Assembly: GCA_023666275.1 (NCBI GenBank)
Contig: JAMPCJ010000004.1
Location: 141,367 to 205,366 of the forward strand
Origin: Treponema brennaborense
Lineage (GTDB): Bacteria; Spirochaetota; Spirochaetia; Treponematales; Treponemataceae
Length of the DNA: 64,000 bases
Direction of reading: 5' to 3'
Part shown: piece by piece, positions 1 to 64,000 of the stretch
Position numbering within the stretch: the stretch's first letter is position 1
How the letters are laid out: each line of letters begins with the position of its first letter
Notes under the pieces: generated by a model
The model's input: the letters and a program-made list of their open reading frames with translations, nothing else
The model's database searches: none
What the model was told of the DNA's origin: nothing
Translations under genes and position numbers: made by a program

Positions 1-80
1 CACGCTGGTACAGCGAATATCAAAAAAAAGCCGATTTAAAAATTTTTATGGCAGCAGAAGGACGGGAAATAGTTCTATGA
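1..80 (+). CDS. 3' end of an unidentified upstream gene (partial)
   Basis: An open frame runs from the window edge to a TGA at 78-80, giving the last 25 residues of a protein that ends in GREIVL. The stop overlaps the ATG of the next gene as ATGA (77-80), which is typical of translational coupling in an operon. The visible tail contains no recognisable motif, so I do not name the product. It is probably the upstream member of the same operon as mltG and dnaG. Confidence 0.55.
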   Translation, partial: RWYSEYQKKADLKIFMAAEGREIVL

Positions 81-265
81 AAATGCTGGAATCGGTACCG
101 TATGTTTTTTCGGCAGAAGAAATATATGCAATATTTAAATTGCTCCGTAAAAATTCGGAATATCTGCATGACATGAAACTGGAAAAACTGTACCGTACTG
201 TTGAAAAAAAATTATATAATGTATTTACAATAGAAGAAGTTGAAGAGTTGCTGAATGAAACATAA
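77..265 (+). CDS. Small conserved-looking protein, 62 aa, upstream of mltG
   Basis: This is a 62-residue charged, helical and probably cytoplasmic protein with no signal peptide or membrane segment. It starts at an ATG sharing the ATGA overlap with the preceding gene and overlaps the start of mltG by 11 nt, so it is embedded in a tightly coupled operon. I do not recognise the family. The coupling on both sides and the normal coding composition argue that it is a real gene. Its position directly before mltG and dnaG is its only functional hint. Confidence 0.6.
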   Translation: MKMLESVPYVFSAEEIYAIFKLLRKNSEYLHDMKLEKLYRTVEKKLYNVFTIEEVEELLNET

Positions 266-1265
266 CATCATGTATTATATCGCCGGATTTATCCTGCTTT
301 TTTTTGTCTGCTGCGGTACTGTTTGCTGTTATTTTTTATCGGCGCCGAAAGAACAGCAGCAAAAATCCGTATACATAGAACGCGGTATGTCTGTAAAACA
401 AATAGCCGCGCTGATGAAAAAGAATGGTTTTATCCGCGCGGAAAATTTGTTCTGTCTGTACGTCCGGCAGACGGAAACCGTACTCAAAGCAGGGAAATAT
501 TCTATTCCTGCGGGCTTATCGCTGCCCCGCCTTGTCCGCCATTTGGCAACCGCAAAACCGGATTTTTTGACAATTACTATTCCGGAAGGCACGACATATA
601 GGGAAATGGCACTGCTGTTTGAAAAGCAGCATATTATTTCCGCCGAACGGTTTACAGCGGCGTGTACCGATAAAGCGCTTTTATCGGAATATCATATTCC
701 GCATACTTCGTTCGAGGGATATCTTTTCCCAGACACGTATCAGTTCGACTACGATGTTTCTGCGGAAACAATCGTTCGGATTCTCGCTGATCAATTCTTC
801 CGAAAAATCGCAGGCATTCCGGAGTTGGCAGAACTTCCGCCGAAAGCCCTGCACGAAAAACTGATATTTGCTTCGATAGTCGAACGGGAATATCGCGTAG
901 CGGAAGAAGCGCCGCTTATTGCCAGTGTTTTTTACAACCGCTATAAAGCGAATATCGGTCTCGGTTCCTGCGCCACAATTGAGTATATCATAACGGATAT
1001 TCAGAATCGGCCGCATCCGAAAGTTATCACGTATGAGGATTTGAAAATAAACAGTCCGTACAATACATATAAATGGGCGGCGCTTCCGCCCGGTCCCATT
1101 TCCAATCCGGGGCTTATTGCGCTAAACGCAGCGGCTAATCCGCCGAAAACTCGCTACTATTACTTCCGCCTGGCTGATGCCGATGCAGGGATTCATGTTT
1201 TTTCCGAAACGCTGCAAAAACACGAATCTCAAAGTTTTACGCTGAAAAAAGCAGCCGCACAATAA
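255..1265 (+). CDS. mltG: Endolytic murein transglycosylase MltG (YceG family)
   Basis: MltG is an inner-membrane lytic transglycosylase that cuts nascent glycan strands and ends their elongation. The 336-aa protein has an N-terminal membrane anchor (about residues 7-29). A LysM-like region follows (about 36-105), then the YceG catalytic domain. Visible family motifs are EGYLFPDTYQF (about 154-164), ASIVEREY with the expected catalytic Glu at about residue 210, SPYNTY, and LPPGPISNPG. Length and motif order match the family. It overlaps the small upstream gene by 11 nt and ends 1 nt before dnaG, so the three are probably co-transcribed. Its job fits the cell-wall elongation genes further along the same strand. 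Confidence 0.93.
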   Translation: MKHNIMYYIAGFILLFFVCCGTVCCYFLSAPKEQQQKSVYIERGMSVKQIAALMKKNGFIRAENLFCLYVRQTETVLKAGKYSIPAGLSLPRLVRHLATAKPDFLTITIPEGTTYREMALLFEKQHIISAERFTAACTDKALLSEYHIPHTSFEGYLFPDTYQFDYDVSAETIVRILADQFFRKIAGIPELAELPPKALHEKLIFASIVEREYRVAEEAPLIASVFYNRYKANIGLGSCATIEYIITDIQNRPHPKVITYEDLKINSPYNTYKWAALPPGPISNPGLIALNAAANPPKTRYYYFRLADADAGIHVFSETLQKHESQSFTLKKAAAQ

Positions 1266-1266
1266 T

Positions 1267-3057
1267 ATGCCGAAAATTTCATCCGCGACAATCGATGAAG
1301 TAAACTCACGGACAGATATTGTTGCACTTATCGGTGAATACACACAGCTTGAAAACCGCGGCGGCGACTGGTGGGGCTGCTGTCCGTTTCATAATGAAAA
1401 AACGCCGTCTTTTCACGTGCTTCCCGACAGAAAAATGTACCACTGCTTCGGCTGCGGCGCCGGCGGCGGTGTTATCAATTTTTTTATGGAAGCAGAAAAA
1501 CTCGATTTTATACCGGCAGTCGAAGCACTCGCGAAAAAAAACGGCATCGAAGTAATATATGACAGCGGAGAATCGGCACGCAATCCGCAAAACAGCGAAA
1601 AAGACGAATACATATTATTATATACGCGCGTTGCCAATTCATTCCATTATTTGCTGATGCAGTCGGATGCCGGAAAATTTGCCCGGGCATATTTGAAAGA
1701 ACGCGGCATCGCAGACGAAACCGCGGAACAATTTCAGCTCGGTTACGCGCCTGCCGATCGCCGCTGGCTGAAAAAATTTCTTACCGAAAAAAATTACAGC
1801 CGGCACTTTTTGGAAAATTCGGGACTTTTTTCGAAAAAATATCCGGATGTATCTTTTTTTTCGGACAGACTGATGTTTCCTATCTGCGACCGTTCGGGAA
1901 AAGTACTCGCATTCGGCGGAAGAATTCTTCAGGGCGAAGGACCGAAATATCTTAATTCCGGCGATCTTGTGCAATACAAAAAGGGCGAAACAATATACGC
2001 ATTTCACCTCGCAAAACAGCACATCCGGGAACAAAAAACAGTTATTTTCTGCGAAGGCTACATGGACGTTATCGCATATCATCAGGCTGGAATCCGCAAT
2101 GCCGTCGCTCCGCTGGGAACCGCACTTACAGCCGCGCAGATAAAATTAGTGCAGCCGTTCGTCGACAGCGTTTTTTTGTCTTTTGACAGCGACAAAGCAG
2201 GTCAAAACGCAACGCAGAAAGCGATTCTGTTATGCAGAGAAATGAATCTTCCCTGCCGCGTAATCCGTCTCGCACAGGGGAAAGATCCTGCGGAAATATT
2301 ATTGAATTACGGCGCGGAAGTATTGAAAAAAAATGTTGACTGCGCTATAATTGATGCTGATTATTTGTTATCTTTTTTTTCAGAAATGTATCCGATAGAT
2401 ACGCCGGACGGAAAAACAAAAACAGCACTTTCTTTTTTTCCGTATATTGCCGCTCTGAAATCAGATATACAAAAAGAATCATGTTTTGAACAGCTGGCGC
2501 GGGTGCTGTCTTTAAAAACAGAAGCAGTAAAAGCGGATTTTTATCATCAGGATGCCGCACGGGAACGCATAAAACGGAATGTTCACGGGCAGCCGCAGAA
2601 CACGCCGGTTAAACTGAACGCGGAATTGCGCGCGGTGCTTGCGGTTGCGGCGAACCTGAAATTTTATCCGATGATGCGTTCCGCACTGACTGCCGATGAT
2701 TTCGACGGCAAAACCGCACGGAACTTATTTATCATTTTGGAAGAATGTTACAGAAATGATGCGGTCAGTTATGATGCGCTGTTGGCTGCTTGTGACAATG
2801 ACTTGGAAAAAAAATTGATAACGCGTGCCGTTATGTCGGGAGAATTTTCCGGAGAACCGGCATTGGTCAAGCAAATAGTGCAGGATTGTATCAATTCGAT
2901 ACATCGGAGAAGTTTGGAGAAAAAAAGGGGACAAGTGCAGAACCGCATAAGACTGATGACGGTCGCAACGCTTGATGATAAACAGCAATTGGAAAAACTT
3001 CTTGTTGAAAAAATGAATATTGATGTCGAACTACGAAAAAAGGATGCAGACAAATGA
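1267..3057 (+). CDS. dnaG: DNA primase DnaG
   Basis: DnaG makes RNA primers for lagging-strand synthesis and works with the replicative helicase. The 596-aa protein begins with a CHC2 zinc-binding domain with ligands C39, H42, C60 and C63 (CCPFH and CFGCG). The RNA-polymerase core and TOPRIM fold follow, with [10 protein letters not shown] carrying the metal-binding Glu and SFDSDKAG the acidic loop. The C-terminal 150 residues are the divergent helicase-interaction region. It starts 1 nt after the mltG stop, and its TGA overlaps the ATG of rpoD (ATGA, 3054-3057). This is the classical macromolecular-synthesis pairing of dnaG with rpoD, here without rpsU. Confidence 0.97.
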
Positions 3058-4832
3058 CGGATCAGGAACTTAATCCTGTTATTGTAAAACTGGTTGAATA
3101 CGCCAAAACAAAGCAGCAGATAACTTTGGATGAAATAAACGAATTTATTCCGCCGGATTTGGTAAATTCCGAAGTAATGGAAAAAGTTCTGCTTCTGCTG
3201 CAGCAGAATAATGTTGCCGTTGCGGAAGAAGATTCCCTGATAGAAAGCGAAGACGACTCCGACGCTGAAAACGAAATGGAAGAATCCGATACCGGAGATA
3301 AAGATATTCAGGCTGACGACAGGAAGCATCTGCTTTACAATGAAAAAAACGCCAACGGCGACGATCCGATAAAATTGTACCTGCGGGAAATAGGCAAAGA
3401 ATCGCTGCTTACCGCGGAACAGGAAGTCATTCTTTCAAAACAAATGGAAGACGGCGAAAATATCATAAAAAATGTTATAAAAAATTCCGGCATGATAATT
3501 CCCGAATTTTATGCCGTTGCACAAAAAGCATTTTCAAGAATCGATCCGCATGAATCGGGGCGGGCAAGAAAAGAAATAAACGAAGAAATGGCTGAAAAAC
3601 GCCGTCTGCGGAATTTTTACAGCGAATACATAAAACAAGTGCTTCCCGATATGAAACAATATATCCAGCTGAAAAAGCAGCTGTACGAAGCAGACCAATC
3701 CACCCGCATTTTTGAAGACGCCCAGCTTGTTGCGCTTCGTGAAAAAATTTTGCCGGTTCTTCAGGAAATGGACATTCAGTCCGAAGAAATAGAACGTTTT
3801 TCGGATAAATTTATAGATGCAACAAGGCGCATCAATGAATTCAGACACAGGCAGGAACGCAAGGCAAAAGAAATACGCATATCCGATTACAGCGAATTGA
3901 GAAGTCTCGGAAAGCGCATCGCGATAAAATCGGAACGGCAGAAGCTGGAGCAAAATCTCGGAATGTCTGCCGATGAAATTCGCGATATTTACACCCAAAT
4001 TCAGAAAATAGACCGGAAACTGCGCCGCTTGGAATATGATTTCGAAAACAATGTCTGCGAAATCATCGACATGGCAAAAGAAATCGAACGAGGGCGCAAA
4101 ATGATGGAAAAAGCAAAAAACCGTTTGATCAACGCAAATTTGCGGCTCGTTGTTTCCATCGCAAAAAAATACACAAATCGGGGGCTTCAATTTTTCGACC
4201 TTGTACAGGAAGGAAATATCGGTCTTATAAAGGCTGTGGAAAAATTCGAATACCGAAAAGGGTATAAATTTTCGACGTATGCAACTTGGTGGATCCGCCA
4301 GGCGATAACGCGCAGCATATCCGATCAGGCACGGACAATTCGTGTTCCGGTGCACATGATAGAACAAATAAATAAAGTTGTGCGGGAATCGCGGGCGTTA
4401 ATGCAGCGTCTGGGACGCGAACCGACCGATGATGAAATCGCGGCGCAACTCGGATGGCCGGTATCTCGCGTAAAAACAGTGAAAAATGTCGCAAGAGAGC
4501 CCATTTCTCTCGAAACGCCGATCGGGGAAGAAGAAGATTCGCTTCTCGGAGATTTCATTGAAGATAAGGAAGTTGAAAATCCTGCGAATCAAACAGCATA
4601 TACATTGCTGAAAGAGCAGGTGCATTCCGTTCTCGCGACGCTTCCGCCGAGAGAACAAGAGGTACTGAAAATGCGTTTCGGACTTGATGACGGATATTCG
4701 CTGACGCTTGAGGAAGTCGGCTTATATTTCAATGTAACACGGGAACGCATCCGGCAGATAGAAGCAAAATCGCTGCGAAGGCTCCGTCATCCGCGACGCT
4801 CAAGCGGTTTGCGGGATTATATAGACAATTAG
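3054..4832 (+). CDS. rpoD: Primary RNA polymerase sigma factor (sigma-70, RpoD)
   Basis: This is the housekeeping sigma factor that directs RNA polymerase to -35/-10 promoters. The 592 residues show region 1.1 at the N terminus and an acidic linker. Region 1.2 follows ([17 protein letters not shown]) and then a long non-conserved region. Region 2 has [20 protein letters not shown] and the aromatic-rich melting motif [20 protein letters not shown]. Region 3 is [11 protein letters not shown], and region 4 ends in a helix-turn-helix with [20 protein letters not shown]. The ATG overlaps the dnaG stop. The intact 2.4 and 4.2 recognition helices fit the canonical TTGACA/TATAAT-like promoters read elsewhere in this window. 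Confidence 0.98.
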
Positions 4833-4852
4833 GCGGTAATGGTATATAAATG

Positions 4853-4869
4853 CAGGAAACGTTTTCCTG
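4853..4869 (+). other. Short palindrome between rpoD and the zinc-ribbon gene
   Basis: CAGGAAA (4853-4859) and TTTCCTG (4863-4869) form a perfect 7-bp stem around a 3-nt loop, 20 nt after the rpoD stop and 25 nt before the next start. No T-run follows, so it is a poor intrinsic terminator. It could be an attenuating or processing hairpin, or chance. Confidence 0.3.
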
Positions 4870-4893
4870 TACAATAAAAGAGGTTCTGTTCTT

Positions 4894-5739
4894 ATGATGA
4901 CTGATGTTTTTGAAAAATTAAAAGCTTTGCAAGATATTCTTGCCGATAAGTACGCAATTGAAAATCAAATAGAAGAAGTTCCGAAGAAACTTGTTTCCCA
5001 GGAAGAACTTCTTGTCAGGCTGAAAAATGAATATATTGAGGAAAACGCCTTATATGAAGAAATTCGCGTGAAAGTTGCAAAACTGAAAACCGATCTCGCG
5101 GAAGCGGATTCTGCACGCGAACGCGGCGAAAAAGGCATGGATTCAATTACTTCGCACAGAGAATACGAAGCACTCGAAAAAGAAATACGGGATGCAACAG
5201 AGCTTGAGCAGCAAATTCGCAAAGAACTGCAAAAAGAAGAAAATAATTTCAATGAATTGAACGAAAAATTGCGAAAAAACGAAAGTTTGATTGCGAATCA
5301 AGAAGCGGAATTGAATGCCGGAAAAGAATCTCTTGCAAAGGAAACAAAAGAACTTCAGGCAAAACTTGAAACGCTCAACAAACAGGAAAATGAACTTGAA
5401 CCCGACATAGATCCGGAAATTGTATTTAAATTCGAACGGATTATAAAAAGCAAGCACGGCAAGGGCATTGTTGCGGTAAAAGGAAATGTATGCGACGGCT
5501 GCCACATGATTCTTCCTGCCCAGTTTGCGAATGAAGTACACACCGGAGAAAAAATCGTATTTTGTCCGTACTGCAGCCGTATTTTGTATTACGAAGAAGA
5601 TGAAACCGGCGAAAACGAATACTTCCAGCTTGATGATACCGGAAGTCTTGCGGATCTTGACGACGAATTCGATGAGCTTGAAGAAGACGAACTGCTTGAA
5701 GATCATGAAGATATAAAAACGGTGGAATTTGAAGAATAA
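4894..5739 (+). CDS. C4-type zinc ribbon coiled-coil protein (CdsZ-like)
   Basis: The 281-aa cytoplasmic protein has a long N-terminal antiparallel coiled coil (about residues 10-170, Glu/Lys-rich heptads). A C4 zinc ribbon follows (about 193-228) with CDGCHM and FCPYCSR as the two Cys pairs. The tail is very acidic (about 230-281). This is the architecture of the CdsZ/DUF164 family, which in other bacteria and in Chlamydia is described as an accessory factor linked to RNA processing or secretion; its molecular role is not settled. The start has two adjacent ATGs (4894, 4897) with AGAGG about 12 nt upstream. It lies between rpoD and the RNase P RNA gene, an order I regard as typical of treponemes. 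Confidence 0.8.
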   Translation: MMTDVFEKLKALQDILADKYAIENQIEEVPKKLVSQEELLVRLKNEYIEENALYEEIRVKVAKLKTDLAEADSARERGEKGMDSITSHREYEALEKEIRDATELEQQIRKELQKEENNFNELNEKLRKNESLIANQEAELNAGKESLAKETKELQAKLETLNKQENELEPDIDPEIVFKFERIIKSKHGKGIVAVKGNVCDGCHMILPAQFANEVHTGEKIVFCPYCSRILYYEEDETGENEYFQLDDTGSLADLDDEFDELEEDELLEDHEDIKTVEFEE

Positions 5740-5754
5740 CTGAAAATCTACGGA

Positions 5755-6120
5755 AATGTAATATGACCGCTTGCCGTTTATCGGCAAGAGGAAAGTCCGG
5801 GCTCCTCCGGAAAAGATGCCGGTTAACGGCCGGGGCGTACGGAAGTAATTCCGCACGAACAGAAAGCGCAGCAGAAAACAAACCGCCTGTAAAAGGCAAG
5901 GGTGAAAAGGCGGAGTAAGAGCCCACCGCATTCCCGGTAACGGGAATGGCATTGCAAGCCTCATCTGGAGCAAGATTAAGCAGCAGCTGAATTCCGGAGT
6001 TCCGCAATAAGCAGAACAGGCTGCGGGTAAATCGCTGGAAATGCGGGGCAATCCGCATTCAAGATAGATGGTCATAATAAAACCGGAAACGGTTTTATAC
6101 AGAACCCGGCTTATTACATT
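5755..6120 (+). ncRNA. rnpB: RNase P RNA (bacterial type A)
   Basis: This is the catalytic RNA that removes 5' leaders from pre-tRNAs. The hallmark 5' core GAGGAAAGTCCGGGCT is present (about 5789-5804), with ACAGAAAG in the P4 region (about 5859-5866). The 3' core reads AGATAGATGGTCATAA followed by ACAGAACCCGGCTTAT. The ends were placed from the P1 helix: AATGTAAT (5755-5762) pairs perfectly with ATTACATT (6113-6120). Internal stems such as AAACCG/CGGTTT (about 6080-6095) also fold. It fills the gap between cdsZ and the TPR gene. Open frames on the opposite strand here are shadows of the structured RNA. Confidence 0.95.
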
Positions 6121-6147
6121 TCTGTTTTTATTTGTGATATAGAAGCT

Positions 6148-7089
6148 ATGAAAAACATTGGTACTATTGTAAAACGCAAAAACAAAATTGCCGTAAAGCT
6201 TGTCATACTGATAAGCATTGTTTTTGTCTTTTCATTATTTGTACTGTTTTTGGTGCGTCTTTCAGCCAATAATGCACAAAAAGTGCCGCAGATAAAAACA
6301 CTCTATGAGTATTGGGATAAAAAAGACTATGCCGCCGTGCATAGTGCCGCAGATAAAATACTGACGATTTCTCCATGGCAAAATACAGCGCTCATGTTCA
6401 AAGGATATGCTGCTTTTTTCATAGCGCTGTCGCAGACCGATGTTGCGCTTATGCAGTCATATCTTGATGAATCGATATATTATCTTAGAATTGCTCTTCA
6501 AAAAGCGGATAAATCCGCAGCGGTGCAGATTCAATATATGCTCGGAAAAGCATACTTTCATAAAAACACAGCGGCTGCCTACCATTATTATTCCGATCTT
6601 GCCGTAAAATATCTTTCGGCGGCGCAGGCTGCCGGTTACCAGGCAGAAGACTTGCCCGAACTGCTCGGCTTGCTCTATGCAGATTTGAACATGACCGAAA
6701 AAAGCATCGCCGCATTTACCGATGCATTGCTTTTGCGCGAATCGGATACATTGCTGCTCGCCATTGCACGGCAATATTACAACAGCAAAAGAAATAATAC
6801 CGCCAAACAATATCTGCACCGTATTTCAACCGAAAGCGAAGACGATCTTTTGATAATAAAAAGCAATTTGCTGCTCGCGCAAATTTATATGGACGAAGAA
6901 AAATACACCGATGCGGAAAACGAATACATCGCAGTTTTGAAAAAAAACGAAGACTCCGCTGACGCGTATTATGGACTCGGCGTATTATATGAAAAACGCG
7001 GCGACGCTGCGAAAGCCCGTGCGGAATGGCGGCGCGCATTGAAAATAAAACCGGATCATCCTGAGGCATTGAAAAAACTCGGATTATAG
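6148..7089 (+). CDS. Membrane-anchored TPR protein upstream of mreB
   Basis: The 313-aa protein has a single N-terminal membrane segment (about residues 15-42, VKLVILISIVFVFSLFVLFL). A periplasm-facing array of tetratricopeptide repeats follows. The clearest repeats are in the last third (DAENEYIAVLKKN, DAYYGLGVLYEKRGD, ARAEWRRALKIKPDHPEALKKL). TPR arrays scaffold protein complexes. The position directly before mreBCD-mrdA-rodA, on the same strand with a 44-nt gap, makes a role in organising the elongasome or cell envelope plausible, but this is inference. The start lacks a strong Shine-Dalgarno sequence (AGAAG 7 nt upstream). Confidence 0.8.
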   Translation: MKNIGTIVKRKNKIAVKLVILISIVFVFSLFVLFLVRLSANNAQKVPQIKTLYEYWDKKDYAAVHSAADKILTISPWQNTALMFKGYAAFFIALSQTDVALMQSYLDESIYYLRIALQKADKSAAVQIQYMLGKAYFHKNTAAAYHYYSDLAVKYLSAAQAAGYQAEDLPELLGLLYADLNMTEKSIAAFTDALLLRESDTLLLAIARQYYNSKRNNTAKQYLHRISTESEDDLLIIKSNLLLAQIYMDEEKYTDAENEYIAVLKKNEDSADAYYGLGVLYEKRGDAAKARAEWRRALKIKPDHPEALKKLGL

Positions 7090-7133
7090 ACGGAATTTCT
7101 TAATTAAGGAAAGATGACTGCAAAACGGAGGTT

Positions 7134-8174
7134 ATGATGAGTTTCTTTGATAGATTTTCTACAGATATCGGCGTTGATTTAGGGACATGCAATACTTTGA
7201 TTTATGTCCGCGGCAAAGGAATTGTCATAAATGAACCTTCTGTTGTTGCCGTAGAACGGGGCACAAAACGCGTTGTTGCCGTCGGAGCAGACGCGAAAAG
7301 AATGCTGTGGAAAACGCCGGGCGATATTATCGCTATAAGACCACTTGCCGACGGTGTTATAGCCGATATGGACAGCACCGAAAAAATGCTTAGATATTTT
7401 ATTTTGAAAATAATCCCGAAATATCAGCTTTTTAAATCGATGCGGATGAAAATAGGCATTCCCAGCTGTATTACAGAAGTCGAAAAGCGTGCGGTACAGG
7501 AAGCCGCTTTAAAAGCAGGCGCAAAAGAAGTACAAATTATAGAAGAATCACTGGCAGCTGCCATCGGTGCTCAAATTCCGATTTACGAACCGGCAGGACA
7601 CATGGTATGCGATATCGGCGGCGGAACTACAGAAGTATCGGTTATTTCTCTCGGCGGTATGGTCGTTACCAGCGCTATACGGATCGGCGGCGATGAATTC
7701 GATGAAGCGATTATCAAGCACGTAAAAAGCGTGCACAACATGATAATCGGACAGCAGACTGCGGAACGGCTGAAAATCGAAATCGGCAATGCGATGTCTG
7801 AAAAAAACATCGATAAGATGCAGATAAAAGGCACCGACGCGATAACAGGTTTGCCGCGCCGTCTGGAAATAGACTCAGTTGAAGTGAGGGAAGCGCTGAA
7901 AGAACCGATTACACAAGTAACGGATGAAATAAAGCATATACTCGGCAAAACGCCGCCGGAACTGGCTTCCGATATTTTCGAACGCGGAATTGTTATGACC
8001 GGCGGAGGTTCGCTTCTTAAAGGTCTGCCGAAACTGATTTCAAAAGAAACCGGCGTTCCCGTTATTCTTGTCGAATCTCCTTTGGAATGCGTTGCCGTAG
8101 GGGCAGGGCAGGCGTTTGAACTGTTTAAAGACATGTCAACAGACCGCAGTATTTATGATAATTTGAACAACTAA
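7134..8174 (+). CDS. mreB: Rod-shape-determining actin homologue MreB
   Basis: MreB forms membrane-bound actin-like filaments that position lateral cell-wall synthesis. The 346-aa protein has the actin-superfamily phosphate-1 motif ([13 protein letters not shown]), the phosphate-2 motif ([20 protein letters not shown]) and the adenosine motif ([14 protein letters not shown]). Two ATGs occur (7134 and 7137). GGAGG at about 7127-7131 is only 2-5 nt away from them, an unusually short spacing. It is the first gene of the mreB-mreC-mreD-mrdA-rodA operon, whose members are 3 nt apart or overlapping. A near-palindrome (TTTCTTAATTAAGGAAA) sits just upstream. Confidence 0.97.
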
Positions 8175-8177
8175 AAA

Positions 8178-9044
8178 ATGCCGGAACACCGTAGTTTTTT
8201 ATTTCATCTGCATACTCTCGTTTTTATCATACTTACATTTCTTTCTGCCGCATTGCTTGCGCTGTCATCCGGCGGATTTTTGCTCGATTTTAAAAAAATA
8301 GGTTTTACTGTAATGTCAACCGGGCAGCAGGCGGTTTTTACCGTATACAACGGCTGCGCAAAGTTTGTTTCGTCCGTGAAAAAATTATCTGTTCTCGATA
8401 AAGAATACCGCATACTGACAGAAAAATTACGCAATTACGAATATATGCAGCGAAATAATGCGGAAATTCTGCGCGAAAACGAACAGCTTCGGGAACTTTT
8501 GGGATTTTCGAGAACGCTTGTGAATGCGAACACGCCGGCAAACATTATCGGGAGAGATTCCGATACCATGTATTCAACTTTGATAATAGATAAAGGCAGC
8601 AAGCATGGCATAAAAAAGAACATGCCGGTTATTGCAGTGCAGTCCGGCAATATCGGTCTTGTCGGAAAAATTGTAACAGTCGGTTATACAACGAGCATGA
8701 TTATTCCGGTCTATAACGTGCAGTTCAATGTATCTGCACGCATGCGTTCAAAAAGGGACCTCGGCATTGTTTCCGGAATGGGAACCGGAGAAAATCAGCT
8801 TGTAATGAAATATATCCGAAAAAGCGTTTTTGACGAACTGAATTACGGAGATACGGTTGTTACATCCGGAGAAAACGGCAATTATCTGCAAAATATTCCC
8901 ATCGGCGTTATATCGAAAATATCTTTGTATGACTACGATTCTTTTCTTGAAATAGAACTTGTTCCGATAATAGATTTTCCGCGGCTGGAGAATGTCGTTG
9001 TTGTTGATATCGCTACGCCGAATTCGCAAGAGGCAGAAAAATGA
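8178..9044 (+). CDS. mreC: Rod-shape protein MreC
   Basis: MreC is a bitopic inner-membrane protein whose periplasmic part bridges MreB/MreD to penicillin-binding protein 2. The 288 residues show one N-terminal membrane segment (about 12-35), a coiled coil (about 65-100, ENEQLRELL), and the two-barrel periplasmic domain. Family landmarks are IGRDSDTMYSTLIIDKGSKHGI and GDTVVTSGENGNYLQNIPIG. It starts 3 nt after mreB and overlaps mreD by 4 nt (ATGA). Length and architecture are normal for the family. Confidence 0.94.
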   Translation: MPEHRSFLFHLHTLVFIILTFLSAALLALSSGGFLLDFKKIGFTVMSTGQQAVFTVYNGCAKFVSSVKKLSVLDKEYRILTEKLRNYEYMQRNNAEILRENEQLRELLGFSRTLVNANTPANIIGRDSDTMYSTLIIDKGSKHGIKKNMPVIAVQSGNIGLVGKIVTVGYTTSMIIPVYNVQFNVSARMRSKRDLGIVSGMGTGENQLVMKYIRKSVFDELNYGDTVVTSGENGNYLQNIPIGVISKISLYDYDSFLEIELVPIIDFPRLENVVVVDIATPNSQEAEK

Positions 9045-9544
9045 TTAGAACGTTTTTTTTCAGTCTGATGATTTTCTTATGTTTTGTACTGTTTGAAGCG
9101 GTTTTTTTATCCAATTTGACAATTCTGCCTGCAATTCCTGATTTTGTTCTGCTTACATCCTTATATGTTTCGCTGCATAACGGTGCGCTGCTGGGCGAAA
9201 CATCCGGTTTTTGTTCCGGACTGATGCTCGATTTTCTCAGCTCCGGACCGCTTGGATTTAATTGCCTGCTGCGGACGATTATCGGTTTTTTATGCGGGCT
9301 GCTTGACAAAACAATAAATACTGCCGGCGTATTTCTTCCGATGCTCTTAGGTTTCTGCGTTACCGTTTTAAAACTGCTTCTTTCGTACACAGCGCTTTTT
9401 TTCTTTCCCAATATACAAATTCATTCTCTTTTTTCTGCGGCAGTAGGATTTGAGCTTATCGCGAATACGCTGCTTGCTCCGTGCATGTTTTCTTTTTTGT
9501 CGCTTTTTTCATCGCATCTTTTATTGGAAGCGGGAGAACAATAA
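9041..9544 (+). CDS. mreD: Rod-shape protein MreD
   Basis: The 167-aa polytopic inner-membrane protein has about five hydrophobic helices and the MreD pattern near the middle (LLGETSGFCSGLMLDFLSSGPLG, here split by a turn). It works with MreC to regulate PBP2 in the elongasome. Assignment rests on position between mreC and mrdA, size and hydropathy, since MreD sequences diverge strongly. Its ATG overlaps the mreC stop. Confidence 0.88.
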   Translation: MIRTFFFSLMIFLCFVLFEAVFLSNLTILPAIPDFVLLTSLYVSLHNGALLGETSGFCSGLMLDFLSSGPLGFNCLLRTIIGFLCGLLDKTINTAGVFLPMLLGFCVTVLKLLLSYTALFFFPNIQIHSLFSAAVGFELIANTLLAPCMFSFLSLFSSHLLLEAGEQ

Positions 9545-9547
9545 CGA

Positions 9548-11437
9548 ATGCAAACATACATCGCAAATGATTTGCACAATAAATCCGACAAGCGCATAAA
9601 CAAACAAAAAAAAATATTTACGCTGCTGGTTATTATTATACCATGTTTTTGTATATACGTATTGAAGCTTTTTTCAATGCAGGTTATTGACAATACTTTA
9701 TATCAAAATCAGTCAAAGAAAAACATGAATCGTGCCGCCTTGCTTCCGGCACAGCGCGGTGAAATTTTCGATCGCAGCAGTGACGTTCGCTTGGTAACAA
9801 ATATAGATACATTCTCAATCGAAATGATTCCCGGTGAAATTCCCAACGGAAAATACGATACTGTCGCAAGCAAACTCGCATCATTGCTTTCTATTCCCAA
9901 AAGCGATATTGACAAAAAAGTTCCGCCTTCGATTCGCAGATCATATAGTTCGGTAGAAATACATTCAAATGTCAATTTATCAGTGATGTCCGATATTGCG
10001 GAAAACAGTACCGATTTGCCGGGCGTATCATGGAAATTAAAGCCGCAGCGGAATTATTTGTCGACAGGTTCATTTTCACATATACTCGGATATGTCGGCA
10101 ATATCACAAAAGAAGAACTTAAAATTTTGTACAACAAAGGATATTCAAACACAAGCATTATCGGAAAAACCGGTATTGAAAAGCAATATGATTCTCTGCT
10201 TCAGGGAACTCCCGGCTGGGAATCAAAAATCGTGGACGTAAAAGGAAAACTTATTCGCGGCACTACGTCTGTTCAGCAGCCGATAATGGGAAAAAATCTC
10301 ATACTGACAATTGACGCCAATATACAAATACTTGCCGAAAAAGCGCTCGGAAACAGAGTAGGCGCGGCTGTTGTTTTAAAACCGGCTTCAGGAGAAATTC
10401 TTGCACTTGTATCATATCCGTATTTTGATTCGAATATTTTCAACGCAGAAAATGCATCATCTGTATATGCGCAATTGACAACCAATCCGAATAATCCGCT
10501 TTTAAATAGAGCGGTAAATGCGGAATATCCGCCGGCATCGACATTTAAAATAATCATGACAACGGCGCTGCTTTCGGAAAACTCTTTTCCGAGCGATTCC
10601 AAAATAGAATGTTCCGGCAGGCTGCAATACGGCGACAGAACATTCAGATGCCATATCGGCATTCCGGGACATGGATTTCTCGATTTGAGAAACGCTTTGG
10701 CACAGTCGTGCAACGTGTATTACTGGACTGTCGGAAGAGATAATCTGGGAGTCGATGTTATTTCGTCTTATGCAAAAGAATTCGGATTCGGGCAGACCGC
10801 ACAGATAGATTTGCCGAACCAGTCAAACGGTTTTGTGCCGACACCGCAGTGGAAAGAACGCCGCTACCACGAAAAATGGCTCGGCGGCGACACAATGAAT
10901 ATGTCCATCGGACAAAGTTTTACGCTTGTTACGCCGCTGCAAATTGCCAACATGATGGCAATGGTTGTAAACAGCGGCAAGATTTACCGTCCTCATCTGC
11001 TGAAAGAAGTAATTGATTCGCAAAGCGGCGAAAGTGTTCAAAATACAAAACCAGAAATTTTATTTGAATCGAATATTTCAAAATCCGTCTGGAATCAAGT
11101 GCGGGATTATCTGCGCTACACCGTAACGAATGGATCCGCACAATTTCCGCTGCGCAATAAAATCGTGCAAATAGCCGGAAAAACAGGAACCGGCGAAGTT
11201 TCGCAGTATAAAGATCGCTGGCATTCCTGGTTTGTTTCATACGCTCCGTTCGATGCTCCGCCTGAAGATACGGTTGTTGTTGCGGTGCTTGTTGAAGCTG
11301 TCAATCCCTGGGAATGGTGGGCACCCTATGCTTCAAATATCATTCTGCAGGGGATTTTTGCGGGACAAACTTATGAACAAGCAATTGATGCACTGGGATT
11401 CAAATACTTAAAAAAACCGATGGGACGGCAGGAATAA
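9548..11437 (+). CDS. mrdA: Penicillin-binding protein 2, peptidoglycan transpeptidase
   Basis: This is the elongasome transpeptidase that cross-links new lateral-wall peptidoglycan. The 629-aa class B PBP has a membrane anchor (about residues 25-45), a dimerisation/pedestal domain starting with AQRGEIFDR, and a transpeptidase domain. All three active-site motifs are present: STFK with the acylated Ser (in PPASTFKII), SCN (in AQSCNVYYW) and KTG (in IAGKTGTGE). It starts 3 nt after mreD, and its stop overlaps the rodA ATG (TAATGA context at 11435-11439). Pairing with rodA is the rule for this enzyme. Confidence 0.95.
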   Translation: MQTYIANDLHNKSDKRINKQKKIFTLLVIIIPCFCIYVLKLFSMQVIDNTLYQNQSKKNMNRAALLPAQRGEIFDRSSDVRLVTNIDTFSIEMIPGEIPNGKYDTVASKLASLLSIPKSDIDKKVPPSIRRSYSSVEIHSNVNLSVMSDIAENSTDLPGVSWKLKPQRNYLSTGSFSHILGYVGNITKEELKILYNKGYSNTSIIGKTGIEKQYDSLLQGTPGWESKIVDVKGKLIRGTTSVQQPIMGKNLILTIDANIQILAEKALGNRVGAAVVLKPASGEILALVSYPYFDSNIFNAENASSVYAQLTTNPNNPLLNRAVNAEYPPASTFKIIMTTALLSENSFPSDSKIECSGRLQYGDRTFRCHIGIPGHGFLDLRNALAQSCNVYYWTVGRDNLGVDVISSYAKEFGFGQTAQIDLPNQSNGFVPTPQWKERRYHEKWLGGDTMNMSIGQSFTLVTPLQIANMMAMVVNSGKIYRPHLLKEVIDSQSGESVQNTKPEILFESNISKSVWNQVRDYLRYTVTNGSAQFPLRNKIVQIAGKTGTGEVSQYKDRWHSWFVSYAPFDAPPEDTVVVAVLVEAVNPWEWWAPYASNIILQGIFAGQTYEQAIDALGFKYLKKPMGRQE

Positions 11438-12744
11438 TGAATCTGAGAAAATTCGCTTCTTTTGATTATATACTTTTCATTTGCGTATCGGCTCTTGTAT
11501 CGATCAGCATTTTATTCATTTATTCATCAGGTGTAAATTCCGAACAGATGCTTGTTACAAATGAATATTTCAAACAAATTATATTTGCAATTACCGGCTG
11601 CGTTTTAATGATAGCAGCTGCTTTTTTTGACTACAGAAAATTAAACCGCTATGCGCCGTATTTGTTTGCTGCCTTTTTAGTTGCATTGATATATACAAAA
11701 TTATTCGGCAGATATGTAAACGGCGCAAGGAGCTGGCTTGGGATCGGCGAATTCGGAGTACAGCCATCCGAATTCGGAAAAATTATTTTTATTTTATTTT
11801 TGGCACGTTTTTTGGAACGTTCCGAATCAATGAGTGAACGCCGGCGTTTTTTGTGCGCATTGGGCATTCTTTGTCTGCCTGTCGGACTGATTCTGCTTCA
11901 GCCTGATTTGGGAACAGCCAGCGTATACATCCCGATTTTCATTGTCATGTGTTTTATGGCGGATATTCCTCTCAGATATATAATGCTGGTATTATGTTCC
12001 GGTATATTGACAATTATCTTTGCGGTACTGCCTATCTGGCAGCAGGAAATATTTCATAAAGAAAATCAAATTATTTCAATTTTAACGAATAAAAATTTAC
12101 TGCTGATTGTTTTTTCGGCATTCTTTTTTATAACACTTTCAGCTCTGACCGGATATATATTATTTAAAAAAAGATATTACTTTTGGCTTTCATATTTTTC
12201 CGGCATTGTAACTTTTGCCATTGCAGGTTCAAAAGCTGTAGGGAAGGTGCTGAAAAATTACCAAATAAAGCGTCTTATCGTATTTCTTGATCCTCAGACA
12301 GATCCGCTCGGCGCAGGCTGGAACATTATACAATCCAAAACCGCAATCGGCGCAGGCGGCATTTTCGGACAAGGATATTTGCAGGGAACGCAAAGCCATT
12401 TTCGATATTTGCCGCAGCAAAGCACAGATTTTATTTTTTCCATTATTTCCGAAGAATGGGGATTTTTCGGAAGCCTGCTTGTCTGTCTTTTATTTTTGAT
12501 AATAATTATCAGAATTATATTCATCATCAAAAACATCAAAAACATATTCGGATATTACATTGCAAGCGGCATTTTGAGCATGCTTTTTTTTCATTTTATC
12601 GTTAATATCGGCATGGTTATCGGCATAATGCCGATAACGGGCATTCCGCTGTTGTTCCTTTCCTACGGCGGTTCTTCGCTGTGGACAGCAATGACCGCAA
12701 TAGGATTGCTTATGAGCATACACTTTCGCTATTTGGATTATTAA
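11437..12744 (+). CDS. rodA: RodA, SEDS-family peptidoglycan glycosyltransferase
   Basis: RodA polymerises lipid II into glycan strands and pairs with PBP2. The 435-aa protein has about ten hydrophobic helices. SEDS landmarks include GARSWLGIGEFGVQPSEFGK, LQPDLGTA, and the C-terminal GMVIGIMPITGIPLLFLSYGGSS with the conserved PxxGIPLPxxSYG-like signature. The catalytic Asp expected in the loop after QPSE is consistent with the LQPD segment. It is the last gene of the mre operon. Its stop is 130 nt upstream of the dif-like site where the microvirus is integrated, and I see no clear intrinsic terminator in that gap. Confidence 0.95.
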   Translation: MNLRKFASFDYILFICVSALVSISILFIYSSGVNSEQMLVTNEYFKQIIFAITGCVLMIAAAFFDYRKLNRYAPYLFAAFLVALIYTKLFGRYVNGARSWLGIGEFGVQPSEFGKIIFILFLARFLERSESMSERRRFLCALGILCLPVGLILLQPDLGTASVYIPIFIVMCFMADIPLRYIMLVLCSGILTIIFAVLPIWQQEIFHKENQIISILTNKNLLLIVFSAFFFITLSALTGYILFKKRYYFWLSYFSGIVTFAIAGSKAVGKVLKNYQIKRLIVFLDPQTDPLGAGWNIIQSKTAIGAGGIFGQGYLQGTQSHFRYLPQQSTDFIFSIISEEWGFFGSLLVCLLFLIIIIRIIFIIKNIKNIFGYYIASGILSMLFFHFIVNIGMVIGIMPITGIPLLFLSYGGSSLWTAMTAIGLLMSIHFRYLDY

Positions 12745-12874
12745 GTAAAGCGAGAAAACAAACAATACTTTTGCCTTTGGTGAGCGTTTTGCGGGTCTTT
12801 TAGGAGAAAAATAGCGAGCGGCGAAAGAGCGGCAGCAAGAGGGCGGAATCGAAAAAGATAAAGTTTCACAATTA

Positions 12875-12902
12875 AGTAGACAGAATATTCATTATCGGAA
12901 GT
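12875..12902 (+). other. dif-like XerC/XerD site, left prophage junction (attL)
   Basis: The 28-bp site has an 11-bp arm AGTAGACAGAA, a 6-bp centre TATTCA and an 11-bp arm TTATCGGAAGT. On the other strand it reads ACTTCCGATAA then TGAATA then TTCTGTCTACT. That aligns closely with the Bacillus subtilis dif site as I recall it, including the outer ACTTCC and the ACT end. The last 20 bp (12883-12902) recur exactly at the right prophage end. A second copy of the outer arm, AGTAGACA followed by AAATATT, starts at 12901. Gene strand switches at this point (+ before, - after), as expected at a replication terminus. Confidence 0.82.
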
Positions 12903-12934
12903 AGACAAAATATTTTTGTACAGGAGGCAATAAA

Positions 12935-13036
12935 ATGCGCAGACGTAGAGGACGCCGGCGTGGTCGCCGCAGAGGTTTCCGCCGTGGTAAACGGTTACGG
13001 AATGTGTTTGTTTCCCGTGGAGGTATCAGACTGTGA
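12935..13036 (+). CDS. Small Arg-rich DNA-binding/packaging protein (J-like)
   Basis: This is a 33-residue protein, with 16 Arg plus 1 Lys, that ends SRGGIRL. Short basic proteins ending RGGIR(L/M) accompany gokushoviruses and are thought to coat or condense the ssDNA in the capsid, like phiX174 J. An AGGAGG (12922-12927) lies 7 nt before the ATG, one of the best ribosome sites in the element. It is the first gene after the left attachment site. Its TGA overlaps the GTG of the next mini-gene (CTGTGA, 13031-13036). Confidence 0.82.
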   Translation: MRRRRGRRRGRRRGFRRGKRLRNVFVSRGGIRL

Positions 13037-13176
13037 GATGTTCTAAACCGATTTATGTTCAATTGTTGCATCGTTGGTATCCTTGTTGCAAGTGTCAAGG
13101 ATGTTTTAAAGATTATGAGGAAAATAAAATGAGGTATGCAATGCGAAAAACCCGTGCGGATAAAAGTAAAGCATGA
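13033..13176 (+). CDS. 47-aa Cys-rich mini-protein resembling the VP4 N terminus
   Basis: The frame starts with GTG overlapping the J-like stop and ends at TGA 13174-13176, overlapping the VP4 gene in another frame by 41 nt. Its residues C3, P6, P17, C18, C21 and C24 reproduce the pattern of the VP4 N terminus (C3, P6, P20, C21, C24, C27). In both proteins the cluster is P-C-x-x-C-x-x-C. It looks like a second, free-standing copy of the VP4 zinc-binding segment. It could be a real regulator or a decayed duplication. GAGG at 13117-13120 lies 8 nt before an internal in-frame ATG (13129), so initiation in this stretch is ambiguous. Confidence 0.5.
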   Translation: MRCSKPIYVQLLHRWYPCCKCQGCFKDYEENKMRYAMRKTRADKSKA

Positions 13177-14005
13177 TTTTGATATTGTCGTGCCGTGTGG
13201 CAGATGTCGATCATGTCGGATTGCATATTCTCGGACGTGGTCAGCTCGTCTTTTGCATGAGTTGAATTATTGGCAGTCTTCGGTTTTTGCAACCCTGACT
13301 TATGATGATGATCATTTGCCGGAAAATGGTTCTCTGGTTAAGAGTGATTTACAGAAATTTTTTAAGAGGTTGAGAAAGAACAATGGACTTGAAAAAAATC
13401 TTCGGTATTTTGCATGCGGTGAATATGGTGATAAAAGCGGTCGTCCGCACTATCACGCAATTATTTACGGGCTCGGATTCCGAGACAGAGAAATGATTAA
13501 AGATGCATGGCGTAAATGTGTATGGTATCCGAAGCTCGATAAAAAGCGCTTCGGTACCGTTACATATGATTCATGCCGGTATGTGTCTGATTATGTATTT
13601 AAAAAATATTCCGGAGTAAAAAATCAGGAAGTTTATACTTCTAAAGGTCTTGAAACTCCGTTTCGGTTGTGTTCCAAAGGTATTGGCTTGCGCTGGGCGC
13701 AAGACAACAAAGAACAGTTGGAACGTCAAGGTGGTTTTACGTTGCACGGTGTTCCTGTGCAGGTTCCCCGTTATTACGTGAAGAAACTCGATTTGAAATT
13801 AAAGCAAGTTGATACTGATGACGTCTGGATCAATTACATGCGGAAAGAAAGTTATGAACTGTATTTACATTGGCGTAAATGGCAGGAACAAAAACGTTTT
13901 GACATGTGTGATTATCTTCTTGATCAGTTTAAGCAGGTTCATGCTGATCAGCGTGCTTTAAATGTGGCTGCTCGGTTATCACTCCGGCAGAAAGGAAGTT
14001 TTTAA
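13136..14005 (+). CDS. VP4, rolling-circle replication initiator (HUH endonuclease)
   Basis: VP4 nicks the viral replicative form at the origin and joins the 5' end through tyrosine, driving rolling-circle synthesis. The 289-aa protein begins with a Cys-rich segment (C3, C21, C24, C27; VPCGRCRSCR). HUH motif 1 is FATLTYDDDH (51-60), the metal-binding motif is RPHYHAIIYG with H105 and H107, and the tyrosine motif is YVSDYVFKK with Y149 and Y153 spaced as in phiX174 A. The ATG at 13136 was chosen because M-x-C-x-x-P is the family's usual N terminus. Its ribosome site is poor (GAGG either 1 or 15 nt away), suggesting re-initiation from the upstream mini-gene. Confidence 0.92.
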   Translation: MQCEKPVRIKVKHDFDIVVPCGRCRSCRIAYSRTWSARLLHELNYWQSSVFATLTYDDDHLPENGSLVKSDLQKFFKRLRKNNGLEKNLRYFACGEYGDKSGRPHYHAIIYGLGFRDREMIKDAWRKCVWYPKLDKKRFGTVTYDSCRYVSDYVFKKYSGVKNQEVYTSKGLETPFRLCSKGIGLRWAQDNKEQLERQGGFTLHGVPVQVPRYYVKKLDLKLKQVDTDDVWINYMRKESYELYLHWRKWQEQKRFDMCDYLLDQFKQVHADQRALNVAARLSLRQKGSF

Positions 14006-14382
14006 TGGCAGATGTGAAAGAGGAAGAATTTGGACTGTATTGCATTTTTGACACTGTTGGTCAGAAAGTTGCCCCGCCTTTTTGTGCTAATAATGAAAAT
14101 GTTGCGGTTCGTGAATTTTTGATTGGTTGTTTTAATGCAAATTTGCCTCCGCAGGATATGCAGTTATTGCGGATTGGTACGTATACTGCGATTTATTCTG
14201 AAGAATTTGTTTTTGATCAGGAAACTGGTAAAAATGAATTTCATCGTGATTTGGTCGGTGTTCATATTCATGGTCTTGATGATTTTGAAGTGATTGATGT
14301 AACTGAAGATGATGTTGAACATTATTTTCTTGCGTTGCAGCGATTAAATGAGGAGTTAAAGAATGGCAAAGTCTTACAGTAG
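14005..14382 (+). CDS. VP5, gokushovirus non-structural protein
   Basis: This 125-aa acidic soluble protein resembles the gokushovirus ORF5/VP5 family. The N-terminal pattern is LYCIFDTVGQ followed by PPFCANNENVAVREF, and then PPQDMQLLRIGTY. In the family these positions read roughly YxVYDxVA, PFxAKNDAVAxRAF and DxELYRIG. VP5 is thought to act in the switch to single-stranded genome synthesis, but this is poorly established. It starts at the last base of the VP4 stop (TAATGG, overlap 1 nt) and overlaps VP1 by 20 nt. The C-terminal 40 residues are unusually acidic. Confidence 0.75.
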   Translation: MADVKEEEFGLYCIFDTVGQKVAPPFCANNENVAVREFLIGCFNANLPPQDMQLLRIGTYTAIYSEEFVFDQETGKNEFHRDLVGVHIHGLDDFEVIDVTEDDVEHYFLALQRLNEELKNGKVLQ

Positions 14383-16126
14383 ACGCGCATTTCGCGCTTT
14401 TCAGAAAGTTAAAACCTTGAAACCGTCAAGGTCGCTTTTCGATTTGTCGCATGATATGCTTTTCACTGGTGATATGGGATTGCTTTATCCAGTTTGTGCA
14501 ATGGAAATGTCGCCCGGTGATACGTTTCATATTTGGTCTGAACAAGTTTTGCGTATGCAACCGTTAAATGCGCCGATTTTGCATGAAATTAACAGTTCTA
14601 CGCATTATTTTTTCGCCCCGTATCGGATTCTTGATGATAATTTCGTTGATATAATTACTGGTGGTGTTGACGGTGAGTACGGTGATAATGAGACGCCTAC
14701 TGATAGCGCGCCTGCTCTGCCTCGTTGGAAGCCGACAAATAATGCAATCGGTTCCCTCTGGGATTATTTTGGTCTTCCTACTGGTGTTGATCCTGTTGGT
14801 GCTTATCCGGTTGATTATATTAAACGTGCTTATAACAAGATCTGGAATGATTATTACCGTGATGAGAATTTGCAGGAAGAAGTTGACATAACGCAGAATG
14901 AAGCCGTTTTGCGGCGGAATTGGAAAAAAGATTATTTTACTTCCGCTTTGCTTGGTCAACAGCGTGGTACAGCTCCGTCTATGCCGTTGTCTGGTTCTGC
15001 TCCGGTAACTTCTGTTGGTGATTTTGATGATTATAAATATTTCCCTAATATTCAGCTTGCTTATTCTCTTAGTGATTCTTCGAATCAAAATGCATCGGTT
15101 TTTTTGATTTTTAAGGATCAGACTTATATTAAGTCTACGATAGTTGATGCTGGTTATGCTGTTATTGGTGTTGTTCCGACTTCTGATTCAAATGTTCCGG
15201 ATGCAGGTAATTATATTACGTTTCGGAATATGGTTTTTCATCTGAATTCAGGTAATTATGGTGTTTCTGCGAATTATCAGTATTTTGGTTCCGGTGGTGG
15301 CTCTGTTGTTGGTACGCTTACTGTTACGCTTGTTTGTGCTAAAGTGAATTCTTCTGGTTCTGCGGATCTTGCTGGCACTAACAGTGTTGATGTCAAGGAT
15401 CTTCGTATTGCGTTTCAAATACAGCGCTGGCTCGAACTTGCGAATCGTGGCGGTGTCCGTTATACAGAATTTTTGCGTTCGTTTTTTGGCGTAAGTCCTC
15501 GTGATGACAGGTTACAGCGTCCAGAATATATCGGTGGTACAAAGTCCCCTGTTGTTATCTCTGAAGTTCTCCAGACGTCTGCAACCAATCCCGCGCAGTC
15601 AACTGAAACAGTACTTGCTACAATGGCTGGACATGGTGTGTCTGCAACTCGTACTTTCGTCGGTTCGTATACAGCCGTTGAATTCGGTGTTCTTATTGGT
15701 GTTATGTCTGTTATGCCAACGCCGAAATATGCGCAAGGTATAAACAGGCAGTGGCTCCGCCGGACGAAGTATGATTTCTTATTTCCGCAGTTTACGCATT
15801 TGTCTGAACAAGCCATTGAAGGTGCCGAAATTTACGCAACTAACAATGAAGCTGAAAATCGTAAGGTTTTTGGCTTTAATGAGATTTATGACGAATTACG
15901 TGCAATGCCCTCAAAAATCGCCGGAAAAATGCGTTCTACGTTTAATTATTGGCACCTTGCCAGAATTTTCGATAAGAAGCCTGCATTAAATTCCGAGTTC
16001 ATTCAATGCAATCCAAGTAAGCGAATTTTCGCCGTTCCCAGTGAAGACGGATTGATTATGTCTGTTGCAAATATTATTCGTGCCGTTCGTCCTTTGCCGA
16101 AGTATGGTACGCCCGGAGGTGTTTAA
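14363..16126 (+). CDS. VP1 major capsid protein
   Basis: This is the 587-aa single-jelly-roll capsid protein of Gokushovirinae. N-terminal signatures are PSRSLFDLSHDML, GLLYPVCAMEMSPGDTF and YFFAPYRILDDNF. Near the C terminus are GINRQWLRRTKYDFLFPQF, LSEQAIEGAEIY and the end VRPLPKYGTPGGV. The central region (about residues 210-330) is Gly/Ser/Asn-rich and low in conservation, where the family has the variable spike-forming insertion. It begins inside VP5. The nearest upstream ribosome-site candidate is GAGG (14350-14353), 9 nt before ATG. No frameshift or stop interrupts it, which argues for a functional virus. Confidence 0.95.
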   Translation: MAKSYSRRAFRAFQKVKTLKPSRSLFDLSHDMLFTGDMGLLYPVCAMEMSPGDTFHIWSEQVLRMQPLNAPILHEINSSTHYFFAPYRILDDNFVDIITGGVDGEYGDNETPTDSAPALPRWKPTNNAIGSLWDYFGLPTGVDPVGAYPVDYIKRAYNKIWNDYYRDENLQEEVDITQNEAVLRRNWKKDYFTSALLGQQRGTAPSMPLSGSAPVTSVGDFDDYKYFPNIQLAYSLSDSSNQNASVFLIFKDQTYIKSTIVDAGYAVIGVVPTSDSNVPDAGNYITFRNMVFHLNSGNYGVSANYQYFGSGGGSVVGTLTVTLVCAKVNSSGSADLAGTNSVDVKDLRIAFQIQRWLELANRGGVRYTEFLRSFFGVSPRDDRLQRPEYIGGTKSPVVISEVLQTSATNPAQSTETVLATMAGHGVSATRTFVGSYTAVEFGVLIGVMSVMPTPKYAQGINRQWLRRTKYDFLFPQFTHLSEQAIEGAEIYATNNEAENRKVFGFNEIYDELRAMPSKIAGKMRSTFNYWHLARIFDKKPALNSEFIQCNPSKRIFAVPSEDGLIMSVANIIRAVRPLPKYGTPGGV

Positions 16127-16130
16127 AAAA

Positions 16131-16616
16131 ATGGACAGTGTTAGAATTATTCCGTATCCAAATCCGGAAGATGTGCCGGATAAAGAGACAATGTTTGAGT
16201 GCGTTACAGATCAGACAGATGAGGTTGAAAGATCGGATTATGTCAGTCCGGATAAAAAGATTGAGTCTTTTATTCATTCTGGTGTTTTACTTCAGAATAT
16301 GAATGCGTCCGGCGGTTCGTATGAATTGGACGGTTCAGAAACAGAAGCTGATCCAGATTCCCCGGCATATCGTGAAGAGTTGGAAAGAGATGCGGAAAGC
16401 CTTAAAGGTTCGCCGCTTCCTCAACATTTCGATAAAATCGATGCATTGGAAGTTGTTGAATCGATTGAAAAGCAGGCAGAAGTGAAAGAAAATAATGCGC
16501 GTGTGAATGAAACGCGCGCGCAAGAATTTTCTACTTCTTCGTCTGCTGATTCTGTCGTTTCTCACAACGAAAATAAAGAGATTCAATCGGAAAATGTGCA
16601 GAAAAGTGCACAGTAA
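16131..16616 (+). CDS. VP3 internal scaffolding protein
   Basis: The ATG at 16131 follows GGAGG (16115-16119) with an 11-nt spacer, and gives a 161-aa acidic protein. The usual VP3 signature near the N terminus is visible in divergent form: FECVTDQTDEVERSDYVSPD, then IESFIHSGVL. The middle keeps the SPAYREELERDAESL segment where the family has a YxDxxxxxDYxExL pattern. The tail is low-complexity Glu/Asn/Ser. In gokushoviruses VP3 guides procapsid assembly and leaves before maturation. Position directly after VP1 supports the call. A longer in-frame reading from 16065 lies inside VP1 and is less likely. Confidence 0.78.
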   Translation: MDSVRIIPYPNPEDVPDKETMFECVTDQTDEVERSDYVSPDKKIESFIHSGVLLQNMNASGGSYELDGSETEADPDSPAYREELERDAESLKGSPLPQHFDKIDALEVVESIEKQAEVKENNARVNETRAQEFSTSSSADSVVSHNENKEIQSENVQKSAQ

Positions 16617-16625
16617 TAATTAAAA

Positions 16626-16650
16626 AATACGGGCTTGCAAAGCCCGTATT
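16626..16650 (+). terminator. Perfect 11-bp hairpin after VP3
   Basis: AATACGGGCTT (16626-16636) and AAGCCCGTATT (16640-16650) form a perfect stem with a GCA loop, 10 nt after the VP3 stop. It is preceded by an A-run and followed by only TTTC, so it could act as a weak bidirectional terminator for the capsid transcript or as a secondary structure of the viral origin region. Confidence 0.6.
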
Positions 16651-16652
16651 TC

Positions 16653-16730
16653 ACGGGGGCGCGGGGGTGATAAACCCCCGTAAGTCAATTGGCTATGGTT
16701 TATTGCTTGATGTTAATATAGCCAATTGAC
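16653..16730 (+). other. Predicted viral origin: G-rich stem and hairpin with Rep nick site
   Basis: Two further structures sit between VP3 and VP2. ACGGGGG (16653-16659), or alternatively CGGGGG (16662-16667), pairs with the C5 tract at 16675-16681. Next, GTCAATTGGCTAT (16684-16696) and ATAGCCAATTGAC (16718-16730) form a perfect 13-bp stem around a 21-nt loop. The loop holds CTTGATGTTAATA (16706-16718), 12 of 13 identical to the phiX174 origin core CTTGATATTAATA, where gene A protein cuts after TTG. The predicted nick is therefore between 16709 and 16710. An unpaired loop is where an HUH nuclease cuts. Confidence 0.75.
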
Positions 16731-16785
16731 ACCACAAGCATACTCCGGTATGATTGTGATAGTCCTAAAGTATGAGGTTGAAAAA

Positions 16786-17538
16786 ATGGAACCTATTACA
16801 ATGGCTGCTTTGATTGCTGGTGCGTCTTCTTTGATTTCGACTGTTGGCAGTCATATTTATAATTCAAGACAAACTAAAATTCAGCAGGAGCGCGAGGATA
16901 CTGCAACACAGCGTCGTGCTTCTGATTTGATTTCTGCTGGTCTTTCTCCCACTCTTGCTGCGGGTTCTGCCGCGGATTCTTCAGCTCCAATTACTGGCGA
17001 CAATATGCCGGATCCAGTTGCAAAGGCTCTTGCGTATATGCAAGGTAAAGCAAATATTTCTTCAACAAATGCTGGTACTGCTTTGGCAGAACAACAAGCG
17101 ACTTCAGAAGAAAATCGTCGGATTGTGTTTAATGCGCAAGCTGCAAAAATGATGTCTGAAAAGCAGGAAATTGATTTACGGAATGCTTGGCAGGATACAG
17201 AGCATATGATGCAACTTGGCAGATATAATTCTGATATGCGTATTGCAGGACGTAAAATGTCTGAAATGCTTGCAAATACCAATCTTTTGAAAGCAAAGAC
17301 TGTGCAGGAACAAGTTGGTCTTGATTTGCTTAAAACTCAGATTGACAATGAAAAGATTTTGCGCGATATGAATAATTTTAATTTGACGACTGCTGGCATT
17401 CGTCTTTATAACGATTCTTGGAATGTTAATAAAGGTGCACTTGGCAAAATTTTTGGTGATTTACGACAGCCGTTTTCTGGTTTTGATATTCGTAATGCGA
17501 TTAACAATGTTGATCGTTCTTGGTATTGGGATAAGTAA
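16786..17538 (+). CDS. VP2 minor capsid / DNA pilot protein
   Basis: The ATG at 16786 has GAGG (16774-16777) 8 nt upstream and gives a 250-aa protein; an in-frame upstream ATG at 16726 would read through the origin hairpin and is unlikely. The N terminus is hydrophobic (about residues 4-24). The family hallmark RRASDLISAGLSPTLAAG follows (compare D-x-x-x-A-G-L-N-P-x-L-A in other gokushoviruses). Then comes a long helical region rich in Gln, Asn and Ala. VP2 is carried in the virion and is thought to help deliver the genome through the envelope. Confidence 0.85.
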   Translation: MEPITMAALIAGASSLISTVGSHIYNSRQTKIQQEREDTATQRRASDLISAGLSPTLAAGSAADSSAPITGDNMPDPVAKALAYMQGKANISSTNAGTALAEQQATSEENRRIVFNAQAAKMMSEKQEIDLRNAWQDTEHMMQLGRYNSDMRIAGRKMSEMLANTNLLKAKTVQEQVGLDLLKTQIDNEKILRDMNNFNLTTAGIRLYNDSWNVNKGALGKIFGDLRQPFSGFDIRNAINNVDRSWYWDK

Positions 17539-17539
17539 G

Positions 17540-17659
17540 ATGTTTTTGTATATTGATCCCGGATATGGTTCTTCTTTGTTCAGTGCTATTTCTGGTTTTT
17601 GTTCAGTTGTTTTTTTGGTTGCTCTTGCAATGTTTTTAATTTTTCGGTTCCGGAAGTGA
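17540..17659 (+). CDS. 39-aa single-pass membrane protein; possible lysis protein
   Basis: The ATG is 1 nt after the VP2 stop, suggesting coupled translation. The protein starts MFLYIDPGYGSS, has one strong hydrophobic helix (about residues 13-35) and ends in the basic tail RFRK. The Y-I-D-P-G-x-G-S opening resembles that of small bacterial membrane proteins of unknown function. Known gokushoviruses lack an obvious phiX174 E homologue, so a tiny membrane protein encoded last in the element is a candidate single-gene lysis factor. That is inference from size and topology only. Its TGA (17657-17659) touches the right attachment site. Confidence 0.62.
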   Translation: MFLYIDPGYGSSLFSAISGFCSVVFLVALAMFLIFRFRK

Positions 17660-17686
17660 ATTCATGGAATATTCATTATCGGAAGT
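17659..17686 (+). other. Right prophage junction (attR), half dif-like site
   Basis: The arm TTATCGGAAGT (17676-17686) and centre TATTCA (17670-17675) are identical to the left site. The other arm (AATTCATGGAA, 17659-17669) is degenerate. Reconstruction: attB would be identical to the left site, and the free phage's attP identical to this one. Integration thus regenerated a full host dif at the left and left an imperfect site at the right. The last base is also the final base of the stop codon of the downstream - strand gene, so no host gene is interrupted. Confidence 0.78.
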
Positions 17687-18687
17687 TATTTAAATACTTC
17701 TTTTAATTGAAAAAACGAACATTCGCTTATTTCCTGAACATATAAGACTGAAAAATTGTACAAATCAGAGCATACAAAATATCTGTTGTCTTCCGTTTTA
17801 AAAACGGATACGGAAATTTTTTTGGATAAATCAGCCGCTTCCAATTCACAGTGCAATACAAGTGCATACTGCTGAAATGTCTGCAAAAACGACCTCGGAT
17901 AAAATTTTACGGATCCCAATGAAAATATGCGATCCGCAGCTTTCCGTACGGCCGCTTCGGACACAAGAACGCGTTTCCTGCCGGCAGCATTTTCATCGGT
18001 TTCAGATAAAACCGCCGTTACGGCAGAAATGTTATCAGCGGATAATACCGACTGTGCGCAATCGGGAATTACCAAGCGGTCGCACCAAAACGAAATTTGT
18101 GTCGTAAGATACGGAATAATTTCCGCAGGATACAAATATGCGGCTGCCTTTTTAGATGAGCGTACCGCAATACCTGTTTTTGTATTGTTGATTTTTCCGA
18201 AATAGATTTCTTCGTATATATTTTCCGGCAGAAAATATTGAAAATTTATCAAAGTGTCTGAAAAATCAGACTGTATACCGAAAAATCTCACGCCCATACA
18301 CTTGCTGTCGGTAAGAAAAAAAGAATCCCATTCATTTGCACTGTCTGAAATTATATACACTATCTGACTTTTTCTCAGTATTTCCAAAAACGATGCACAC
18401 TTTTCTTTTTGCACCGGAAATACGACGCGTATATCAGCTGCATCCTGTATCCGCTGCTCATATATGCAGAGCCATATTCCGTCTGAGCGCTGCACAAAAG
18501 TCATCTTTTCTCCATTTGCGGCATTGTCAATTGAAAATCCGTTAACTGCGTATTTCGGATTCAGCAGTATGCAGTGTTCCGCTTTTGCTGTTTTCCGCGA
18601 GGGATTATACAGAGAAATGACAATCAAAATGAGTATTTGCAAGGCGCAGAATATCGACAATGATTTAACAGTATTTTTTCTGTTCAT
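17686..18687 (-). CDS. Membrane-anchored DUF4340-like protein of an ABC/gliding-type operon
   Basis: The 333-aa protein has one N-terminal membrane segment (about residues 8-27) and a soluble extracytoplasmic domain. Features such as GFSIDNAANGEKMTF, FVQRSDGIWLC and AAAYLYPAEII resemble DUF4340 proteins. Those commonly accompany a GldG-like membrane protein and an ABC ATPase, as they do here. Function is unknown; a role in the exporter complex or envelope is inferred from context. Its ATG overlaps the stop of the upstream GldG-like gene by 4 nt. Its TAA lies exactly at the right prophage boundary, so it is the operon's last gene and ends at the dif-like site. Confidence 0.68.
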   Translation of the reverse strand: MNRKNTVKSLSIFCALQILILIVISLYNPSRKTAKAEHCILLNPKYAVNGFSIDNAANGEKMTFVQRSDGIWLCIYEQRIQDAADIRVVFPVQKEKCASFLEILRKSQIVYIISDSANEWDSFFLTDSKCMGVRFFGIQSDFSDTLINFQYFLPENIYEEIYFGKINNTKTGIAVRSSKKAAAYLYPAEIIPYLTTQISFWCDRLVIPDCAQSVLSADNISAVTAVLSETDENAAGRKRVLVSEAAVRKAADRIFSLGSVKFYPRSFLQTFQQYALVLHCELEAADLSKKISVSVFKTEDNRYFVCSDLYNFSVLYVQEISECSFFQLKEVFK

Positions 18688-20993
18688 TTTTTCTTCTTTT
18701 TATCAGCGATATTTATGGCAAAAAAAACAGCCGCTAAAAAAAGCGGAATTCCGATAAAACAAAAAACAGCCCAGGTATGCGCAATTAGCATATATTGTTC
18801 CGGCATAGAAGACAACTTATGCGGCAGGGCATTTATCCGCGGACGATTTTTGACAGCAAGTAATCCGTCGTTTTCGGAAAGCCACAACAAACAAGACTCA
18901 AAAAAACCGAAATTATGCAAACTTCCGGTATATCCAACGATAGAAGAAACAATGCGCGGATCCGAAATAAATATCATTCTGACCGGCGCACTGCTGCCGG
19001 CGGAAAACAAGCCGGGTACACTTCCCTGCACTGCTGCGGCAAGCGTAAAAGGTCCTCGGCGGTTATTTCCCGCAATACCGCCGGATACTGAAAACGGATT
19101 TATATCAAATAAATTGCCTGCGGCATCGTTTTCCGCTTCCGCAGGAGCGATCAAGACAGAATCGGGCGAAGACACAATCAGTTTTTTGTACGCCGCATTC
19201 GGCTGGGCATACAGGGTTATCGGAACCGGCCAGAACAATTCGAGCCCATGAAACGATGCTGTCAGCGGATGCGATTCTGCATCCGGCGGCACATTTGCAT
19301 AATCTGCGGCGACCCAAAACGGATACGGCACATACTGTGTATTGTTCAAAGTATTTTCGCTTTGCATGACGATTTTGGAACACTTTTCGTCTGCAACGAT
19401 ACTTCTGCCAAAACTGATTCCCCAAAAATCAAACAGCTGCAGCAGCTGTTTGTTATCAGCCGCTGATATATTCCAGCTGCCGTGAATATCCGCTGTATAG
19501 GGAGAAACAGCCGCAAGCATATTTCCTCCGGACATGACAAATTGTTCAAGTGCAGAAATATCATACTCCGTCATTGTATCTGTTTTCAGAAGCACAAGCG
19601 GCAGCGACGCATCAATATTCGAAGAATCGGTGAATATTATGTGTATGCCGGACATATTCAGATAAGGTTCCAAATACGGATAATCCGCCGAAAAAATATC
19701 GGAAGACGCAAGAATTTGCACGGAAATTTCTTTGCCGAGCAATGACTGCAATCTCAGCGAAAGCAGATATTCGATATTGGCAGAATCGAGCACAAATGGA
19801 ATATATTCCGTCTTGCCGAGATATTCTATCGCAACAGCGGAATACACTGTCGAATACGAAACTTTGTTGTTTTCTGCGCTCCGTATTGTCTGCCCCGTTA
19901 TGCCGGCTGACTCCAGATTTTTTTTCAGCTGCTCGTCATTATCAGGGAATACAATGCGGAAAGAACATTTTCCCGCAGGCATAGAAGCCGCAAAAGTTTG
20001 CAGAAAATCAGTCAGCATCTTTGTCTGCGGATATACCGATTCAAGTATATTCGATTTATAATACGTTATGCGCAGCGTGCCTGCAATATTGTCCATAATC
20101 TGCTTGGTATGTTCCGAAACAGAATACTGCCTGCCGAATGACATATCTATTTTGAAAAAAATATGCCGGGAATTCAAGACAAGGCATAACGCAGAAACTG
20201 CACACAGCAAAACAGCTTTATTCAGCAAACATAATTCGGAGTGTTTCTTTAAATTTGCCGGAGAAAACAGCGGCAGCGAAAATCCGTATAATTTAATTTC
20301 CCGTGCGTATACACACAGAGAAAGCCATATCGCGGAAGCTGCTATGTAAAAAATACAATCTCTGCTGTCAAGGATGCCTTTAGACGCAGAATCGAAATGC
20401 CAGGCAAAAGATAATTGTCTGCAAAGAAAACTTATCGGCTCCGGCAGCACTGCGTAAAGCGGCAGAAAATGCAGCAAATTGATAACGGCAAGAAATAAAG
20501 CGGTTGCGGCAAAAGCAATTATATTGTTGCGGGAACACACAAAAACAAATTGACAAAATGCAAGCGAAACTCCCGAAAAAAGCAGCAATCCCCAAAAAGC
20601 CGTAAAACATGACGGGAGCGAAATATCAGTGTATCGGGACGAAAAAATCGGTATATGCACGGTCAAAATAAGCATTCCGAAAAACACAATCAAAGATGTA
20701 ATCCAATTTGCGGCAGCAATCTGAAACTGTGATACCGGCAGACATTGCTCAAAAAAATCGCCGCTTTGTTCTACAGCAAGACATACCGCAGGAATCAATA
20801 TAATCGATATATAAGAAATAAACGAAAAAAAAGACGGAAGATTTATAAAACACGCATCAATGATAAATAAATGTGAAAAATAAAAAAAGAAAAACGAAGT
20901 ACTGACAGAAAAAATCAATGCGGCAATCCAGATACCGGGATGCAGCAGCATTGCATATATTTTATTTTTCAGCAGCGCACTGAATACATTCAT
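18684..20993 (-). CDS. ABC-2 permease fused to GldG-like periplasmic domain
   Basis: The 769-aa protein has an N-terminal block of about seven hydrophobic helices (residues 1-270) like an ABC-2 type permease. A large extracytoplasmic domain follows, resembling the GldG/ABC_transp_aux family (SVSEHTKQIMDNIAGTLRITYYKS at its start, and SALEQFVMSGGNML). A C-terminal membrane helix precedes a lysine tail (DKKKKK). Start: the ATG at 20991-20993 overlaps the ABC ATPase stop (ATGA); a longer frame upstream would run through the ATPase gene. In Bacteroidetes such proteins belong to gliding transporters, but in spirochaetes the substrate is unknown. Confidence 0.78.
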   Translation of the reverse strand: MNVFSALLKNKIYAMLLHPGIWIAALIFSVSTSFFFFYFSHLFIIDACFINLPSFFSFISYISIILIPAVCLAVEQSGDFFEQCLPVSQFQIAAANWITSLIVFFGMLILTVHIPIFSSRYTDISLPSCFTAFWGLLLFSGVSLAFCQFVFVCSRNNIIAFAATALFLAVINLLHFLPLYAVLPEPISFLCRQLSFAWHFDSASKGILDSRDCIFYIAASAIWLSLCVYAREIKLYGFSLPLFSPANLKKHSELCLLNKAVLLCAVSALCLVLNSRHIFFKIDMSFGRQYSVSEHTKQIMDNIAGTLRITYYKSNILESVYPQTKMLTDFLQTFAASMPAGKCSFRIVFPDNDEQLKKNLESAGITGQTIRSAENNKVSYSTVYSAVAIEYLGKTEYIPFVLDSANIEYLLSLRLQSLLGKEISVQILASSDIFSADYPYLEPYLNMSGIHIIFTDSSNIDASLPLVLLKTDTMTEYDISALEQFVMSGGNMLAAVSPYTADIHGSWNISAADNKQLLQLFDFWGISFGRSIVADEKCSKIVMQSENTLNNTQYVPYPFWVAADYANVPPDAESHPLTASFHGLELFWPVPITLYAQPNAAYKKLIVSSPDSVLIAPAEAENDAAGNLFDINPFSVSGGIAGNNRRGPFTLAAAVQGSVPGLFSAGSSAPVRMIFISDPRIVSSIVGYTGSLHNFGFFESCLLWLSENDGLLAVKNRPRINALPHKLSSMPEQYMLIAHTWAVFCFIGIPLFLAAVFFAINIADKKKKK

Positions 20994-21727
20994 GCCGGCA
21001 TAATTCCCGATTCTGAGGTTAAAGAAAAAAAAGCTTCTTCCAATGTCTGCGCCGCTGCCGTTTTTTTTATCGCATCCGAAACGCCGGAAGCAACAACGCT
21101 GCCATTGGCAAGAACAACAATGTTTGAACACAAAGTTTCTATTTCATGAATGTTATGGGACGAAATGATTACTGTTTTTGTTTTTCCGAATCTCCGAACG
21201 AGCAAATGCATATCATGTATTTGCTGAGGATCAAGTCCCGATGTCGGCTCATCAAGCACAAGCACTGACGGATCATGCATAAGCGCCAGAGAAAATGCGG
21301 TGCGCTGCCTGAAACCTTTTGAAAGCGCGGATGTCTTTTTTCCCAGAACGCTGTCAAGGGAAAACATGTTCACAATATTATCGATTTTCAAGTCTTTTTC
21401 CGTGCGCGTCTTTCCGGGGAAACGGATATCGGCACAGAAACGCAGCATTTGGTATACGGTATAACGTTCATAAAATACAGGATTTTCACAGACAAAACCT
21501 ATCTGCTGTTTTATGACTGCCGGAAACTCTGCGGCGTCAATATCATTGATAAATATTCTGCCGTCTGACGGAAAATGCAGCGCACATATTGCCTTTAAAA
21601 TCGTCGTCTTTCCCGCACCGTTTTTTCCGAGCAAGCCGGTCACAGCACCGTCCGGTGCGTCAAAGGAAATGTTTTTTACTGCGGCATGCCGGCCGTAATA
21701 TTTTGTAACAGATTCCAGCCGTATCAC
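20990..21727 (-). CDS. ABC transporter ATP-binding protein
   Basis: This 245-aa ATPase probably powers the ABC-2/GldG-like permease that follows. Walker A is GLLGKNGAGKTTILKA (about residues 32-47), the Q-loop follows in QIGFVCENPVFYERYTVYQM, the signature is the variant LSKGFRQR, Walker B is VLVLDEPTSGLDP, and the H-loop is in ISSHNIHEIETLC. The length is standard for ABC-2 partners. It begins 6 nt after rnz and overlaps the permease start by 4 nt, so rnz, ATPase, permease and DUF4340-like gene form one operon read towards dif. Confidence 0.92.
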   Translation of the reverse strand: MIRLESVTKYYGRHAAVKNISFDAPDGAVTGLLGKNGAGKTTILKAICALHFPSDGRIFINDIDAAEFPAVIKQQIGFVCENPVFYERYTVYQMLRFCADIRFPGKTRTEKDLKIDNIVNMFSLDSVLGKKTSALSKGFRQRTAFSLALMHDPSVLVLDEPTSGLDPQQIHDMHLLVRRFGKTKTVIISSHNIHEIETLCSNIVVLANGSVVASGVSDAIKKTAAAQTLEEAFFSLTSESGIMPA

Positions 21728-21733
21728 TTTCTG

Positions 21734-22660
21734 TTAATTTTCATAAGGAACATCGAAAATCATACGGTCTTTGGAAAGAACCGCATCCGGAAAAATTTCC
21801 CGCGCTTCCTCAATCAAAGTTTTCAAATCATGATCGGTATATCGCGGGCTGTAATGAATCAGCGCCATTTTCTTTACGTGTGCAGCCTTTGCAATTTCCG
21901 CCGCCTGCTTCGCTGTCATGTGTTTTTTTTCCGCCGCCTGCTGTGCAAATTCTTCGGCAAACATACCCTCGCAGAACAGCAAATCAGATCCCTGCACTTC
22001 GTTTGCAATGGACGGAAAGTACAGCGTATCCGTAACATAACTTATTTTTCTGCCGCTGCGTTTTTTGCCCATAACCATATCGGGAGTAATGACCGTTCCG
22101 TTTTCAAGCTCGACAGTTCCGCCTTTTTGCAGTCTGCCGAACAACGGTCCGGGCGGAACGCCTAATTCCAGCGCCCGCTGCAGATTGAATTCGCCGGGTC
22201 TGTCCAATTCTTCAAGCGCGTAGCCTACGCAGGTTTTTGAATGCTGCAGCGGGAAAGCCTTGATATAAAATCCATCGCCGGAATGAACAATGCACGGCGC
22301 CGTAATTTCCTTGACAATCACCGGATAATTTATGTACATGTCAAGAACTTTTCGATTGGAATCGATATATTCCGCAATTTTCGGCGGACCGTAAATATAT
22401 AACGGCTCCTCCCGATCAACTTGAGACGAAAGCATCATCAAACCGGGAATGCCGGTTACATGATCTGCGTGGGTATGGCTGACAAATATCGCGTTTATTT
22501 TTTTCCATTTTAAATTCAAGCGGCGCAAAGAAACCTGCGTGCCCTCCCCGCCGTCAAACAAAAAAATATCGCCGTCGCGCCGGATCAAAACCGACGTTAA
22601 ATGACGATACGGCAGCGGCATCATACCGCCGCATCCAAGTACAAACGCTTCAAGATTCAT
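21734..22660 (-). CDS. rnz: Ribonuclease Z (tRNA 3' processing endonuclease)
   Basis: RNase Z cuts pre-tRNA after the discriminator base. The 308-aa metallo-beta-lactamase-fold protein shows FDGGEGTQVSLRR, the zinc motif SHTHADHVTG with the GIPGL that follows it in this family, QHSKTCVGYAL, YVTDTLY and LIHYSPRY. An extra ATG 6 nt upstream (22666) would start before the transcript predicted from the promoter at 22669-22697, so I favour the ATG at 22660. That makes the mRNA nearly leaderless. It heads the operon with the ABC transporter genes. Confidence 0.93.
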   Translation of the reverse strand: MNLEAFVLGCGGMMPLPYRHLTSVLIRRDGDIFLFDGGEGTQVSLRRLNLKWKKINAIFVSHTHADHVTGIPGLMMLSSQVDREEPLYIYGPPKIAEYIDSNRKVLDMYINYPVIVKEITAPCIVHSGDGFYIKAFPLQHSKTCVGYALEELDRPGEFNLQRALELGVPPGPLFGRLQKGGTVELENGTVITPDMVMGKKRSGRKISYVTDTLYFPSIANEVQGSDLLFCEGMFAEEFAQQAAEKKHMTAKQAAEIAKAAHVKKMALIHYSPRYTDHDLKTLIEEAREIFPDAVLSKDRMIFDVPYEN

Positions 22661-22668
22661 ATACAAAT

Positions 22669-22697
22669 ACTATAGCGGAAAAGCAAAGACTTCTCAA
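22669..22697 (-). promoter_or_regulatory. Promoter of rnz operon (TTGAGA-17-TATAGT)
   Basis: On the - strand, TTGAGA (22692-22697) and TATAGT (22669-22674) are separated by exactly 17 nt. The -10 box ends 8 nt before the preferred rnz ATG (22660), so transcription would begin at or within a few bases of the start codon. Confidence 0.72.
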
Positions 22698-22754
22698 GTC
22701 ATCTGATGCGGGTGTTTTCGTGTCCTGCGCCGCAGATACGCATTTTACGGCAAT

Positions 22755-23957
22755 TTAACGGCCGGCAAGCCGTTTTTTCATTGTTTTATACCAGAAGGAA
22801 CGCAGTTTTTCGAGCAAAATATACAGCGGATATGCTATCGAAAGCGGCGCGTCGATGCTGCCGATTCTGTGCACAATATTCCCGCCGAAACCGGTTTTGA
22901 AACGATATAAACCGTACATAGGATGCGTTTTATCATCAACCGGCGGAATACCGTAAAAATCATATACTTTTGAACCGTAGTGCATCGCATCTGTTATTGC
23001 AGTCCATTGCAAAAGATATGCCGGCATATAATTGCGGTGCAAATTAGACGATGCGCCGTATAAATAAATCGCTTCCGATTTCGTGAACAACGTAATGATT
23101 GAAGCAATCGGCACGCCGTCATATTCGGCAACATACAGCGTTATTTTTTGTCCGCCGCTTTTTTCGGCAAGTTCAAAAAGCGAACGGTAATATGATTCGG
23201 CATGAACAGCTATGCCGTCCCGTTTTGCTGTTTCCAGATACAGATCATAAAATACCGATATATCATGTATTGTTCCTCGGCGGACAACGACGCCTTTTTT
23301 TTCGGCAAGCCGGATATTGTACCGCCACTTCGGCTTCATGTTTTCGAGCAGCTGAGAAACAGTCAAAACAGCATTATCGATAGGAAGCAGCACAGTGTCC
23401 GGCGGCTGTACGTCAGCCGGTGATTTTCGTAATTTCAAATGATTCGATGCGGCGAACGTTTTAAATCCCGCAGCCGCAGCATTTCGATCTGCCAAATCAT
23501 CAAAAGAAACAGGCGGATCAAAGCGTATGAACAACGTATGTTTCGGCAGATACGGTTTTATTGCTTCCGCGAATTGTTCCATAAACAAAAAGTACAATTC
23601 GGGATTATACGGTGATAAAAACTCAGGCACATCCGGTCCGGCAGGCATATATGCAATAGACACGCATCCGGCAAAGCGACGCGTAAGCACAAAACAAAAA
23701 AAGGAACCGCTTTTTTCCGGCGGCAGCGGAACACTGTTTGAAGCATTTTTCCGTACAGGCGGATTTTCGGCAGAATCAGCCGCTGCATCACAGCAAAAAG
23801 TTACCGCGAAACAGAGCGCTTTCCAGCCGTGCGCCGCTTTGAAAGAAGCCCAAAAAGCAGACTGAAGAAAATGTCCGCCGGAAGTGCAGTCTGTATTATT
23901 TTGTGTACACTCGCAGAATTTTTCTATAGAAACCGTCTCAACGTTTACGGCAAACAT
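22755..23957 (-). CDS. FemAB-like peptidoglycan bridge aminoacyltransferase
   Basis: The 400-aa protein resembles the FemX/MurM family, which adds amino acids from aminoacyl-tRNA to lipid II cross-bridges using two GNAT-like folds. Visible features are LQSAFWASFKAAHGW near residue 32, MKPKWRYNIRLAEKKGVVVRRG mid-protein (the usual K-x-R-x-N-I-x-x-A motif), and a C-terminal domain with YLLQWTAITDAMHYGSKVYDFYGI and LYRFKTGFGG. The last is the family's Y-x-F-K-x-G-F-G-G. It starts 3 nt after the metG stop, so a tRNA-charging enzyme and a tRNA-dependent wall enzyme appear co-transcribed. The exact amino acid added cannot be told. Confidence 0.82.
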   Translation of the reverse strand: MFAVNVETVSIEKFCECTQNNTDCTSGGHFLQSAFWASFKAAHGWKALCFAVTFCCDAAADSAENPPVRKNASNSVPLPPEKSGSFFCFVLTRRFAGCVSIAYMPAGPDVPEFLSPYNPELYFLFMEQFAEAIKPYLPKHTLFIRFDPPVSFDDLADRNAAAAGFKTFAASNHLKLRKSPADVQPPDTVLLPIDNAVLTVSQLLENMKPKWRYNIRLAEKKGVVVRRGTIHDISVFYDLYLETAKRDGIAVHAESYYRSLFELAEKSGGQKITLYVAEYDGVPIASIITLFTKSEAIYLYGASSNLHRNYMPAYLLQWTAITDAMHYGSKVYDFYGIPPVDDKTHPMYGLYRFKTGFGGNIVHRIGSIDAPLSIAYPLYILLEKLRSFWYKTMKKRLAGR

Positions 23958-23960
23958 ATA

Positions 23961-26357
23961 TCAATGCACCGAACCGTTTTGCACATGCTTCATGCGGATA
24001 ACGCTGCCGCCGGCAGAAAGCGGTTTGCCGGCGGCAGCAACAATACCGCCGCTGATAATAATAGGAACAGAAAAAAATGTATCGGCATCAATTATATGCC
24101 GCGCTTTTTCGGAAAAATCGGTTTCCGTATTTGTCGGAACGGCAGCGTCGTCGCTTTCGGCAAGCATAACCGGCGTGCCGGGCTGTGCCCAGGGACATTC
24201 CAAAACTTCTACGCGAGCATTTCCGTCAGCATCGGTATAATCCGCGGCAAGAAGCATTCCGCGGCTTTCAACTCCGCGCATTTTTCTCGGCTTCAGATTG
24301 TCGGCAAGCACTATCATCTTTCCGAGCAATTCCTCTTCTGTAAAATACGGAACGAGTCCGGAAACAATAATCCGTTCCGAACCGGAACCGTCATCAAGTG
24401 TTTCGATATACAGTTTCTCGGCATCGGGATGTTTTTCTATGCGGATGATTTTTGCCGTTTTCAGCGCGATTTTTTCACGAAACACGGCAATTTGTTCATC
24501 AGGCGAAAGTTCTTTTTTTGCGGCGGATTTTTGATTTTTTTCGGCTGTCTGTTTTTTCTGCGCGCTGCCTGCCTTATTTTCGGCGGCAGGCGCACTGCCC
24601 TTTCGGCAGCCGGAATAACGCACGCGGTATGCTTCTGTGCGGGCATCGTCCAGCGGCGTAAAAACAATACAGGGATTTTCAACGGTCAAAAGTCCTTCAC
24701 GGCAGCCGAGATTATCCCACTTCAGCGAATTTTCCCGCGCAGGGACGGCTATCTTTCCGACATCGGCTGATTTTCCGAAAAACGACAGCACTTTTTCGGC
24801 ATACTGAGGCAAAAAAGGCTGAATCATAATCATCAAATCTTTGATGACGTAGCACAAATCGCAAATCAAGTCTGCGGCTTTCTGAGGATCTTCCGTTCTT
24901 GTTTTCCAAGGTTCCCCGCTTTGAAACGCTTTGTTCGCAACAGACGAAACAGCAAAAATTTCATGAAAGGCATCTTTGATTTCCGCATTTTCAAGAAGTT
25001 CCGTTACGCGTTTTTCGCCCGCTGTTATCTGCGCCCATAATGCTTCATCGCTGCTGCCCTGCGGAATTTTTCCGTCATAATAGCGCGCAACAAATGTCGT
25101 TACGCGGTTTACGAGATTACCGAGATTGCCGATAAGTTCCGCATTCATTTTTTCCTGGAAATCTTTCCAGATAAACTGCGTGTCGGATTTTTCCGGGCGG
25201 TTATAAAATATGTAAAAACGCCATGCGTCTGCCGGAATGCCGGATTCTTTCGCATCATTGCCGAATACGCCGGTGCCGCTTGATTTCGAAAATTTGCCGG
25301 ATTCATAATTCAAATATTCCGTGCTTGACATGTGATGCAGCTTTGTCCAATTTCTGCCGGAACCGATCAGCGAAGACGGAAAAATTACCGTATGGAACGG
25401 AATATTGTCTTTGCCGATGAATTGAAATAATTCGACGGGCTCGTTGTTTTCTTCATCGTCCGCCTCTTCCGGCAGCCACCAAGATTTCCAATTAAAACGC
25501 GGAGCATCTTTAGCGCCTGTTTTTTCCGCCCGAGCGGCAAGTTTGTCGTCAAGTTCTTTGGTAATCGATATGTATCCTATCGGCGCATCAAACCACACAT
25601 AGAACACTTTGTCTTCAAAGCCTTTTTTGGGGACGGGGATTCCCCACTGCAAATCACGGGTAATAGCGCGTTCCTGCAGTCCGTCCCGAATCCAGGCTTG
25701 TGTCATTTGCAGCGCATTTTTTGCCCAGCTGCCTTCTTTGCTCGCAGCAGACATCCAGGGAATATAGCGCGTTTGTATCGCGGGCAAATCCAGATACAAA
25801 TGCTTTGTGGATTTCAAATGCGGCTTGCCTCCGCAGGTTGAACAGCGCGGTTCATGCAGTTCCGTCGGATCAAGCAGTTTTCCGCAGTGTTCGCATTGAT
25901 CGCCGCGGGCATTTTCGTACCCGCAGGCAGGACATACGCCGCGAACATACCTGTCCGCAAGAAAACGCCTGCATTCGGGACAGTACAATTGCTCGATAGT
26001 TTTTTCTTTGATAAGTCCGTTTTTATCAAGATCGAGAAACATCTGCTGAACTATTTCCGTTTGCTGAACCGTAGATGTTCTGCCGAAATTATCGAAAGAA
26101 ATACAGAACCATTCATATATATCTTTATGAAGCGCGTGATAAAAATCGCATAATTCACGGGGAGATTTTTTTTCTTCAAGCGCCCGTGTTTCCGTGGCAG
26201 TGCCGTATTCGTCGGTACCGCATATATACACTGTTTCGTACCCGCGGCTCCGGCAAAAACGGGCAAAAACATCTGCCGATAAAACCTGCAATAAATTTCC
26301 GAGATGCGGAATATTGTTCACATACGGCAGCGCCGAGGTTATCAATTTTCTTTTCAT
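23961..26357 (-). CDS. metG: Methionyl-tRNA synthetase with C-terminal tRNA-binding domain
   Basis: MetG charges tRNA-Met with methionine. The 798-aa protein has the HIGH-type motif HLGN in SALPYVNNIPHLGN near the N terminus. A four-Cys-pair zinc insertion follows (CPECRRF, CPACGYE, CEHCGK, CSTCGG), and then KFSKSSG as the KMSKS loop. A Lys/Ala-rich linker leads to a Trbp111/EMAPII-like tRNA-binding domain (about 690-790, KHPDAEKLYIETLD, GMLLAA). Start: the ATG at 26357 matches the family N terminus MKRKLITSALPY; the open frame extends further upstream but across the promoter. The -10 box ends 7 nt before this ATG, indicating leaderless translation. Confidence 0.95.
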   Translation of the reverse strand: MKRKLITSALPYVNNIPHLGNLLQVLSADVFARFCRSRGYETVYICGTDEYGTATETRALEEKKSPRELCDFYHALHKDIYEWFCISFDNFGRTSTVQQTEIVQQMFLDLDKNGLIKEKTIEQLYCPECRRFLADRYVRGVCPACGYENARGDQCEHCGKLLDPTELHEPRCSTCGGKPHLKSTKHLYLDLPAIQTRYIPWMSAASKEGSWAKNALQMTQAWIRDGLQERAITRDLQWGIPVPKKGFEDKVFYVWFDAPIGYISITKELDDKLAARAEKTGAKDAPRFNWKSWWLPEEADDEENNEPVELFQFIGKDNIPFHTVIFPSSLIGSGRNWTKLHHMSSTEYLNYESGKFSKSSGTGVFGNDAKESGIPADAWRFYIFYNRPEKSDTQFIWKDFQEKMNAELIGNLGNLVNRVTTFVARYYDGKIPQGSSDEALWAQITAGEKRVTELLENAEIKDAFHEIFAVSSVANKAFQSGEPWKTRTEDPQKAADLICDLCYVIKDLMIMIQPFLPQYAEKVLSFFGKSADVGKIAVPARENSLKWDNLGCREGLLTVENPCIVFTPLDDARTEAYRVRYSGCRKGSAPAAENKAGSAQKKQTAEKNQKSAAKKELSPDEQIAVFREKIALKTAKIIRIEKHPDAEKLYIETLDDGSGSERIIVSGLVPYFTEEELLGKMIVLADNLKPRKMRGVESRGMLLAADYTDADGNARVEVLECPWAQPGTPVMLAESDDAAVPTNTETDFSEKARHIIDADTFFSVPIIISGGIVAAAGKPLSAGGSVIRMKHVQNGSVH

Positions 26358-26364
26358 GCGGAAC

Positions 26365-26393
26365 AGTATAGTTTTTTTTTTGAAAATACACAA
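26365..26393 (-). promoter_or_regulatory. metG promoter with homopolymer spacer (TTGTGT-17-TATACT)
   Basis: On the - strand, TATACT (26365-26370) is 7 nt from the metG ATG and TTGTGT (26388-26393) lies 17 nt further upstream. The spacer contains a run of ten A (T10 on +, 26372-26381). Slippage in this run would change spacer length. Confidence 0.58.
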
Positions 26394-26506
26394 CATACCG
26401 GAACTTGAGATTATTCTTCCGCATAAAGCAATATAACACACAGCAAAACATTTTTTCCCGATACATTATGCATCAATATGTATAACAGGAGGTATTACGG
26501 GTATTT

Positions 26507-27634
26507 ATGAAAAACGCAGTACATATATTTTCTGCATTTGCCTTTGCGGCATTCGTGTTTGCCGCCGTATCATGCGACGAAGCCGCTTCGATGCAAATAT
26601 TAAACAACTTTAAGCCTGTTACATTGCAATACGAACTTAACGGCGGCAGCTGGACGGGAAATTTCGAACCGAAAACTTCATGTTCTCTTAATGAAATGGT
26701 GAGTCTGCCCGTACAGGGAAATCTGCAAAAATCCGGCTGCAAATTCATCGGCTGGTATGCAGATTCCGGATGTGCGGGGAAACGCCTGTACAGCTACCGT
26801 GCGGACGGCAACGCAACGCTGTACGCAAAATGGATTGCCGCAAGCGAGGTCAACGATAGTGATTCTGCGCAGAACACCGGCGCAAGCGGAAATCCATTGC
26901 ACCGAGTTGAGTACGAATTAAACGGAGGATATTGGTCGTCAGGCTATAAGCCGGCAGAATATTTCATGTCCGGCAAAATCGCACTGCTTCCGGAAGAACA
27001 GCCGATCAGAGAGCGGTATCTGTTCTGCGGCTGGTTTGCCGACAAAGATATAAGCGGAATACCGCTGGAATACATTTCCGCAGATACAAAACAAGATATT
27101 ACGCTGTACGCAGAATGGAAACTGGACGGAAGATACATAGGAAAAATCAGTGATCTGGCTGATGTTCTGGCGGGCATTGAACAAGATGTTCATACAACGA
27201 TTGTTATATACGACACCGATGCAGTCAAATTTGAGTGGGAAATTTTAGAAACAGTCAACACTACAATTGATGGAAACCTAACAGATAAAACAACATACAC
27301 GCTCGATTTTTCGCTTTGCACCAATATGACACACTTTGAATCATCAAACTGCTATAACTGCCGGCACATGACATCCTGCATTCTGCCGAAGAATCTTATA
27401 CAGCTAGACAGTTCGAATTTTGTATACTGCCGAAATATGCAAAGCATAACGGTGCCCAAAACATTGCAGACAATAGCTGACGGAAACTTTAATTCCTGCG
27501 ATAAATTGGCAACGGTGTATTACGAAGGTTCGCAGGAAGACTGGAACAATTTGAAAAACAAAAACAACGCGCATTCGCAGAACAACAACAAAAAATTCTG
27601 GAACGCAGAAATTATTTATAACTACAAGTATTGA
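26507..27634 (+). CDS. Lipoprotein with InlB-type B repeats and BspA-like leucine-rich region
   Basis: The 375-aa protein has a signal peptide with lipobox ending VSC (Cys 23), so it is probably exported and lipidated. Two InlB/Flg_new-type repeats follow, starting LQYELNGGSWTG (about residue 45) and VEYELNGGYWSS (about 137). Each ends in a GWYAD or GWFAD and LYAKW or LYAEW pattern. The C-terminal third has BspA-type leucine-rich features (FESSNCYNCRHMTSCILPKNL, ITVPKTLQTIADGNFNSCDKLATVYYEGS). Such proteins typically act in surface adhesion. AGGAGG (26487-26492) is 14 nt from the ATG, unusually far. It is the only + gene between 17.7 and 36 kb and is convergent with the GH57-like gene. Confidence 0.82.
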   Translation: MKNAVHIFSAFAFAAFVFAAVSCDEAASMQILNNFKPVTLQYELNGGSWTGNFEPKTSCSLNEMVSLPVQGNLQKSGCKFIGWYADSGCAGKRLYSYRADGNATLYAKWIAASEVNDSDSAQNTGASGNPLHRVEYELNGGYWSSGYKPAEYFMSGKIALLPEEQPIRERYLFCGWFADKDISGIPLEYISADTKQDITLYAEWKLDGRYIGKISDLADVLAGIEQDVHTTIVIYDTDAVKFEWEILETVNTTIDGNLTDKTTYTLDFSLCTNMTHFESSNCYNCRHMTSCILPKNLIQLDSSNFVYCRNMQSITVPKTLQTIADGNFNSCDKLATVYYEGSQEDWNNLKNKNNAHSQNNNKKFWNAEIIYNYKY

Positions 27635-27641
27635 AAAACGG

Positions 27642-27686
27642 TGCAGCCCTGACACGATGCATTCATGTCGGGGCTGCATTTGTTTT
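27642..27686. terminator. Bidirectional terminator between convergent genes
   Basis: TGCAGCCC (27642-27649) plus GACA (27651-27654) pair with TGTC (27666-27669) plus GGGCTGCA (27671-27678). The result is a 12-bp stem with one mismatch, followed by TTTGTTTT on +. It sits between the lipoprotein gene stop (27634) and the stop of the GH57-like gene (27693). Confidence 0.82.
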
Positions 27687-27692
27687 CGGATA

Positions 27693-29675
27693 TTATGCTT
27701 CGCCCGGCTGTTTTTTGGCACGCTTTTTATGAAGCAAAACGCCGGCTTTGCTTCCGGCATTTATTCCCAGGAAAAGCGTTTTTTCCGTTTCCATGTTCGG
27801 TTCGAGTTCCAGCGCCCAAAACAAAACAATTCCTATTGTTTCACATTCCGCGTTATTATCTGCCAATTGATTTTCGATAGATGTGATTACAATTCCGGAT
27901 TCTTCATTCGGATCAAGCGTGAACACGACATTATTTTCCGCATCCGCAATGCGTATGTGCGAAACGGAATTTTCCTGCACAAAAAGCTTTTTCGGGGACA
28001 CATGTGCAAGTGCATCCGCAGCGATAACTTCTATGTTCTGTGTTTCCTTCGACTCCGCACCGTAAGGAATCGCAAAATCCATTTCAAGCGCGTAATATGC
28101 CTTTAACGGAAGCGAACTTATGTTTTTCAAAATACACTGAGCCTGAATGCCGTTTTCCGTATACGTGTAGTTTTTCTTAAGCAATACCGGCTGCTTCGAG
28201 TTTCCGAACATATTTTCCACGGAAAAACGGATTTCCCGCCGATGCCGGTCGAAAAAACGTTCCGCATACAATAATTCCGCAAAAGACGACTGACAGCAAA
28301 TCGCGTTTTTTTCGGCAAGAGCAGACAAATCCTGCATTTCCAGCAGATGATCGGCAAAAAGCCTGCCTTCGAAAACAACATACGAACCGCAGTCCGTTTT
28401 TTTTATGCGGACAGCATCGCAGTAATTGCGCTCGGCAGCCGGTATATCCAGCTCAAAGAGCGCGCCGCTTTTTTGAGAAGAAAACGCCGTATATTCGGGA
28501 TAGTTAAACATATAGGACTTGCTTCCGTCCATGGTAAAGTCAACGGCAGAACAAAAAACGGACTTTCCCATTGCTTCCGTAACAAGCTTTTCGGCGCGGA
28601 TTAAATTACAATATGCCGCGCGGCGCACAGCCGAATCCGCAGCACCGCCGCTGCCGGTATAACTGAACGGAGCAAAATTCTGCGCCTGCCATAAAGCGAG
28701 CCGCGCCGCTTTTTTCCGCACGCGGTCGCCCTTGCACTGCGACACATATCGGCTCGTATGCATCATGCGCGCATATAAAAACGCAATTTCGGGATATACC
28801 GACAAAAATCTTTTGACGGCAACCGGCGCATTATGGCGTTTTATTATCGGAATATATGCTTCGGACATCCATTGGGCAAGCTCCGGCGTACATCCGAATT
28901 CTATTTCCGTTTTCGAGAACACACAGCGCGTTTTCAAATAGCGCGAAGGCGTTGTAAAACAAACCGCTTCGGTATCTGCCGCCGCGCACAAGCGTTCCAG
29001 CCAGCCGCTGTCGATCATCTGCTGCATATATTCCGGAGAAAACGAACAGCAGACAAGCGGAGATGAATCCCGCAATTTCGACAGATCTTTTATATAGCTT
29101 TCGATCGGAGCGTCAAGATTCGGATATTTTTCCTGATGCAGCGGCATAACGGCAATGGTTTTTCCGAGATATTCAAGTATCCCCGGCTGAAACATTGTTT
29201 CCGTATTTTGCCTGCCGTATTGATTCATCAGCTGGTAATCAATCAGCACATAATCCATGCCGCACGTTTTCAGGCACGAAACAAGCGGCAGTTCCCAGTC
29301 GCTGTGAACAAGCATAACGCCGCGCGGACGTTTGCCGGTAATTTTCCGTACCGCTGTAGTAAGGAGCTCTATTTGCCCCACTCTGTCAGCCGGCTGAATC
29401 AGCGAAAAATACGGTTCATAATATCCGCCGCCGATAATTTCGATCTGCCCGCGTTTTATCAATTCCGATACAATAATCAGTATTTCGGGATGCGTTTTAT
29501 CAAGCCAGTCGAGAAAAATTCCGGGAAAATACAATGAGAAACAACATTTCAAATGCGTATACAAGAATTTTATCAATTTCTTATATGAATTTTGATATAT
29601 CGCTTCTTTTTCATCATTAGATATCGTTTCTGCTGCGTGAAACGACAAATTAAAACAGAACGATACCGTATGCAT
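27693..29675 (-). CDS. GH57-like protein lacking both catalytic residues
   Basis: The 660-aa cytoplasmic protein has the fold pattern of GH57 4-alpha-glucanotransferases/amylases with an added C-terminal beta-rich region like DUF1926. Examples are ELIKRGQIEIIGGGYYEPYFS, PADRVGQIELL and KRPRGVMLVHSDWELP. The usual G-x-W-L-x-E-R-x-W-E-P motif has become GVMLVHSDWELP, putting His 124 where the nucleophile Glu should be. The usual DGEKFG has become SPEYMQ, putting Ser 213 where the acid Asp should be. The N-terminal H-x-H-Q-P is FCFNLSFHAAE. It is probably a glucan-binding or regulatory pseudoenzyme. GGAGG lies about 3 nt before the ATG. It lies 70 nt downstream of rnfB on the same strand. Confidence 0.72.
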   Translation of the reverse strand: MHTVSFCFNLSFHAAETISNDEKEAIYQNSYKKLIKFLYTHLKCCFSLYFPGIFLDWLDKTHPEILIIVSELIKRGQIEIIGGGYYEPYFSLIQPADRVGQIELLTTAVRKITGKRPRGVMLVHSDWELPLVSCLKTCGMDYVLIDYQLMNQYGRQNTETMFQPGILEYLGKTIAVMPLHQEKYPNLDAPIESYIKDLSKLRDSSPLVCCSFSPEYMQQMIDSGWLERLCAAADTEAVCFTTPSRYLKTRCVFSKTEIEFGCTPELAQWMSEAYIPIIKRHNAPVAVKRFLSVYPEIAFLYARMMHTSRYVSQCKGDRVRKKAARLALWQAQNFAPFSYTGSGGAADSAVRRAAYCNLIRAEKLVTEAMGKSVFCSAVDFTMDGSKSYMFNYPEYTAFSSQKSGALFELDIPAAERNYCDAVRIKKTDCGSYVVFEGRLFADHLLEMQDLSALAEKNAICCQSSFAELLYAERFFDRHRREIRFSVENMFGNSKQPVLLKKNYTYTENGIQAQCILKNISSLPLKAYYALEMDFAIPYGAESKETQNIEVIAADALAHVSPKKLFVQENSVSHIRIADAENNVVFTLDPNEESGIVITSIENQLADNNAECETIGIVLFWALELEPNMETEKTLFLGINAGSKAGVLLHKKRAKKQPGEA

Positions 29676-29745
29676 TTCCTCCGATTTTTATAATGCTGAC
29701 ATAAATACTATCTTATATCATTTTTCTTAAAATTTAAAGCCGATT

Positions 29746-30426
29746 TTATTGTTCCTGCGAAACATTTTTTATGACATGTTTCCGGCATGACTGCGCCTGC
29801 TGGCGGGAAACTTTCAGGGAATCATCGTAATTGATGACGGCACAGCCGCCGGCAATCCGTACCGCGGACGGAAATCCCGTGGGCGCGCATTTTCCGCAGC
29901 CGTCGCACGAATCGGAACACGATGTGTCCTTTCCGTTTTCCGTTTTGCACCGAATATAGTAATCCGCCTCGTAAGGAATCAATGATATTAAATTATTCGG
30001 ACACAACGGAATGCATTTTCCGCAGCCGTCGCACGAATCGGCAATAACCGCCGTGCCGCGCACTATTTGTATCGCACGGTTTTTGCACGCCGCCGCGCAT
30101 GAACCGAAACCGATGCAGCCCGATTCGCAGTCGGTGCCGCTGTTGTATATAAACTTAAACAGACGGCAGTCTTTGAATCCCGTATAATTAAATCGCACGG
30201 AATTGAACTTTTTGTCCGGCGAACAATGCACGACAGCCCGGTATTTCCGCGCCGGATCTTTCGGTTTTGCGGAAGGCTGCGGCGCAGTATTTTTTCTTTC
30301 TTCCGGAATAACCGCGCCGGCAGAAACCGTTATATGTAAAATCGCTTCCAGTCCGAAAAAAATAAACGCAATCAGTGTTCCCGAACCGATAATCAGCAGG
30401 GAATAATATATAAAATACCGTATCAT
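29746..30426 (-). CDS. rnfB: Rnf complex iron-sulfur subunit RnfB, short form
   Basis: RnfB passes electrons within the ferredoxin:NAD+ oxidoreductase (Rnf) ion pump. The 226-aa protein has an N-terminal membrane anchor (about residues 8-30), a Pro-rich linker, and a Cys-rich region. That region includes CESGCIGFGSCAAAC, CDGCGKCIPLCP and CSDSCDGCGKC, about three Fe-S clusters, the last missing its fourth usual Cys. The N-terminal Fe-S domain of typical RnfB (a C-G-x-C-G-x-x-x-C cluster before this region) is absent, which explains the short length. It is the last gene of rnfCDGEAB, 9 nt after rnfA. Confidence 0.82.
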   Translation of the reverse strand: MIRYFIYYSLLIIGSGTLIAFIFFGLEAILHITVSAGAVIPEERKNTAPQPSAKPKDPARKYRAVVHCSPDKKFNSVRFNYTGFKDCRLFKFIYNSGTDCESGCIGFGSCAAACKNRAIQIVRGTAVIADSCDGCGKCIPLCPNNLISLIPYEADYYIRCKTENGKDTSCSDSCDGCGKCAPTGFPSAVRIAGGCAVINYDDSLKVSRQQAQSCRKHVIKNVSQEQ

Positions 30427-30435
30427 TGCATAATC

Positions 30436-30984
30436 CTAAATATGGAACCAAACTATATTCCATGCATACAATGCGCACATAATAACCGCAAGGCTTACAA
30501 GCACAGCGCCGCCGGATTTAAAATCCCTCATAAGCCGTGCGGAGCGCAGCCGTTGTCTGACCGCATATAAAATCGGCGTCAATAAATAGCACGAGAGCAC
30601 ACAGCACACAACGGACAGCACCGCGGCACCAAATGTCGGCGAAACAACGAGAGCCAGCAGTACAGACGGAAAAACAACCGCCGTTTCGGAAAACCGCACA
30701 GGGCATATTTTTCCCAGAACAAAATCGCCTGCCGCAGCAAAAGGAATAAAAACAAGCGCGCATATAAGCGGCAGGAGCTCCTGCAAACGCAGCGGAACCA
30801 AAATATGCTGCGACACCAGCCAGGCTGCCATAACAGACAGTACGGAAACACACAGCGCAGCCGCCATTCTGAACAAAAAGAATTCGGGGCGCTTGGATAA
30901 ATCGAATATGCGCTTCACGCCGATGCCGTAACAAAGTACGGAAGAAGAAACAAAAGCAAAGAAAAAAAAGATTTTCGGCAGCAT
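30436..30984 (-). CDS. rnfA: Rnf complex membrane subunit RnfA
   Basis: RnfA is a six-helix inner-membrane subunit lining the electron and ion path of Rnf. The ATG at 30984 gives 182 aa starting MLPKIFFFFAFVSSSVL, the usual length; the frame is open further upstream into rnfE. GAGAGG lies about 11 nt upstream of the ATG. Hydropathy shows six segments. The sequence is clearly diverged from well-studied RnfA (KRIFDLSKRPEFFLF, CALVFIPFAAAGDF). The usual conserved Cys near the N-terminal helix may correspond to VLCYGIG. Identification rests on size, topology and position between rnfE and rnfB. Confidence 0.75.
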   Translation of the reverse strand: MLPKIFFFFAFVSSSVLCYGIGVKRIFDLSKRPEFFLFRMAAALCVSVLSVMAAWLVSQHILVPLRLQELLPLICALVFIPFAAAGDFVLGKICPVRFSETAVVFPSVLLALVVSPTFGAAVLSVVCCVLSCYLLTPILYAVRQRLRSARLMRDFKSGGAVLVSLAVIMCALYAWNIVWFHI

Positions 30985-30986
30985 AC

Positions 30987-31604
30987 TCAGTTTTTCCTCT
31001 CGGAAAATGAAATTTTTCTGCTGATAAAAGAAGCCAGCATTACCGACAGCGCCAGCAAAATAACCGCAAACGGAATGGAATTTCTGAAAAAAGACGGATG
31101 CGCGCGCAGGACAGGAAACAAACAGCATTCAAACACGCCGGCAGGAACCGGCAGCGTAAGCGACCCGAAAGCAATTAAATCGCGGACACAATAAAACACA
31201 ACAGCGCAGCACGAAAAAATGCCTGTCTGCGAAAAATTATTTTTCAATTCAGAAGCAAGCGCGGACGGCTGATTATCGCACGGCGGCACACGCAGCATGC
31301 CGAGCATAAAAGAAGACATCAGCGCCAAATATAACGAAAAACCAAGCGTCAGCGCGATAACAGGCGAATACAATGCCAATAACTGCTTAAAAAGAACTGA
31401 AAACATTACGAGAACCAATAATTGCAGCACGCGTCCGGTATCTCCCATGCGCAGGCGCGAAATTCCCGCAGCGGAAAGCGTACCAAGCAGCACAATCAAA
31501 TTGACAAACACAATCATGACAATACCGTAAGCCAAGCGTCCCGGAGATGGAACAAGAAACGAAAGCGCCGCTGCGGTATACATATTGTAATTTTTGCCCG
31601 TCAT
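30987..31604 (-). CDS. rnfE: Rnf complex membrane subunit RnfE
   Basis: The 205-aa hydrophobic protein (about six helices) follows rnfG and precedes rnfA, the normal place of rnfE. RnfA and RnfE are inverted-topology paralogues that together hold a membrane Fe-S centre. The sequence is divergent, with a segment like PGRLAYGIVMIVFVNLIVL at helix 1. Two starts are possible: the ATG at 31604 (AGGAG 11 nt upstream) or a TTG at 31610 sharing TTGA with the rnfG stop and 5 nt from the same AGGAG. The TTG may be the real one. Confidence 0.72.
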   Translation of the reverse strand: MTGKNYNMYTAAALSFLVPSPGRLAYGIVMIVFVNLIVLLGTLSAAGISRLRMGDTGRVLQLLVLVMFSVLFKQLLALYSPVIALTLGFSLYLALMSSFMLGMLRVPPCDNQPSALASELKNNFSQTGIFSCCAVVFYCVRDLIAFGSLTLPVPAGVFECCLFPVLRAHPSFFRNSIPFAVILLALSVMLASFISRKISFSERKN

Positions 31605-31606
31605 AT

Positions 31607-32122
31607 TCAAGACAGCTCCTTTTTTTCGGCGGCAGAAGAATCGGCGGTGGCAGTACCCAAAACCCGCGTAATTGCATATATCCAATAATCGGAAAGCTGC
31701 CTTGTTATTCCGAATGCCGCCGCATCTATCGGTTCTTTGATGCCTGCGATGCCGGCAAATACACAGCCGGTTTCCCTGGTGTACGCAAATACAGCCGGCA
31801 CCGGACCGCATATCCCGACAATCTGTGCAATAATTCCCGTTACTTCACGGCTTTTCTGCGCCGATGCAGAACCTGCATTTTTTTCGACGGCGGAAACAGC
31901 ATAAGCGGAAACAGCAAACGGCAGCGGAATGTCTATCGTCTGCACAGCTTCGAATTCCGTCTGAAACTGCCGTTCAATCACAGCAATAACCGCTTCCTGC
32001 AATTTTTCGCAGCGGACAGAACGGGAAAGCATTTCTACCGTTATAAGAACCGCGCTTCCCGCAACAAGAAACGCCAGCACGATAAGATATATACGCAGAT
32101 TCGATTTGAAAAAATCAGACAT
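31607..32122 (-). CDS. rnfG: RnfG-like periplasmic subunit without canonical flavin site
   Basis: RnfG is a membrane-anchored periplasmic subunit that normally carries covalent FMN on the Thr of an S-G-A-T-x-T motif. The 171-aa protein keeps the N-terminal anchor (about residues 10-32) and the order FAGIAGIKEPIDAAAFGITR. The latter aligns where IDAxSGATxTS is expected, but SGAT is missing. The length is near that of short RnfG proteins. It overlaps rnfD by 8 nt and ends 2 nt before rnfE. The assignment is from operon position plus the FMN-binding-domain-like segment; flavinylation looks doubtful. Confidence 0.68.
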   Translation of the reverse strand: MSDFFKSNLRIYLIVLAFLVAGSAVLITVEMLSRSVRCEKLQEAVIAVIERQFQTEFEAVQTIDIPLPFAVSAYAVSAVEKNAGSASAQKSREVTGIIAQIVGICGPVPAVFAYTRETGCVFAGIAGIKEPIDAAAFGITRQLSDYWIYAITRVLGTATADSSAAEKKELS

Positions 32123-33170
32123 ACAATACCTCTTTGTTCATACGCCGCTTTGCCATTCGTGCTTCATACAAACGGTCTTCGAGAAACTGAATAAACACCG
32201 AAAAAATATTCATTACCAAAATAGTAAACACGCAGCCCACGGAAGAAGCTCCGCATCCGCAAAACAAAAATGCGGCACAGCCGGCAGAACATGCGTATAA
32301 AACTTTTCCGGCAGCGCCGAGCGGAACCGTGCCCTGCCAATCCAAAAGAAAGAACGCCGAAAAAAGCGTGCCGCCGGAAAGTAGCGCAAAAAGCATATCG
32401 CCGTTAAAATACGAACCGGTAACCGGAACAAACGCGAAAACACGCACGCAAAATGCATACGCAATCATGTACAAACACGGAACAAGCGCGCGTATCATGT
32501 TTTCGGTAAGGAGAAAAACTGACGACAGCAGCGTAAAAAAGTTAAAGCGGAACGCCGGAACCGCGGAATGCGTATCCCAAAACATGCTGATATATCCGGC
32601 GGGAATTTCTGCGCCGAACAGACGGAATATATATGTATTAAGCCATGAAGTGATTTTTTCGTCAAACGCAGCGCCGGCTGCGTTTTGTTCCGTCAAAAAA
32701 TTCTGCACCAAGCTGCCGCGTTTCAGCGCTTCGGCGGTAATATCGGTCTGCGGAAACGCCGCCATGCCCAAAAAGTACAAAAGCACAACCGTAAAACAAA
32801 CAGGATGAATCCAGGAATCCGCGCCGCCGCCGAAAGCATATTTTATCAAAAGCAGCGAACCAAACGAAACGAAAAATACCGCCGCCGGATGATACCCTGC
32901 CGGTACAAACATACCGATAAAAAATCCCTGCAGCAAAAAGGTGCCGTTTTGAATGTCGGCAGTTCTGCGCAGCGCGCAGTGCAGCAGTTCCGCACAAAAC
33001 GATGCCGCCGCCGAAGCAATAAGAATATAAAGCGACGAGTATGATTTTGTATACATCAGCATACAAATATGAGGAAGAAACGACAGCAGCAGTACACGGG
33101 AACGAATATGCACAGACGGAGTAAAATGCAAAAACGGCGCTGTTGTTACATGTTCGGATATATGTTCCAT
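32115..33170 (-). CDS. rnfD: Rnf complex membrane subunit RnfD
   Basis: This 351-aa polytopic subunit of the NQR2/RnfD family forms part of the flavin-containing membrane core. Features are TAPFLHFTPSVHIRSRVLLLSFLPHI at the N terminus, the family pattern NGTFLLQGFFIGMFVPAGYHP, and the C-terminal GGTLFSAFFLLDWQGTVPLGAAGKVLY. That C-terminal segment matches the G-x-x-F-x-A-x-F-x-x-T-D-P signature with W-Q replacing D-P. The FMN-linking D/S-G-A-T segment expected after helix 5 is not recognisable (TDITAEALKRG is at that place). The ATG at 33170 overlaps the rnfC stop by 1 nt. Confidence 0.82.
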   Translation of the reverse strand: MEHISEHVTTAPFLHFTPSVHIRSRVLLLSFLPHICMLMYTKSYSSLYILIASAAASFCAELLHCALRRTADIQNGTFLLQGFFIGMFVPAGYHPAAVFFVSFGSLLLIKYAFGGGADSWIHPVCFTVVLLYFLGMAAFPQTDITAEALKRGSLVQNFLTEQNAAGAAFDEKITSWLNTYIFRLFGAEIPAGYISMFWDTHSAVPAFRFNFFTLLSSVFLLTENMIRALVPCLYMIAYAFCVRVFAFVPVTGSYFNGDMLFALLSGGTLFSAFFLLDWQGTVPLGAAGKVLYACSAGCAAFLFCGCGASSVGCVFTILVMNIFSVFIQFLEDRLYEARMAKRRMNKEVLYV

Positions 33171-34471
33171 TAGAGCTGTCCTTTTAATAATTTTATTATC
33201 TGATGCAGCGGTATGCGAGAAGGACAAACAGCGCTGCATAAACCACACTGAGAACACAAACGTATCGAAGTTTCAGTCATTTCCGGCAGGCTGCGGTTTT
33301 CTTTGTAATCCGCATAAATCGATTCGGGATGCAGACCGTTCGGGCACACGCCGCGGCAATAACCGCACCGCATGCAGTCACTTTGCGCAAGATCGGACGG
33401 CGAACGCACCGGAACCACGGAAATCGATTTTACCCGCTTTGTTACCGGCGCATCAATATCGCAGACATCAAAGCCGCCGAGCATTCCGTTGACTATCACT
33501 TTTACATCGGAGTGCGGCATAAGTCCGCATTCTTCAAGCAGATTTCGTATCGGCGTGCCGATTTTTACGCGGAACATTCCGCCCGATGCCAAAGGTTCGC
33601 CGGAAATCTGCACGATTCGTTCGATAACGGGAACGCCGCCGACAAGCGCATCATGCACAGACAAGGCTGTCGCGCTGTCGATAAAAACGTCATGCGTTGT
33701 TATATCGGCGGGCAGCGTGCTTATATGTTTTTTTCGCGCATAATTTTTTATGCTTCTGATTATTGCGCGCACCGTTCCGCAGGGATATTTCGAAACAGAC
33801 ATCGGAACAAACACCGTCTGCGCCGTTTTAAACAAATCCTGCATCGTTTTTTCTTCAGGTAAAATAATATTGTTTTCCGCATATAAAAAAACAACAAAGC
33901 GGGCATTCATCGTATCCGCTATAATCGCAGCTCCCTCAAAGACGCTTTTTTGATAGTGTTCCGCAATAAACGAATCGACGGAGCAGTCCGGTTCGGGATC
34001 ATACAAACGCACGACCAGCACTTGATTGCGCGGAACCGTCCGCTGCTGCAATTCTTCGCCCAAAGACCGCGGTTCCCGAAACGTGTTGATAACACCCATT
34101 TCCGTCATCTGCCTGCACCGCTGTTCGGAACTGAGGAACATCCAATTCAAATCGGCGCGCTTTTTTCCGAGAAACGAAAAAGAACCGGAAAGCCGAATCT
34201 TCGCCGCCGAAACCATTTTGCCGGAAACATCCGCGGCGGAAAAACAATCGACAACCTGCCCCGGCACGGGCGAATGCACGGCGGCTTCCGTGCCGCCCGC
34301 ATCAAAGGCGATAATTTGTCCTTCCGTTACATAATTGCCTTTTTTGACAATCGGTGTAAGAACATGCGTTCCGTCCTGGCAAAAAAGCACGGAAGCTTCC
34401 GGCGGCAAAAACGAACTTATCGTTTTTTCGCATGTTTCGGTCATATTTTCAATTGCATCAGCGCGAATCAT
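33170..34471 (-). CDS. rnfC: Rnf complex iron-sulfur subunit RnfC, divergent
   Basis: RnfC is the peripheral subunit that normally exchanges electrons with NAD(H) through FMN. The 433-aa protein has an N-terminal barrel-sandwich region (KKGNYVTEGQIIAFDAGG, VHSPVPGQV), a Rossmann-like middle and a SLBB-like segment (GGMFRVKIGTPI). Two 4Fe-4S motifs close it, CMRCGYCRGVCP and CSQCGLCSAVCP. The Gly-rich nucleotide/flavin loop G-G-A-G-F-P-T-x-x-K usual after the barrel domain is not present; GVINTFREPRSLGEEL occupies that place. It is the first rnf gene and overlaps the upstream membrane-protein gene by 14 nt. Confidence 0.85.
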   Translation of the reverse strand: MIRADAIENMTETCEKTISSFLPPEASVLFCQDGTHVLTPIVKKGNYVTEGQIIAFDAGGTEAAVHSPVPGQVVDCFSAADVSGKMVSAAKIRLSGSFSFLGKKRADLNWMFLSSEQRCRQMTEMGVINTFREPRSLGEELQQRTVPRNQVLVVRLYDPEPDCSVDSFIAEHYQKSVFEGAAIIADTMNARFVVFLYAENNIILPEEKTMQDLFKTAQTVFVPMSVSKYPCGTVRAIIRSIKNYARKKHISTLPADITTHDVFIDSATALSVHDALVGGVPVIERIVQISGEPLASGGMFRVKIGTPIRNLLEECGLMPHSDVKVIVNGMLGGFDVCDIDAPVTKRVKSISVVPVRSPSDLAQSDCMRCGYCRGVCPNGLHPESIYADYKENRSLPEMTETSIRLCSQCGLCSAVCPSRIPLHQIIKLLKGQL

Positions 34472-35897
34472 ACTTCCGCCTTATAAAAAAAATAACGCCA
34501 GCAGCCGCAGACAGCAAAAAACAGCACAGCAGCTTTGCCGGCACAAAAGATTCCGAGTGCCGTGCGCTCGGAACAGCAAAGTCCGCATCGAAAAAAGAAC
34601 GCTGGGCTATAAAAAGCTGCTCCAGCGAAGAAGCGCCGTATGCAGCGGAATCCGCAGCGTGCGCAATATAGGCATCGTCAAATACATATTTTTCAGTCAT
34701 GGTTTCGGCAATACGATTGCCTTCAAGCGAATACTGCACGCAGGCTACCGTTTCGCCCGCAGCAGGACGATTTTCTTCGGCAGCATCTGAAAGTTTCCTG
34801 AAAAGAAACGTATCGGCATACCATTTGCGGCTTATAAAAGCACCCATATCAGGCAGCGGCGAACCGCAGTCTTTTTTATATAATTCCATGCAGGATTCTG
34901 CCGAAAGCGACATCGCCTTAGTATACTCTATCCGGCAGGGGATACTCAAGCGGGAAGGCTTTGATGATGACGAAGCGGGAGAAGCAAAAAGCGCCAGCTG
35001 CACCGCAAGCAGCGCCGACGCTGCGGGAACGGCAAACAATACCGACGGTTTGTCCGCTGCCGCGTTTTTTGCGCTTGTTTTTGCGTTTATAATAAACACG
35101 GGAACAAAACGCCTGACGAGCAGCGCATTTGCGCGCAGTGCTCCGTTTGCGGCAAGCGCCGACGCAGATGCAAACCCTGCCGCCAGAACAAGCGCGCACA
35201 ATGCCGCTTTCCATCCGGACAGCGCAAAAAGCAGCAATGCAGATGCCGCATATATCAAAAACAGCGGGGAACGCAGCAATACACGCAGTGCATTTTTTCT
35301 ATTATATACAGCAGAAAACAAATACACCGCTGCCGCCTGAGCGCACAGCCCTGCACAAACCGCATAAAACGGAAAACACGCCGCAAAAATCAGCGCGGGA
35401 ACGGCAAACAGCGCAAACAGCATTTTTCTTTTGCTGCAAATAAAAAAAAACGCAATCACTGCTGCGCTCAAAAAAACAGGAAACAGCGGCTTCACCGTAT
35501 CTTCTTCGAACCAAAACGGAACAGGAAGCGCATCAAATACCGTGCGCGCGGCAGCGGAATACTGCTGCGGAATATACAGCAGCCGCCATTTTTGCGATTT
35601 ATCGAAAAAATACAGCAGTTTTTGAGACTGATACGAGTCTTCCCGCGCGCAGAACGCCACGGAAAATGCGGACAAGTTTTTGTTCGGCAGGTTTGCGGTA
35701 TACGAAACAACGCCGTCGATTCCCGCCCGCTCCAACGAAAGCAAAAGTTCTGTTTCCGGATACGACGAAGCGACTGCCGCCACGCGGTACCCTTTCCACA
35801 GCTGCCGATTCGGCGCCGTTTTTAATGCAAACGGAAGAACGCAGCTCAAAACATACAGCGCTGCATACGAAACAGCATATACAAAAGCGCGCGGCAT
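34458..35897 (-). CDS. Large polytopic membrane protein of unknown function, upstream of rnf
   Basis: The 479-aa protein has an N-terminal signal-anchor (MPRAFVYAVSYAALYVLSCV). An extracytoplasmic segment follows (about residues 30-140), then a block of six or seven Ala-rich hydrophobic helices (about 145-310). A second extracytoplasmic domain (about 325-450) leads to a final helix with basic tail RRKYDSR. I do not recognise the family. The 14-nt overlap with rnfC and the 4-nt gap from the upstream PAP2-like gene place it in the rnf operon. The start at 35897 avoids overlap with the upstream gene; no Shine-Dalgarno is evident. Confidence 0.7.
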   Translation of the reverse strand: MPRAFVYAVSYAALYVLSCVLPFALKTAPNRQLWKGYRVAAVASSYPETELLLSLERAGIDGVVSYTANLPNKNLSAFSVAFCAREDSYQSQKLLYFFDKSQKWRLLYIPQQYSAAARTVFDALPVPFWFEEDTVKPLFPVFLSAAVIAFFFICSKRKMLFALFAVPALIFAACFPFYAVCAGLCAQAAAVYLFSAVYNRKNALRVLLRSPLFLIYAASALLLFALSGWKAALCALVLAAGFASASALAANGALRANALLVRRFVPVFIINAKTSAKNAAADKPSVLFAVPAASALLAVQLALFASPASSSSKPSRLSIPCRIEYTKAMSLSAESCMELYKKDCGSPLPDMGAFISRKWYADTFLFRKLSDAAEENRPAAGETVACVQYSLEGNRIAETMTEKYVFDDAYIAHAADSAAYGASSLEQLFIAQRSFFDADFAVPSARHSESFVPAKLLCCFLLSAAAGVIFFIRRKYDSR

Positions 35898-35901
35898 CAC
35901 G

Positions 35902-36381
35902 CTAGAGTACCGAAAACGCGGTTGCGATTGAAAAACCGAGAATGCTGCCGACGAAAACTTCAAGCGGCTTATGTCCCTGCACTTCTTTTACCGGCCGGAA
36001 TTTCACGGTTTTTTGACAGGCAAGCTGTTTCCCTATTTCATTAAGCGCCTTTGCCTGAAGCCCGCTCGATCTGCGGACGCCGACGGCATCACGAATAACA
36101 ACCATAGTAAAACACAAGGCAAGAATGAATACATCCGAATTGACACCGGAATGAAAAGCAATCGACGTGCAGACAGAAGTTACAAGTGCCGCATGACTTG
36201 ACGGCATTCCGCCGGTACGCCAAATCAAAACATCCGCAAGTTCGCGCATATTGGCAATTTTGCCGGTCAGCAGCTTTATGACCGTTTTTATAAACTGAGC
36301 GGAAAACCAGCTGAACACACAAGCCCAAAATACCGGATTATCAATCAATTTATAAAATTGTTCACGCACAACAAACAACAT
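35902..36381 (-). CDS. Divergent PAP2 family membrane protein (YuiD/DUF212)
   Basis: The 159-aa membrane protein has WRTGGMPSSHAALVTSV and VVIRDAVGVRRSSG, the conserved pair of the divergent PAP2 family (B. subtilis YuiD, similar length). PAP2 enzymes dephosphorylate membrane lipid phosphates, but activity of this subgroup is unproven. The N-terminal Asn/Gln-rich helix and three further hydrophobic segments fit. An in-frame TTG at 36417 would add 12 residues but lies inside the divergent rluA-family promoter, so I prefer the ATG at 36381. It heads the group that includes the rnf genes. Confidence 0.85.
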   Translation of the reverse strand: MLFVVREQFYKLIDNPVFWACVFSWFSAQFIKTVIKLLTGKIANMRELADVLIWRTGGMPSSHAALVTSVCTSIAFHSGVNSDVFILALCFTMVVIRDAVGVRRSSGLQAKALNEIGKQLACQKTVKFRPVKEVQGHKPLEVFVGSILGFSIATAFSVL

Positions 36382-36410
36382 ATCTTCATATTGTGCCGAT
36401 TTTTCCGCGA

Positions 36411-36439
36411 TTGTCAATCACACGGCAAAACAGTACAAT
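36411..36439 (+). promoter_or_regulatory. Promoter of the RluA-family gene (TTGTCA-17-TACAAT)
   Basis: TTGTCA (36411-36416) and TACAAT (36434-36439) are 17 nt apart. Only 7 nt separate the -10 box from the ATG at 36447, and no Shine-Dalgarno is present, so the transcript is predicted to be leaderless. Confidence 0.75.
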
Positions 36440-36446
36440 TGACATT

Positions 36447-37514
36447 ATGATATTCAGGCAGTTTTCGGCAAAAACCGATGATGACGGGCGCCGCTTTGAC
36501 AGAATTCTGCGGAAGCTGCTGCCGGATATGCCGCTGCCGCATCTGTACAAAAACATACGGACAGGAAAACTGCGGCTGAACGGCAGAAAAACGCCGATAA
36601 CGCAAAAAGTCCGCGCAGGAGACAGCATAGACATTGCGGAAGCACTGCTTGCAGAACAAGAACGGCAAATCGTGCCGGACGCCGTGCAGCGCGCCCGCAA
36701 TGCAAATGAAGATACGGCGCAAAGCACTGTTTCTGCCGCCGCAATGCCGCTGCAGGATATTTTCAAAAACGAACATATCCGCATTATAAACAAGCCGTAC
36801 AATATACCCGTTCACTCCGCAAAAAAAACAAACGCGGACATTGCATCAGCCGTTAAATACGACGGACGCTCGTCGCTGTCGTTTGTCTGCGCACCGATGC
36901 ACCGCCTCGACCGCATGACAACCGGCGCACTTGCTATTTCTCAAAGCATAACCGGCGCGCGCTGGTTTTCGCAGGCGATTTCCCGCCATGAAATCGAAAA
37001 AACGTATCTTGCCGTTGTCGAAAACCGCATTGACGGCGACATAACGCTCTCCGGCATCATCGCGGCAGATAAAAACATATCGCCGAAAACGCGTTTTGCA
37101 TCCGTGTCTGTTTCGGAGGCAAACGGCACAGAAGATGCAGCCTGCCGCGGCGGAAAACACGCAGTAACGCATCTGCACCCGCTTGCCGTCGGAACGCTTG
37201 CGATTGCGGAAGCGGAACAAAAGCGCACCGTTACGCTGGCGGAAATCCGCATAGAAACCGGCAGAACGCATCAGATCCGCGCGCAGTGTGCGCACGCGGG
37301 ATTTGCGCTTTTGGGAGATACCGCATACGGCGCGCGCGCCTTCTCGCTGAACGGACAGTCGCTTTTTCTCCACGCGTACACGCTGCGCTTTCCCGCCAAT
37401 CCGCTCGGCATTCCGCGCATAGTGCGGGCAGACATTCCGCAAAACTTCCGCACGCTGCTGAAAAAATGCTTGCAAGTTGACGGCGTACCATTTTATAATA
37501 CTATACGAACATGA
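36447..37514 (+). CDS. RluA/RluC-family RNA pseudouridine synthase
   Basis: The enzyme isomerises specific uridines in rRNA (or tRNA) to pseudouridine. The 355-aa protein has an N-terminal S4 RNA-binding domain (RFDRILRKLLPDMPLPHLYKNIRTGKLR). Motif II follows as HRLDRMTTGALAI with the catalytic Asp, and then the C-terminal TGRTHQIRAQCAHAGFALLGDTAYG. The S4 domain plus HRLDRxTTG favours the RluC/RluD side, but which uridine is modified cannot be told. The start at 36447 follows from the promoter and the S4 domain beginning directly after; an upstream in-frame ATG lies inside the divergent gene. The stop overlaps the next ATG (ATGA). Confidence 0.88.
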   Translation: MIFRQFSAKTDDDGRRFDRILRKLLPDMPLPHLYKNIRTGKLRLNGRKTPITQKVRAGDSIDIAEALLAEQERQIVPDAVQRARNANEDTAQSTVSAAAMPLQDIFKNEHIRIINKPYNIPVHSAKKTNADIASAVKYDGRSSLSFVCAPMHRLDRMTTGALAISQSITGARWFSQAISRHEIEKTYLAVVENRIDGDITLSGIIAADKNISPKTRFASVSVSEANGTEDAACRGGKHAVTHLHPLAVGTLAIAEAEQKRTVTLAEIRIETGRTHQIRAQCAHAGFALLGDTAYGARAFSLNGQSLFLHAYTLRFPANPLGIPRIVRADIPQNFRTLLKKCLQVDGVPFYNTIRT

Positions 37515-38407
37515 AACTGCTGCATAACCTTGTCAGTCGCATAAAAGGAATAACCGTATTCGCGCTTGTCGGCGAAAGCGGCACGGGAAAAAGTTTCCGC
37601 GCTAAACTGCTTGCCCAGAAAAACGGCGCCGATGTTATCATAGATGACGGACTGCTGATTCAGGACGATAAAATCGTTGCGGGACACTCGGCAAAACGCG
37701 AAAAAACATTTCTCGGCGCGGTACGCGTTGCTTTATTCGACGATAAAGCGCACCGCGACGAAGTGGCAAAAGCCCTGCAGCACCTCAACATAAAAAAAAT
37801 ACTGATTCTCGGCACGTCCGAAAAAATGGTCAATAAAATAGCATTGCGCCTTCAGCTGCCGCCGCCGGAAAAAATCATCAAAATAGACGATATTGCTTCA
37901 AAAGAAGAAATAGAACTTGCTATCCGTTCCCGCAGAATAGAAGGAAAACATGTAATCCCCGTGCCGGCAATCGAAATAAAGCGCAAGTATCCCAAAATCT
38001 TTTACGATGCCGTGCGCATATTTCTGAAACGCAAAGCTACGCCGATCAGCGGCAAAACGGATTCCAAAGTATTCGAAAAATCCGTGGTGCGTCCCGAATT
38101 TTCCAAAAAAGGCCGCATAAGCATTTCCGAGGCGGCGCTCACGCAAATGGTAATGCACTGCGTAAGCGAATTCGACACGCATATACGCGTCAAAAAGCTG
38201 TCCATAAAAACCGATGACCGCGGCTACCGCATCATTATAACAACAGACGTACCGTTCGGCACGCAGCTTGCGGGCACCATTCATAATCTGCAGCAGTATA
38301 TTATCGGAAACATAGAGCGGTACACCGGCATACTTATAGAAGAAGTCAGCATTATTATAGACAAAATATCCACCGGCAAAAATCCGGAAACACACGGCAG
38401 CCGATGA
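37511..38407 (+). CDS. P-loop NTPase fused to Asp23-like domain
   Basis: The 298-aa cytoplasmic protein starts with a nucleotide-binding loop GESGTGKS (residues 21-28) and an NTPase-like domain to about residue 135. A basic linker follows, and then a C-terminal domain (about 195-290) resembling the Asp23/DUF322 family. The resemblance shows in ISISEAALTQMVMHCVSEFD, ITTDVPFGTQLAGTIHNLQQY and ERYTGILIEEVSIIIDKI. In other bacteria free-standing Asp23 proteins are membrane-associated stress or envelope factors. The fusion suggests nucleotide-controlled assembly, which is inference. It is translationally coupled to the RluA-family gene. Confidence 0.7.
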   Translation: MKLLHNLVSRIKGITVFALVGESGTGKSFRAKLLAQKNGADVIIDDGLLIQDDKIVAGHSAKREKTFLGAVRVALFDDKAHRDEVAKALQHLNIKKILILGTSEKMVNKIALRLQLPPPEKIIKIDDIASKEEIELAIRSRRIEGKHVIPVPAIEIKRKYPKIFYDAVRIFLKRKATPISGKTDSKVFEKSVVRPEFSKKGRISISEAALTQMVMHCVSEFDTHIRVKKLSIKTDDRGYRIIITTDVPFGTQLAGTIHNLQQYIIGNIERYTGILIEEVSIIIDKISTGKNPETHGSR

Positions 38408-38440
38408 CTGCTGCTTTTTGTGTTCGGCGCACGAAAAAAA

Positions 38441-39571
38441 CTAACGGACTTCCGAGGAGTTTTTTTTCCGCAGCGCCGTCGGCAGCTTTTTACGGGAAGA
38501 AACACGCGGAATTTTCATCGGCACGCCGAGCTTTTGCAGGGAATCTTTTATCGCAAATTCCAGTTCGCTTTTCTGCGGATTCATCGGCAGCACAAAGCGG
38601 CGGCACTGTCCCCAGGTTTTTACGTACAAATCGCCCGCCGCGCTGTTCGATTCGATTTCTTCGCGCCAGTTCGTAAGCCCGGAAACAAAATCAAAAATAA
38701 GATAAGTCAGTTTGCGCCCCGTGCGGGCATTCGGTTCGCTGTTTTTCAAATCGTCCATTTCTTTTAAATGGCGCAGATAGTTTCTTTCGTAATTTTTATC
38801 CGCGTACATCAGCGCGGTTGCGGCAGGCTGCAAATACATATAAATATCGGTTTGAAGCGCAAGCCGCACTATTTCGAAAGAATGCCCGGAATTGATGATT
38901 TTCATCAGTTCTTCGGTTAATCGGGACGGAGAAACAGAAGAAAGCAGATGCGCGCCGGAGCGTATTTTCAATCGGAGCCGCAGCGGCATTTTAAAGCCGG
39001 TGGAAGCCGCGTATTTTACGGCGCGGATCATGCGGACGGGATCTTCTATAAACATGCGGTTCAGCGGAATGATCGGCCGTATGATTTTTGCGCGGATATC
39101 CCGAACGCCGCCGACATAATCGATTATCTGGCATTTTTGCGGATCGTAATACAGCGCATTCATCGTGAAGTCGCGGCGGAGCACGTCTTCTTCTATTGAA
39201 CCGAAGCTGTTGCCGACCGTTCCGTCCGCAAGCGAACGAAACGTACTCGCCTCGAATATTTTCTGTCCGAAAAATATATGCACCAGACGGAATCGTCTGC
39301 CGATGATGCGGGAATTTCTGAATATTTTTTTCAATCGCGCAGGAGTTGCATCCGTTACGATATCGAAATCTTTGGGCGTTTTTTTCAGCAGCAAATCGCG
39401 CACCGCACCGCCGACAATATATGCGGAAAACCCGTTATCCCGCAGCTGAGAAATAATCCACAGGGCGTCATGGTCTATTGCGGTATTTTCTATTGAATGT
39501 TCGTTTTGTGTATAGACGAGCGCCTTTTTTACCGGCCGCCCGTTTTTATCATAGGAATATCTGACGAGCAC
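38441..39571 (-). CDS. pcnB: Poly(A) polymerase / tRNA nucleotidyltransferase family (PcnB)
   Basis: This class II nucleotidyltransferase adds A tails to RNA or repairs tRNA CCA ends. The head domain shows IVGGAVRDLLLKKTPKDFDI with the catalytic D-x-D, followed by RFRLVHIFFG, RRDFTMNALYYD and EDPVRMIRAVKYA. The C-terminal tail is Arg/Lys-rich (RVSSRKKLPTALRKK), which is more typical of PcnB-type poly(A) polymerases. Start: GTG at 39569-39571 gives 376 aa beginning VRYSYDKNGRPVKKA after two residues. The frame is open further upstream, so the start is uncertain. It is convergent with the P-loop gene and divergent from the FN3 lipoprotein gene. Confidence 0.85.
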   Translation of the reverse strand: MLVRYSYDKNGRPVKKALVYTQNEHSIENTAIDHDALWIISQLRDNGFSAYIVGGAVRDLLLKKTPKDFDIVTDATPARLKKIFRNSRIIGRRFRLVHIFFGQKIFEASTFRSLADGTVGNSFGSIEEDVLRRDFTMNALYYDPQKCQIIDYVGGVRDIRAKIIRPIIPLNRMFIEDPVRMIRAVKYAASTGFKMPLRLRLKIRSGAHLLSSVSPSRLTEELMKIINSGHSFEIVRLALQTDIYMYLQPAATALMYADKNYERNYLRHLKEMDDLKNSEPNARTGRKLTYLIFDFVSGLTNWREEIESNSAAGDLYVKTWGQCRRFVLPMNPQKSELEFAIKDSLQKLGVPMKIPRVSSRKKLPTALRKKNSSEVR

Positions 39572-39676
39572 GATGCAGACAGGATATAAAAAAGGAATGC
39601 GCAAGTCAATAGACGGCACAAGATGATGCCGTTGTATATGCAAAACGCGTTCGCGCCGTGCGAATGCATTTAATAC

Positions 39677-39705
39677 TTGACAACAATTTACGCACAATGT
39701 AAAAT
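39677..39705 (+). promoter_or_regulatory. Consensus promoter of FN3 lipoprotein gene (TTGACA-17-TAAAAT)
   Basis: A perfect -35 TTGACA (39677-39682) and TAAAAT (39700-39705) are spaced by 17 nt. The predicted transcript begins near 39712, giving a 5' UTR of about 110 nt that contains the C10 tract (39753-39762) and the stem CTTTT-GTC-AAAAG (39767-39779). Confidence 0.72.
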
Positions 39706-39752
39706 AAATGTTGATTATACCAATATATTTTTTAATATTTTTATAAGGAAAT

Positions 39753-39762
39753 CCCCCCCCCC
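39753..39762 (+). repeat. C10 homopolymer tract in lipoprotein 5' region
   Basis: Ten consecutive C lie 60 nt before the start of the FN3 lipoprotein gene. Homopolymeric G/C runs upstream of surface-protein genes are known slippage sites for phase variation in Treponema pallidum. This one sits in the predicted 5' UTR rather than in the -35/-10 spacer, and is directly followed by a small inverted repeat. Confidence 0.7.
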
Positions 39763-39821
39763 GCGACTTTTGTCAAAAGGGCGACGATTCCGCTGCATTC
39801 GCTGTAAAACGGAGTTGTTAT

Positions 39822-42800
39822 ATGAAAAAAACACATAAAACGCTGCCGCTGATCGGGCACCTTATCGCACGCACAGCATTCGGTCATCGCGATGACGAAT
39901 GTCCGAAGCGATCTGTTTGCAAACGTATTGCTTCGCCTGCGGCTCGCAATGACAGACCGCTGCGCAGCCGCGCGTTTTCGGCCGCCGTATGCATCGGCAC
40001 ACTCGCGCTTATTGCCGCAGCGCTGTTTTCCTGCAACGACCACCTGCTCCCCGAACCGGCAATGAGCACAGCAGCCAATTCCCCGCAGCGGACGCAGATA
40101 CAGGCGCCCGTCAACGTGAAAGCGACGCACGGGAAAAGCCGCACCGTTACGCTTGCCTGGGACGCCGCCGCAAGCGCCGTGCAGTACCGCGTGTACTCGG
40201 CGGCAGAACCGTATTACACATTCAATCAAGTCGGGGAAACAAAAGGAACCGAAACAACAATCGATATATCGGAAAAAGCGGGAACCACCGCATATTACAA
40301 AATAAAAGCGGTAGACTACGAAGACAACGAATCGGAATTCAGCGGCACCGCCTGCGGCTCCGCCATGGCACAGCCGATTATCGCGGTATACGAGTCGGCA
40401 TCGGACGGCAGCGGCACAAGCGCTTCCATAACCTGGTGGATGCAGAACTGCACGGAATCCACGTATCAAAACGACATTATCTATGATGTTGTTTTATCAA
40501 ACGAAGACGGAACGTTTACCAAAAGCAAAACGATAACAGACGGTTCTAAAACATTCAAATTCGAAGGACTCGAACCGAAAACACACTATTATTACGAAGT
40601 TTCCGCATATTTGAAAACGGATGTCAAACAAACCGAAACTTCCGGCAGAATAGACCGCGAAACCGCAATGCGCTTAATACCGGAACCGCCGCAAAACCTT
40701 GCCGTATCGCAGGGCGACAGCGAAAAAGAAATTACCGTCAGCTGGACACTGCCGCCGCTGTGCGACGTAAAAATCGGTGCCGACACGTTCGAAGCGCACC
40801 CGCTGTATTTTACGGTGGAACGCAAAGCGGCAGACGAAAGCATCTGGACAAAACGTGTAACGTATGCCGGAACATGCAATAAAGATCCCGATGCCGAAAA
40901 AGGCGAATACCGTTTTGAGTGCACCGAAGAAAATACGGGCGGCACCGATTCGCCGTTTTCCGCAGAAAAAGCGCCAGATACTGCACAGACGGAAACATCA
41001 GACACCTACCCCGGCTATATACCGGGCTGGAAAATAACCTATACCGACAGCGACACAGCCCTTGAGCGCGGCAAAATATACACCTACCGCGTGCAGTCGT
41101 ATACGGACGACACACAGACAACTGCTTCTTTTGACTCCTCGGCAGCAGAAGCAAACGGACACCTTATTGCGGCAGCGGCGGTAGCGCCTGCTCCGACTTA
41201 CAAAGACAAAGGAAATTCCGACGAAGCAACCGAATTCGAAAAAATAACGGTTTCTTTTGCCGATATAAACTTTGACGCACGCGGACAAAAATATACCTAT
41301 CTTTTGTATGAAGAATATACGCCGATAGAAGAAACGGGAAACACCGCACCCGAAGCAAACGAGCTTGTAAAATCAAATAATTATAGTGCAGTAACAAGCT
41401 TCCTCAGAACATTTGATTTTTCCGATACCGCCGCAGATAAAACCGTCAAAGAGGGATATTACCGCTATATTTTGTATATCCTGCCCGAAAATGAAACCAA
41501 TCTCGATACGTGCATTACATCTGCCCAAGCGGCGGCGGCGGTAACCGTCGTAAAAGACAAATCCAAAATGTTCAAGTTTACCAAGTTTGACATAGAAGAC
41601 GGCTACAGCAATAAATTCGTCATCAGCTGGAATTACGAAAAAACCGCCGTCTACACATTGCTGTGGAAAGATTCCGAAAACGGCGAATTACAGGATCTTC
41701 CGCTGCTGACGGAAAATCTTGCGATAAGCGATGACGGAAAAACCGCAAGATATGAGCATGAAGCAACGTCGGGCGATGCGCGCTATTACTCGATCCAGGC
41801 AGATACGGGCGTAAAAACAACGGCAACATACCCGCTGGATAAAACGGAACAAGAAAAAGTAGAAACGCTCGGAACACCCAAGCCGACTATGAGCGGCATA
41901 GAGTACGACCAAATTATCGTTACCTGGGACGCCGTACAAGCCGCAAAAACGGACGCATCTTCGTTTACGGTAACCGCACAATACAAAGAAGACGAAGAAG
42001 CCAAAACGCCGATGCCGCCGATTGTCATTCCGCAGGGTGCAGTAGAAAAAGACGAAGAAACCGGCGGCTACAAGTGCACTATCAAGGAGCCTGCGGGATT
42101 CGACGACCCCGCCGTATCGGGAAAACCGATTGAACTGACCGTAACCGCCAGAAGCGCCAAGCACGCCGAAGAAAAAACAAGCGGCACCAACACCGAACCG
42201 GTGTGTACGCTCGGTCCCGCGCTGGTGAATGCAGCATTCGAAACCGACACGTATTCCGACCAAGCCATTAAGCTGCAATGGAATGCCGTGAACGGCGCGG
42301 AAGGATACCTTGTGTACCGCCTGCAATATGAAAACAGCACAGAGGATGATAATGAAAATGCAAAAGCAATAACATATTTTGTCCCCGCAAGCGGAGAAAC
42401 ACAAAACGTTGAAATTCTCTATGATACACAAAGCGCACCGAACGGTCACAAAACGCGCGAAACGATAGAAAAAGCAAACAGCAAATATACATTCCGCGAT
42501 ATATATCAAGAAGCGGAGGATACAACAAGTGCGTATCAGAACTCGCAGGCGCGCCTTGCCTGGGGTCTGCCGCACCGCTATATAGTGCTGCCCGTCAAGG
42601 ACAAAGGCGACTTTGCCTTTGACGAAACCTACAGGCTGAAGCTTGACGGCGAATCAAAAGTAAACTACACCCCAAGCGACGACGGCGGAGAGCTTGAAAG
42701 CGTAATTGCTGCGACAAGCGGCTACGGACTGAACGTTGTGGCGGAAAAAGCAAAAAACAATATGACACAAACAGTCACCTGGGACAAGCCGTATTCGAAA

Positions 42801-44129
42801 AACGACTACTATCCGTCACTATGGAAAAGAGATAAAAACGGAGATTTTGTCTGGGTAAAGAATGGCGAAAAAGGTGGTACCCAAATAAAATATGATCCCG
42901 ACGACAGGCATGAAGCATACGAGTACATCGTAAAATACAATGCCGGATCGAAAATCTCGCCGCCTGATTCGCTTATCGCACAGTTCGCAAACACACCGGA
43001 CAGCGAAAGCCCGACAGAGCAACAAAACAAAGGCTACTTGTTGGCAATAAATGAAACATATTTCAACCTTTTAAATTTCACCGCGGAAAAAGCCGACGGG
43101 TACGGCGAGCGCGTAAGCTGGAGTTCGGTCGATATATGGGGCAACGACCGTGCGCTTTGCCCCACGGGAGTCAAGCTGTATATCCGCAACAACAACCTCG
43201 ATGCCGAATGGCATGAAGCCGCGATTATTTCCGGCATGGAGTCTTGCGGCACGAAAATACCCGCCGGCAGCGACGTCGTCACCGAAAACGGCAAGGACCT
43301 TACGGGCAGAATCGACGGCAACGGCGTCATACTGGAGCCGGAAAGCATTGCAAAAGGCACTTCCGGCACGACAAACGGCTACCTCAAAGTGCTGCGCGAC
43401 TACAAGCACTATTACGGCATATCATTTACGCGCGGCGACATAGAAACGGTATTCACGCCGGGATTCGTCTTTGGTGACGACACTGAAGAAAAGCATGATT
43501 TTACCGGTACCCCCGCGATATACGCCTACAGGGAGATAACGGCGGAAGAAATGGTGCGCGCGGCGACATTGGCAATGGCTTATGGTGCAAAAAAATCATT
43601 TGACTACCGCAGTGGTTCAATACAGGGAGCGGCGGCTCTTAAGAAGGAAAAATATACGGAAACTTCACCAGGAACAGGAAGTGCGTTTTACAATAGTAGC
43701 GGTGGTGGTTTAGGTCTTATTGGTTCTAATGTCTATCATACACTTGAATATGAGAATTTCCGACCCGTTTTGGAAACCAAATCAGGAGAGAAAGTTACTT
43801 TCTTATGTATCAATGGTAAGGTGAAAGGAGAAACATGGAGCAAAACTGCTAGTTGTCCATCAGAAGAATACAATCAAGATTCGTATTCACCGATTGAAAT
43901 TTCATGTCCTGATGTACAAGGATTATATTCTACGAAATTGACATTTAACCGGCTCAATAAGGATAAAGAGGCTCGTTATACAGATTCCGATGGTTATAAG
44001 GGCATAAAAATATCCTATCCAAGCGGAAATAGCGAAAAAACCTTTGGGAATATTACACCTCTTCCATTTGGAGAACATGACAATACAGTAAAGATTGACT
44101 TCCAAGTGGATTCCGAGGAATGGCAATAA
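39822..44129 (+). CDS. Large multi-FN3-domain surface lipoprotein, 1435 aa
   Basis: This is a predicted exported lipoprotein with lipobox ALFSC (Cys 71). The body is a series of fibronectin type III modules (for example TVTLAWDAAASAVQYRVYS, EITVSWTLPPLCDV, QIIVTWDAVQAAK, AIKLQWNAVNGAEGYLVYR). It ends in a C-terminal domain that starts ITAEEMVRAATLAMAYG and resembles the end of the second FN3 lipoprotein. GGAG 7 nt before ATG supports the start. The signal peptide has an abnormally long n-region of about 50 residues because residues 21-44 are encoded by a palindromic repeat (39883-39953). From about 43560 on, GC content drops and codon use changes, suggesting that the C-terminal domain was acquired separately. 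Confidence 0.8.
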   Translation: MKKTHKTLPLIGHLIARTAFGHRDDECPKRSVCKRIASPAARNDRPLRSRAFSAAVCIGTLALIAAALFSCNDHLLPEPAMSTAANSPQRTQIQAPVNVKATHGKSRTVTLAWDAAASAVQYRVYSAAEPYYTFNQVGETKGTETTIDISEKAGTTAYYKIKAVDYEDNESEFSGTACGSAMAQPIIAVYESASDGSGTSASITWWMQNCTESTYQNDIIYDVVLSNEDGTFTKSKTITDGSKTFKFEGLEPKTHYYYEVSAYLKTDVKQTETSGRIDRETAMRLIPEPPQNLAVSQGDSEKEITVSWTLPPLCDVKIGADTFEAHPLYFTVERKAADESIWTKRVTYAGTCNKDPDAEKGEYRFECTEENTGGTDSPFSAEKAPDTAQTETSDTYPGYIPGWKITYTDSDTALERGKIYTYRVQSYTDDTQTTASFDSSAAEANGHLIAAAAVAPAPTYKDKGNSDEATEFEKITVSFADINFDARGQKYTYLLYEEYTPIEETGNTAPEANELVKSNNYSAVTSFLRTFDFSDTAADKTVKEGYYRYILYILPENETNLDTCITSAQAAAAVTVVKDKSKMFKFTKFDIEDGYSNKFVISWNYEKTAVYTLLWKDSENGELQDLPLLTENLAISDDGKTARYEHEATSGDARYYSIQADTGVKTTATYPLDKTEQEKVETLGTPKPTMSGIEYDQIIVTWDAVQAAKTDASSFTVTAQYKEDEEAKTPMPPIVIPQGAVEKDEETGGYKCTIKEPAGFDDPAVSGKPIELTVTARSAKHAEEKTSGTNTEPVCTLGPALVNAAFETDTYSDQAIKLQWNAVNGAEGYLVYRLQYENSTEDDNENAKAITYFVPASGETQNVEILYDTQSAPNGHKTRETIEKANSKYTFRDIYQEAEDTTSAYQNSQARLAWGLPHRYIVLPVKDKGDFAFDETYRLKLDGESKVNYTPSDDGGELESVIAATSGYGLNVVAEKAKNNMTQTVTWDKPYSKNDYYPSLWKRDKNGDFVWVKNGEKGGTQIKYDPDDRHEAYEYIVKYNAGSKISPPDSLIAQFANTPDSESPTEQQNKGYLLAINETYFNLLNFTAEKADGYGERVSWSSVDIWGNDRALCPTGVKLYIRNNNLDAEWHEAAIISGMESCGTKIPAGSDVVTENGKDLTGRIDGNGVILEPESIAKGTSGTTNGYLKVLRDYKHYYGISFTRGDIETVFTPGFVFGDDTEEKHDFTGTPAIYAYREITAEEMVRAATLAMAYGAKKSFDYRSGSIQGAAALKKEKYTETSPGTGSAFYNSSGGGLGLIGSNVYHTLEYENFRPVLETKSGEKVTFLCINGKVKGETWSKTASCPSEEYNQDSYSPIEISCPDVQGLYSTKLTFNRLNKDKEARYTDSDGYKGIKISYPSGNSEKTFGNITPLPFGEHDNTVKIDFQVDSEEWQ
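39883..39953 (+). repeat. Palindromic GTCAT-GCGA repeat copy inside a signal-peptide coding region
   Basis: The left half is GTCATCGCGA...CGAAGCGATCT, and the right half is ATTGCTTCG...GCTCGCAATGAC. The two halves are imperfect inverted repeats, the right one matching the ends of the GIY-YIG element at 44149-44540. The copy is in frame and stop-free inside the FN3 lipoprotein gene, adding about 24 residues before the hydrophobic core. Confidence 0.7.
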
Positions 44130-44148
44130 CATTGGGGCGGCGCAGTCT

Positions 44149-44540
44149 GTCATTGCGAGGAGGCAACGCCGGCGAAGCAATCTGTACGCAATGACCGGCG
44201 GCTTTGAGGAGGTTCCGTGACCGACAAAAAAGGCTACACATACATTTTGTTCAGCAAGAAAAACGGAACTTTGTATGTGGGCGTTACAAGCGATTTGCAA
44301 AAACGCGTGGCGGAACATAAGGCAAAAATCTTCGGTGGCTTTACCGCAAAATACAATGTGGACAAGCTTGGCTACTTTGAAGAATATAACGATATTGCTT
44401 CGGCAATCGAACGGGAAAAACAACTGAAAGGCGGTAATCGCAAAAAGAAAATCGCCTTGATAGAGTCGATGAATCCCGAATGGCAAGACTTGAGCGAAGA
44501 CTGGGAGTAGATTGCTTCGCCCTTGCGGGCTCGCAATGAC
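44149..44540 (+). mobile_element. GIY-YIG gene enclosed by inverted repeats (392-bp element)
   Basis: The ends are an exact 11-bp inverted repeat: GTCATTGCGAG (44149-44159) and CTCGCAATGAC (44530-44540). Further in is an exact 12-bp inverted repeat: GCGAAGCAATCT (44172-44183) and AGATTGCTTCGC (44509-44520). A GIY-YIG nuclease gene fills the interior. Gene-less copies of the same repeat occur at 39883-39953, 44541-44664 and 48474-48508, like non-autonomous derivatives of an autonomous unit. Mobility is inferred; no target duplication was established. Confidence 0.6.
44217..44510 (+). CDS. Small GIY-YIG nuclease-domain protein (UPF0213-like)
   Basis: This 97-aa single-domain protein has the GIY-YIG pattern YTYILFSKKNGTLYVGVTSD (Y7/Y9 and Y20-V-G), QKRVAEHK with the conserved Arg and His, and a C-terminal Glu region (EREKQLKGGNRKKKIALIE). 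GIY-YIG domains make single-strand nicks in DNA repair, restriction and homing enzymes. The start is a GTG (44217) with GAGGAGG 4-10 nt upstream. The TAG stop (44508-44510) overlaps the inner inverted repeat. Its position between inverted copies of a repeat suggests that it acts on or spreads with that repeat. The substrate is unknown. Confidence 0.82.
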   Translation: MTDKKGYTYILFSKKNGTLYVGVTSDLQKRVAEHKAKIFGGFTAKYNVDKLGYFEEYNDIASAIEREKQLKGGNRKKKIALIESMNPEWQDLSEDWE

Positions 44541-44664
44541 ACAAGGGGCGCGACGACGTAAGCGCACGCAATGACGAGGCGGAATTCGCAATGACCAAAA
44601 TGCCGTCCATTGCGAGGAGCGGCAGTCATTCCGTCATTGCGAGGAGCGCCGGCGACGAAGCAAT
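44541..44664 (+). repeat. Cluster of partial GTCATTGCGAG repeat copies
   Basis: Fragments of the same element are packed here. ACGCAATGAC (44566-44575) and TCGCAATGAC (44586-44595) are right-end pieces. GTCCATTGCGAGGAG (44605-44619) and GTCATTGCGAGGAG running to CGACGAAGCAAT (44633-44664) are left halves. They look like nested or decayed insertions next to the intact GIY-YIG unit, just before the second FN3 lipoprotein gene. Confidence 0.65.
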
Positions 44665-44746
44665 ACGTCGGGCAAGCCCGCCGCGGAAAGTAGGCATCCC
44701 CACGGGGCAGTCGGCGGCAAACGGGGAAAAGGGAAAAACAAAGAAG

Positions 44747-47029
44747 ATGAACAAAAAACATTCAAGCACATCTGCTCGTTTCATTGCGCGTGCGGCAGCG
44801 ATTCCCCAAGCAGCCGCAATAATCGCGGTTGCCCTTGCCCTTTTTTCGTGTTCCACCTGGTTCGAAGAAAAAATCGCGCTCGATACGTCGCGTGAACAAA
44901 CCACGCTTTACGACATGCTCACACCGCCTGCGGAAATAACGGAACTTTTGCCGCCGAGCGAAGTGCATGTTTCGCAGGCAAAGCACGCGCAGAACATTTA
45001 TATCAGCTGGAGTGCGACTGCGGGCGCTTCGAGCTACCGCATAGAACGCGCCGCAGTGCAGAAAAACACGAACGGAACGTTTCCCGAAACAATAGAAGAC
45101 GAAAGCGAATTCGAGCCGCTGACGAGCGTGTACGGCAGCAATTCCTACACGGACACAATTATAGGAAGCCTTTCCTCTGATGCCTATCAAAAAGAAGAAT
45201 ACCAAACACGCTATTTTTACCGCGTGCAGGCGGAAAATATCCGCAAAGGGCTCGAATCGGACTATAAAACAAGCGGCGCCGCATACCTTCTGCCGCCCGT
45301 GTGCAGTGTCGAAGCAACAAAAGGCAAAAGCAAGGAATCTATTGTGGTTACCTGGGACAAAGTACTCGGTGCCGAAAGCTATGACATATACCGCACCGAA
45401 AACGGAAACGGACTGCGGCTTGAACAAATAGGTTCCGTGCAGTACGGCGCCACAACGTATACCGACCCTGTCCGCACCGCGGAACAAGGCATCGAATTTT
45501 ATTACGCCGTATACGCCAAAACAGGCGCCACGCTCAGCGCGGCAAGCCCGCTTGCCATGGGATACAGTCTCAAAGCAGGCGCACCGAACGCTCCGGAAAA
45601 CGTGCACGTAGAAAACGGCATCGGCACCGACCACAAAACCATTACCGTGTGCTGGGACAAAGCCGAAGACCCCGGAGAGGGCGAAACAATCACCTACTCG
45701 CTGTACAAAACAAGTTCTGCCGATTCCAGCTACCGCCTGGTAAAATCGGAGATTGCGCATGGAACAACAAAATATGATGATTCAAGCTGCAAGCCGGGGA
45801 TTTACTATTATTATTTTGTGCAGACCGTAAAACTAAAGACGAACACCACCTCCGGCGAAACGGAAACGCTCAAAAGCGCGTTCAGCGAAAACGAGGCGGT
45901 CGGCTGTCTGTTAAGTGCGCCGTCATCTGTCGAAGCCGCGGACGGCGATACGGCGGACACGATAAAAATACGCTGGACGCCCGCAGTCGGAAGCGAAAGA
46001 CTCACGGATGGCGCGGCGTTTACCTACACGATTTACGCAAAAGACAGCCGCAGCGGCGTTCCGAGACAGATCGCAGGTGCAGTGCAGATACCGGGCATTG
46101 CGGAGGCAGACGGATATCTTTCGCATTCGGTGAAAAAAGAAAATTTCTATTGCATCACCACCAGCAATACCGCCGCTGCCGGCAAGGTTTCCGCAGAAAG
46201 CGAAATCTTTGCGCCGATGCCTGACGCGCCGCAGAACGTCACGGCGTCGAAAACGGAAAAAATGCCGCCGGAATACGGTCCCAATGCAAAAAACGTGTAT
46301 CCCGTGCAGATTACCTGGCAGCCGCCGGCAAAAGACACGCCCGCAGGATACCATGTGTACCGCTCGCAAAAGCCGGATTCCGCATTCCGCCGTCTCACGG
46401 ATACACCGATAACGGGCACAGCCTATATCGACCAGAACGAATCGGCAAAAGCCGGCACGCTGTATTACTACAAAGTTGTTTCGCTCAACGAACTCGATCA
46501 GGGCAAAAAAGGCAACGATCCCGCAAACGGAAGCGGCGCCCGCGGATACGGCGCGCTGACTGCCGACGAGTGGTTCCGCGAATACAACAAAACCACTATG
46601 GCAAGCCAGAAAAAACTGACGCTTATGCATAAAACACCCGATACCGCAAAACTCGGAAGCGAAACCATAAACGGCGACATCAGCGGAAATTTGAGCTACA
46701 AGGCGGCAATTGCGGGTTTGGGCGCGGAAATAACGATGCATTACGAAGATTACGCGGATTTTTATATTATGAACGATGCAAGCCTGGGCGTGTACTTCAG
46801 AATGACGGGCAATACCGACACCACCTCCAATATGAGCGCCAACGGCACCATGCACGGCACCGTGGTATGCACGGGCATGTACCCCGGCGAAGCCAAATAC
46901 GACAGCCTGCAAATAAAAGGCGGCGCGGCGGGCGGCGGCGTGTACATTGTTACCACAAAAACGCTTGACGGAAATGTGATTCTTGAAAATCAAAATGTTG
47001 ACTGGAAAGTCGGAGAAGAAAATCGATGA
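44747..47029 (+). CDS. FN3-repeat surface lipoprotein, 760 aa
   Basis: The ATG at 44747 gives a normal lipoprotein signal peptide with lipobox ALFSC (Cys 35); the frame is open upstream through repeat DNA, but that part encodes no sensible signal. About five FN3 modules follow, recognisable from NIYISWSATAGASSYRIERA, SIVVTWDKVLGAESYDIYR, TITVCWDKAEDPGEG, TIKIRWTPAVGSE and PVQITWQPPAKDTPAGYHVYR. A C-terminal domain begins LTADEWFREYNKTTM. The overall plan and C-terminal entry motif match the 1435-aa protein, so they are paralogues. The stop overlaps the next gene's ATG (ATGA). Confidence 0.82.
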   Translation: MNKKHSSTSARFIARAAAIPQAAAIIAVALALFSCSTWFEEKIALDTSREQTTLYDMLTPPAEITELLPPSEVHVSQAKHAQNIYISWSATAGASSYRIERAAVQKNTNGTFPETIEDESEFEPLTSVYGSNSYTDTIIGSLSSDAYQKEEYQTRYFYRVQAENIRKGLESDYKTSGAAYLLPPVCSVEATKGKSKESIVVTWDKVLGAESYDIYRTENGNGLRLEQIGSVQYGATTYTDPVRTAEQGIEFYYAVYAKTGATLSAASPLAMGYSLKAGAPNAPENVHVENGIGTDHKTITVCWDKAEDPGEGETITYSLYKTSSADSSYRLVKSEIAHGTTKYDDSSCKPGIYYYYFVQTVKLKTNTTSGETETLKSAFSENEAVGCLLSAPSSVEAADGDTADTIKIRWTPAVGSERLTDGAAFTYTIYAKDSRSGVPRQIAGAVQIPGIAEADGYLSHSVKKENFYCITTSNTAAAGKVSAESEIFAPMPDAPQNVTASKTEKMPPEYGPNAKNVYPVQITWQPPAKDTPAGYHVYRSQKPDSAFRRLTDTPITGTAYIDQNESAKAGTLYYYKVVSLNELDQGKKGNDPANGSGARGYGALTADEWFREYNKTTMASQKKLTLMHKTPDTAKLGSETINGDISGNLSYKAAIAGLGAEITMHYEDYADFYIMNDASLGVYFRMTGNTDTTSNMSANGTMHGTVVCTGMYPGEAKYDSLQIKGGAAGGGVYIVTTKTLDGNVILENQNVDWKVGEENR

Positions 47030-47457
47030 AGTATAAAACTTTCTGCACGGATCGCACCGCGAACCGCGCAGACTACACGGGGCGCGCAAAACGCACGAAC
47101 AAAGCGGCTCGCAGTGCGCACGGCATTTGTGCGGCGGCTTTGGCGCTTGTGCTGCCTGCTGTTTTTTCGGCGTGCTACGAGCCGTCGCCGCTGTACGGCG
47201 CCTGGTCCGACAATCAGGCAAACAAAATAACGTTTATCGCGGACGGCACATTTATCGCCAACATCAAAAACGCCGTAGAATCGCCGGTTTCTTATGAGGG
47301 CAATTACACCGTTATCGAAAACATACTTGTTTTTTCCACAACGGACGGCTACAGCATCAACACGGAATGGGATATACGCGGCTCCATTTTGTACCTGAAC
47401 TGGACAGGTTCCGACGGCGCAACAAAAACGCTGAATCTGTATCATGTTTCCAAATAG
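47026..47457 (+). CDS. Small lipoprotein, 143 aa, in the FN3 lipoprotein operon
   Basis: The predicted lipoprotein has an n-region of about 33 residues, a hydrophobic core, and lipobox VFSAC (Cys 50). The mature part (about 93 aa) reads like a small beta-barrel/lipocalin-type fold with repeated short strands (LYGAWSDNQANKITFIADGTF, VSYEGNYTVIENILVFSTTDG, LYLNWTGSDGATKTL). That pattern is common in uncharacterised treponemal lipoproteins. It overlaps the upstream FN3 lipoprotein by 4 nt and ends 19 nt before the next gene, so the three are probably made together. I cannot assign a function. Confidence 0.68.
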   Translation: MKYKTFCTDRTANRADYTGRAKRTNKAARSAHGICAAALALVLPAVFSACYEPSPLYGAWSDNQANKITFIADGTFIANIKNAVESPVSYEGNYTVIENILVFSTTDGYSINTEWDIRGSILYLNWTGSDGATKTLNLYHVSK

Positions 47458-47476
47458 TTTGCGGGAGTGCACAAAA

Positions 47477-48475
47477 ATGCCGATAAAAAAATTGCCGCCT
47501 GCCGCGGCTCTTGTCATCGCCGTGCTGTATGTTTTTCTGCTTGTTTTTCCGTTATGCGCGCAGGAGCCGGAATCCGCGGCGGCAGACAGCGGAAATGCCG
47601 CGCAGTCCGCCGAATTATCGCCGCCGCTTAATCCCAAAACGGGATTTCCGGAAATAACGCGCAAACCGTTCATCATGATAAACGAGGGCATCACGTTTTC
47701 GCAGGTTACGCGCATAGAAAAGCAAAAGGAATACAGCAGAAGCAACTTTGTGCGGCAAAATTATCTTATCGGAGCGTATTGTTCCGCGCAGACAATGCAC
47801 CTCATGCCGCTCGATTTGCAGCTGCGCGCGGCAGTGTATTATCCGTTTTACCACACGTTCAACGGAATGCGGCAGTATCCCAAGCAAACCATTTTGTACG
47901 CGTTTGATGTGTTTTCGGGACCCGTACTGCAAATGAATATGTGGAATTATCTGCGGGTCAATCTTTCCGCGGGACTGCATTATATGTATCAGCTCAGCGA
48001 CGAATATCACCTGCACTACCTCGGCGGCGCAGCCGCAGGCGGATTGGAGCTTCCCGTTGCCTGGCACTGGACGGCGCTGATAAACGGCATTTTTTCGCTG
48101 GATTACCCGAATCTCGGCACGAACCGCCGCGTGCAGCCGTACAATTACGCCTGGTCGTATCAGCTGTCAGTCGGCGTGCGCTACAGCAAAAAGGGCGCAA
48201 ACAAATATTCGTACATCGGCAGCAAAAAACGCGCCGCGCAAATGGAGATGCAGCCTGCGGCAATTCAATCCGATGATGCCGCGGCGGCGCAGATCCAAAG
48301 CAAAAGCCAAAACGCGCAGGACGAATCTTTTCCGAATGATGCGCGGAATTCCGCGGCAGGCGGCGTGTCTGCCGACGACAGTGCGGAAAGCGCCGCAGAC
48401 AGCACAGAAATCAATGCAGCCACAGAGGAATTCGCTTCGCCGAACGAAGCAGAAATGATAAGCGCGGAAGAATAG
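47477..48475 (+). CDS. Secreted/outer-membrane-associated protein with Ala-rich tail
   Basis: The ATG at 47477 (GGGAG about 11 nt upstream) gives 332 aa with a cleavable signal peptide (hydrophobic core AAALVIAVLYVFLLVFPLCA). The mature middle (about residues 50-245) is rich in Tyr/Trp alternating strands (AAVYYPFYHTFNG, YLRVNLSAGLHYMYQLSDEYHLHYLGG, YAWSYQLSVGVRYSKKG), suggesting a small outer-membrane barrel. The last 85 residues are low-complexity Ala/Glu/Ser/Asp. The TAG stop is part of a repeat copy (48474-48508), so the tail end may have been set by that insertion. Confidence 0.66.
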   Translation: MPIKKLPPAAALVIAVLYVFLLVFPLCAQEPESAAADSGNAAQSAELSPPLNPKTGFPEITRKPFIMINEGITFSQVTRIEKQKEYSRSNFVRQNYLIGAYCSAQTMHLMPLDLQLRAAVYYPFYHTFNGMRQYPKQTILYAFDVFSGPVLQMNMWNYLRVNLSAGLHYMYQLSDEYHLHYLGGAAAGGLELPVAWHWTALINGIFSLDYPNLGTNRRVQPYNYAWSYQLSVGVRYSKKGANKYSYIGSKKRAAQMEMQPAAIQSDDAAAAQIQSKSQNAQDESFPNDARNSAAGGVSADDSAESAADSTEINAATEEFASPNEAEMISAEE

Positions 48476-48508
48476 ATTGCCGCGCTCCCGTCGGTCGGCC
48501 GCAATGAC
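48474..48508 (+). repeat. GCAATGAC repeat copy providing a stop codon
   Basis: AGATTGCCGCG (48474-48484) to GGCCGCAATGAC (48497-48508) corresponds to the right half of the GIY-YIG element's inverted repeat. The TAG stop of the upstream gene is T plus the AG of this repeat, as at the end of the GIY-YIG gene itself. Confidence 0.55.
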
Positions 48509-48552
48509 CAACGTTGTATTACAACTCCAATGAACGGCTGAACGCCGCGCGC

Positions 48553-50172
48553 TTATTTATCGGCGCTCAGCGAACGGTACAGCGGAATGTACTTGCTGCT
48601 GACGACGGTTTCCCAGGAATAAACGGTTCGTACATGTTCGGCGGCGGTTTGTATCATGGCGGCGAAACGTTCGGGGCACGTCTGCAGCTGTCCGCACAAT
48701 CCGCACAGCAGCGCGCTCAGCGTTTCCGCAGTGTTGTCGCGGAACAAAAAGCCTGTTTTTCCGTCGATAATTTTGTTCAGTCCGCCGGCAGCATGCGCAA
48801 CAGGCAGCGTACCGAAAATCTGCGCGATAAAATCTTCCAATCCGCACGGCTCGAAAAAGCTCGGCAGTACCAGAAAATCCGCAGAAGCGACGCAGGAGCG
48901 GGCAGCTGTTCTGTCATATCCGTGCAGAAACAAATATCTTCCCGGATACTTGTAGGCAAGCGCTTTTTGTTCCGCTACGATATCGCTTTGTCCCTGCCCT
49001 GTTACAATGAACCGCGCGCACTTTTCTTTTTCAAGCACTTTTTCGGCGGCGGCGGCAAATACACTCAAGCCTTTTTGCTGAACAAGTCTGCCGTGATACG
49101 AAAAATACACGGCGCATTCGTTTTCCGCGGCGGTCAAAGTGCCGAATTGCTCCAGCCCCTCGGACGAATCGTCTTTGCCGAAAAAGGCGGTTAAATCCTG
49201 CGTGTCATGCTGATGCGAAAAATATTCGACAAAGCGGTTCCGCAAAGCCGTTTTGCCTGCCAAATCGCCTGTTTCCGGATTATACGGAAACGGCAGCAGC
49301 GATTTTTTTGTATCGCGCGGATCATAGCGGTCAAAATCGATTCCGTTTGTAATTCCGGCAATAACAAGCGCACGCTCGGCAAAGGCGGCGGAAAGTCCGT
49401 CCGTGTGCGTATTGCAGCGATCCGTCAATTCTTCCGCGTACCAGGGAGATACGGTAGTAAATGCCGCGTTTGAACAAGCAAGCAGAAACGGCTCTGCTCT
49501 GCCGCCGTTGAGCGCGTTTTCGAAAGCACTGCGCGGAAGACGCAGCAGAAAAGCGGCTTGATCGGCATTGTCGAACGCATGATGATAGCCCGCTCCCGCA
49601 TTATGAACAGTAACGATATAGCGGGTGCGCGCGTAATGCGCTTTAAACGCGTCATCCGCTGCGGCAAGAAACGGCACGAGCGCCGCCGCCGCATCCTGGC
49701 AATGCGTAATTGCGGGAGTTTCTCCTGCCGCAAGCCCGAATGCGAGCACGGCTTTTTGAAAGACAACGTTCATCTCAAGCGCGTCTTTATGTCCCGTTCC
49801 GCGGCGGCACGAAGGATCGGCAGCTTCTTCCGCCGCCGTATAGGTATATACCGCTTTTTTTTCGGCAAAACAGGGAGCAATAACAAATATAAAACGCACG
49901 CCGCGGCAAACTGCCTGCGCAAACTCGACGCGGACGCAGCCGTTTCCGACGGGAATATCGGCAGCATATGAAAGTTTTCGATAGTCGGAAACGCCGGAAA
50001 GAATAGAACAACCATATAAGGGAATAAATACGGTTACGGCATAAGAATGCGCAAGCTGCTCGCTCAGCGAACAGGCAACGTCTTTCACGCCGCCTGCTTC
50101 CGCAATGCCGGCGTATTCGCGCGTTACAATCCATACATGCTGCGGCTTTGCCTGCGCGTTTTCCGCAGTCAT
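48553..50172 (-). CDS. glgA: Glycogen/starch synthase (GT5) with variant substrate-binding motif
   Basis: The enzyme transfers glucose from a nucleotide sugar to glycogen. The 539-aa GT5 protein has an N-terminal Rossmann domain opening WIVTREYAGIAEAGGVKDVA and VTVHNAGAGYHH. The C-terminal domain has YFSYHGRLVQQKGLSVFAAA and SFFEPCGLEDFIAQIFGTLP with AAGGLNKII. The K-x-G-G motif that binds ADP-glucose in E. coli GlgA (Lys 15) is E-A-G-G here (Glu 25), so donor specificity may differ. Start: the ATG at 50172 shares ATGA with the aroH stop. It pairs functionally with glucan metabolism, as the GH57-like gene does. Confidence 0.85.
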   Translation of the reverse strand: MTAENAQAKPQHVWIVTREYAGIAEAGGVKDVACSLSEQLAHSYAVTVFIPLYGCSILSGVSDYRKLSYAADIPVGNGCVRVEFAQAVCRGVRFIFVIAPCFAEKKAVYTYTAAEEAADPSCRRGTGHKDALEMNVVFQKAVLAFGLAAGETPAITHCQDAAAALVPFLAAADDAFKAHYARTRYIVTVHNAGAGYHHAFDNADQAAFLLRLPRSAFENALNGGRAEPFLLACSNAAFTTVSPWYAEELTDRCNTHTDGLSAAFAERALVIAGITNGIDFDRYDPRDTKKSLLPFPYNPETGDLAGKTALRNRFVEYFSHQHDTQDLTAFFGKDDSSEGLEQFGTLTAAENECAVYFSYHGRLVQQKGLSVFAAAAEKVLEKEKCARFIVTGQGQSDIVAEQKALAYKYPGRYLFLHGYDRTAARSCVASADFLVLPSFFEPCGLEDFIAQIFGTLPVAHAAGGLNKIIDGKTGFLFRDNTAETLSALLCGLCGQLQTCPERFAAMIQTAAEHVRTVYSWETVVSSKYIPLYRSLSADK

Positions 50173-50552
50173 AAATGCGTCCTGCCGTCGCCGGCGGCAG
50201 AAATATCGGGACGCAGGATTTCCGCACCGCCGATATATACCGGCACGGGTTTTTGCGGCATATATCCCGTTATCAGAATGCGCACGACATGATCGAGCGC
50301 GCCTGCTGCCGCAGGTTCCAGCGAGCAGAACAGCGGCACCGAAGAAACTCCGCACGAGCGGCGCAGCGCGGCTGCCGGATTCAAAGAAACAAGATCGCCC
50401 GTAACGGTAAATTGAATTGAAACCAAATCTTCTTCCGTAAAGGAATTGCGGCTTTTGAGCTGCGTATAAAGCTCACTCACCGCGGCGGCAATCGATTCAG
50501 GGGTATCTTTTGCACAAACCGCTCCCCTGACAGCATACAATCTGTTTGACAT
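50169..50552 (-). CDS. aroH: Chorismate mutase, AroH type
   Basis: The enzyme converts chorismate to prephenate, the first step towards Phe and Tyr. The ATG at 50552 gives 127 aa, the same length as the B. subtilis trimeric AroH. Conserved parts are RLYAVRGAVCAKDTPESI (with the N-terminal active-site Arg), LVSIQFTVTGDL, VPLFCSLE and HVVRILITGY with the catalytic Arg, ending IGGAEILRPD. An upstream in-frame ATG (50588) would add 12 residues without family support. It overlaps glgA by 4 nt. No other aromatic-pathway gene is nearby. Confidence 0.88.
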   Translation of the reverse strand: MSNRLYAVRGAVCAKDTPESIAAAVSELYTQLKSRNSFTEEDLVSIQFTVTGDLVSLNPAAALRRSCGVSSVPLFCSLEPAAAGALDHVVRILITGYMPQKPVPVYIGGAEILRPDISAAGDGRTHL

Positions 50553-50633
50553 ATATTGATAATACGGAGTAAAACGGCTGAATGTCAATCATATACGGCA
50601 AACTTTGCCGCACTCGCCTCCTCCGTGCCGCAG

Positions 50634-50765
50634 GAAGACGTTTCCCGTGCCACGCGAAGACGTTTCCCGTGCCACGCGAAGACGTTTCCCCTGCCACGCG
50701 AAGACGTTTCCCCTGCCACGCGAAGAGCTTTCCTCTGCCACGGGAAGGCGTTTCCCCTGTGCTGC
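50634..50765. repeat. 22-bp minisatellite, six units, intergenic
   Basis: Six head-to-tail 22-bp units lie between aroH and the MBL gene, starting GAAGACGTTTCCC and ending TGCCACGC. Units 1 and 2 are identical, 3 and 4 are identical and differ from the first pair at one base (CGTGCC to CCTGCC), and units 5 and 6 are decayed. There are no spacers, so it is not a CRISPR array. All six possible short frames are artefacts of the repeat. Each unit is G+C-rich and contains GTTTCC. Confidence 0.88.
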
Positions 50766-50806
50766 TTATTGTAAAACGCGCACAAAAGTGCGCAAACGGC
50801 ACACTA

Positions 50807-51454
50807 TCAGCGTTTTACGCTTCCGTCTTCGTTAAAATACGAATCGACATTGATATACGGGCTGCCGTCTGTTTTCCGCGCGTAAATGGCTTTATATAAT
50901 TCGACAACCGTTTCCTTTTTTTGAATGAATTTCGGTTCATGACTCAGGCAGAAATACGGGCACGGAATATTTTCAAGCGTTTGTATCATTTCGCGCAGGA
51001 GCTGAACATTGTATACATGGGCGCCGTTTTTTACCGTGCAGTACAGCGAATCGCCGAGAAACGCATAGTCTCCGCAAAGCAGCGCCAGGCAGCCCTTCGC
51101 ATGGCTCGAAGGCATCGGCAGCAGCGTTACGCTCGGATTTTCTTCAAACGTGCGGACGCTCGTGATTTCGATGCCCGATCCGGTATATTTTTTTGTCGCA
51201 GGGCTCACAAAAAGCGCATCGAACTTTACATAAGCAAGATTCGCCGTATGGTCATGATGAAAATGCGATATGACAATGTTTTTGCAGCCGTGAATCGAAT
51301 TGATGTGCGCCGCGGAAAAATCATCTGCGCCGACATCGAAAATCCAGGTTCGGCAGCCGGTCTTTATGCACACGACATCCGACGAAAGCGGCGATCCCAG
51401 CGCGGGAATGCATGAAATATTTTTGTTTATCGTAATCAGCCTGTTCCGCACCAT
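50807..51454 (-). CDS. Metallo-beta-lactamase fold hydrolase
   Basis: The 215-aa MBL-fold protein has the zinc motif SHFHHDHTANL (H-x-H-x-D-H), an Asp-Val-Gly strand before it (WIFDVGADD), PSSHAKGCLALLCGDYAFLGDSLY, and a C-terminal LSHEP. Glyoxalase II-like or lactonase-like hydrolysis is possible, but the substrate is unknown. The ATG at 51454 was preferred because the -10 TATAAT ends 9 nt before it; the frame upstream runs through the promoter and T14 tract. Translation would be from a nearly leaderless mRNA. Confidence 0.82.
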   Translation of the reverse strand: MVRNRLITINKNISCIPALGSPLSSDVVCIKTGCRTWIFDVGADDFSAAHINSIHGCKNIVISHFHHDHTANLAYVKFDALFVSPATKKYTGSGIEITSVRTFEENPSVTLLPMPSSHAKGCLALLCGDYAFLGDSLYCTVKNGAHVYNVQLLREMIQTLENIPCPYFCLSHEPKFIQKKETVVELYKAIYARKTDGSPYINVDSYFNEDGSVKR

Positions 51455-51463
51455 ATCGAAATA

Positions 51464-51496
51464 ATTATAGCTTTTTTTTTTTTTTAACACTATACT
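51464..51496. promoter_or_regulatory. Divergent promoters sharing a T14 spacer tract
   Basis: On -, TATAAT (51464-51469) for the MBL gene has a weak -35 (TAGTGT, 51487-51492) exactly 17 nt upstream. On +, TATACT (51491-51496) serves the solute-binding-like gene. T14 (51472-51485) fills the - strand spacer and also lies in the -35/-10 interval of the + promoter. Slippage would alter both promoters at once. Confidence 0.6.
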
Positions 51497-51505
51497 AGTA
51501 ATGTG

Positions 51506-52396
51506 ATGAATTTCATGCAAACGTATGCTGGAAGATTGCTTTTCGCATTGCTCATATATGCGTGTATTTCCGCTGCTGCGTTCGGGAGCGGAACGTCCGA
51601 ACAGCAGACGGAAACGGCGGTCAAAACTGCGCCGCTGGAACTGCTGATCTGCAATGCGGGAAATTCCATACTCGATGCGCGCATTGCAAAAGCCTCGGAA
51701 CAGGCAGACATAGCCGTTTTTCCGGTTTATGCAAGTTTTACGCAGGCTCAGGACGCCGCTTTTTACCTCGACTCGCCGTCATACGGGCTTATGTGCAACG
51801 CGGATATTTTCAAAACGCTGATGCTTGCCGCACCGGCGACATTCAAGGAACTCGAATGCGTATGCACCGTTTTGCATAAAAAGTCCATATATCCGTTTGC
51901 CGCGGCTATTTCCGGCGAATCGGCGGCAGTTTTCTTTATTCACGCCTTGTTGTCCGCACAGGAAAATCCGCTGCCGATGCAGTACGAGCGCGCATTGTAT
52001 CTTATTGATTTTTATCATGCAAACGCAAATAAAAACAGTTTGTCCGCGGCACAAACCGACAGTCTGGAATTGTTTTTGTCTGCCAAAGCGTCCATGATGT
52101 TTTGTTCCGCAGCGGAATATCGGAACATCAGCAAACAAACCGCTTTCGAAACAATTTTTATTCCGTTTCCGTTTTTCAACGCTCCGGCAGCATCGGCATT
52201 GTGCACGACGCCGATGTCCTTTGTGTTCTCGGCGCCGCCGGACATAATCATTGAAGAGAAAATACATTTTTTCTTCGGCGCTCTCGCACGGCGGCCGGAA
52301 ATTTTTTCCGATAAAATATCCGATATATTGATGCAGTATTTATCGAAAAAAATATCGAAAAACCGCTGCATCGAAAAATTGACATCGGAGATGTAA
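51506..52396 (+). CDS. Secreted solute-binding-like protein of unknown ligand
   Basis: The 296-aa protein has an N-terminal signal (GRLLFALLIYACISAAAFG). Cleavage could be by signal peptidase I after AFG, or lipidation at IYAC. The body resembles part of a family 1 extracellular solute-binding protein (TFKELECVCTVLHKKSIYPFAAAISGES is the usual mid-domain pattern). It is much shorter than the 400 residues typical of the family and has no permease genes beside it. GTG 51503 is an alternative start. No Shine-Dalgarno is visible; the -10 TATACT ends 9 nt before this ATG. neuB follows 5 nt downstream. Confidence 0.62.
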   Translation: MNFMQTYAGRLLFALLIYACISAAAFGSGTSEQQTETAVKTAPLELLICNAGNSILDARIAKASEQADIAVFPVYASFTQAQDAAFYLDSPSYGLMCNADIFKTLMLAAPATFKELECVCTVLHKKSIYPFAAAISGESAAVFFIHALLSAQENPLPMQYERALYLIDFYHANANKNSLSAAQTDSLELFLSAKASMMFCSAAEYRNISKQTAFETIFIPFPFFNAPAASALCTTPMSFVFSAPPDIIIEEKIHFFFGALARRPEIFSDKISDILMQYLSKKISKNRCIEKLTSEM

Positions 52397-52401
52397 GCGC
52401 A

Positions 52402-53553
52402 ATGTTTATTATTGCGGAAATAGGAACCGCTCACAACGGGTCGCTCGAAAAAGCAAAAAAACTCATTGATGAAGCAGTCCGCGCCGGCGCGGACGGAGTG
52501 AAATTTCAATGGGTATACGCAGACGAAATACTGCACGAGAACGCCGGCATCGTTCCGCTGCCCTGCGGAACTGTGCAGCTGTATGATCGTTTCCGATCGC
52601 TGGAACAAAGCAGCGAATTTTATGCGGAACTGCGCAATTATGCAAAGCAAAAACATACCGCGTTTGTTTGTTCGCCGTTCGGCATCAGGAGTTTGCGGGA
52701 ATTATGGGAACTCCATCCCGAAGCGATAAAAATCGCGTCGCCGGAATTAAATCATATTCCGCTGCTGCATGCATTGGCCGCGCTTGAAGCAAAATCAGAA
52801 AAAAAAACACCGGTAATTCTGTCATCAGGCGTATCCTGCCTGAAAGACATAGAAGCGGCGCTTGCTGTTTTGGAACCGCAGTTATGCACGCGGCATGCAG
52901 CTGACGGCGTACTGCCGATGCTCACGCTGCTGCACTGCGTAACGGCATATCCTGCGCCGGAAGAAGAATATAACGTGCGGCTTGTTCAAACACTGCGGGC
53001 AGTAACGGGAATTCCGACCGGCATCAGCGATCATTCGCTTGATCCGATACTGATTCCCGCATTGAGCGCAGCATGCGGCGCAGCGATTCTCGAAAAACAC
53101 ATCACACTCTCCCGCTCCGATTCCGGACTTGATGATCCGGTAGCACTGACGCCGGAACAGTTCTCGGAAATGACCGCCGCTGTCAGAAAAACAGAAGCCG
53201 AACTGGAAAATGAAAAACACACTCCGCATGCGTATGAGCGGATTATCGGCCGCCTGGAAAATGCGTACGGCAAAGAAAAAACAGCCGCCGCGCTTGGGAA
53301 CGGAATAAAAAAGCTTGCACCGGCGGAACGTGAAAATTATACGCGTACAAACAGATCCGTGCATTTTGTCAGAAATATGCGCGCAGGAGAATATATTGCG
53401 GAAAAAGACATTGCGGTACTGCGGACGGAAAAAGTACTGACGCCGGGTATTCCGCCGGAATTTGCGGCGACGGCAATCGGCGCAAAATTGTCCCGTTCCG
53501 TATCGGCCGGAAGCGGCGTGCAATGGCAGGATATAATTTTTCATAAGCAATAA
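52402..53553 (+). CDS. N-acetylneuraminate synthase family protein (NeuB/SpsE-like)
   Basis: NeuB-type enzymes condense phosphoenolpyruvate with an N-acetyl amino sugar to make sialic-acid-like nonulosonates. The 383-aa protein has the TIM-barrel domain (IIAEIGTAHNGSLEKAKKLI, GADGVKFQW, IKIASPELNHIPLL, LLHCVTAYPAP and GISDHSLD with metal-binding His). A C-terminal SAF/antifreeze-like domain starts about residue 318 (RSVHFVRNMRAGEYIAEKDI). It begins 5 nt after the solute-binding-like gene. No neuA, neuC or Psr-type partner lies in the window, so the sugar product is unknown. Confidence 0.88.
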   Translation: MFIIAEIGTAHNGSLEKAKKLIDEAVRAGADGVKFQWVYADEILHENAGIVPLPCGTVQLYDRFRSLEQSSEFYAELRNYAKQKHTAFVCSPFGIRSLRELWELHPEAIKIASPELNHIPLLHALAALEAKSEKKTPVILSSGVSCLKDIEAALAVLEPQLCTRHAADGVLPMLTLLHCVTAYPAPEEEYNVRLVQTLRAVTGIPTGISDHSLDPILIPALSAACGAAILEKHITLSRSDSGLDDPVALTPEQFSEMTAAVRKTEAELENEKHTPHAYERIIGRLENAYGKEKTAAALGNGIKKLAPAERENYTRTNRSVHFVRNMRAGEYIAEKDIAVLRTEKVLTPGIPPEFAATAIGAKLSRSVSAGSGVQWQDIIFHKQ

Positions 53554-53585
53554 AAAACAATAAACAGCAAATATTTGCCGCAATA

Positions 53586-53614
53586 TTGAAAAAATCGGCA
53601 TTGTCAAGTATTAT
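53586..53614 (+). promoter_or_regulatory. Promoter of outer-membrane protein gene (TTGAAA-17-TATTAT)
   Basis: TTGAAA (53586-53591) and TATTAT (53609-53614) are separated by 17 nt. The predicted start site is near 53621, followed by AGGAA (53626-53630) 10 nt before the ATG at 53641. This gene therefore has a normal short leader, unlike several others in the window. Confidence 0.62.
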
Positions 53615-53640
53615 CAAAAAAACATAGGAATAATTAAACA

Positions 53641-55161
53641 ATGAAATCAAAATTGCTTTGTTTATGCTGTATAATGTGCATGGGTATTCTTCAATCCGAA
53701 AAATACCATATTGTCGAAACTTTATATAAAATCGAGGGAAATAAGCTTGAACGCTTTTTGGGAAAAACCCGCGAATATCCGCTGACGCAGGCTGTTTTAA
53801 TCGATTACTCGACGATTTTCGAATCGAAAATCGAGTTTGATGCATACCTGAAAAACATCACGCAGCAGTTTATCAATCAGCGTGTTCTCGAAAACGCGGA
53901 AGTTTCCGCAGATTACGGCGAAGCGGACGGAAACGATGTTATTCCGGTAACATTGCTTGTATCGACAAAAGACACTTGGAACATTTTTCCCGTCCCATAT
54001 CCGAAATACGATTCAACGACAGGGTTCCAGCTGAAATTCAAAGTAAAAGACTATAATTTTCTCGGCACCATGCATTCGCTGAATTTCGACGTAAATTACG
54101 AGCACGAAAAATTTCCGACAGAAAACAAGCCCGACAAAAAAACGCTCGGCATAAACTGCGATTTCGAAATTCCATTTAAATTGGCTGTTATAGACGCTTT
54201 ATGGGAAAACTCGCTCGGCATTTCATACGTTTTTGACGAAAATATTTTCGATTTTTCGTTCAACACATCGTTTGGTTTTACCTACTCATTGAAGCGCGTC
54301 GATTTCAACATACAATTTTCGCAGTCAATCACGCAGGATTCTTACTATAAAGATGTCAAACTCGAAAACGACGATACCCTGCATGACGACAGTTTTTATT
54401 TCACCGAAGCCGTTTCGCTGAATCTTCCGGTTAAATTATATGAAATAAAAAACTGGTCCTGGATAAAATGGACGCCGTACCTTTCGTATAAATGGAACTG
54501 CAAAGATCTTTTTTTCGGCTCGAATAATTCAAATTATATGCACCACGAAGATTTGCTCGGTCCGATTTTTTCGGTCGGACATCGATTTACTGTTGCGCGG
54601 GTTAATTGGATCGGAAATTTCCGACGCGGAATAGACGCCGCATTAAGCAATTATATTGTTTTCAATAAAGGCAAAGACATGGTATCGCCGGGCGTTTCCT
54701 TAGAATTTTTATCATACTATTCATGGAAATACGCCGCTTTGAATATCCGTTTCTTCGCCGTGTACAACAAAGAAGACAAAGAAACCGTCGGCGAACGAAT
54801 TCGCGGAATTATCGACAAGTCATATAAAACAAATGCGGCGCTTGCCCTGAATATCGATGCACCGATACATTTGTTTACAACAAACTTCCTGCGCGTGTTT
54901 GATTTTGAACTGCAAATATCGCCGTTTATCGATATATCGGTCGGAAAAAATACGGAAACAGGTTCTTTTATGTCATTAAAGGACGGCTATTATACCGGCG
55001 GCATAGAACTGCTGGTTTTTCCGGAAAAAATGCGCAGTATTCAGGGACGCATCAGCTTCGGATATGACTTAACTGACTTTATGCCCGATTCGATGGTAAA
55101 TAAAGACTGGAGATCCGATTCAAAACATCAGTTATTCATCGGTGTCGGAGTATTCTATTGA
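53641..55161 (+). CDS. Predicted outer-membrane beta-barrel protein, 506 aa
   Basis: The N terminus is a short signal peptide (LLCLCCIMCMGILQS) with an atypical Cys-rich core. The next 110 residues have an alpha/beta pattern resembling a POTRA-like module (DAYLKNITQQFINQRVLENAEV, VIPVTLLVSTKDTWNIFPVP). The remaining 370 are alternating aromatic beta-strands, ending GVGVFY. A terminal aromatic residue is the classic barrel-assembly signal. The overall plan is like a single-POTRA Omp85-like protein, but I cannot confirm the family. It has its own promoter and ends convergently, overlapping the next gene by 7 nt. Confidence 0.74.
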   Translation: MKSKLLCLCCIMCMGILQSEKYHIVETLYKIEGNKLERFLGKTREYPLTQAVLIDYSTIFESKIEFDAYLKNITQQFINQRVLENAEVSADYGEADGNDVIPVTLLVSTKDTWNIFPVPYPKYDSTTGFQLKFKVKDYNFLGTMHSLNFDVNYEHEKFPTENKPDKKTLGINCDFEIPFKLAVIDALWENSLGISYVFDENIFDFSFNTSFGFTYSLKRVDFNIQFSQSITQDSYYKDVKLENDDTLHDDSFYFTEAVSLNLPVKLYEIKNWSWIKWTPYLSYKWNCKDLFFGSNNSNYMHHEDLLGPIFSVGHRFTVARVNWIGNFRRGIDAALSNYIVFNKGKDMVSPGVSLEFLSYYSWKYAALNIRFFAVYNKEDKETVGERIRGIIDKSYKTNAALALNIDAPIHLFTTNFLRVFDFELQISPFIDISVGKNTETGSFMSLKDGYYTGGIELLVFPEKMRSIQGRISFGYDLTDFMPDSMVNKDWRSDSKHQLFIGVGVFY

Positions 55162-56249
55162 ATTTCTTTTAATTCAACAGCGGCGCGCTTAAGCCAGTAT
55201 TCTTCGGGGCAATATGAATACATTGCATAAAGAATATCGATAGAAAAATCTTTATTGATATTCTCGCATAATAAAGCAAGATTGAATAAGCCGCGCCAAA
55301 TTTCATGCTCGGCGCACCATTCGACGATATCCTGATATTGACAGCATTGATGCAGAAGGTTATTAAAACCGCTATACGTATAGTTTTTGCTGCGCTCCTT
55401 TAATATTAAATCGATGTGCGATACTGCCGACAAAACACCGATAACAGAAAATTTCAAAGCAGTTTCGATACTTTCCGGCCGATGCAAATAATATTCCGCA
55501 AGCTGAAAATATGCCGAAATAAACACATAGCTTTCGTTTCGGTATAAAAGGAAAAATTTATCCGCACGAATTTCCGATTTTACGGATGCAACAAGGGCAC
55601 GGACAAAAGCCGTTTCTTGTCCGTTTTCATAGCAAAGCGCATCATTCGCTATAATTTGCCGAAGAATTTCTATACAGGCATTTGTATCGCGCTGTGCTTT
55701 TTTCAAATCTGCCATGGCATACAAAATATCGAAGCGCATGTCGGGAACATCAAGTTCAGCCGAACCGGTTAAGGCAGATTCAAAATACATTTGCGCTATA
55801 TCATATTCGCTTTCTATAACGTATATCTTCGCCAAAAGAAAATCGGCTTCCGGAAACATTCTTGCCGATTTAATGCGGTTTATCAGCGTATCATAAGAAT
55901 CTCTCTGCTGAACAGATTGCCTGCGCAGCATGTTATAAATAAGCGGAACAGCATCCTGTTCTTCCTTTTCCTCCAGGAAAAAAAGAATTTCTTCAACGGA
56001 TTTTCCTTCTTTCATATAGTCCGCATGCAAAAGAGCCGCATTCATTATGCGCAGATTTTCTTCCGCTTCCTGTTTTTTTATTTCATTTGCCCGCTGGAGC
56101 AATTTTGCCGCAGTACCGTAATCGGACTGATCAAAAGCACGTTCCGCCTGTTTAAAAACATGCCAAGAACTTTCGGTTTGTCCGGAAGCGGCAAACAGAA
56201 AAAAACATGCCGCAAACAGACAGACAGCAAAACAAAACAATCGTTTCAA
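55155..56249 (-). CDS. Secreted helical-repeat protein of unknown function
   Basis: The favoured start is TTG at 56247-56249. It gives 364 aa with a clean signal peptide (KRLFCFAVCLFAACFFLFAASG) and an AGGTG-like ribosome site 5 nt upstream. A GTG at 56396 sharing GTGA with the ispG stop would add 49 residues of poor coding character. The mature protein is all-helical with TPR/Sel1-like features (KQAERAFDQSDYGTAAKLLQRA, EADFLLAKIYVIESEYDIAQMYFESAL, ISAYFQLAEYYLHRPESIETALKFS), suggesting a periplasmic scaffold. It is in the ispG transcription direction. Confidence 0.66.
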   Translation of the reverse strand: MKRLFCFAVCLFAACFFLFAASGQTESSWHVFKQAERAFDQSDYGTAAKLLQRANEIKKQEAEENLRIMNAALLHADYMKEGKSVEEILFFLEEKEEQDAVPLIYNMLRRQSVQQRDSYDTLINRIKSARMFPEADFLLAKIYVIESEYDIAQMYFESALTGSAELDVPDMRFDILYAMADLKKAQRDTNACIEILRQIIANDALCYENGQETAFVRALVASVKSEIRADKFFLLYRNESYVFISAYFQLAEYYLHRPESIETALKFSVIGVLSAVSHIDLILKERSKNYTYSGFNNLLHQCCQYQDIVEWCAEHEIWRGLFNLALLCENINKDFSIDILYAMYSYCPEEYWLKRAAVELKEIQ

Positions 56250-56392
56250 AACACCTGAAACAGAAAATCGCGAATCCAGAAAGACGCGCCGCACGAAGAA
56301 ACATGCGGCACAAAAAAGCGGCAATTCGGCAAAACAAGCAGCGTATTCTGCGGGATATGAATATGATTTAAAAAAATTATTGCGGCATGTAT

Positions 56393-57523
56393 TCACAGCG
56401 TTTTTATTTCCTCACTAAAGACTGCGTCGGCGGTTTTTTCAATAGAATCGGGATCGCCCGAAACTTTACGCACTATCTTGCCGTGTTTGAAAATTATAAC
56501 AGAATCTCCTGCGCCGGTTATACCTATATCGGCATATTTTCCTTCTCCGGGTCCGTTTACTACGCATCCCATTACTGCAACCGTAATATCTTTGTCAAGC
56601 GCAAGCAGCACATTCTGCCAGCGGTCGATAAAACCGTGCACATCAAATCCGTTTCTGCCGCAGCGCGGACATGATACGATTCTCACTCCGCCGCGGCGCA
56701 GTCCTGTCTCCGTCAAAATTTCACGGGCGGCAATTACTTCATTAGCGGGCGATGAAGACAGGCTCACTCGTACCGTGGAACCTATTTTTTCTTTAAGCAA
56801 TGAATTGAACGCAAGCGTACTTTTCACTATTCCGCCGATAAGCGGACCGGCTTCCGTAATGCCTATATGCAGCGGTATGTCATATTGCGACGCAAACATT
56901 TCATTTGCTTCGAGTGTTTCATTTATCGAAGAAGCTTTCATTGAAACTATAACATCGTGAAAATTCAATTCATCAAAAACAGCTGCTTCTCTTGCTGCCG
57001 TTTCCGCAAGTCCCTGCGCCTTTGTGATATGTCCGGCAGCGACCTGCTGCGCAATATCATGCGGAAAGCTGCCGGCGTTTACTCCGATTCTGACAGCCGC
57101 CCCTTTATCTTTGCAGGCATCCGCAACTGCTTTTGTGCGTTTAAAGACTTCTTCCCTAGTACCGCCGATATTGCCTGGATTGATTCTGATTTTCGCTACA
57201 TTTCCCTGCAGGCAGCGCAGCGCAAGTTTATAATCGAAATGAATGTCGGCAACCAGCGGCATTGTCGTTGATGCGGCTATTTTACATAACGCATCGGCAC
57301 TTTCCATATCGGGAACAGCGAATCGTATAATATCGCAGCCAAGTGCGGAAAGTTCTTCGATTTGCTTGAGCACAGAAATAAGGGCATCGCCGTTTTTCAG
57401 CACAACAGCAATGCCCTCTTTCCACATCGTTTGAATTGATACGGGGGCATCGCCCCCGATTTGAATGCGTTTTGTAATTCCTGCGCCGCCTATAGAAACA
57501 GTTCGCGGAAATTTATAATGCAT
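56393..57523 (-). CDS. ispG: 4-hydroxy-3-methylbut-2-enyl diphosphate synthase IspG
   Basis: IspG is a 4Fe-4S enzyme of the MEP isoprenoid pathway that converts MEcPP to HMBPP, supplying undecaprenyl carriers for the wall. The 376-aa protein has the substrate-binding N-terminal barrel (VQTMWK, LVADIHFDYKLAL, KIRINPGNIGG, VRIGVNAGS) and the C-terminal cluster-binding domain with SCPRCGRNGFD and MGCVVNGPGEGKYADIG. Three Cys and one Glu are the expected cluster ligands. It lies 8 nt downstream of the ATPase K gene, at the end of the V/A-ATPase operon. Confidence 0.95.
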   Translation of the reverse strand: MHYKFPRTVSIGGAGITKRIQIGGDAPVSIQTMWKEGIAVVLKNGDALISVLKQIEELSALGCDIIRFAVPDMESADALCKIAASTTMPLVADIHFDYKLALRCLQGNVAKIRINPGNIGGTREEVFKRTKAVADACKDKGAAVRIGVNAGSFPHDIAQQVAAGHITKAQGLAETAAREAAVFDELNFHDVIVSMKASSINETLEANEMFASQYDIPLHIGITEAGPLIGGIVKSTLAFNSLLKEKIGSTVRVSLSSSPANEVIAAREILTETGLRRGGVRIVSCPRCGRNGFDVHGFIDRWQNVLLALDKDITVAVMGCVVNGPGEGKYADIGITGAGDSVIIFKHGKIVRKVSGDPDSIEKTADAVFSEEIKTL

Positions 57524-57531
57524 ACATTTTT

Positions 57532-57957
57532 TTACACAAGGAATGAAAACACCATTGCAAACAGAGCAACCGTTTCGCAGAGACCGACAACCATGATATA
57601 CTGCGCAAAACCTTTGCCTGTTTCACCGAGTGCATCGGAACCCGCTGCACCGGCTTTTCCTTGAGAAATAGCGGAAGCTGCCATTGCTATTCCGGAAAAA
57701 ATACCAAGCGCAAGCATCATTGCCCCATTTGCGCCGTCCGCAAGTTTTCCCAGCATATTCTGCATCAGCAGAAAACCATAAATCGTTTGTGTAAGCGGCG
57801 CGCCGGCAAAAACAGTAAGAATAAAGGGAGCCGGCTTATTATTCATATAACAGCGTTTCCAAGCACCAATGGCTGCCTGACCCGCCGCGCCAATGCCAAT
57901 TGCAGATCCGATTGCTGCAATACCAAGAACACAAGCTGCTCCAAAATAACCCATCAT
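57532..57957 (-). CDS. V/A-type ATPase proteolipid subunit K with Na+-type ligand set
   Basis: This is the rotor-ring subunit of the membrane V0 part. The 141-aa protein has four helices (two hairpins). In the second hairpin the essential carboxylate is E128 (GLCETVALF). T56 and Q57 with Y60 (PLTQTIYG), Q99 (AISQGKAG) and E128 correspond to T64, Q65, Y68, Q110 and E139 of Enterococcus hirae NtpK, which bind Na+ there. Q99 to E128 has the same spacing of 29. This suggests Na+ coupling. It follows subunit I by 38 nt. Confidence 0.88.
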   Translation of the reverse strand: MMGYFGAACVLGIAAIGSAIGIGAAGQAAIGAWKRCYMNNKPAPFILTVFAGAPLTQTIYGFLLMQNMLGKLADGANGAMMLALGIFSGIAMAASAISQGKAGAAGSDALGETGKGFAQYIMVVGLCETVALFAMVFSFLV

Positions 57958-57995
57958 GTTAATTACTCCTTACGATATGACTACTTTCCGTTCTG

Positions 57996-59849
57996 CTACT
58001 CACAAAACGGTTCATATTTAAATCCGGACCACGACATTCCGAGGTGGTTCGAAAATTCCAGTGTATTCAAGCGGACGCCGTGAACGATAACGGAAAGGAC
58101 ATTCAATACCATGTTCAATCCGTGCCCGAACACAAGCAGTATAATTCCGAGAAACATTATTGCGCCGCCCAGCGTCGGTCCTGCCATGTCATTTACAGTA
58201 GAAGATATAGCGCTGCCTGCCAAACCGACTGCCCATAAACGAATATATGAAACAATATCCGAAAAAATATTGACTACTCCCAGCAATACGGAAACAATAT
58301 TTTTACAGCTTGCAAGCACTGACTGCAGTATATTGCCCTCATAATTGCTGAAAATAAAATTCAACACAAATCCGCCGGCGATAAGATATACGGCAAACAG
58401 CGGCAACGGGAAGCGTACAGAATCAACAACCATATTCAGAACAACTGCAAACAATCCCCACAGCATCGCCATTGAACCTAATTCACCGAGCCATTTCAGC
58501 GAACGTATATAGCGGCGAATTCCTTTTATATGCGCAACAGACAACTGAATCAGTGCAAGCGAAAAACAAAAAACCTGCAAGTTTTGGCTTACCCAGTCAG
58601 ATTTTTCGGCAGATTCCGCAGCAACCGCATTTGATAAATACGGAACCGCAATATTTTTCAGCCATTCAGGCAGCTGCTCGGAAGAAAGACCGAACCAAGT
58701 ACAGGTAGCCGTTCCCCATAACATTGTAGCTGCGCCAAGTACAAACAACAGCAGCAGTGCGGGAGCAACCGTTTTCCGTTTGACAACAGAGAACAGCACC
58801 GCAATCAAAGCAACGCATACCATCAGCAAGCCGTATCCGCCGTCCCCGAAAATCATGCCGAAGAAAATAGAAAAAAACAGCAGGAACCAGCCGGAAATAT
58901 CATATTCACTATATCCGGGAACCGTTCCCAAGAAATCCGACACAGGATAAATTAAACGGACAAATCTATTGTTTTTCAGTTTTGTCGGAACAAGGTCGTC
59001 ATCTGCCGGATCGTCGGCGACAGCTGCCCACTTTTGTTCTTTTGCCGTTTTCAATACAGCAGCCAGTCCGTCTGCCGGCACGAAACCGGTAATCCATGCT
59101 AATGCATGCTCCCCGTTTTCCCTTTTCATGCCGGAATACGCGTTTTCCAATTCAATTTCTTTTGATACGTCCGCCGAAGCATTTTTCAATGAACTTATAA
59201 ACGCAGTATAATCGACAAGTTTTTTCGCGATCTGCATCAGTTTTGTACGTGAAGCGGAAATTTCCGCACGCAATTCTTCCGAAGAAGATTTCACCGAGGG
59301 AATCGCGAAAGCATCCGCCGGCATATCCGCCGGTTTTTCGTTATTTTCTGTCCAGATTAAAAAACGAACTGTCTGTTTATCGCCGTTCACATATATTGTT
59401 TTGATGTTTTCGGGAATTTCCTTATATTTATCCGCCGATATTTCATACATAGCAAGAAAAATTCCCTTGTCAGCCAATTCCGAAAAATCAGCAGGATCAA
59501 CATCACCCCACAAAGATATACGCTCAAGTTCCCGTAAATCAGCAGAAATGATATTCTCGCAGTCCTTTCGTTCCGTATATAAATCAAGGATTTCATCGGC
59601 GATTTCAATCGATTTATCCTTATCGGCAGTCTGCGGTTTAACGGCATAATTTTTCGGAAGTTTTATATCCGAAAGCAGCCGCTGAACCGATTCAAGTTTA
59701 GCGTAAGCGGCATTTAGTTCCGATAATTCAGAACTGCTGCCGGCAAGCTGCTCAAGATGAACAAGTCCGAGTTTACGCAGCGAAAACAACGCTTGTTTTC
59801 GTTCGGATTCGAGCATAATCAAAGAGATTTTTTTCATAGGTACAATCAT
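57996..59849 (-). CDS. V/A-type ATPase subunit I (a-subunit)
   Basis: This 617-aa stator and ion-channel subunit has a cytoplasmic N-terminal half with coiled coils (residues 1-310). The membrane half has about eight helices. Typical segments are [31 protein letters not shown] at the N terminus, [22 protein letters not shown], and near the end [17 protein letters not shown]. The last carries the conserved Arg facing the K ring (in SYIRLWAVG). The length is normal for bacterial and archaeal V/A types. It overlaps subunit D by 4 nt and precedes K. Confidence 0.92.
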
Positions 59850-60487
59850 GATGCAATCTCCTTCTCTTCATTTGTATCCGTTTTTTTATCGGCAGCGACT
59901 TCAAGGTTTTTCTTGGAAATTTTTCCGCGGACAACAGCTGCAACCTGCTGATCGCCGAGATACACGGATATTTTCTTTATATTGGCTTTTGTTTCAGGGA
60001 TTTTAATTTTCTCAAACAAATTGACGCGCTGTGTTGTTGTCCGCAATTCTTTCGAAAGCAGCCGTACCTGCTCATCAAGAACATCTGCTTCAAGATCCAA
60101 AGACAGCGCTTGCTCAATTCTGTCCGCCGCAAAATCTACCCATAACGGAACCGCATACAGATCATAATCTCCGCGGGAAAAATCAGCGCCTTCGTACACG
60201 GGAATTACAACACCCGCAATATTTCCGACACTTTTCCGTATATTTTTAACAGAAACCATCTCCGGCTTAAACATTTCTTTTTCACCGAAAACAGCTATCC
60301 ATTGCGAAAATTCAGCTTCGAGGGATTCCCTGCGGGCGCGCATTTCTCTTGCACGAGCATCAATCGTACGAATCTCTGTTTGGAGCTGCTGTTTTTTAAG
60401 CTGCAACGTAGGAAGATACCGCTGATACATTTTCAGGTCATCTTTCTGATTTTTCAGCTCATTTTTTGTCAGCTTTATTGTCGCCAT
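59846..60487 (-). CDS. V/A-type ATPase subunit D (central shaft)
   Basis: Subunit D forms the rotating coiled-coil shaft. The 213-aa protein has long terminal helices ([39 protein letters not shown]-type N-terminal helix) and a C-terminal helix ending in a Lys/Asp/Glu-rich tail. [19 protein letters not shown] is the usual family motif near the end (R-R-x-N-A-L-E in other members). Size and position between B and I support it. It begins 18 nt after subunit B. Confidence 0.9.
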
Positions 60488-60505
60488 TAAAATACTCCGA
60501 AACTA

Positions 60506-61804
60506 TTACTCTGCAACAGGCCAATATTTCGCGATCAATTCTGACTTCATTCCCGTTTCTTCTTTTTCAAAACAAGACGCGAGAATTTTCCATCCGAGAT
60601 CAAGCGCACTTTCAAGCGAAATATTAACAGAAAGATCCATCATTTCTTTTTCAAAAAGAACACCGTATTTCAGCAGCTTTTCATCCCATTCGGACATGAT
60701 AAAACCCATCGACTTTTTTTCCATTGTGTCCTTATATGAAGAATACAAACGGATCATGGCGTCCATAAGAGATCGGTGATCATCGCGTGTCTTTCCGTTT
60801 ACATTTTGTTTTAAGCGGGAAAGGCTTCCGAACGGCTCGATGCGTCCACTTTTCAAATAATATTGTCCTTCCGTAATATAGCCTGTGTTATCGGGAACAG
60901 GATGAGTAACATCATCGCCGGGCATTGTTGTTACGGCAAGTATCGTTACGGAACCGGCATCGGAAAAATCAACAGCCTTTTCATAACGAGATGCAAGCTG
61001 GCTGTATAAATCGCCCGGATAACCGCGATTGGACGGAACTTGTTCCTGCGTAATGGCAATTTCTTTCATCGCATCGGCAAAATTCGTCATATCCGTAAGC
61101 AATACTAAGACATCTTTTCCCTGCAGCGCAAATTGTTCCGCAACGGCAAGCGACATATCGGGAACCATCAGGCATTCAACCGTAGGATCAGCCGCAGTAT
61201 GAACAAACATGACCGTTCTGCTCAGCGCACCGCCGTTTTCAAGTTCGCCCTTAAAATACAGATAATCATCGTATTTCAGCCCCATGCCGCCGAGAACGAT
61301 GACATCGACTTCCGCCTGCATAGCAATACGGGCGAGCAATTGATTATAGGGTTCACCCGAAATCGAAAAAATCGGCAGTTTCTGCGATACAACAAGCGTA
61401 TTAAACATATCAATCATCGGAATACCGGTACGGATCATACGTTTTGCCATAATACGCTTGGATGGATTAACGGAAGGACCGCCTATCGGCACAAGATTGT
61501 CTTTCAGCGCCGGTCCGTTATCACGAGGATCGCCAGAACCGTTAAAAATGCGTCCCATTAAGTCATCAGAAAAGCTGACCTGCATTTCATGACCGAGGAA
61601 GCGGATCTGATCTCCGGTCGATACACCGCGTCCGCCGGCGAATACTTGAAGCGAAACAAGATCGCCTGCTACACGATTCACTTCCGCAAGCGAAACACCG
61701 AATGAAGTAGTAATTTCCGCAAGTTCGCCGTATTTTACATCATCAGCACGGACAGTTATAACACTTCCGCTAATAGATTCTATTTTGCTGTATACTTTAT
61801 TCAT
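60506..61804 (-). CDS. V/A-type ATPase subunit B
   Basis: This is the non-catalytic nucleotide-fold subunit that alternates with A in the V1 head. The 432-aa protein shows [30 protein letters not shown] in place of a full Walker [24 protein letters not shown], and [26 protein letters not shown]. These match the B family closely, including the missing catalytic Lys loop. Its ATG overlaps the A stop by 1 nt. Confidence 0.95.
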
Positions 61805-63573
61805 TATTCACCATCCTTGAACAACATCTCTGCATTCGCATCAAGAACCCCTGATTTTGATGCATACAGCTCATCTATTTCTTTTTCGATTGTTTTGAAT
61901 GCATCCTGCATCCACGGGCTGTAATTCCAGTCAATAAATTTCTGCCGAAGCTGATTGAAATAAGCACGCGATTCGTCCCTGCTTTCCAGTTTGAAAGATG
62001 AACCAAGTATCCGGATAATTTTCTTGAACACATAGGACTGACGTTCAACTTCCGCCGCTGCATCGACTTCATCGAAAGAATTCTGCTGAAAATATACAGC
62101 GTCAAGAAATTCGCCTTTCAAATATGAAATAAAATCATCAAGCGACGTGCCTTCTTCGCCGACAACTTTCATCATCTGCTCAACTTCCGTTCCTCGGCGG
62201 AATTCATCACGGGCAAACGATACCCAGTCTTCCCGCAGGACACTGTTGTATTTTGACCAAGAATCGAGCGGATTGATAGCCGGATATTTACGGGCATCTG
62301 AGCGCTCCCGAGAAAGACCATGAAAAGCTCCGACAACTTTCAGCGTTGCCTGCGTTACCGGTTCCTCGAAATTTCCTCCGGCAGGCGATACCGTTCCGCC
62401 GATTGTAACAGAACCGACAGAACCGTCATTCATACGCACAATTCCCGCGCGTTCGTAAAATGCGGCAATGTACGATTCAAGATACGCCGGAAAAGCTTCT
62501 TCTCCGGGGATTTCTTCCAAGCGTCCGGACATTTCCCGCAGCGCCTGCGCCCAGCGCGATGTCGAATCCGCAAGCAGCAGAACGTGCAGTCCCATCTGGC
62601 GGTAGTATTCCGCGAGCGTTACGCCGGTATATACCGAAGCTTCACGCGAAGCGACAGGCATTGACGATGTATTGCAAATGATAATCGTACGCTCCATAAG
62701 CGAATGCCCTGTTCTGGGATCCGTTAATTCGGGGAATTCCGTAAGGGTTTCGACAACTTCTCCCGCACGCTCGCCGCATGCAGCAATGATAACAATATCG
62801 ACATCCGCATTGCGGCTGGTTGTATGCTGCAAAACAGTCTTTCCGGCACCGAAAGGTCCGGGGATACAATACGTACCGCCTTTTGCCACGGGAAAAAACG
62901 TATCTATAAGACGGACTTTTGTAACCATTGTTTCTTCCGGTTTCAAACGTTCCGCATAACAGTCAACGGCTCGTTTTACCGGCCATTTGAATGTCATAGA
63001 TACAGAGATTTCTTTGCCGTTTTCATCGGCAAGAACAGCCATTGTTTCTTTTATTGTATAAGAACCGGCGGGAGTTATTGATTTTACGGTGTATTTTCCG
63101 TATAAATTGAACGGCACCATAATCTTGTGCGTAAAAGCGCCTTCCGGAACAGTTCCGATCACATCGCCGCGGCGAACAGTATCGCCGCATTTCGCAACAG
63201 GTGTAAAATCCCACTTTTTATCGAAAGAAAGCGCATCGATGTATACACCTCGTTCCAAAAAATATCCCGCTTTTTCAGCCAGCTGCGGCAGCGGATTTTG
63301 AAGTCCGTCGTATACTTGACCGAGCAGTCCCGGTCCGAGATCAACAGAAAGCATATCACCGGTAAATTCAACCGAATCGCCTGATTTTATGCCTTTTGTC
63401 ATTTCAAAAATCTGCATTTGCGCTTCTCCGTTCCGGATACGAATAACTTCTCCTTTCAAGCGCTTTTCACCGACTTTCACATACCCAACTTCGTTTAGGG
63501 TAACATTACCGTCGAAAACGACGCTGATCATATTGCCGTTTACACCGGTTACAGTTCCTTTTGTATCAGTCAT
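61804..63573 (-). CDS. V/A-type ATPase catalytic subunit A
   Basis: This is the catalytic subunit that hydrolyses or makes ATP in the V1 head. The 589-aa protein has the A-type N-terminal barrel, the non-homologous insertion, and Walker A GPFGAGKT (about residue 230). The Glu-containing [17 protein letters not shown] follows, then [33 protein letters not shown]. The insertion and the GPFGAGKT loop separate it from F-type beta. It is the central gene of the operon and overlaps the upstream gene by 4 nt and B by 1 nt. Confidence 0.96.
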
Positions 63574-64000
63574 GCTGTTTCTCCAAGAATTTGGTCATAA
63601 ATCTTTCGATAGGAATCCTTACCCAATTCCGTGTCGAATTTTCTAATTCGCATTATCAGCTTTAATTTCAGCGCATAGCAAAAAAGGGTATCCGCAGAAA
63701 ACAGATCCGCCGGCATCACAGCGTTAAGCGCAGCAAGCCGCATCGCATGTAAATATTGTTCCGCTTCGAGCGGATTTTCATAACCGCATGCGTTTTTCGC
63801 AATTTGCATTATATCCGGGGATACAGATATATCCGAATTTTCCGCAGAAAATGTTTTTTTCAAGCGCAGCGCGCGAATCTGCGCCAAAGCAATCCGCAGA
63901 GAACGTTCCCAATTATACCATGCATCAACACTTTTTGAACCGCAGCTTTCTTTTGAAAGCGGCGGTTCGAGAGAAAGAGTCCGCAGAACCGCCAGCTCTT
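63570..64000 (-). CDS. ATPase-operon protein (DUF2764-like), 5' end outside window
   Basis: The frame is open from the window edge to a stop at 63570, giving at least 142 residues; a TTG at 63885-63887 is internal, not the start. The helical protein resembles the DUF2764-type genes found before subunit A in V/A-ATPase operons. Examples are SVDAWYNWERSLRIALAQIRALRLKK, NPLEAEQYLHAMRLAAL and FCYALKLKLIMRIRKFDTELG. A role in ATPase assembly or as a C-like subunit is inferred from position only. Its TGA overlaps the subunit A ATG. Confidence 0.72.
   Translation of the reverse strand, partial: ELAVLRTLSLEPPLSKESCGSKSVDAWYNWERSLRIALAQIRALRLKKTFSAENSDISVSPDIMQIAKNACGYENPLEAEQYLHAMRLAALNAVMPADLFSADTLFCYALKLKLIMRIRKFDTELGKDSYRKIYDQILGETA

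Follow-up and report, generated by a model that had tools for sequence, protein, structure and literature searches.

A VP2-coupled microprotein of a Treponema brennaborense gokushovirus prophage with a head homologous to a host glycerophosphotransferase anchor: a candidate envelope decoy

The window analyzed here, a 64,000-nucleotide stretch of Treponema brennaborense DNA, contains an intact prophage of 4,784 bp flanked by two exact copies of a 20-nt repeat, at 12883-12902 and at 17667-17686. The element is a gokushovirus prophage: a Phage_F capsid protein, a microvirus replication initiator, VP2, and flanking dif-like repeats are all present, and gokushovirus prophages described elsewhere (PMC7062461) provide a comparison. 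All of its genes lie on the forward strand, beginning with a basic J/VP8-like peptide (12935-13036) with the ending SRGGIRL, which recurs behind VP2 in many gokushoviruses, followed by the replication initiator Rep (VP4; 13136-14005; PF23343, 2.3e-19; PHROG 942, 1.6e-78), a VP5-like protein (14005-14382; PF20577, 4.8e-9), and the major capsid protein VP1 (14363-16126; Phage_F, 5.8e-100). The next gene (16131-16616) is assigned to the VP3 position by its location only and has no family match in Pfam or PHROGs; it is followed by the DNA pilot protein VP2 (16786-17538), recognized from PHROG pilot-protein families and by tblastn to annotated pilot proteins, and finally by a 39-residue ORF. The exact repeats are contained in 28-bp dif-like attachment sites, the left one, AGTAGACAGAATATTCATTATCGGAAGT, at 12875-12902 and the right one, the core of which is also found in phage PQ006200, at 17659-17686, such that the first base of the right site is the last base of the stop codon of the 39-residue ORF. 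These sites match the dif sequence of B. subtilis at 21 of 28 positions. Reading of the window ORFs places mreB-mreC-mreD-mrdA-rodA upstream of the prophage, as a preliminary description of this DNA had reported, and its suggestion that the proximity to wall genes reflects dif is borne out by the flanking sites. A related prophage is found in a 'Treponema sp.' MAG belonging to the same order as the host spirochaete.

The VP3-VP2 intergenic region (16617-16760) is strongly structured, with a fold z-score of -7.7, and its layout is common to the window phage and a sibling phage (locus L029, 2224-2410): a terminator-like hairpin, a nick-site-like hairpin, and then a promoter. On the basis of the fold z-score and its occurrence in the sibling, the 14-bp hairpin at 16684-16730 (forward strand) holding GCTTGATGTTAATATAG (CTTGATGTTAATA) is a probable Rep nicking origin; the hairpin sequence CTTGATGTTAATA resembles the phiX174 nick site. 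The promoter-like sequence TTGACA-17-TATGAT (16726-16754, forward strand; 11/12 match) precedes VP2 and the microprotein gene, and PQ006200, the sibling, has the same two hexamers at the same spacing but a diverged spacer sequence.

The 39-residue ORF (17540-17659, forward strand; translation MFLYIDPGYGSSLFSAISGFCSVVFLVALAMFLIFRFRK) is indeed, as previously described, the last before the right attachment repeat, coupled to VP2, and predicted to cross the membrane once. The VP2 stop codon TAA occupies 17536-17538 and the ATG of the microprotein begins at 17540, leaving one base between them, and the termination-reinitiation layout is therefore real. The AlphaFold2 model comprises a short N-tail followed by a single helix spanning residues 7-38; the codons at 17549-17584 specify the head YIDPGYGSSLFS (residues 4-15), which is host-like as detailed below, and those at 17576-17659 the hydrophobic helix, the basic tail FRFRK, and the stop codon. 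Searches of Pfam, PHROGs, and NCBIfam with the microprotein yield nothing significant, the Syndecan match at 0.012 being a generic transmembrane match, and a PDB sequence search returns no match. An imperfect 23-nt tandem repeat (83%; 17575-17620), the period of which is not a multiple of three, lies inside the gene and may have helped to build the transmembrane segment. Two properties of the ORF are what a chance reading frame in T-rich DNA, rather than a gene, would be expected to show, namely its composition (52% T, T-rich frames being hydrophobic by default) and its weak ribosome-binding site, a GGGA eight bases upstream of a start that is coupled to the VP2 stop. Yet in Markov simulations that preserve the T-rich composition, a coupled transmembrane ORF of comparable size and with a basic tail turns up in only ∼0.1% of sequences, and the explanation by chance becomes scarcely credible when the relationship of the protein to a host enzyme is considered.

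Querying the host genome with the 39 residues returns, apart from the ORF itself, a single significant match: the N-terminus (MTQLFLPLYIDPGTGSMLFSILIGAAATLFFLAKAAAIKIK) of a protein of 418 residues encoded 67 kb from the ORF. Across the family, a match at E<=0.01 occurs in 136 of 245 genomes and almost without exception falls on a long ORF, in most cases one of 410-450 codons. Against a profile built from 20 host anchors the phage protein scores 37.6 bits, with E 8e-11 for Z=1000, in an ungapped alignment of ∼34 residues, whereas the best score from 20,000 shuffles is 14.1 bits, and the start spacing M-F-L-YIDPG is that of host L019. The phage head is identical to the host consensus YIDPGTGSMLFS at 10 of 12 positions. 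It keeps every one of the residues Y, D, P, G, G, S, and L that are invariant in 47/47 host heads, as well as a Gly found in 46/47; the Thr at head position 6, likewise invariant in the hosts (47/47), is Tyr in the phage, and at helix position 26 the K or R of 46/47 hosts is replaced by Leu. Past the head the match of the transmembrane segment is weak, since ∼1.4% of shuffles score equally well. In AlphaFold2 models the helix begins at or next to the YIDPG proline in both the phage protein and the host enzyme. Codons at residues shared between phage and host are identical at no more than 7 of 16, and conservation is therefore at the level of protein and not of DNA. Recent capture of DNA from the host gene was considered and is ruled out by a DNA identity of at most 53%. 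These observations confirm that the ORF is a real gene-like feature beyond chance; the head is, judging from the profile and alignment, homologous to the N-terminal anchor of the host enzyme, and the previously suggested mimicry of a host partner is strongly supported as mimicry of this membrane anchor.

The 418-residue host protein is a TagF-like glycerophosphotransferase (PF04464, 4.6e-9), the predicted model of which finds its best structural match in TagF (3l7k, E 2.4e-11). Because head conservation in loci fetched by means of the head is circular, the host heads were re-measured on loci collected by catalytic domain only. Among these 50 enzymes the head is present in 47 and one is cut by a contig end; in the remaining two, from other genomes (L223, 2201-4273; L224, 199-2274), a YidC insertase domain (PF02096, 6e-37) fused to PF04464 replaces the head. 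In this genome the enzyme gene adjoins and overlaps a gene for a 903-residue YidC-sulfatase fusion protein (L142, 6888-9599; YidC 4e-24; 60KD_IMP 2.3e-22; sulfatase 6e-5, just below the curated Pfam cut-off), and among 30 loci with limited flanks, 19 place this gene or a homologue beside that of the enzyme. In distant enzymes a signal peptide ends directly before the head (...APAFA-YLDPGTGS), which places the head in the periplasm and the enzyme inside. The resemblance of the phage protein's opening to small bacterial membrane proteins, noted in the preliminary description, stands insofar as other spirochaetes possess standalone YID/YLDPGxGS membrane proteins of about 60-120 residues with a single transmembrane segment (L134-L140); the closest match, however, is the anchor of the large host enzyme. 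Each of the five loci tested for the standalone proteins has a sulfatase-superfamily gene close by, which in four scores above the Pfam cut-off. Downstream of the standalone proteins lies a conserved protein starting SFRDPSGF, with a weak methyltransferase match in one case. The head of the standalone proteins is covered by no Pfam model, and a literature search for the motif string YIDPGTGS found no paper. Gene contexts of this kind suggest that the head probably serves a surface-polymer module as a docking motif exposed to the periplasm, with a YidC-like/sulfatase protein as its partner. An uncharacterized bacterial membrane motif is in this way connected, within the synthesis of surface polymers, with YidC-like and sulfatase-superfamily partners. 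The host copy is found fused to or beside surface-polymer or sulfatase-superfamily genes; the neighbors of the phage copy are phage genes on one side and the attachment site on the other. As to the earlier proposal that Mre, MrdA, and RodA products are the targets, no evidence was obtained for it, the mimicked protein being instead the glycerophosphotransferase with its associated YidC-sulfatase protein.

A copy of a docking motif that is short and highly hydrophobic, is predicted to sit N-out/C-in, and would be produced along with VP2 is most readily interpreted as a decoy. The best explanation, which we hold tentatively and at somewhat less than an even chance, is thus that the VP2-coupled microprotein acts as a decoy for the membrane partner of the host anchor and thereby disables or hijacks the surface-glycopolymer machinery. 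Reinitiation behind VP2 would give rise to the microprotein, which would enter the inner membrane N-out/C-in; its head, facing the periplasm, would be captured from the host and reproduce the docking motif YIDPGTGSMLFS that seats the host glycerophosphotransferase in the membrane. The microprotein would occupy the binding site of the anchor on its membrane partner, most likely the YidC-like/sulfatase-superfamily protein encoded beside the enzyme, and late in infection the surface-glycopolymer machinery would be disabled or hijacked, with an output of either envelope weakening that aids release, as in lysis, or a surface change that blocks re-adsorption. We infer translation, topology, binding partner, and effect of the microprotein from sequence. 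That its head copies the most conserved part of the host anchor points to viral manipulation of the envelope through mimicry. Counting against the decoy are the change of the invariant Thr to Tyr, the loss of the basic residue at helix position 26, the weak match beyond the head, the missing head in the sibling phage, and the sulfatase domain of the presumed host partner, which falls just short of the Pfam cut-off.

A decoy need not have any role in lysis: by stopping synthesis of a surface polymer that serves as phage receptor it could instead mediate superinfection exclusion by the prophage, a reading with which the intact state of the element and the surface-polymer type of the mimicked transferase are consistent. 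This alternative is nevertheless quite improbable, as the gene belongs to the VP2 unit and its expression would be expected alongside that of the structural genes, and no receptor is known. The head might also be a mere insertion or targeting signal suited to the YidC-like insertase of the host, with the helix having another function, for example in the virion or in ejection, as a membrane component produced jointly with VP2. Coupling to the gene for the pilot protein, the link of the host anchor to YidC-like domains, and the direct binding of YidC on insertion by short N-out/C-in proteins such as Pf3 coat (PMC8920935) all speak for a signal of this kind, but a plain signal depends on charge and hydrophobicity and would not call for identity at 10 of 12 residues, most relatives do without the head, and nothing points to a virion protein, making this reading distinctly unlikely.

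A class of VP2-coupled microproteins was defined here by an ATG at the VP2 stop, a length of 25-60 residues, one strong transmembrane segment, and a basic C-tail; the window microprotein belongs to it, and at 94 gokushovirus VP2 ends five members are observed as against 0.01 expected. These are the window phage, PQ006200 (MISMVFVCLFAFFTLFFLVFVLVFGIKFIKHWFGKH), PQ006237 (MEFLPFLIIIILFVVIVKAISNIGGKK), the IMG/VR phage L111, and the spirochaete prophage L150 (MMFGIILLLLLLSTFLFVVWIVNQFTKK), a set that is not fully independent because the window phage and PQ006200 are related. With looser criteria the pattern is found behind VP2 in 8/101 cases, behind Rep in 1/106, and behind the capsid gene in 1/118 (Fisher p = 0.002). 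Several gokushoviruses thus carry VP2-coupled transmembrane microproteins that annotation misses or leaves unnamed. The basic tail of the window microprotein is similar in character to those of the other four, and the YIDPG head is present in the window phage only. The preliminary description had tied its reading to occurrence of the ORF in close relatives, and this holds in part: the nearest sibling, PQ006200 (major capsid protein 78% identical), has at the same place a headless 36-residue transmembrane microprotein, annotated as hypothetical, whereas in most gokushoviruses examined, including the spirochaete prophages L149 and L151, no transmembrane ORF lies behind VP2. Many gokushoviruses, L149 and L151 among them, have a basic peptide directly 3' of VP2. 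Homologues with the head, for which the earlier description had looked to other microviruses, were not found: tblastn against INPHARED phages gives no match for either the 39 residues or the host anchor, and two degenerate-DNA scans of IMG/VR retrieved 10 contigs, in none of which a microvirus microprotein has the head in frame; the hits were out of frame, within unrelated ORFs, or in very short frames. Since the sibling lacks the head, it is not needed for the general role of the slot, and since most relatives lack such an ORF, the microprotein is not a universal gokushovirus lysis gene. With the transmembrane ORF missing in many gokushoviruses and the head in no other virus searched, the position behind VP2 is at most an accessory effector slot, and lysis as its output is hypothetical.

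Other ORFs were observed in the same survey. The 51-residue VP2-coupled transmembrane microprotein of L111 (4871-5026) has a start, LLNIEPGLFLW, that weakly resembles the N-terminus of the ATP synthase b-subunit (AtpF-like; NCBIfam E 0.077, weak) and is possibly a second host-anchor mimic. VP2-coupled ORFs in L053, L072, and L051 are lipoprotein-like, with TGCTN or LCASC near the N-terminus. Short transmembrane ORFs located between Rep and VP5/VP1 in L149 (3297-3404, reverse complement), L030 (4087-4209), and L031 (3890-4039) are alternative lysis-gene candidates.

To our knowledge, gokushoviruses are among the commonest ssDNA phages, and how they leave their hosts is largely unknown. The only gokushovirus lysis factor proposed in the literature searched is an M15 peptidase present in some genomes (PMC3394797). 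The microprotein could be a single-gene lysis protein of the usual sort, with a transmembrane helix and basic tail that act either by disturbing the membrane or by inhibiting a membrane protein of peptidoglycan synthesis, MurJ being the target of the levivirus M protein; the head would then have a secondary role in targeting. Several features fit the levivirus proteins: it is small, with one transmembrane segment and a basic tail, it is coupled to where a structural gene ends, and its sequence turns over between sibling phages. No other lysis gene is recognized in the prophage by Pfam or PHROGs. Because most gokushoviruses have no transmembrane ORF behind VP2, however, their lysis function would have to lie elsewhere, and the strong retention of the host anchor head at the protein level is left unexplained, so that this explanation is considered unlikely, although the microprotein is a possible lysis factor in the wider sense. 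The decoy interpretation, if true, describes a mimicry-based lysis or exclusion effector in a microvirus, providing a concrete candidate for gokushovirus exit together with a named host protein whose motif is copied. In its fullest form, in which a stolen docking motif deployed as a 39-residue decoy would disable the YidC-like/sulfatase complex, leading to lysis or exclusion, and the post-VP2 slot would hold rapidly exchanged envelope effectors, the proposal is rather doubtful.

Compared with known systems, the microprotein most closely resembles the YIDPGTGS anchors of spirochaete TagF-like (PF04464) enzymes, with which it shares the head YIDPGxGSxLFS, the start spacing, and the following helix, and from which it differs in being phage-encoded, in lacking an enzyme domain and the basic residue at helix position 26, and in the change of Thr to Tyr. 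The standalone spirochaete YID/YLDPGxGS proteins are also small, with a single transmembrane segment and the same type of head, but they are cellular, are mostly longer, with frames of 68-120 residues, often have a signal peptide ahead of the head, and are less similar to the microprotein than the enzyme anchor is. The microprotein of bajarodmic virus 106 (PQ006200, XHH64906.1) corresponds in its position relative to VP2 and the attachment core, size, single transmembrane segment, and basic tail, whereas it is without the YIDPG head and has no detectable sequence similarity to the window microprotein. MS2 L-like lysis proteins have a basic N-terminal region and a Leu-Ser motif after the hydrophobic segment; the microprotein sequence contains neither an LS dipeptide nor a basic N-terminal region and in this respect is not MS2 L-like. 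Levivirus single-gene lysis proteins such as MS2 L and the protein of phage M, for which a short ORF, a transmembrane segment, and a legitimate ribosome-binding site have served as criteria, overlap or abut coat or rep and evolve rapidly (PMC7693330), and the microprotein is like them in being short, crossing the membrane once, and lying at the end of a structural gene; it differs in a head that appears to be host-derived, and the likeness is one of layout and not of sequence. Finally, Pf3 coat is likewise a short, phage-encoded, single-spanning protein, the N-tail of which enters the YidC groove (PMC8920935), but it is a filamentous virion protein, and the likeness lies in the probable route of N-tail insertion and not in sequence.
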